Source: a virus
Reading direction: 5' to 3' (one strand)
DNA: 21,315 nucleotides
IMG/VR virus record: IMGVR_UViG_3300047392_000073
Coordinates: 1 to 21,315 of that record
A program made the translations under genes and the position numbers. The notes under the pieces are model-generated. The model saw nothing but the letters and a program-made list of their open reading frames with translations, was not told where the DNA came from and made no database searches. Position 1 is the first letter of the stretch; every line of letters starts with the position of its first letter. Positions 1-21,315 of this stretch are shown here, piece after piece.

Positions 1-18
1 GAACAGGAACTTAGCTAA
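1..18 (+). CDS. C-terminal end of an upstream gene (partial)
   Basis: Five codons reading E-Q-E-L-S and then TAA (16-18) lie at the window edge. The stop overlaps the next start in a TAATG junction, the coupling used at many other boundaries here. Nothing can be said about function. Confidence 0.4.
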   Translation, partial: EQELS

Positions 19-125
19 TGCCTTACTTCTGCCCTTATTGCTCAGAGGTATTTCTCGCAAACATTCATCGCCACGAATGCCCAGAATGTGGCTACTTTCT
101 AACCCAACAACTAGAGGAAATCTAA
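18..125 (+). CDS. Tiny zinc-ribbon-like protein (35 aa)
   Basis: ATG at 18 overlaps the preceding TAA (TAATG). The 35-residue product has two CPxC pairs, CPYC at residues 5-8 and CPEC at 21-24, with a His-rich stretch between (IHRHE), the layout of a rubredoxin-type zinc ribbon. There is no other domain. It begins a chain of small Cys-pair proteins running to 1024. Metal binding is inferred from the spacing; the function is unknown, and a role in host takeover or as an adaptor is only a guess. Confidence 0.6.
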   Translation: MPYFCPYCSEVFLANIHRHECPECGYFLTQQLEEI

Positions 126-127
126 AA

Positions 128-400
128 ATGTGTAACGAACTAACCCTTGACGATACTTTTGACCTAATCAAAATCTTTGATGTGCTTGACTCTGGCACGC
201 TACCAGACGCGGAACGCATAAGAGTTGCCACTATGTATTTAGAGGACTTTATCGCCCGTCGTGGCTACGATGAGAACCCTTTACGCCTAAACCTTGAAGC
301 GCAACGAATCGAAATGGAACACAAGGAACATTGCGTGACCTGTCAAACCTCTTACTCTTGGCAGATGTGTAACTCACTAAGAAAGGAACTAGAAAAATGA
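128..400 (+). CDS. Small hypothetical protein with C-terminal CxxC (90 aa)
   Basis: The start at ATG 128 is chosen because AGAGGA lies just upstream and the previous gene stops at 125; a longer reading from 38 would overlap that gene and adds an unlikely basic N-terminus. The N-terminal two thirds is predicted mostly helical and acidic. The C-terminus carries HCVTC and a further Cys (MCNSL), so a small metal site is possible. The stop overlaps the next ATG (ATGA at 397). The family is not recognised. Confidence 0.65.
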   Translation: MCNELTLDDTFDLIKIFDVLDSGTLPDAERIRVATMYLEDFIARRGYDENPLRLNLEAQRIEMEHKEHCVTCQTSYSWQMCNSLRKELEK

Positions 401-525
401 CTGACCCTTATTGCTCATCCTGCCACGAACTACTTAGCGGAGATAGGCACGAACACTTTTACAACCTACTGCTATGCGATGACTGTTTATTTGACTCCAT
501 AATTACAGAGGACAACCTAAGATGA
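397..525 (+). CDS. Tiny double-CxxC protein (42 aa)
   Basis: ATG at 397 overlaps the upstream TGA (ATGA), and its own TGA overlaps the next ATG at 522. The product has CSSC near the N-terminus and CDDC about 18 residues later, with a His-containing loop between, again a zinc-ribbon layout. A 12-base stretch encoding LSGD (433-444) is repeated exactly in the gene at 695, which hints at common descent. Function unknown. Confidence 0.6.
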   Translation: MTDPYCSSCHELLSGDRHEHFYNLLLCDDCLFDSIITEDNLR

Positions 526-698
526 CCAAGACTAAGCCTGCTGACCTAGTGCCAGATTACGCCGAACTTGCCAAGCACCGCACCCATGAAATCGAAATCT
601 GGGGTTGGTATGACGAGACGGAGGTTATTTTCTGTAACACTTGCGGAACCAAAATAATCGAACTAAACAACCCTAACGAGGAGGTTTGGACTAGATGA
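522..698 (+). CDS. Small hypothetical protein with one CxxC (58 aa)
   Basis: It is linked by ATGA overlaps at both ends (522 and 695). The N-terminus is Lys/Pro rich, followed by the segment HEIEIWGWYDETEVIF and then CNTCG. Only one Cys pair is present, so metal binding would need dimerisation or His/Asp ligands. Not recognised as a named family. Its support comes from tight coupling and its place in the Cys-pair gene chain. Confidence 0.55.
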   Translation: MTKTKPADLVPDYAELAKHRTHEIEIWGWYDETEVIFCNTCGTKIIELNNPNEEVWTR

Positions 699-838
699 TC
701 TGCGCCTACTGTAAATCGGATCTAAACAAGATCCTTAGCGGAGATTACTGTTACCGCCGTAGAACCTTTGACGGCAACCCTAAACTTCATTCCCCTTGGA
801 TCATTGAACCCGTTGAACCTATCGAAAGAGAGTATTAG
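695..838 (+). CDS. Tiny CxxC protein (47 aa)
   Basis: The ATG at 695 overlaps the upstream stop in ATGA. The product begins MICAYC, with a third Cys at residue 19 (GDYCYRRR) and an acidic C-terminus. It shares the exact 12-mer encoding LSGD (734-745) with the gene at 397, suggesting a diverged duplicate that lost its second Cys pair. The next gene follows after 3 bases. Function unknown. Confidence 0.55.
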   Translation: MICAYCKSDLNKILSGDYCYRRRTFDGNPKLHSPWIIEPVEPIEREY

Positions 839-841
839 AAA

Positions 842-1024
842 ATGAGATGTCAGCTTTGCGGATGGAACGCAGAACACACAACCAACCTATCTTTTTGCCC
901 TGATTGCGGATCGGGAGAGAACCTATCCCATTACGCAGACGAGGCTAACGACGCATACATCCATTGCTACGCCTGTAACACGATGATGTTGTATTGGCAG
1001 TTTCGCAATCACGCCTGTGGATAA
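842..1024 (+). CDS. Small multi-Cys zinc-binding-like protein (60 aa)
   Basis: Three Cys pairs are visible (CQLC at residues 4-7, CPDC around 19-22, CYAC around 42-45), with a terminal HACG. This is the most Cys-rich member of the 18-1024 chain. The last codons and the stop (TAA 1022-1024) lie inside a perfect DnaA box on the opposite strand, so the gene end is shared with the putative origin. A nucleic-acid or protein adaptor role is possible; no specific function can be assigned. Confidence 0.65.
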   Translation: MRCQLCGWNAEHTTNLSFCPDCGSGENLSHYADEANDAYIHCYACNTMMLYWQFRNHACG

Positions 1025-1081
1025 CTCTGTGGATAACTTTTTCACGGATTTATAGTCGCTTCCCTAGAAAAACATCCTAGT

Positions 1082-1121
1082 CTTAGTGTGCTTAGTAGTA
1101 TCAACTACACTAATACTAAGC
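1082..1121. repeat. Inverted repeat cluster in the origin region
   Basis: GCTTAGTA (1090-1097) and TACTAAGC (1114-1121) form an 8-bp perfect stem around a 16-nt loop. A second pair, TTAGTGT (1083-1089) and ACACTAA (1107-1113), interleaves with it. Four copies of a TTAGT core, two on each strand, therefore sit within 40 bp. The layout suits iterons or an operator for a dimeric DNA-binding protein, possibly the product of the gene at 1311. Confidence 0.45.
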
Positions 1122-1215
1122 AAGTTCCTATATAGACCGACTAAAAAACCTAAAAAAGTTATCCACAGCCCGCATAAACAAAGGGCTTCAGAGGCGCACT
1201 TTTTTGAAACCCGAT

Positions 1216-1244
1216 TTGACAAACAAAAAAACCTAAAATAAACT
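1216..1244 (+). promoter_or_regulatory. Sigma70-like promoter for the gene at 1311
   Basis: A perfect -35 hexamer TTGACA (1216-1221) is followed after exactly 17 bp by TAAACT (1239-1244), which keeps four of six TATAAT positions. Transcription would start near 1250, leaving a leader of about 60 nt. That leader contains a weak hairpin (CTAATC 1262-1267 with GATTAG 1280-1285). The second A-rich 13-mer lies within the spacer, so origin melting and transcription may be linked. Confidence 0.55.
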
Positions 1245-1310
1245 GATTTTTACCAACCTGCCTAATCTGTCCATCGTAGGATTAGACAAACTAATAAAGA
1301 GAGATGAAAA

Positions 1311-1943
1311 ATGGCTAAAAACTACTACGACCCCGAATACGGCGAAATGATCGGCATTGCGGAAGTCGAAAAAATCACAGGAATAACCAAAGCTCAGCTA
1401 CGAAACTGGCGCAAACCTGAACACCACCACCTAGCAAAGTTTGACTATTTTGCGGGCGAAGCCAACCAGATCTGGTATCGCAAAGACGATGTAGAACACT
1501 ACCTAAGCACTCACGGCGTAAAGCTTGGTCAGTCTGGCTTGAAGCGCGTTGAAATGCCTAACTCAGTCAAAGCCCCTGTCGTGATCCTTGAGCTTGACGA
1601 GAACAAGCGTTCAGTCTTAGAGTCATTGACTAAGGTAACTACTCAGAATGTATGGCTACGCTATTACAACGAGTTGGCTGAGCGTCACGGTCAGAGCTTC
1701 TTTACCTTTATCAAGCCAGAACAGGCACGCTTGTATGGTCTTTGGAAGGGCGTAGATGTTACTGATGTAAAGTTCTTGCCACATAACCGCAGAGATGAGA
1801 ACCTAGAGCTTTTCTATGCTGGCTCAGTCTTTGCTATTCGTAAGTTCATTGCCTCGATGTCTGATGGCATTGTTAGCATTACCGATCAGGAGATTATCCA
1901 AATCCCTATCGGAGCAGTCCCACCTGAAAAAGAAACTAAGTAA
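1311..1943 (+). CDS. MerR/excisionase-like helix-turn-helix DNA-binding protein (210 aa)
   Basis: Residues about 14-70 read as a winged helix-turn-helix of the MerR/excisionase type: EVEKITGITKAQLRNWR as the HTH, then IWYRKDDVEHYL as the wing. The remaining 140 residues are not recognised. The start at ATG 1311 follows an AGAGAG element. It is the first gene after the origin-like region and its promoter, and opens the operon running to about 3068, so a regulator or origin-binding factor is a reasonable guess. Clear integrase or phage-attachment features are absent, so a true excisionase role is unlikely. Confidence 0.75.
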   Translation: MAKNYYDPEYGEMIGIAEVEKITGITKAQLRNWRKPEHHHLAKFDYFAGEANQIWYRKDDVEHYLSTHGVKLGQSGLKRVEMPNSVKAPVVILELDENKRSVLESLTKVTTQNVWLRYYNELAERHGQSFFTFIKPEQARLYGLWKGVDVTDVKFLPHNRRDENLELFYAGSVFAIRKFIASMSDGIVSITDQEIIQIPIGAVPPEKETK

Positions 1944-1981
1944 ACCAATCCCAACCGAACACTAACCAAAGGAGAATCAAA

Positions 1982-2191
1982 ATGGCAAAACAGTTCACAT
2001 TCTGGTATTCAGAAACTTACACATACAAGGCTTGGTTTGAGGCTGAGTCAATCGAGGAAGCCCGCGAGCTTCTCAATCAGGTTTGGAACTCAGACCTAGA
2101 TCTTGAGGAGGATCTCCCTAAGTTCGGCAACAAGGACAAGAACTTTGAGCTAGACATTGACCTAGCTACCCTTGAGGAGGTCGAGGACTAA
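1982..2191 (+). CDS. Small acidic hypothetical protein (69 aa)
   Basis: Good ribosome site AAAGGAG (1968-1974), ATG at 1982. The N-terminal half is aromatic rich and strand-like (FTFWYSETYTYKAWFEAES), followed by an amphipathic helix (IEEARELL) and a strongly acidic C-terminus. About 19 Asp/Glu stand against 6 Lys/Arg. The stop overlaps the next ATG (TAATG at 2191). It resembles small phage proteins with an FEA-x-S-x-EEA motif, but no function is known to me. Confidence 0.7.
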   Translation: MAKQFTFWYSETYTYKAWFEAESIEEARELLNQVWNSDLDLEEDLPKFGNKDKNFELDIDLATLEEVED

Positions 2192-2544
2192 TGGGCAACC
2201 GCGTAACTGTAAACATTTCAAGCAAAGAGTTTGAAACCCCTATCAACATCTACTCACATTGGTCTGGTGATGAGATCTACCCAGTAGTTCAGGAAGTCCT
2301 AGAAATCTCTGACCGTATCGGTGATGGCTCATACCTAACCGCTCAGATCGTCAATGCCGTGTTCACTCAGCTAGGTTATGACGGCAAGACTGGCTTCGGA
2401 CTCTGGGCAGCTCAGCTTGAGTCTGATCGCTGGGACGACAACGATCCTATGTTCGTAGACGCAGACACAGGGCAATGGCGTATCGGTAACGGCGAGATGG
2501 ACTGGCAAGACAAGGGCACCCGCATTGATGAGGTGCTTGTCTAA
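2191..2544 (+). CDS. Conserved-looking acidic phage protein with HWSG motif (117 aa)
   Basis: Coupled to its neighbours by TAATG at both ends. The segment INIYSHWSGDEIYPVVQEVL followed by a GFGLWAAQLESD region recalls a phage family with a Y-S-H-W-x-G start and a GFG motif; its function is not known. It is acidic, with about 21 Asp/Glu to 8 Lys/Arg. It sits second in a row of three acidic proteins. Confidence 0.7.
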   Translation: MGNRVTVNISSKEFETPINIYSHWSGDEIYPVVQEVLEISDRIGDGSYLTAQIVNAVFTQLGYDGKTGFGLWAAQLESDRWDDNDPMFVDADTGQWRIGNGEMDWQDKGTRIDEVLV

Positions 2545-2795
2545 TGGAGGTTACATTCAACCTATGGGATGCTGACGAGTATGGCGATGGCACTAGCAAG
2601 GGTAAGCAGTTGACGGCTTACATTTATGAGGATGGAGCTACTATCACCGACGTATACATCTCTGTGTCCCTGTCTGATGACGATTACAACGCTTTCTCTG
2701 ACGCTGATGACTCTTGGCACTTGAGTGGCGATCCGCTATTCCCCGCACTACTAGAAACCTTTGTCCTGTATCAACTATTAGAAAGAAGCAAGTAA
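2544..2795 (+). CDS. Small strongly acidic hypothetical protein (83 aa)
   Basis: The start overlaps the upstream stop (TAATG at 2544). It has 17 Asp/Glu and only 4 Lys/Arg, with Asp clusters at SLSDDDYNAFSDADD, then a hydrophobic C-terminal helix (LFPALLETFVLYQLL). No family recognised. It could be a DNA mimic or protein-binding factor, on the basis of charge alone. The next gene begins immediately after its stop. Confidence 0.65.
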   Translation: MEVTFNLWDADEYGDGTSKGKQLTAYIYEDGATITDVYISVSLSDDDYNAFSDADDSWHLSGDPLFPALLETFVLYQLLERSK

Positions 2796-3068
2796 ATGAA
2801 AGATCTATGGGTATCAGCTGATGGCTCTTGGGGAGTCAATCAGGTAAAGAAGTTTGACACTACCAACTGGCTTGACAAGGACTGGGATCGCCTTGACGCT
2901 GAGTGTGACCGCGATAAGCTGAAGCTGGCTAAATACATTACTCGTAAGCGCAACAAGCAGGCTAAGCGGGCTCAGGAGGCTCAGGCGTGGTGTGGCTCGT
3001 TTGATGCCCAGTTCCCTGAGGTGAGAACCTTCATCATTGGCGAAGACGGCGTAACCGAGATCCTCTAG
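2796..3068 (+). CDS. Hypothetical protein with basic helical centre (90 aa)
   Basis: ATG follows the previous TAA with no gap. The central region (KLKLAKYITRKRNKQAKRAQ) is highly basic and likely helical, in contrast to the acidic proteins before it; the C-terminus is short and strand-like (VRTFIIGEDGVTEIL). Nucleic-acid binding is conceivable. It is the last gene before the hairpin at 3074-3113, so it probably ends the operon that starts at 1311. Confidence 0.65.
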   Translation: MKDLWVSADGSWGVNQVKKFDTTNWLDKDWDRLDAECDRDKLKLAKYITRKRNKQAKRAQEAQAWCGSFDAQFPEVRTFIIGEDGVTEIL

Positions 3069-3073
3069 ATACA

Positions 3074-3113
3074 AGAATGCCCCGCCGAACATAAGCTCTA
3101 GGCGGGGCATTCT
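3074..3113 (+). terminator. Perfect 13-bp hairpin, terminator-like
   Basis: AGAATGCCCCGCC (3074-3086) pairs perfectly with GGCGGGGCATTCT (3101-3113) around a 14-nt loop. It starts six bases after a stop codon. No U-run follows (CTCCCAAA), so it is not a canonical intrinsic terminator; mRNA 3'-end protection or a processing site is possible. Confidence 0.65.
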
Positions 3114-3148
3114 CTCCCAAACAAACACTAACCGAAAGGAAGTTAGTA

Positions 3149-3424
3149 ATGACCGACAAACAACCACGAATGCCGTATTCAAAGGATACACCACAAAACC
3201 TGAGGTTGTCTAGTAGCTTCTTGGACTCGATCCGTGTCCTCGGATGGAAACCTACGCAGAACGCCGCGCTCGTGAATACCTTCCACAAGAACGGCACAGT
3301 CGTTTCGATCCAAGCTACTTCGCGACTCGGCAAAAGTTATCATCTCGTGATTAGCAAAACTGACGGTGTTGTGATTAGACTTCTTACACAGTCGGAAATC
3401 CTAGATTTTCTGAGAACCCAATAA
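3149..3424 (+). CDS. Hypothetical protein (91 aa)
   Basis: ATG at 3149 follows GAAAGGAAG. It is a basic small protein with alternating strands in its second half (GTVVSIQATSRLGKSYHLVI) and no Cys or known motif. The leader shares the 10-mer AACACTAACC with the leader of the gene at 1982. First gene after the 3074 hairpin. Function unknown. An opposite-strand reading over the same DNA exists but has no ribosome site. Confidence 0.65.
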   Translation: MTDKQPRMPYSKDTPQNLRLSSSFLDSIRVLGWKPTQNAALVNTFHKNGTVVSIQATSRLGKSYHLVISKTDGVVIRLLTQSEILDFLRTQ

Positions 3425-3442
3425 AAAGCAAAGGAAAGCAAA

Positions 3443-3820
3443 ATGCCCAAAGAAACCACCGAGCGCAACCTGCTTCAGGAAGCCAAAGATGCCCTAGTCA
3501 CCACGCCTAAGGCAACCAAAGAGGACACTAGCCTTGTTGAGGCTTCTGACCCGATCCTCGCGAACGAGCTTTTGGCTCGCCGTGTAGCCCTCGTTGACCA
3601 GATCAAGTTGCTCACCGCCGAGAAGGTCGAGATCGAGAACATCATCAAGGATGCTATCGGCAAGAAGGACTCACTCACGATCCACGGCGCTAAGGTTGCC
3701 ACCATCTCTCGCTGGCGCGAAACGAGAGTCCTGACTGATGTAGTCAAAGAGATGCTACCCGTCTTGGACTACCCTGAGCTTTACAAGCGTGACAACAAGT
3801 CGAAGTTGACGATCCACTAA
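3443..3820 (+). CDS. Coiled-coil small phage protein (125 aa)
   Basis: Strong ribosome site AAAGGAAAG before ATG 3443. The N-terminal 35 residues are polar, then a helical coiled-coil-like stretch (LLARRVALVDQIKLLTAEKVEIENIIKDAI), then a short beta-rich segment (SLTIHGAKVATISRWRETR) and a basic C-terminus. That arrangement recalls small proteins found beside phage recombination nucleases, but this is a weak resemblance. Coupled to the next gene by TAATG at 3820. Confidence 0.7.
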   Translation: MPKETTERNLLQEAKDALVTTPKATKEDTSLVEASDPILANELLARRVALVDQIKLLTAEKVEIENIIKDAIGKKDSLTIHGAKVATISRWRETRVLTDVVKEMLPVLDYPELYKRDNKSKLTIH

Positions 3821-4035
3821 TGTATGTCTGGACTGTAATCAACGGTAAGGCTACCTTCGTCAATGATGAGGAGATCGATCCTTGTGAGAAGTGTGGTGAG
3901 CGCCTGAGCGTATGCGAGGATAACAACTGTCTAGGCGAAGAGGACTTCGACGACTACGGCTGTATCATTTGTGGCGCTGAGCGAGCCTCTGCTTGCCGTT
4001 GCGACTATGACTACGAGAGCGCAGCTGGCAAGTGA
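3820..4035 (+). CDS. Cys-rich acidic zinc-binding-like protein (71 aa)
   Basis: Contains CEKCG, then C-x6-C (around CEDNNC), CIICG and CRC: eight Cys in 71 residues, embedded in acidic sequence. Two treble-clef or ribbon-like zinc sites are plausible. It begins at a TAATG junction and ends in a GTGA overlap with the helicase gene, so both are translated together; a helicase accessory factor is one inference. Function otherwise unknown. Confidence 0.7.
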   Translation: MYVWTVINGKATFVNDEEIDPCEKCGERLSVCEDNNCLGEEDFDDYGCIICGAERASACRCDYDYESAAGK

Positions 4036-5546
4036 TCTTCGACGAAATCCTTTACGACTACCAGAAGGAAGCTGCTACTCGCATCAGCGAAGCTAAGCGC
4101 ATCCTGTTGGCGGATCAGCCAGGCTTGGGCAAGACGCTTGAGGTTTTGGGTGGGCTTGAACTTGCTGGGTTGTTGAGCAAGCCAAGCACTATCCTGATCG
4201 TTACTCCGATCATCAACGCGCAGACTACTTGGCGTGACTCGATCGAGCGTTTTGTCAAACCTCGTTACCCTGATGTGACACTCATTGACGCATCTAAGGG
4301 AACAGCTAGCCAGAAGTCTAAGCAGTTCAAGCAGGTCTACCCTGATGGTCCTGTGATCGTCTTGGCTAACCATAACGCGCTTGACATGACAGCTAAGGGT
4401 GTTCGCGTGCCTGAGCTTGTAACCCCTGCCTATGATGCCGTGATCATTGATGAAAGCCACCTTGTGTTGCCGATCAAGGATCACCGCAAGCTAACCAACT
4501 TCTGGAAGGGCTTGGGCAAGGTTGAGATGAACAGCGAATGTATCCGTGTAGCAATCTCTGGAACGCCTGATCGTGGCAAGCTAGAGAATCGTTACGGCAC
4601 ATGGGTATTCCTTCACCCTGAGCATGTATCCACTAAGTGGGCATGGCTTGAGGAGAACTTTTGGATGAGCGAACAGCGCGTATCCAAGACTCGCACGATC
4701 AAGGTTGCCACCACTCTCAAGAAGCAAGATGCTTGGCTTGAGCGCGACAAGGCATGGATGATCCGCAGAACTAAGCAAGAGGTGCTACCTCAGCTACCAC
4801 CTAAGCGCTATGTGGATGTCGAGGTTGAACTCGGCAAGGATCAGCGCTCTGCTTACTACACCCAACAGATGAATAGTGAAAGGAAGATTTATGATGCCAA
4901 AGTTGAAGACCGTGACTCTGGGGAGGCGATGGTCTTTGCACTTCGAGCTCGTCAGTTATCCACCTGTTCTTGGAAAGAAGAGGACGGTCGGATTACGCCT
5001 GTTGTCGGAGGGCACTCTGCAAAACTGGAGTGGCTATTGGAATGGTTTGCTGGGCGTGCGTTTATCGAACAGGACAGCATGGCTGATAATGCTGCAAAGG
5101 TTGTCATCGTCAGCCAGTTCTCTAAAGTCCTTCACTGGCTTAAGGCAGAACTAGATGGGCGAGGTATTAGCTGTGATGTGCTCGACGGTAATGCTTCTGA
5201 TAATGTTCGTGCATCTATTCAGCGAGAGTTTCAGGCTGGGAGTCTTCGTGTTGTGTTGCTCAGTGGGTCTATGGGTGTGGGCATCAACCTTGATGCTGCC
5301 GATGACTTGATTATGTTGGATTCACCGTATGACCCTGACCGCATTGAGCAGATCGAGGATCGCGTTCACCGCGCATCTAACATGCACCATGTGACTATCT
5401 GGAATGTGATTGCTAAGGACACTATCGACCAAGCGATCATGGAGAAGGTAAGCAAGCGCTATGTAGTAACGCGAGGCGTTATGGATGGCTCTCGCGGTGT
5501 TGAGTTCGGGCGAGATGTTATCGCTCGTGTTATGAAGGAGAGCTAG
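4032..5546 (+). CDS. SNF2-like superfamily 2 helicase/ATPase (504 aa)
   Basis: A SWI2/SNF2-type DNA translocase. Motifs in order: Walker A DQPGLGKT (residues 28-35), DESH box (140-143), SGTP motif III (176-179), IRRTKQEV (244-251), and C-terminal helicase motifs with GVGINL (415-420) and QIEDRVHR (440-447). Both RecA-like lobes are complete. The start is GTG at 4032, in a GTGA overlap with the upstream gene. Phage SNF2 proteins usually sit in replication/recombination blocks, as here, and are thought to help fork restart or remodelling. No methyltransferase partner is present, so a restriction role is not supported. Confidence 0.92.
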   Translation: MIFDEILYDYQKEAATRISEAKRILLADQPGLGKTLEVLGGLELAGLLSKPSTILIVTPIINAQTTWRDSIERFVKPRYPDVTLIDASKGTASQKSKQFKQVYPDGPVIVLANHNALDMTAKGVRVPELVTPAYDAVIIDESHLVLPIKDHRKLTNFWKGLGKVEMNSECIRVAISGTPDRGKLENRYGTWVFLHPEHVSTKWAWLEENFWMSEQRVSKTRTIKVATTLKKQDAWLERDKAWMIRRTKQEVLPQLPPKRYVDVEVELGKDQRSAYYTQQMNSERKIYDAKVEDRDSGEAMVFALRARQLSTCSWKEEDGRITPVVGGHSAKLEWLLEWFAGRAFIEQDSMADNAAKVVIVSQFSKVLHWLKAELDGRGISCDVLDGNASDNVRASIQREFQAGSLRVVLLSGSMGVGINLDAADDLIMLDSPYDPDRIEQIEDRVHRASNMHHVTIWNVIAKDTIDQAIMEKVSKRYVVTRGVMDGSRGVEFGRDVIARVMKES

Positions 5547-5797
5547 TGGCTAACTTCAAGCACAAGGTATGCACGATCAATGGCTGTGAGCGTAAGCACA
5601 AGGCTCGTGGGATGTGTAACCCACATTACATGGAGGCTATGCGTAACTGGGAGTTCGAGCCTAAAGCTTGGGCTAAGCCCATGGAGGAGCGCAAGCGACC
5701 TCGCAGGGATCCAGTTACTAAAGAGATCATTGAAGTCCTGCCAACAGTTGACGCTGATGGCTTCTGGGACTTTGTAAAGAAAGAGATGCAACTATGA
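5546..5797 (+). CDS. Small zinc-finger-like basic protein (83 aa)
   Basis: Starts with GTG at 5546, overlapping the helicase stop (TAGTG). The N-terminal motif C-x4-C-x7-ARGMCNPHY (residues 9-28) is a Cys3-His metal site often seen in actinophage small proteins and at the ends of HNH proteins. The middle is basic and Arg/Pro rich (EERKRPRRD); the C-terminus is helical. A DNA-binding accessory role is likely but unproven. It overlaps the next start by 4 bp (ATGA at 5794). Confidence 0.7.
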   Translation: MANFKHKVCTINGCERKHKARGMCNPHYMEAMRNWEFEPKAWAKPMEERKRPRRDPVTKEIIEVLPTVDADGFWDFVKKEMQL

Positions 5798-6021
5798 AAG
5801 CAGAAGTAGCAATCGGCTACACGATCAGACAGCTTCGCAAAGAGCGAGGATGGTTTGCTATTGATCTTGCTTACCAAGTTCCGATCGCCAGGGCTTACCT
5901 ATCTGAGATCGAACATGGACACAAGGCACCCTCTATTGCTATGCTGAGTGACATCGCCCGCGCATTACAGATGAAGCCGTCAGAGTTTTGGCGTGCTGTC
6001 GCAGAAAGAATTGATGAATAA
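5794..6021 (+). CDS. XRE/Cro-type helix-turn-helix regulator (75 aa)
   Basis: A complete small HTH_3 domain: IRQLRKERGW, then IDLAYQVPIARAYLSEIEHG as the HTH with the typical SEIEHGH-K-PS turn, and MLSDIARALQM afterwards. It consists of the domain alone, with no dimerisation or cleavage region, so it is a minimal regulator rather than a CI-like repressor. Its stop overlaps the WhiB gene by 8 bp, so the two regulators are probably made together. Operators were not identified. Confidence 0.88.
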   Translation: MKAEVAIGYTIRQLRKERGWFAIDLAYQVPIARAYLSEIEHGHKAPSIAMLSDIARALQMKPSEFWRAVAERIDE

Positions 6022-6352
6022 CTACAACGAGAAGATGTGGGACGCGATTCAACTCGCTGACCTAATCAAAGCTGAAGCATTCGGCAAGACTCCATGTATG
6101 GATGACCCTGACCGCTGGTTCCCTGAGCAGTCAAGCGAAGTTGGCGGAGAGTCCCCAGCTTCAATGAGCGAGATCCGCCAGACTAAACAGATGTGCAAGC
6201 AGCACTGCTTCGTTGTCAACGAGTGTTTGAACTATGCGTTGAAGCACCGCGAGGATCAAGGCATCTGGGGCGGGACTTCAAGCATCGAACGCCGTCAGCT
6301 CCGCGCACTAAGAAAGAAAATGTCCGACCCTGATGCTAAGGTGAACTTCTAA
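6014..6352 (+). CDS. whiB: WhiB-family iron-sulfur transcription factor (112 aa)
   Basis: Cys28 in TPCMDDPDRWFP, then Cys61, Cys65 and Cys71 (CKQHCFVVNECLNYAL) and the G-I-W-G-G turn (83-87) followed by basic residues RRQLRALRKK identify a WhiB-like protein. Host WhiB proteins bind a [4Fe-4S] cluster and the sigma factor SigA; phage versions can block the host homologue. The start at ATG 6014 is chosen over GTG 5993 because AGAAAGA precedes it. The middle Cys pair is spaced CxxxC rather than the usual CxxC. Coupled to the next gene by TAATG. Confidence 0.9.
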   Translation: MNNYNEKMWDAIQLADLIKAEAFGKTPCMDDPDRWFPEQSSEVGGESPASMSEIRQTKQMCKQHCFVVNECLNYALKHREDQGIWGGTSSIERRQLRALRKKMSDPDAKVNF

Positions 6353-7119
6353 TGCCAGTAAAGATTCTAGGTGTAGATCCAAGCGATTACACCGACCTCG
6401 ATCAAGAGGCACATGACACAGCTACTCGTTGGATGCGCCGTATTCAAGAGCTCTACATCACCGAGCGCTCACATCAGAAGATCATTGGCATCTCTGAGGT
6501 TGGCTCAGACTGCCGTAAGTGTGTGGCTCGTAAGCTTGCCGAGAAGCCGAAAGACATCTCAGGCGGTTGGTTTCCTTTCGTGGGCACAGCAGTCCATCAG
6601 GCGCTGGAGGATGGCTTTGCTGGGCGCGACTGGGCCGCTGACTACATGCTTGAGAATAGATTGCACGTCTTCTCGTATAAAGGTCTGGAGCTTGGCGGAT
6701 CATGCGACATGGCAGCCGTCTCAGTCCAGGGCTCAAACATCATCGTCAACGATTGGAAGATCGTGGGTGAGCGTGCACTCAAGGATGCTGACAAGGGCAA
6801 GATCAAGGATCAGTATCGCGTTCAGGCTATGCTGTATGGTCTCGGATGGAAAAAAAAGGGCTATGAAGTAACTCATGTTAGTCTTTCATTCCTACCACGA
6901 GATAAGGATCTTGCAGAGGCACAAGTTGTCATGCTACGCTATGACGAACAGCTTGCACTAGACGCTCTCGCAGCTCTAGAGGTGATGATTGATGCAGCCG
7001 AGATCGTTGGCTGGGATGCAGTTATCAGCAAGCAACCAAAGGCTTCGTTCTGCTTCGACTGTAAAAAGTATGAGCAGAGCGAGAACAACGATTTGGAATC
7101 ATTTCTAAATCGTGGGTAA
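6352..7119 (+). CDS. PD-(D/E)XK exonuclease, Cas4/RecB-like (255 aa)
   Basis: Nuclease motifs: His82 in VGTAVHQALE, Asp119 in GGSCDM, D134-W-K136 in IVNDWKIVG, and Q158-x3-Y162 (QAMLYG), the order of the RecB/Cas4 nuclease fold. Cysteines at 54/57 (SDCRKC) and 234/237 (FCFDC) could hold a metal or Fe-S cluster like that of Cas4. Probable role is end resection for replication or recombination with the neighbouring single-strand-binding and primase-helicase genes. No CRISPR array is present, so adaptation is not implied. Followed by the hairpin at 7123. Confidence 0.85.
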   Translation: MPVKILGVDPSDYTDLDQEAHDTATRWMRRIQELYITERSHQKIIGISEVGSDCRKCVARKLAEKPKDISGGWFPFVGTAVHQALEDGFAGRDWAADYMLENRLHVFSYKGLELGGSCDMAAVSVQGSNIIVNDWKIVGERALKDADKGKIKDQYRVQAMLYGLGWKKKGYEVTHVSLSFLPRDKDLAEAQVVMLRYDEQLALDALAALEVMIDAAEIVGWDAVISKQPKASFCFDCKKYEQSENNDLESFLNRG

Positions 7120-7122
7120 CAA

Positions 7123-7155
7123 AAACAATCGTAGGGAACGGCCTTACGATTGTTT
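7123..7155 (+). terminator. 14-bp hairpin, terminator-like
   Basis: AAACAATCGTA (7123-7133) pairs with TACGATTGTTT (7145-7155). Pairing extends inward through G34-U44, G35-C43 and G36-C42 to a 5-nt loop. The arm ends in TTT but only AT follows. It starts four bases after the nuclease stop and may terminate or attenuate transcription. Confidence 0.65.
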
Positions 7156-7188
7156 ATCAAAGTAAACAACAATAAGAAAGCATAAAAA

Positions 7189-7815
7189 ATGGTAAACGTA
7201 TCAGAAATTAACCTTCCAGATCCAAACTCACTATTCGCAACGAAGTCAGTTCCATCGATTTCATTCAAGGACTCAAAGGTGGGCGACTCGTTCACTGGTG
7301 TCATCACCGAGCTAGAGACTGCTCAGGTTCGCGACTTTGAGACCAATGAACCAAAGTTCTGGGATGATGGCAACCCACAGCTTCAGGTTGTTCTAACCCT
7401 TGCTACCGACTACATTGATGCTGATGTAGAAGGCGATGACGGTACTCGCAAGCTATACCTAGTTGGTCAGAAGTTGACCGCTATGAAGGCTGCAGTCAAG
7501 GAGTTCGGCAAGCAGATCGCTAAGGGTCAGATCATCACCATCACCTTCACTGGTGAGAAGGCTAACGCTAACAAGCGTTACAACGCTACTAAGCTCTACG
7601 GCATCACCATTGCCGAAGGTAAGACTAACCCTTCAGTTGACAAGGTTCTTGGCGATCTTGGCGCTAAGCCAGCTGCTGCTGAAGGTGCTAAACTTACTCC
7701 AGAGCAGGTTGCAAAGGTTCAGAAGCTCAGCGAAGCTGGTTTTGACGATGCAGAGATTGCTGAGACGATGGGCGTTAACAAGTACGCCGTCACCGCAGTG
7801 ATCGAAACCTTCTAA
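7189..7815 (+). CDS. Candidate OB-fold ssDNA-binding protein with C-terminal HTH-like segment (208 aa)
   Basis: The first 150 residues are strand-rich and resemble an OB-fold protein common in actinophage replication blocks (SFKDSKVGDSFTGVITELE, then PKFWDDGNPQLQVVLTLAT and GQIITITFTGEKAN). A linker follows, then a helical C-terminus GFDDAEIAETMGVNKYAVTAVI that looks like an HTH of the resolvase/UBA type, instead of the acidic tail of bacterial SSB. It has its own leader between two hairpins and lies just before the primase-helicase. Single-strand binding is inferred, not shown. Confidence 0.6.
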   Translation: MVNVSEINLPDPNSLFATKSVPSISFKDSKVGDSFTGVITELETAQVRDFETNEPKFWDDGNPQLQVVLTLATDYIDADVEGDDGTRKLYLVGQKLTAMKAAVKEFGKQIAKGQIITITFTGEKANANKRYNATKLYGITIAEGKTNPSVDKVLGDLGAKPAAAEGAKLTPEQVAKVQKLSEAGFDDAEIAETMGVNKYAVTAVIETF

Positions 7816-7827
7816 AGCCCCCAGTTC

Positions 7828-7865
7828 AGGGGAGCACGATCATATAGCGGGTCGTGCTCCCCTTT
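7828..7865 (+). terminator. 12-bp hairpin followed by TTT, terminator-like
   Basis: AGGGGAGCACGA (7828-7839) pairs perfectly with TCGTGCTCCCCT (7852-7863) around a 12-nt loop, followed by TT (7864-7865) then C. It is the best intrinsic-terminator candidate here, lying 12 bases past the stop of the ssDNA-binding candidate. It would partly isolate the primase-helicase gene. Confidence 0.7.
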
Positions 7866-7888
7866 CATAACCCCCGAAAGGATTTATT

Positions 7889-10399
7889 ATGGCTCTGACC
7901 AAGCCCTTCCAAGAACTACTTGAGCGTCTAGGACGCGAGTCATCTTCTCCAGTCACCATCTGCTACCAGAGCGCCACTCAGGGCTTCAAGGTGAAGCAGA
8001 CCAAGGTTGAGCATGCAGATACCGTTGTCGAGGCTCTGACTGACATGAATGCCAATGTCTGGTACGAGATCAACCCGTCAACTACCAATGTTCGCGCACG
8101 CGCTGAGGATGTAGAGAAGCTTGCAGCTGTATGGATCGACATCGACTACAAAGAGACAGGTATTCAGAGTGAAGACAACGCTAGTGGTTTGGTTGACCTA
8201 CTATCAGAGCTTATTGGCGTTTCGCCTACTGCAGTGGTCCGTTCTGGTCACGGTCTCCAGCCCTACTGGGCCATTGATCCAGAAGAGGACTATACCCAAG
8301 AACAAGCTGCAGGTGTTCTTGCACGTTGGGGTGCGTTCGTTCGCTGGGTGGCTGCATCGCAAGGCGGGTCGCTCGATTCCGTATTTGATCTCCCGCGTAT
8401 CTTCAGGGCCCCTGGTTCTACGAACTTCAAAGATTCACTACATCCGATTCCAGTATCGGTTGACTTCCCAGAGGCTTGGCGACCTCTAAGCCTAGAAGAA
8501 CTAAACGATGTCCTAGATACTCACGGCTTCACCAGTCTTTACACAATGCCAGAGGAGTATGCACTTGTCTCAGGATCAAAGGAATGGGAGTATGCCGATC
8601 ATGACTGCCATTGGGTTAGCAATCTATTCAGCTCTGTACGGCCTTCTAACGGAGTCCCGAAGTCACGCCATGGCTGGCTTCTACAGCAGCTTATTAAGAT
8701 CAACGCTGCTCACCGTAACGGTTGCCTCTCAGAAAGTTCCGCACACCTTCTTGTCGAAGTCCTCGATGAGCGGTTCCGCACCTTCCTAAAGTCTGCACCA
8801 TCACGCCCAATGAACCAGGGTGAGTTGGAGTCAGCTAACCTTTGGGCTATTGCTCGTGTTGAGGCTATGACTGCTCAGAAGCTCAAGGAAGAGCTAAAAA
8901 ACCACAAGCACGACTCTCTAGCCGATGGCGCAGAGATCTCAGTAGCTGAGTTTCCAGTTAGTAACGACCGCACCGAAGAGGAGCTCGCTGAGATCTATAA
9001 CTCTTCATATGGACCATACGGTAGAACTGATACCGCAAACTCTTTTCGCATGGTTCACTTCATGCAGAATGAATACAAGCACGTAACTTCTATCGGCTGG
9101 TACAGGTGGTCTGGCTCTCGCTATGTTCGAGATGAAGAGAAGTCAATCACCCGCATGGCTATTGATGCTGCTCGCTTTGTGGAGAATACACTCGCAAGCC
9201 AGGATCAGATCAAGTGGGCTGAAGCATCACAGAATAAGGATCGCTTGCAGAATGCCATTACTATTGCAAGTACAGACAGTAATGTAATTGTTTCATCTAT
9301 CGATTTGGACGCTAATGCTAACGAGCTTTGCACGCCTGAAGGAATTGTTAATCTTGAAACAGGAGAAATTCGACCTGCTATCAAGGGGGTTGACCTCAAT
9401 ACAAAGCAAACCTCTGTCTCTCCTGCAAAGATTGACACTCCTAAATGGAACATTTTCCTCAAGGACACGCTTGAAGATCAAGATCGAATTATGTACGTGC
9501 AAGAGCTGTTTGGTGCAGCGCTATTCGGAGACGCACGCTACCATGTACTCCCAGTCTTTGTAGGCTCTGGAGCCAACGGTAAGTCTACAATTATCAACAT
9601 TATGGAAGGTATCCTTAATGACTACGCAGCAACGATGCCAGAAAACTTTCTACTTGATACCACAGGGAATGCACACCCAACCGACATTGCTCGGCTACGT
9701 GGTGTACGATTCGCCGTGGCTCAGGAAACCCGTCCCGACGGCAAGTTTAACGAGTCACGAGTTAAAATGCTTACGGGTGGCGATGTCCTTTCAGCACGCT
9801 TCATGGGCCAAAACTTCTTCGACTTCAAACCGACGCACACGCTCTTTATGGCGGTCAACCACCTCCCAGAAGTTAAGAGTGGTGGAGATGGTTTCTGGCG
9901 CAGGCTACGCAAAATTGATTTCCGCAAAACGATTGCCCCTGAAAAGCGTAAGGAGGGCTTGGCTCAAGAGCTTATTGAGCAAGAAGGTCCAGGCATTCTT
10001 CAATGGATGATCGAGGGTGCTGTTCGCGTTAGCAATGTAGGCTTCAACGAGCCTGAGTCAGTCAAGCTAGCAACCCAGTCTTACCGTCACGAGGAAGACC
10101 ACATCGCCAAGTTCTTGGAGGAGAAGATCATTGTTGCAGACACGGCTACTGCAGGTCGCACATCGGTCTACAACGCCTACCAAGCATGGTGTATGGAGAA
10201 TGGCGAGAAGCCAGTCCCTCAGAACGGCCTAGTTCGTGAGATCAAGGGTCGCCTGGGTGTCACCGAGTCAACTAGCAGCGGCTTCAAGGTCTTCCTAGGC
10301 ATGGAGCTTATGCAGATCAACTCACGTAACAACTCATCATCAATAGCCGACATGCTCGGCATTGTAGAGGAAGAAAAAGATGACTGGTACAAACGCTAA
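7889..10399 (+). CDS. D5-type primase-helicase (836 aa)
   Basis: A fusion of an N-terminal primase-like module and a superfamily 3 helicase. N-terminus: WIDIDYK (82-88, Asp84/Asp86) and RSGHGLQPYW (118-127, His121), the pattern of archaeo-eukaryotic/PrimPol primases. C-terminus: Walker A FVGSGANGKST (557-567), FAVAQET (608-614), sensor LFMAVNHLPEV (652-662) and Arg-finger-like FWRRLRKIDF (669-678). It primes and unwinds phage DNA. The start follows GAAAGGA at 7876. It overlaps the HNH gene by 20 bp. No DNA polymerase gene is in this window. Confidence 0.92.
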   Translation: MALTKPFQELLERLGRESSSPVTICYQSATQGFKVKQTKVEHADTVVEALTDMNANVWYEINPSTTNVRARAEDVEKLAAVWIDIDYKETGIQSEDNASGLVDLLSELIGVSPTAVVRSGHGLQPYWAIDPEEDYTQEQAAGVLARWGAFVRWVAASQGGSLDSVFDLPRIFRAPGSTNFKDSLHPIPVSVDFPEAWRPLSLEELNDVLDTHGFTSLYTMPEEYALVSGSKEWEYADHDCHWVSNLFSSVRPSNGVPKSRHGWLLQQLIKINAAHRNGCLSESSAHLLVEVLDERFRTFLKSAPSRPMNQGELESANLWAIARVEAMTAQKLKEELKNHKHDSLADGAEISVAEFPVSNDRTEEELAEIYNSSYGPYGRTDTANSFRMVHFMQNEYKHVTSIGWYRWSGSRYVRDEEKSITRMAIDAARFVENTLASQDQIKWAEASQNKDRLQNAITIASTDSNVIVSSIDLDANANELCTPEGIVNLETGEIRPAIKGVDLNTKQTSVSPAKIDTPKWNIFLKDTLEDQDRIMYVQELFGAALFGDARYHVLPVFVGSGANGKSTIINIMEGILNDYAATMPENFLLDTTGNAHPTDIARLRGVRFAVAQETRPDGKFNESRVKMLTGGDVLSARFMGQNFFDFKPTHTLFMAVNHLPEVKSGGDGFWRRLRKIDFRKTIAPEKRKEGLAQELIEQEGPGILQWMIEGAVRVSNVGFNEPESVKLATQSYRHEEDHIAKFLEEKIIVADTATAGRTSVYNAYQAWCMENGEKPVPQNGLVREIKGRLGVTESTSSGFKVFLGMELMQINSRNNSSSIADMLGIVEEEKDDWYKR

Positions 10400-10991
10400 C
10401 CCTTGCTTCGGATGTCGGGCGGGCTTTCACAATGAGTGCGAGCACGTCTGGCTAGAAATCATCGAGCAGGACTGCTGCTGCGGCGGCGAGGTTAGCTTTG
10501 ATGCGGGCGGTAATGTTCGCATCGATGCTGTAGAGGGCGAAGACGGTAACAAGGAGATTGATAGTGGATACATCAACGACGGATATCAAGGCACTAAATC
10601 TCTCAGTGAGTACAGTGATCCAGTTTCTACAGGACGTAAGCGAGCTAAGGAAATGTACCCAATCACTCCAGGCATGGTCTGTGAGTGGGCTGGCCTTAAG
10701 TTCGCAGGCGGAGGAGTTATTCCAATTGTTGGATGTGTTGGACGACCAGCTAGTGACCGTCATCACGGGCCTGATAAAAACACCATGAACAACGCGGAGG
10801 GCAACCTCCACAGGATCTGCGATCACTGCCACAACACCTGGCACGCATTAAATGATCCACACTACGGCGAGCGCCCTGAGCACACTAAGCCGTTCTTGCC
10901 ACTAACTGGCGAATGCGCTAAGCATGACTCAACTACAAAAGCTACTACAATAGAAATCATTGAAGCTGAGTCTAAGCGACTTAACTCCTAA
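10380..10991 (+). CDS. HNH endonuclease-like protein (203 aa)
   Basis: N-terminal Cys cluster (CFGC, CEH, DCCC) and then a treble-clef HNH site: CEWAGL (101) and C119, DRHHGPDKNT (His128/His129), GNLHRIC (Asn142, His144), CDHCHNTWH (147-155). This arrangement is common in actinophage HNH proteins. A homing or DNA-processing role is possible; as the last protein gene of the replication operon it is not next to the terminase, so a packaging HNH seems less likely. The ATG lies within the helicase gene, preceded by GAGGAAG. The stop is directly followed by the tRNA. Confidence 0.78.
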   Translation: MTGTNANPCFGCRAGFHNECEHVWLEIIEQDCCCGGEVSFDAGGNVRIDAVEGEDGNKEIDSGYINDGYQGTKSLSEYSDPVSTGRKRAKEMYPITPGMVCEWAGLKFAGGGVIPIVGCVGRPASDRHHGPDKNTMNNAEGNLHRICDHCHNTWHALNDPHYGERPEHTKPFLPLTGECAKHDSTTKATTIEIIEAESKRLNS

Positions 10992-11062
10992 GCGCCCCAA
11001 GTGTTACGGAAGCACAACGGTCTCCAACACCGTTAGCCTAGGTTCGACTCCTAGGGGGTGTG
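10992..11062 (+). tRNA. tRNA-Trp (anticodon CCA)
   Basis: A full cloverleaf folds: acceptor GCGCCCC with GGGGTGT (two G-U pairs), D stem GTGT/GCAC, anticodon stem ACGGT/ACCGT with loop CTCCAAC giving anticodon CCA (11024-11026), a 4-nt variable loop, and T stem CTAGG/CCTAG with loop TTCGACT. The 3' CCA is not encoded (G then CTCA). The first base follows the HNH stop codon directly, so it is probably processed from the early transcript. It decodes UGG. Confidence 0.93.
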
Positions 11063-11063
11063 C

Positions 11064-12038
11064 TCATTTCTTAGAAGTAAACTTCTTACCCCTGAACCAA
11101 GCCACGCCTGAGTCAATCTGCACTAGCTCGTAGTACGGCTGATCGTTAGCGTCTAGCGTTACTACGCAGACTCCTTGCTGCCAGTTCTCATGGTAGCGAG
11201 CCGAACTTCCGTCAATCTTAGTTGACCCATTGACGGATGGTACAGCACCATCGACGCGACATAGGCAACCTGGTGATACGGCAATTGATCGGATAGCTCC
11301 ATCTCGGTTAAAGACCGTCTTGCTCTGGAGCTCAAGACGGTGAGCATGTCCAAAGATTGTGGAAATGTGAGGATCTGCGTTTGTGTACGCAGCAGCGGTA
11401 GAGCCGTTAGATCTCGCTTTGTTTCCGTGAACTGCACGTAGGTTGGGAGTAAGCCAATAAGCTCCCGCTGGGTACGCATCAATGTATTCAACACCGATCT
11501 CATCTAGTCTCAATAGGTAAGGGATGCTCATCACAGGGAGCTCGTTAGCGTTCGCACGCTTCAAGCCCCAAGCTGCTGCAGCATTAGTCTGGATGAACTT
11601 CTCCAGACGGCGATCGTGGTTACCCTCGATCAGGACGATGTGAGCCTTTTCTCCTGCTGCAGCTCGCTGCTCTTGTAGGAATAGATGCCCACGGTCGAAT
11701 GCCTTCTGAGTAGTGCCAGCGAACGCTGCCTCTTGCTCAAAGCGCCCAAAGGTTGGAAGATCCAAGTAATCGCCAAGGTTGACAACAGCATCAACACGAT
11801 CAGTATCTGCAAGATAAGAAACAATCTGGAGCGCAACATCCATTGCCCCTTCGTCATGAAAAGCAGACCACTTATCATCAATAAAACGGTAGCCGATCTG
11901 CGGGTCAGGTAGGCAGACAGCAACCTTGTGCTTAGTCTTAGGGTCTCTGTACGGCTTAGGCGCAGTGATGTTCACTGGCTTAGCTGTAGTTACTGGTTCC
12001 CACTTAGGCTGTGGGCGCTCATTCAGAGCACTAAGCAC
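11064..12038 (-). CDS. Calcineurin-like metallophosphoesterase (324 aa)
   Basis: Metal-binding motifs in order: DPQ (Asp45, with Gln replacing the usual His of DxH), GDYLD (Asp90), GNHD (Asn140-His141), VHGN (His204) and GHAHR (His231 and His233). This is the phage-type binuclear phosphoesterase; substrates may be nucleotides, cyclic nucleotides or RNA/DNA ends. GTG at 12038 is chosen as the start because GGAGGG lies 7 bases upstream and the overlap with the HTH gene is only 8 bp. ATG at 12077 would add 13 residues but has no ribosome site. Last gene of the leftward block. Confidence 0.85.
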   Translation of the reverse strand: MLSALNERPQPKWEPVTTAKPVNITAPKPYRDPKTKHKVAVCLPDPQIGYRFIDDKWSAFHDEGAMDVALQIVSYLADTDRVDAVVNLGDYLDLPTFGRFEQEAAFAGTTQKAFDRGHLFLQEQRAAAGEKAHIVLIEGNHDRRLEKFIQTNAAAAWGLKRANANELPVMSIPYLLRLDEIGVEYIDAYPAGAYWLTPNLRAVHGNKARSNGSTAAAYTNADPHISTIFGHAHRLELQSKTVFNRDGAIRSIAVSPGCLCRVDGAVPSVNGSTKIDGSSARYHENWQQGVCVVTLDANDQPYYELVQIDSGVAWFRGKKFTSKK

Positions 12039-12252
12039 AGCGGCACCCTCCGCTGCGGTGCTTCCAGATCTTGCCATCGGATACAGGAAAACCCAGCTTA
12101 GTCAACTGCTGCGCTAGTTCGCGGCTTGACCAGGCTGGGTTTGCCAGCGATTCCTCAAAGATCATAAGATCTTTTTCATCAAACATATTTACAGCTTCTT
12201 GCATCATTGTGCAGAGCTTGTCTTCTTGTGGTAGTTGAAGTGCTTCAAGCAT
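12031..12252 (-). CDS. Small HTH DNA-binding protein (73 aa)
   Basis: Acidic N-terminal helices (LPQEDKLCTMMQEAVNMF) are followed by WSSRELAQQLTKLGFPVSDGKIWKHRSGGCRC. This is a helix-turn-helix ending in the HR-x-G-x-C-x-C signature frequent in actinophage small DNA-binding proteins. GAGGGGA precedes ATG 12252. It could be a transcription factor or an unlinked small terminase subunit; none lies next to the large subunit. Overlaps the metallophosphoesterase start by 8 bp. Confidence 0.75.
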   Translation of the reverse strand: MLEALQLPQEDKLCTMMQEAVNMFDEKDLMIFEESLANPAWSSRELAQQLTKLGFPVSDGKIWKHRSGGCRCA

Positions 12253-12296
12253 GCTTTGCTATCCCCTCGGTGTTTGCCTTCAGGATTTAGCCTACA

Positions 12297-12530
12297 CTAT
12301 TCTGTAAAGGGCACCTTGTTGATGTCGATCTGCTCCCACTTGTGCAGCGGGCATTCCGCATTAGGCAACTTGGTCTTCTCAGTCATGAAGCAACCGCACT
12401 TGACGCAGGTCTTTGTGGCCTTGATCAGGAACGGGCACTTGTTGCAGATAGCCATACGCTCGACCTGCTGCTCTTCGGCAACGCGACCGATGTTCTTGTT
12501 TAGCAGATCCCAGGGGCGGGCCTTTTTCAT
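12297..12530 (-). CDS. Cys-rich zinc-ribbon phage protein (77 aa)
   Basis: The segment RPWDLLNKNIGRVAEE, then ICNKCP, TCVKCGC and AECPLHKW, matches a small family I know from T4-like and cyanophage genomes, with a C-x2-C...C-x2-C-G-C...C-P pattern likely binding zinc. Function unknown. ATG 12530 is chosen because AGAGG precedes it and it overlaps the upstream stop in ATGA; an upstream in-frame ATG at 12554 would overlap more. A 44-bp gap separates it from the HTH gene. Confidence 0.78.
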   Translation of the reverse strand: MKKARPWDLLNKNIGRVAEEQQVERMAICNKCPFLIKATKTCVKCGCFMTEKTKLPNAECPLHKWEQIDINKVPFTE

Positions 12531-13192
12531 ACTGACCTCTTCTTTACCCACCACTTGGCTCTATACCAGCCAAGATCGTTACTCATAACTTCAAACTCCT
12601 TGTCATAGAAGTGGCCCTTGCCAGTATCCTTGACCTCCATCTTCCAGTCATCACGCTTGAATGGGATGGCCTGGATCATCGGAGTACCTGCAGGCAAAAT
12701 GCCATTGAAGTCCTTACGGATAAGGAATGGGAAGTTGATTGTTACTGGGTGCCTGTCTGTATCAACGACACCGCTGAATGCGTAAAACGGTAGATCAGTG
12801 CGGTTCAATGGGTGAATGAACAGGGTACTATAGCCTTTGGGTGTCTTGATGTGGAAAGCATTTGAGAACTTCCATGGCTGTGAGTCGTACTCGTCTGGCG
12901 TTGGAACCCCAGCCGTCTGTGTAGGGGCATGCGAAGTAACTACCTCAAACTCCGCTGGGTTACGGAACTTTTTGTCACGGTTGCTGTACTCAACATCGGC
13001 AGGCAGTGGGATGGTATAGCCAGCTGTCATAGAGTCAAGAAATGGCACACACCGCTTGACCGATACAATCTTGTCAGCGGTAACTGGCCGCATCTTACGG
13101 AACCAGTCAGGCATCGCACGCGATGATGGCATTGGATGCGGGATATCCAACTCGGTTGCAACCGAGTGGTACTTAATCTTCTTAGTGCTCAT
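12527..13192 (-). CDS. Conserved phage protein of unknown function, paralogue A (221 aa)
   Basis: Carries the conserved blocks MPDWFRKM, VKRCVPFLDSMTAGYTIPLP, IKTPKGYSTLFIHPLNRTDLPF, SGVVDTD, NFPFLIR and GTPMIQAIPFKRDDWK. These blocks define a family I recall from marine and freshwater tailed phages (possibly DUF6065). The same blocks appear in the gene at 13511-14200. No signal peptide, catalytic motif or membrane segment is visible. The fold looks strand-rich; its place after the fibre genes allows a structural or virion role, unproven. Starts 11 bp inside the preceding gene. Confidence 0.78.
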   Translation of the reverse strand: MSTKKIKYHSVATELDIPHPMPSSRAMPDWFRKMRPVTADKIVSVKRCVPFLDSMTAGYTIPLPADVEYSNRDKKFRNPAEFEVVTSHAPTQTAGVPTPDEYDSQPWKFSNAFHIKTPKGYSTLFIHPLNRTDLPFYAFSGVVDTDRHPVTINFPFLIRKDFNGILPAGTPMIQAIPFKRDDWKMEVKDTGKGHFYDKEFEVMSNDLGWYRAKWWVKKRSV

Positions 13193-13511
13193 GAGTATGC
13201 TCTGGTATCTCGAATACGCCAGCCTTGTATTTCCAGCCGATCAGTGGGCGAACAACATGTGGGTCAAACTGAACAAACTTAGGCTTGCTCAGCAACAGGG
13301 CAGCCAGCTTATTCTCTAGCATCAAGGTCTCCTGAACCTCACCGTCAAGGATTACCGCGATGTGATTCACGGTGACACCCTCTGGGATGGTCGTCTGCTT
13401 GGACTCAGGTATGACCTTCTTAATAGTTGGCTGAGAGTGCTTATAGATAAATAGCTTCAGCACCTGCCAGATAGTTAGGTTGACAGCCTCGTGCGCCAGT
13501 TGCTGATCCAT
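13182..13511 (-). CDS. Hypothetical phage protein with LDGxV and LAALLLSKP motifs (109 aa)
   Basis: Visible blocks are VNHIAVILDGEVQETLML, LAALLLSKPKFVQFDP and IGWKYKAGVFEIPEHTHEH. Similar sequences occur in phage genomes as small proteins of unknown function. The His-containing C-terminus (HTHEH) might bind metal. It lies between two paralogous genes and is coupled to the first by TAATG at 13511. Its consistent packing with the paralogues suggests a shared task. Confidence 0.72.
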   Translation of the reverse strand: MDQQLAHEAVNLTIWQVLKLFIYKHSQPTIKKVIPESKQTTIPEGVTVNHIAVILDGEVQETLMLENKLAALLLSKPKFVQFDPHVVRPLIGWKYKAGVFEIPEHTHEH

Positions 13512-14200
13512 TAGTTGTAATCCTTCCTAACCCAGAACTTGCGCTTATACGAAGTCTCTTTGATGCGAGCTGCCTCGCCCTGGCGAATGTAGTCATCTAG
13601 CTTAGACTGATCGTAGATCGCTTTCCAAGACGCACGCTTCACTGGGATTAACTGCGCGATAGGGGTATTCGCTGGAATAGTACCAGTAAACCCATCTTTG
13701 AGAAAGAAAGGGATGTTTCCGTTAGCCCAGAAATTGTCGCTATCAATCAGCCCGCTTGTTGTAGTAAACGGCAGATCAAAACGATTGATCGGATGCGTCA
13801 ATAGAACGCTCCAACCTTTTGGCGCCTTGAAGCCCCATTCGCCAGTCCAAGAAAGATGGTTAGGTAGGTGCCCAGCTGGGCGGGGCATAGTATGGCCAAG
13901 CTCCATAGGGCGCTCGCTGACAAAGCTAGATGATCCAGCTGGGCCATTCCAGCCAAATTTTAGTTCGCCAGCCTCAGTCTTCGATATAAAGATGTCAAAC
14001 GGCGTAACGATCGCATAGCCGCTTATCATCACGTCCATGTAGGGAATACAGGCTTTCAACCCTGCAGACATCTCACCATTACGCTTATCTAGGAAGTGAG
14101 CTTCAGCTTTGCGGTACCATTCTGGTACTAGCTTCTTGATTGGCACAGGTTTGCCAAGATCTTTTACCGCATTGATGGTACTAAAAATAAGTAATTTCAT
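13511..14200 (-). CDS. Conserved phage protein of unknown function, paralogue B (229 aa)
   Basis: Same block order as the 12527-13192 product: VPEWYRKA, LKACIPYMDVMISGYAIVTP, FKAPKGWSVLLTHPINRFDLPF, SGLIDSD, NIPFFLKDG and NTPIAQLIPVKRASWK. Identity between the two is partial but spread along the whole length, so they derive from an old duplication. It differs in a longer, Gly/Pro-rich middle (around LKFGWNGPAG) and a longer C-terminus. GGAGAC lies before ATG 14200. Function unknown. Confidence 0.78.
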   Translation of the reverse strand: MKLLIFSTINAVKDLGKPVPIKKLVPEWYRKAEAHFLDKRNGEMSAGLKACIPYMDVMISGYAIVTPFDIFISKTEAGELKFGWNGPAGSSSFVSERPMELGHTMPRPAGHLPNHLSWTGEWGFKAPKGWSVLLTHPINRFDLPFTTTSGLIDSDNFWANGNIPFFLKDGFTGTIPANTPIAQLIPVKRASWKAIYDQSKLDDYIRQGEAARIKETSYKRKFWVRKDYN

Positions 14201-14218
14201 ATTGTCTCCGTCTCACTA

Positions 14219-15132
14219 CTACTCTATAACAATGTCGTCTACCGAGTTTCCTTGATTGTATGCAGCGGGGGTAAGGACCAGGCCATATTCAGTAGTGACA
14301 GCAGCGCCCGTTGCGTTGTAAACAAGATCGCCGCCTACCTGCGAAGTCATGTTTGCATCAGAGTATGCGCGGGCAGTAATAGTTGTTCCGCTAATCAGCG
14401 CCTTCAGCCCATTGATTGTTGCGTTATCTGAAACTTGCAAAGATGCAATCTGACTTACAGTATTTCCTACAGACTGAAGTACGCGAAGAAACTGTGGATA
14501 AAAGTAGCTAGTGCCAGACTGGTAGGTGTAGTACTTTGGGCTAGAACCTTGGCATACAAATGATGGTGCTGTGTAGGTCGATGCGTTGCACGTACTTCCA
14601 CAGGCATATTGGTAAGTATATGAGTTGTAGTAGTAAGACCGACAGTAAGCAGCATTCTTAATGTTGTTCGAGTTCCAAGCACCGCAGTAAGGTCCTGCAT
14701 AGTTTGTTGCAAAGCAGTAATTGGTTGTGTAAGCATTACATGTATAAACTGCGTTGTTACTATAACCGTAGTCGCAGAAAGTGCCGTTATAGTTTGTGGT
14801 GTAGTTCGCGTTTGAGTAGGTTGACTGGTACAAATCAACAGCCCACCAGTTGTTAGCGTCTGTCACCCAGATAAGCGCACCTGAGCCAGAAACTGGACCC
14901 TGAATAGAGATAGACGTTGCCTTATTCGGCATAACAACTGAAACAGCAGGATAAGTGTTTGCAGCATCCGTGCTTTGAGCCTTATTAGAAGTTACCTTCC
15001 AGGTGCCACGCAAAGCCTTCCACAAAGACCCATCAGAAGCAGTGCCAAGACCGCCAGTAGTATCCGTGCGGTTGAATGTGTCAGCAAACTTATTACGAAT
15101 GCTTGATGCAACTGCTCCAAGATTCTGCTTCA

Positions 15133-15133
<1 letters not shown>
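14219..15133 (-). CDS. LamG-like minor tail/adhesin protein with Cys/Tyr-rich insert (304 aa)
   Basis: The N-terminus FADTFNRTDTTGGLGTASDG and LWKALRGTWKVTSNKA is the typical opening of concanavalin/LamG-like domains in actinophage minor tail proteins. DANNWWAVDL (92-101) is a core strand. Residues about 102-212 are a very unusual insert with eight Cys (120, 132, 140, 150, 164, 178, 182, 194) and over 20 Tyr; there is no Cys elsewhere. The fold then resumes (FLRVLQSVGNTVSQIA). ATG 15133 is chosen because it overlaps the fibre stop (TAATG). Probable receptor-binding tip. Confidence 0.78.
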
Positions 15134-17120
<1,987 letters not shown>

Positions 17121-17121
<1 letters not shown>

Positions 17122-17375
17122 TAGATTCCTCCACCGTCAAAAGTTGGCAAACCGCCAAAAACCGAAGTTGGACTACCGCCGTCTATGTTCATCCATCCGC
17201 CTTCAAGGTCATCAAACTTGATGCGCCTAGAAGACTTCCCATCATGCGTGTGATCTCCAGCAGCAGCCTGCGAGGGACCAATACCCAAGGTATGGTGCAA
17301 TGCCAGCTTGCTTGAGTCCTTATCGGAGTTCAAGTGAAAGAGGTTAACCTCTTCTGACGATGGGGTAATGGGCAT
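17121..17375 (-). CDS. Small phage structural-type protein with HTHDG motif (84 aa)
   Basis: Contains [20 protein letters not shown] followed by [17 protein letters not shown], a short motif common in tail-associated proteins of actinophages, and a Gly-rich end ([12 protein letters not shown]). It is the first gene of the leftward block and is coupled to the fibre gene by TAATG, which suggests a fibre attachment or baseplate piece. No ribosome site is visible before ATG 17375. A -10-like hexamer six bases upstream suggests a leaderless mRNA. Confidence 0.72.
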
Positions 17376-17377
17376 GT

Positions 17378-17387
17378 TAGAATTCTA
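17378..17387. promoter_or_regulatory. Palindromic divergent -10-like element
   Basis: TAGAATTCTA is a perfect palindrome in the 34-bp gap between divergent genes. Each strand reads TAGAAT, which fits TANNNT. Leftward it ends six bases before ATG 17375, the spacing of leaderless transcripts. Rightward it would start RNA near 17390, before the GGAGGAG site (17397-17403). No good -35 was seen on either side. Confidence 0.45.
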
Positions 17388-17409
17388 TCGCATACTGGAG
17401 GAGACGACC

Positions 17410-17850
17410 ATGAGTAAGGCAAAGCAAATCGGCACTGCTGCCGAGACCGCTGTACGTAAGTATCTGTTATCTGCAGGCTACAGCGAACTAGAAGCCCACC
17501 GCAATGTCCTAAAGGGCACCAACGATGAGGGCGATGTCTGGCTGCGTGAACCACTACGTGGGCTAGTTGTATTCGAGATCAAAGGCGGCAAGGCCGCGAA
17601 GGAGGCTTCTTATGGCCAAATTGAAAAATGGTTCCAAGAAGCTGAACTTGAAAAAGCTAATGCTAAAGGTAGGTTTGGGTTCCTCGTTACTCAGCGTGCT
17701 GGTGTCGGTGCTCCTCGCGCTGGCGAGTGGTGGGCCTACGCTAAGCTCGGAGATCTCTTTGAACTTCGCAATCACATCCCTGCTCTTGACGACACCCTTG
17801 TGCGTATACGTCTTCAAGAACTTGTCGGACTAATCCGTGGCGAAAGATAG
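17410..17850 (+). CDS. PD-(D/E)XK resolvase-like nuclease (146 aa)
   Basis: The N-terminal KQIGTAAETAVRKYLLSAGY with GDVW (Asp42) and VFEIKGG (Glu56-x-Lys58) makes a compact PD-(D/E)XK core of the archaeal Holliday junction resolvase or VRR-NUC type. The start at ATG 17410 has a strong GGAGGAG site; the upstream ATG at 17368 would run through the promoter. The gene end overlaps the terminase start by 14 bp. Debranching DNA before packaging is a plausible role, as for other phage resolvases next to terminases. Confidence 0.78.
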   Translation: MSKAKQIGTAAETAVRKYLLSAGYSELEAHRNVLKGTNDEGDVWLREPLRGLVVFEIKGGKAAKEASYGQIEKWFQEAELEKANAKGRFGFLVTQRAGVGAPRAGEWWAYAKLGDLFELRNHIPALDDTLVRIRLQELVGLIRGER

Positions 17851-19372
17851 CTTCGATCTCCAAGATGTTCTTCTCCGACTAGGTGAAGGACTACAAGAGT
17901 CTGTCCACGCACCTAACTTATACAACTATAAGCCAAGCGAGAAGCAGCAACTCTTCCACGAGATGCAGAACAAGGCTCGCCTGTACATCGGCGGTAACCG
18001 TTCAGGCAAATCTGTAGGTTCCACGCTTGAGGGCATCTACTATGTCACGCACTCACACCCATGGCGCAAGACCCCAGAAGGCCCTGTGCGCGGTCGAGTG
18101 GTTGCAGTTGACTTCCTGAACGGTGTAGATAAGATTATCCTGCCCTTGTGGAAGCAGTGGCTTCCTAAGAAGTATCTGATCAACGGCAGCTGGGAAGATT
18201 CGTACTCCCGCGAGCGCCATGTGCTAACACTGAACAACGGCAGCTTCGTTGAGTTTATGTCGCAAGACCAGGACCTCGACAAGTTTGCAGGTTCATCCCG
18301 CCACTTCGTTCACTTTGACGAAGAGTGCCCTAAGACCGTTTGGCAAGAATGTCTTGCGCGTCTTGTGGATACTGACGGCGACTGGTGGATGAGCCAGACT
18401 CCCGTGCAAGGCATGGAGTGGATTTTTGATGACGTATTTATACCAGCAAAGGAGGGAACTAAGGACATTGGAATTGTTGAAGCAAGCATGGAAGATAACC
18501 CAACTCTCTCTAAAGAAGCTATCGCTCGCTACATGGAGGCGCTTACCCCTGAAGAGCGACTTATCCGAAAGAACGGACAGTACGTCCATCTTGGCGGTTC
18601 AGTCTTTCCAGAATTCAGTCCTCTCACACACTGTATTCCTAAAGGACAGTTCAAACCCACTAGCAAGCATCGAATTATTCGAACAATGGATAGCGGATAC
18701 ACCAACCCCACCGTCTGGTTGTGGATGGCAGTTGACGAACATGGCACTATTACAGTCTTCAAAGAGCACTACCAAGATAAATGGAATATTGCCCAGCATG
18801 CTGAAGTTGTCAACAAAGAGACGCGGCAAATCATCCGAGAGTCTGGCGCAGAGGTCTATCTAACTACTGGCGATCCTGCCATTAAGCAGACCAAAGAGCA
18901 CACGGGTACCTCGATCCTGCAGGAGTATGCCAAGCATGGCATCTACATCGCAGTCGATCAGATTCCTAGCGACCGCCGCGTGGGACTTGAGCGCATTCAG
19001 CAGTACATGAAGGTCAACCCAAAAACTAACAAGCCTTGGCTTATGTTTACAGATGACTGCGCTCACTTGATCGCCGAGCTCCCTAAGCTGAAATGGAAGA
19101 AGCATGCCTCTCCAAAGGTTGCCGAGCAGAAGAATAAGCTTGAAGATATTCGCGACAAGGACAACCACTGTTACGACGCGCTAAAGTATGCGATGACTTT
19201 TATGGCAGACTTGACTCCTGAGGCACAATTCAGCGAGAATAAGCGTGAAGAGTTCCACAGCATTTTCCGTAATGATTTCCGAGCAACAAGCCCAGCTTCT
19301 GACTATGATGAGGGTGATGGCTGGGGCAACCAGTGGCGAGGAAACTCTTCGACACTAGAACTAGAAGGATAA
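17837..19372 (+). CDS. terL: Terminase large subunit (511 aa)
   Basis: The DNA-packaging motor and head-filling nuclease. Walker A GGNRSGKS (52-59), Walker B FVHFDEE (157-163), SQTP coupling motif (186-189), then the RNase H-like nuclease with Asp285 (RTMDSGY), Asp346 (TTGDPAI) and Asp447 (HCYDALKYA). Complete length. It starts at GTG 17837 inside the preceding nuclease gene, so translation is coupled. No small-subunit gene precedes it; the HTH protein at 12031 is the only candidate in view. It acts at the portal encoded at 19982. Confidence 0.94.
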   Translation: MAKDSFDLQDVLLRLGEGLQESVHAPNLYNYKPSEKQQLFHEMQNKARLYIGGNRSGKSVGSTLEGIYYVTHSHPWRKTPEGPVRGRVVAVDFLNGVDKIILPLWKQWLPKKYLINGSWEDSYSRERHVLTLNNGSFVEFMSQDQDLDKFAGSSRHFVHFDEECPKTVWQECLARLVDTDGDWWMSQTPVQGMEWIFDDVFIPAKEGTKDIGIVEASMEDNPTLSKEAIARYMEALTPEERLIRKNGQYVHLGGSVFPEFSPLTHCIPKGQFKPTSKHRIIRTMDSGYTNPTVWLWMAVDEHGTITVFKEHYQDKWNIAQHAEVVNKETRQIIRESGAEVYLTTGDPAIKQTKEHTGTSILQEYAKHGIYIAVDQIPSDRRVGLERIQQYMKVNPKTNKPWLMFTDDCAHLIAELPKLKWKKHASPKVAEQKNKLEDIRDKDNHCYDALKYAMTFMADLTPEAQFSENKREEFHSIFRNDFRATSPASDYDEGDGWGNQWRGNSSTLELEG

Positions 19373-19373
19373 A

Positions 19374-19814
19374 ATGAGACACTTTAACTACTTTGAAAAT
19401 GGTGGCCCTTACCCAGGAACCTGCATCTCCTGTGGTGCAACCAAGCAGCTATTTGATGTTGGCGGTACTCGCATCGATGGCGGAAGTAATCTATTCTGTA
19501 AGAAGTGCTCGGTTGAGCTTGCTCTCTTCCTTGGCTATGTAGAAGAACAGCCACTATTAGACCAGATGTACAACCTTGAAGCAGACATTGAAGCACATGA
19601 GCGTGAGCTTGCCCGTATCCCAGACCATGTAGAGGATCTTATTAATGGAATTCGTAGTCGCGTTACTGATTTTGTCTTCGCTGTTTCTTACGGCGATAGT
19701 GTTACTGATTCAGAGGTTGCTGAGAAGCCTGAACTACCAGTCGAGCAACCTAGTCAGCATGCACAACGAGCAAAGTCAGACGCTAGTCCACATAGCAAAC
19801 CTGCTCGCAAGTAA
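19374..19814 (+). CDS. Zinc-finger/coiled-coil protein between terminase and portal (146 aa)
   Basis: CISCG (17-21) and FCKKC (41-45) form a paired CxxC site. A helical segment follows (YNLEADIEAHERELARIPDHVEDLI) and then a polar, Pro/Ser/Lys-rich tail that looks disordered. GAAGGA precedes ATG 19374. The last 170 bases are also read in another frame by the TM protein at 19645, which may explain the odd composition of the tail. Function unknown. Confidence 0.75.
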   Translation: MRHFNYFENGGPYPGTCISCGATKQLFDVGGTRIDGGSNLFCKKCSVELALFLGYVEEQPLLDQMYNLEADIEAHERELARIPDHVEDLINGIRSRVTDFVFAVSYGDSVTDSEVAEKPELPVEQPSQHAQRAKSDASPHSKPARK

Positions 19815-19977
19815 AGATCCTATGGCATTTCAGCAGGTAAACGCAGTCTCTCACTACACAGAAGAGCCTTTTACTGGGCTCATCCAAACTGGAGATGAGC
19901 TTGAACTTGCTAGACTAGAGGCTGAGGCTAAATTGATGGACGCTGCATTCGACGCACGCCTAAGCGATATGGAATAG
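19645..19977 (+). CDS. Small single-TM protein overlapping the upstream gene (110 aa)
   Basis: The N-terminus EFVVALLILSSLFLTAIVLL is a clear transmembrane helix, followed by Arg-rich QRLLRSLN and a helical, acidic C-terminal part (ELELARLEAEAKLMDAAF). AGAGGATC lies 9 bases before ATG 19645. It fills the 167-bp space between 19814 and the portal, which would otherwise be empty, and its first 170 bases overlap the zinc-finger gene out of frame. A membrane-bound lysis or exclusion factor is possible. A shorter start at 19759 would remove the TM helix. Confidence 0.6.
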   Translation: MEFVVALLILSSLFLTAIVLLIQRLLRSLNYQSSNLVSMHNEQSQTLVHIANLLASKDPMAFQQVNAVSHYTEEPFTGLIQTGDELELARLEAEAKLMDAAFDARLSDME

Positions 19978-19981
19978 GTTT

Positions 19982-21315
19982 ATGGCTAACGAGCAATACT
20001 TTGCTGGCAAAGATGGACAATACATCCGTGGTACCGCCATGGAAGGTGACATGACCGATGATTCTTTGCTCAACCAGTTCAAGCGCAAGGACGAGTCTAA
20101 GAAGCTAGTCTCTTGGGTTAAGTCTGAGTACGAGAAGGCCAAGCAGGCTCGCAAGATGGAGGAGCAGGACTGGTATCTTCAGCTTGCTTTCTATAACGGC
20201 AAGCAGTACCACGAGTGGGTTGAGAAGGGCAATGGCCAGATCCTCGAAGCTCCTCGTAACCCAGCTGGTACCCCACGCATTACCGTGAACCGCATCGAGC
20301 CGATCATCCGTACTGAGATCGCCAAGACTACCTCAGGGCACCCAAGCGCAACTGTTATTCCTGCATCAAACGATGACGATGACTTGATGGCAGCTCAGGC
20401 TGCTGAGCAGGTCTGGCAGGCCATGTACGACAAGGCTAACTTCCAGACGGACATCCTACAGAAGTCTGAGTTCTGGCGTGCAGTAACTGGTAACGCATTC
20501 ATCAAGACTTACTGGGATGCGTCTGCTAAGCAGATTGAACCAACTCCAGTCCAAGATCCTTATACTGGCGAAAAGAAAGTCATTCAGCAGGTAACTTCAA
20601 CTGGCGATGTAGCGTATGAGGTAATCACCCCATTCCACCTATTCGTCCCAGATACTACTGAAGAAAATCTAGAGAACCAGCCATATATCTTCAACGTCTA
20701 CACTAAGAGTGAGCAGTGGGTCAAGAGCACCTTCGGCGGAGTTCTTCCAAAAGACTTCGTTCCAACTAAGGTTTCAGCTACCGAGATCCTCGATGCTGCA
20801 TTGATGGATAACCGTGGCTCGCTAACCTCAAAGCCTGACGCAGTTCTAGTGATCGAGATGTGGGCCAAGCCAAACGGTTGCCCATTCCTTCCAAAGGGTG
20901 GCCTCGTAACCATCGTGGACAATGAGATCGTACAGTTTGCTGAAAATGGCATCCCTTACTCTCACAAGATGTACCCATTTGCTCACACTTACAGCGTCCC
21001 GACTGGAAAGTTCTACCGCCGTTCGGTGATTAAGAACCTTATTCCAATCCAGCGCGAGCTCAACCGCACCCGCTCACAGATCATTCAGGCAAAGAACCTT
21101 ATGGCTAAGCCTCAGATGATGTACGACGAGGGCTCAGTTGACCCAAAGAAGGTTTCAGCTAAAGCTGGTATCTGGATCCCTGTTCGCCCAGGCTTTAACC
21201 GCCCAACCCCAGTACCAATCCAGCCGCTTCCAAGCTATGTCCTACAGGAGCTAGAGCACCTACAGGCAGACTTCGAGGACCTATCTGGTCAGCACCAGGT
21301 CTCACGCGGTAGCTC
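19982..21315 (+). CDS. Portal protein, N-terminal part (partial, P22-like)
   Basis: Open from ATG 19982 to the window end, 444 codons with no stop. It reads as a portal of the P22-like type: WYLQLAFYNGKQYHEW, TPRITVNRIEPIIRTEIAKT, GNAFIKTYWD, YEVITPFHLFVPD, and NLIPIQRELNRTRSQII. The portal is the ring at the capsid vertex through which the terminase pumps DNA. It follows the TM protein after four bases (TAGGTTTATG). The C-terminal part lies outside this window. Confidence 0.9.
   Translation, partial: MANEQYFAGKDGQYIRGTAMEGDMTDDSLLNQFKRKDESKKLVSWVKSEYEKAKQARKMEEQDWYLQLAFYNGKQYHEWVEKGNGQILEAPRNPAGTPRITVNRIEPIIRTEIAKTTSGHPSATVIPASNDDDDLMAAQAAEQVWQAMYDKANFQTDILQKSEFWRAVTGNAFIKTYWDASAKQIEPTPVQDPYTGEKKVIQQVTSTGDVAYEVITPFHLFVPDTTEENLENQPYIFNVYTKSEQWVKSTFGGVLPKDFVPTKVSATEILDAALMDNRGSLTSKPDAVLVIEMWAKPNGCPFLPKGGLVTIVDNEIVQFAENGIPYSHKMYPFAHTYSVPTGKFYRRSVIKNLIPIQRELNRTRSQIIQAKNLMAKPQMMYDEGSVDPKKVSAKAGIWIPVRPGFNRPTPVPIQPLPSYVLQELEHLQADFEDLSGQHQVSRGS

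Follow-up and report, generated by a model that had tools for sequence, protein, structure and literature searches.

What do exact DnaA boxes do in the intergenic DNA of a phage, and are they the core of a replication origin? The question arises from a 21,315-base IMG/VR fragment of an uncultivated phage (the window, which here means the whole stretch of DNA analysed), in which an initial annotation read three DnaA boxes and a pair of 13-mers as a phage origin built from elements of the host type. The boxes stand upstream of the gene of a predicted DNA-binding protein with a helix-turn-helix (HTH) domain.

Genes of the window encode an SNF2-type helicase, a WhiB-like protein, an exonuclease, a D5-type primase/helicase (7889-10399, downstream of the HTH gene), a terminase and a P22-like portal. 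WhiB is a useful indicator of actinophages (PMC10202952), and the WhiB-like protein encoded in the window suggests that the host is probably an actinobacterium; a search of genome contigs with the primase, made for a clue to the host, returned no relatives. The window also carries a tRNA-Trp gene (anticodon CCA, 10992-11063), a gene for a tail-side protein with an odd low-complexity stretch rich in Cys, Tyr and Asn (14219-15163) and, directly after it, a gene encoding collagen-like G-X-X repeats (15133-17121).

Among isolate phages, neither the DNA of the window nor the HTH protein and its DNA has a match, and the primase reaches an identity of about 36% at best. Relatives were collected from IMG/VR with the helicase and the primase as queries; a first search with the HTH protein alone had found none, which fits the variability of that protein. 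Several relatives are about 42-43 kb in length with overlapping ends, as expected of complete genomes. No integrase or partition genes were found among the genes scanned, which are a part of those in a complete genome.

DnaA boxes in the intergenic region

Three exact copies of TTATCCACA are present within 152 bp: box 1 (1016-1024) and box 2 (1028-1036) on the minus strand, and box 3 (1159-1167), inverted, on the plus strand. In 2000 dinucleotide-preserving shuffles, the mean number of exact boxes per shuffled window was 0.14, and 0 of 2000 contained even two boxes within 152 bp. Two more exact copies of TTATCCACA occur within tail-protein genes (14493-14501 and 15929-15937). Box 1 includes the stop codon of a small Cys-rich ORF on the plus strand (842-1024), which belongs to the conserved flank, and so doubles as the end of this gene, as had been noticed.

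Boxes 1 and 2 are 12 bp apart, which leaves a gap of 3 bp. At bacterial oriC, the boxes of the basal unwinding system stand in tandem and are separated by no more than 3 bp (PMC8287927), as are the two at 1016-1036. The same system includes DnaA-trios, of which at least three, with the consensus 3′-GAT-5′, lie within 16 bp of a box (PMC8287927). Near the boxes of the window, the best candidate runs consist of three minimal NTN or NAN triplets, which are frequent by chance. Box 2 and box 3 are contained in the left (1027-1042) and right (1153-1168) arms, respectively, of a perfect 16-bp inverted repeat, CTGTGGATAACTTTTT.

The gene-free gap that follows box 1 (1025-1310, 286 bp) is A/T-rich as described, with 64% A/T compared to about 51% in the window. 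The 13-mer AAAAAACCTAAAA is likewise found in both of its reported copies (1143-1155 and 1226-1238), and a repeat of equal length arose in 4 of 1000 shuffles of the gap. As unwinding repeats of the E. coli type, the two copies were rejected: the 13-mer is not kept in the relative L008, and its second copy forms the spacer of the predicted plus-strand promoter of the HTH gene, TTGACA-N17-TAAACT (1216-1244).

Comparison with close relatives, proposed as a check in the initial annotation, favours the boxes: 12 or more related contigs retain them here. Exact tandem boxes 12 bp apart occupy this place in the window, L006, L008, L009, L010, L011, L023 (with three boxes in a row), L026 and G025; L012, L013, L038 and L042 have one exact and one near-exact box, and L007 has two inverted boxes. 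The tandem pair persists here while the adjoining DNA has completely diverged. The inverted box varies in number and position: L008 has it where box 3 stands, and further relatives carry one upstream of the tandem pair. About 16 more distant relatives have the palindrome and the HTH gene described below and no box at this place, so the boxes appear to be accessory to the locus and not its core, as had originally been assumed. On a helicase tree of 24 rows with many weak forks, the box trait requires three changes. As judged by this comparison, the boxes are a real and conserved, but optional, trait.

A nested palindrome and an HTH protein

The feature shared by relatives with and without boxes is a nested palindrome, AGTCG...TATATAGACCGACT, found at 1052-1142 in the window. 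The frame AGTCG...CGACT is present in most relatives, with a nearly constant total length of 94-96 bp (88-106 bp over all). Within the frame lies an inner dyad (1078-1118 in the window, with the half-site TTAGTR) of about 41-50 bp, which provides putative sites for the HTH protein. Its sequence differs between phages, its symmetry stays, and it was never missing in the relatives examined; it usually precedes the HTH gene by 160-240 bp, except in the G013 group, where this is the distance to the start of a small inserted gene. In most genomes none of 20 shuffles reaches the dyad score; among them are G001, G008, G010, G013, G017, G020, L008, L023, L038 and L050. The score in the window equals the best of 20 shuffles, and identification of its inner dyad therefore rests on comparison with L008 and other relatives. 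In G006, G011, L009, L011 and L045 the strongest dyad is a different one, which in L009, L011 and G006 is built from the DnaA boxes themselves. The outer arms of the nested palindrome, AGTCG and TATATAG-CGACT, keep their sequence where the inner dyad does not, and may serve another protein or outward promoters. A second dyad, CTAATC...GATTAG (1261-1287), lies just before the HTH gene and is a putative autoregulatory operator.

An RNA element was considered and rejected. Rfam returned only weak microRNA matches, far below gathering scores, the folding energy ranges from -14 to -40 kcal/mol, and half-sites recur outside the dyad; DNA sites are therefore preferred. These sites are inverted dyads, and not the direct repeats of iterons. 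No description of the palindrome/HTH element, or of recurrent tandem boxes in phages, was found in a search of open-access papers.

The HTH protein (1311-1943, plus strand, 210 aa) is a putative initiator or regulator, with a winged HTH at residues ~8-71 and a C-terminal helical domain that ends in an LPVGDVPP-like motif. Family members are 24-46% identical to the protein of the window. Residues 8-71 are modelled as a winged HTH like those of BldC, mycobacteriophage Xis and MerR (VIA Z 5-7, ~55 residues). The model of the C-terminal domain is confident (pLDDT 91, pTM 0.85) and has no match in the PDB. Pfam and PHROG scans gave no known initiator or Rep family, only weak HTH_17, MerR and excisionase matches, and 13 members of the HTH family had no match to the RepA_N domain.

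Exchange of the protein together with its putative sites

DNA of the window matches that of L006 at 88% over 749-1042 and at 79% over 1934-2535. Homology ends at 1042, just after the tandem boxes, and returns at 1934, at the end of the HTH gene, which indicates that the cassette in between (1043-1933), devoid of DNA similarity to L006, has been exchanged with the boxes as a fixed edge. Protein identity between the window and G001 follows the same outline, with 93% upstream, 26% for the HTH protein and 89% downstream. A natural domain swap is seen in L038 (6616-7176) relative to L012, where the differences are confined to the dyads and the N-terminal DNA-binding domain; the boxes, the C-terminal domain and the flanks are nearly identical. 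The 46-kb contig IMGVR_UViG_3300034108_000621 has two different dyad/HTH cassettes, one at each end (L013, 407-1504, and L042, 9571-10492), both of which adjoin nearly the same DnaA boxes.

The protein and its putative sites also vary together. An NQLRN recognition helix is accompanied by TACTCA/CTACTC sites, with L006 as the single exception, and the other helix classes (the window, L008, L025, L027, L037, L038, L039, L042 and L053) by TTAG-type sites without TACTCA. This agreement between helix and half-site, which is not a count of independent events as the rows are related, spans several protein classes and the near-isogenic pair L038/L012. The HTH protein therefore likely binds these dyads. 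By these sequence comparisons, related phages exchange the DNA-binding protein and the palindrome that matches it as one unit.

A candidate replication origin

Stability over 100 bp is lowest in the window at 1063-1162, a putative unwinding region beside the tandem boxes. In ten relatives with near-whole contigs, such stability has its genome-wide minimum at the cassette in six, and the cassette ranks in the lowest 0.4% in the others, although low stability is partly expected for any long intergenic region. The cassette also precedes the replication genes. GC skew, which had been suggested as a check on an origin at this locus, was rejected as a mark of it: there is no switch common to the relatives, most of which show little change, and in the only two with strong skew, G025 and G010, the minimum is displaced to 3.5-4.5 kb before the HTH gene.

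Our preferred reading, to which we assign a probability of about one half, is that the region is a phage replication origin with its own initiator, and that host DnaA is an optional helper. The N-terminal winged HTH would bind the inner dyad (1078-1118), and the same protein would bind the second dyad (1261-1287) to regulate the promoter of its gene. Between the two dyads, the A/T-rich stretch of lowest stability would open, and the conserved C-terminal domain would recruit phage replication proteins encoded downstream, including the primase/helicase. In the box-carrying sub-lineage, host DnaA on the tandem boxes (1016-1036) and box 3 might assist opening or initiation; it would not be essential to the design. 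This reading draws on boxes that exceed chance and are kept, on the boundaries of exchange, on co-variation of protein and sites, on low stability, and on the precedent of the RepA/ori module discussed below. Several observations count against it: the skew has no common switch, about 16 relatives do without boxes, the protein belongs to no known initiator family and its C-terminal domain is unmatched, the sites form a palindrome instead of iterons, and the low stability is expected in part. Of the origin initially annotated, then, what stands is a set of boxes beyond chance, conserved and adjacent to the least stable DNA; the 13-mers, and the boxes as its core, do not.

The locus resembles known modules in which an initiator and its sites adjoin. 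In the PLE satellites of Vibrio cholerae, RepA has a DNA-binding domain that varies in step with the origin and a conserved C-terminal domain, and the pairing was addressed by tests of hybrids (PMC8263062). As appears to be the case here, the N-terminal domain of RepA swaps together with semi-palindromic sites in a non-coding region. PLE RepA has a RepA_N domain, whereas the phage protein combines a BldC/Xis/MerR-like domain with an unmatched C-terminal domain; its putative origin sites adjoin the gene and are flanked by DnaA boxes. Lambdoid O/ori modules (PMC7466680) likewise have an initiator-like protein, adjacent sites and A/T-rich DNA upstream of other replication genes, but the lambda sites are iterons within the O gene, whereas here a palindrome lies upstream of the gene, and no homology to O was found.

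In plasmids such as P1, F, RK2 and pSC101, an origin with DnaA boxes, binding sites for the plasmid's own protein and a region that unwinds is the standard layout (PMC4980987). These iteron plasmids share with the phage locus DnaA boxes next to an unwinding region of A/T-rich, low-stability DNA (the boxes being absent in part of the phage relatives), as well as sites for a protein of their own and its gene. They differ in having direct repeats and known Rep families, in place of a nested dyad and a protein outside these families. With chromosomal oriC (PMC8287927) the locus shares two boxes of the same orientation, a 3-bp gap and an A/T-rich neighbour; here the boxes are few, there are no convincing DnaA-trios, and neither dnaA nor dnaN was seen nearby.

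A more specific proposal, which we make tentatively and at somewhat less than even odds, is that the protein founds an undescribed initiator family composed of a BldC/Xis-like domain and a structurally unmatched C-terminal domain. Its specificity half would be swapped together with a nested palindromic origin core, and host DnaA would dock on a tandem box at the edge that stays invariant through these changes of specificity.

Alternative roles for the cassette and its boxes

Repressors typically exchange their DNA-binding domain together with their operators, and exchange of the kind seen here could also have arisen in an immunity-like cassette. The HTH protein would then be a repressor or activator with the two dyads as cognate operators, swapped between phages to escape one another's control; replication would start elsewhere, and DnaA would at most tune transcription. 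We consider this the main alternative, though less likely than not. It accords with the N-terminal fold, which is that of the BldC, Xis and MerR regulators, with the position of a dyad just downstream of the TTGACA-N17-TAAACT promoter, and with half-sites that overlap a TTGACA-type promoter in L049/L050. It accords less well with the presence of Cro/CI-like regulators besides the HTH protein, at 5794-6021 in the window and about 4.5 kb upstream in G008 (L191, 13001-13558), which provide these phages with a separate candidate repressor. Moreover, a PHROG scan of ten G008 genes found no integrase, the large upstream dyad is far from the start of the HTH gene and away from its promoter, and nowhere in the genome is the DNA less stable than in this region.

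Similar boxes are also found well beyond this group of phages. An arrangement of this kind had been thought rare in lytic phages, yet the tandem pattern TGTGGATAACNCTGTGGATAAC is present in at least 119 IMG/VR stretches (L059-L177), compared to 0 matches for the reversed pattern. A 32-base tandem query matched 497 isolate-phage records, compared to 7 with the reversed query, as well as 50 plasmids; all these counts take in partial matches as well as many near-identical phages. The isolate matches, which include T5-like, Berlinvirus (T7-like), Lactococcus and Microbacterium phages (L208-L212 among them), mostly sit in unannotated intergenic DNA. Contamination by host oriC was rejected as a source of the widespread tandem motif, with DnaA in 0 and terminase in 22 of 44 larger records. 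In G025, a second tandem pair (18866-18887, L187) is located between two structural genes, directly after a terminator-like hairpin.

The boxes might accordingly be a decoy or sensor for host DnaA, which would slow host initiation or couple a phage promoter to the level of DnaA and would be unrelated to phage initiation. Recurrence of the motif between genes of unrelated phages, several of virulent kinds with their own replication machinery, and the second pair in G025 fit such a role. We nevertheless judge it unlikely: with two or three boxes per genome, a phage could bind few of the hundreds of DnaA molecules before its copy number increases (E. coli has about 200 DnaA monomers per origin; PMC5835720), and the position of the boxes here is a specific one, on the border of the dyad/HTH cassette. 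That the boxes are operators through which host DnaA controls the HTH promoter, with no role in origin opening, is very improbable, since boxes 1 and 2 lie some 180 bp before the -35 hexamer and the inverted box varies in number and position, even though box 3 ends 48 bp upstream of this hexamer and lambda pR is reported to be stimulated by DnaA (PMC7466680).

Implications

If the locus is a replication origin with its own initiator, as we favour, it would add to PLE RepA a second natural and independent example, in uncultivated phages, of an origin whose specificity is exchanged through the DNA-binding half of the initiator alone, together with its sites. Because this module is common to relatives that have boxes and to those that lack them, what host DnaA does in such an origin would become testable. 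The recurrence of exact tandem boxes between the genes of unrelated phages raises the wider question of why these boxes are kept, even where a phage has replication machinery of its own.
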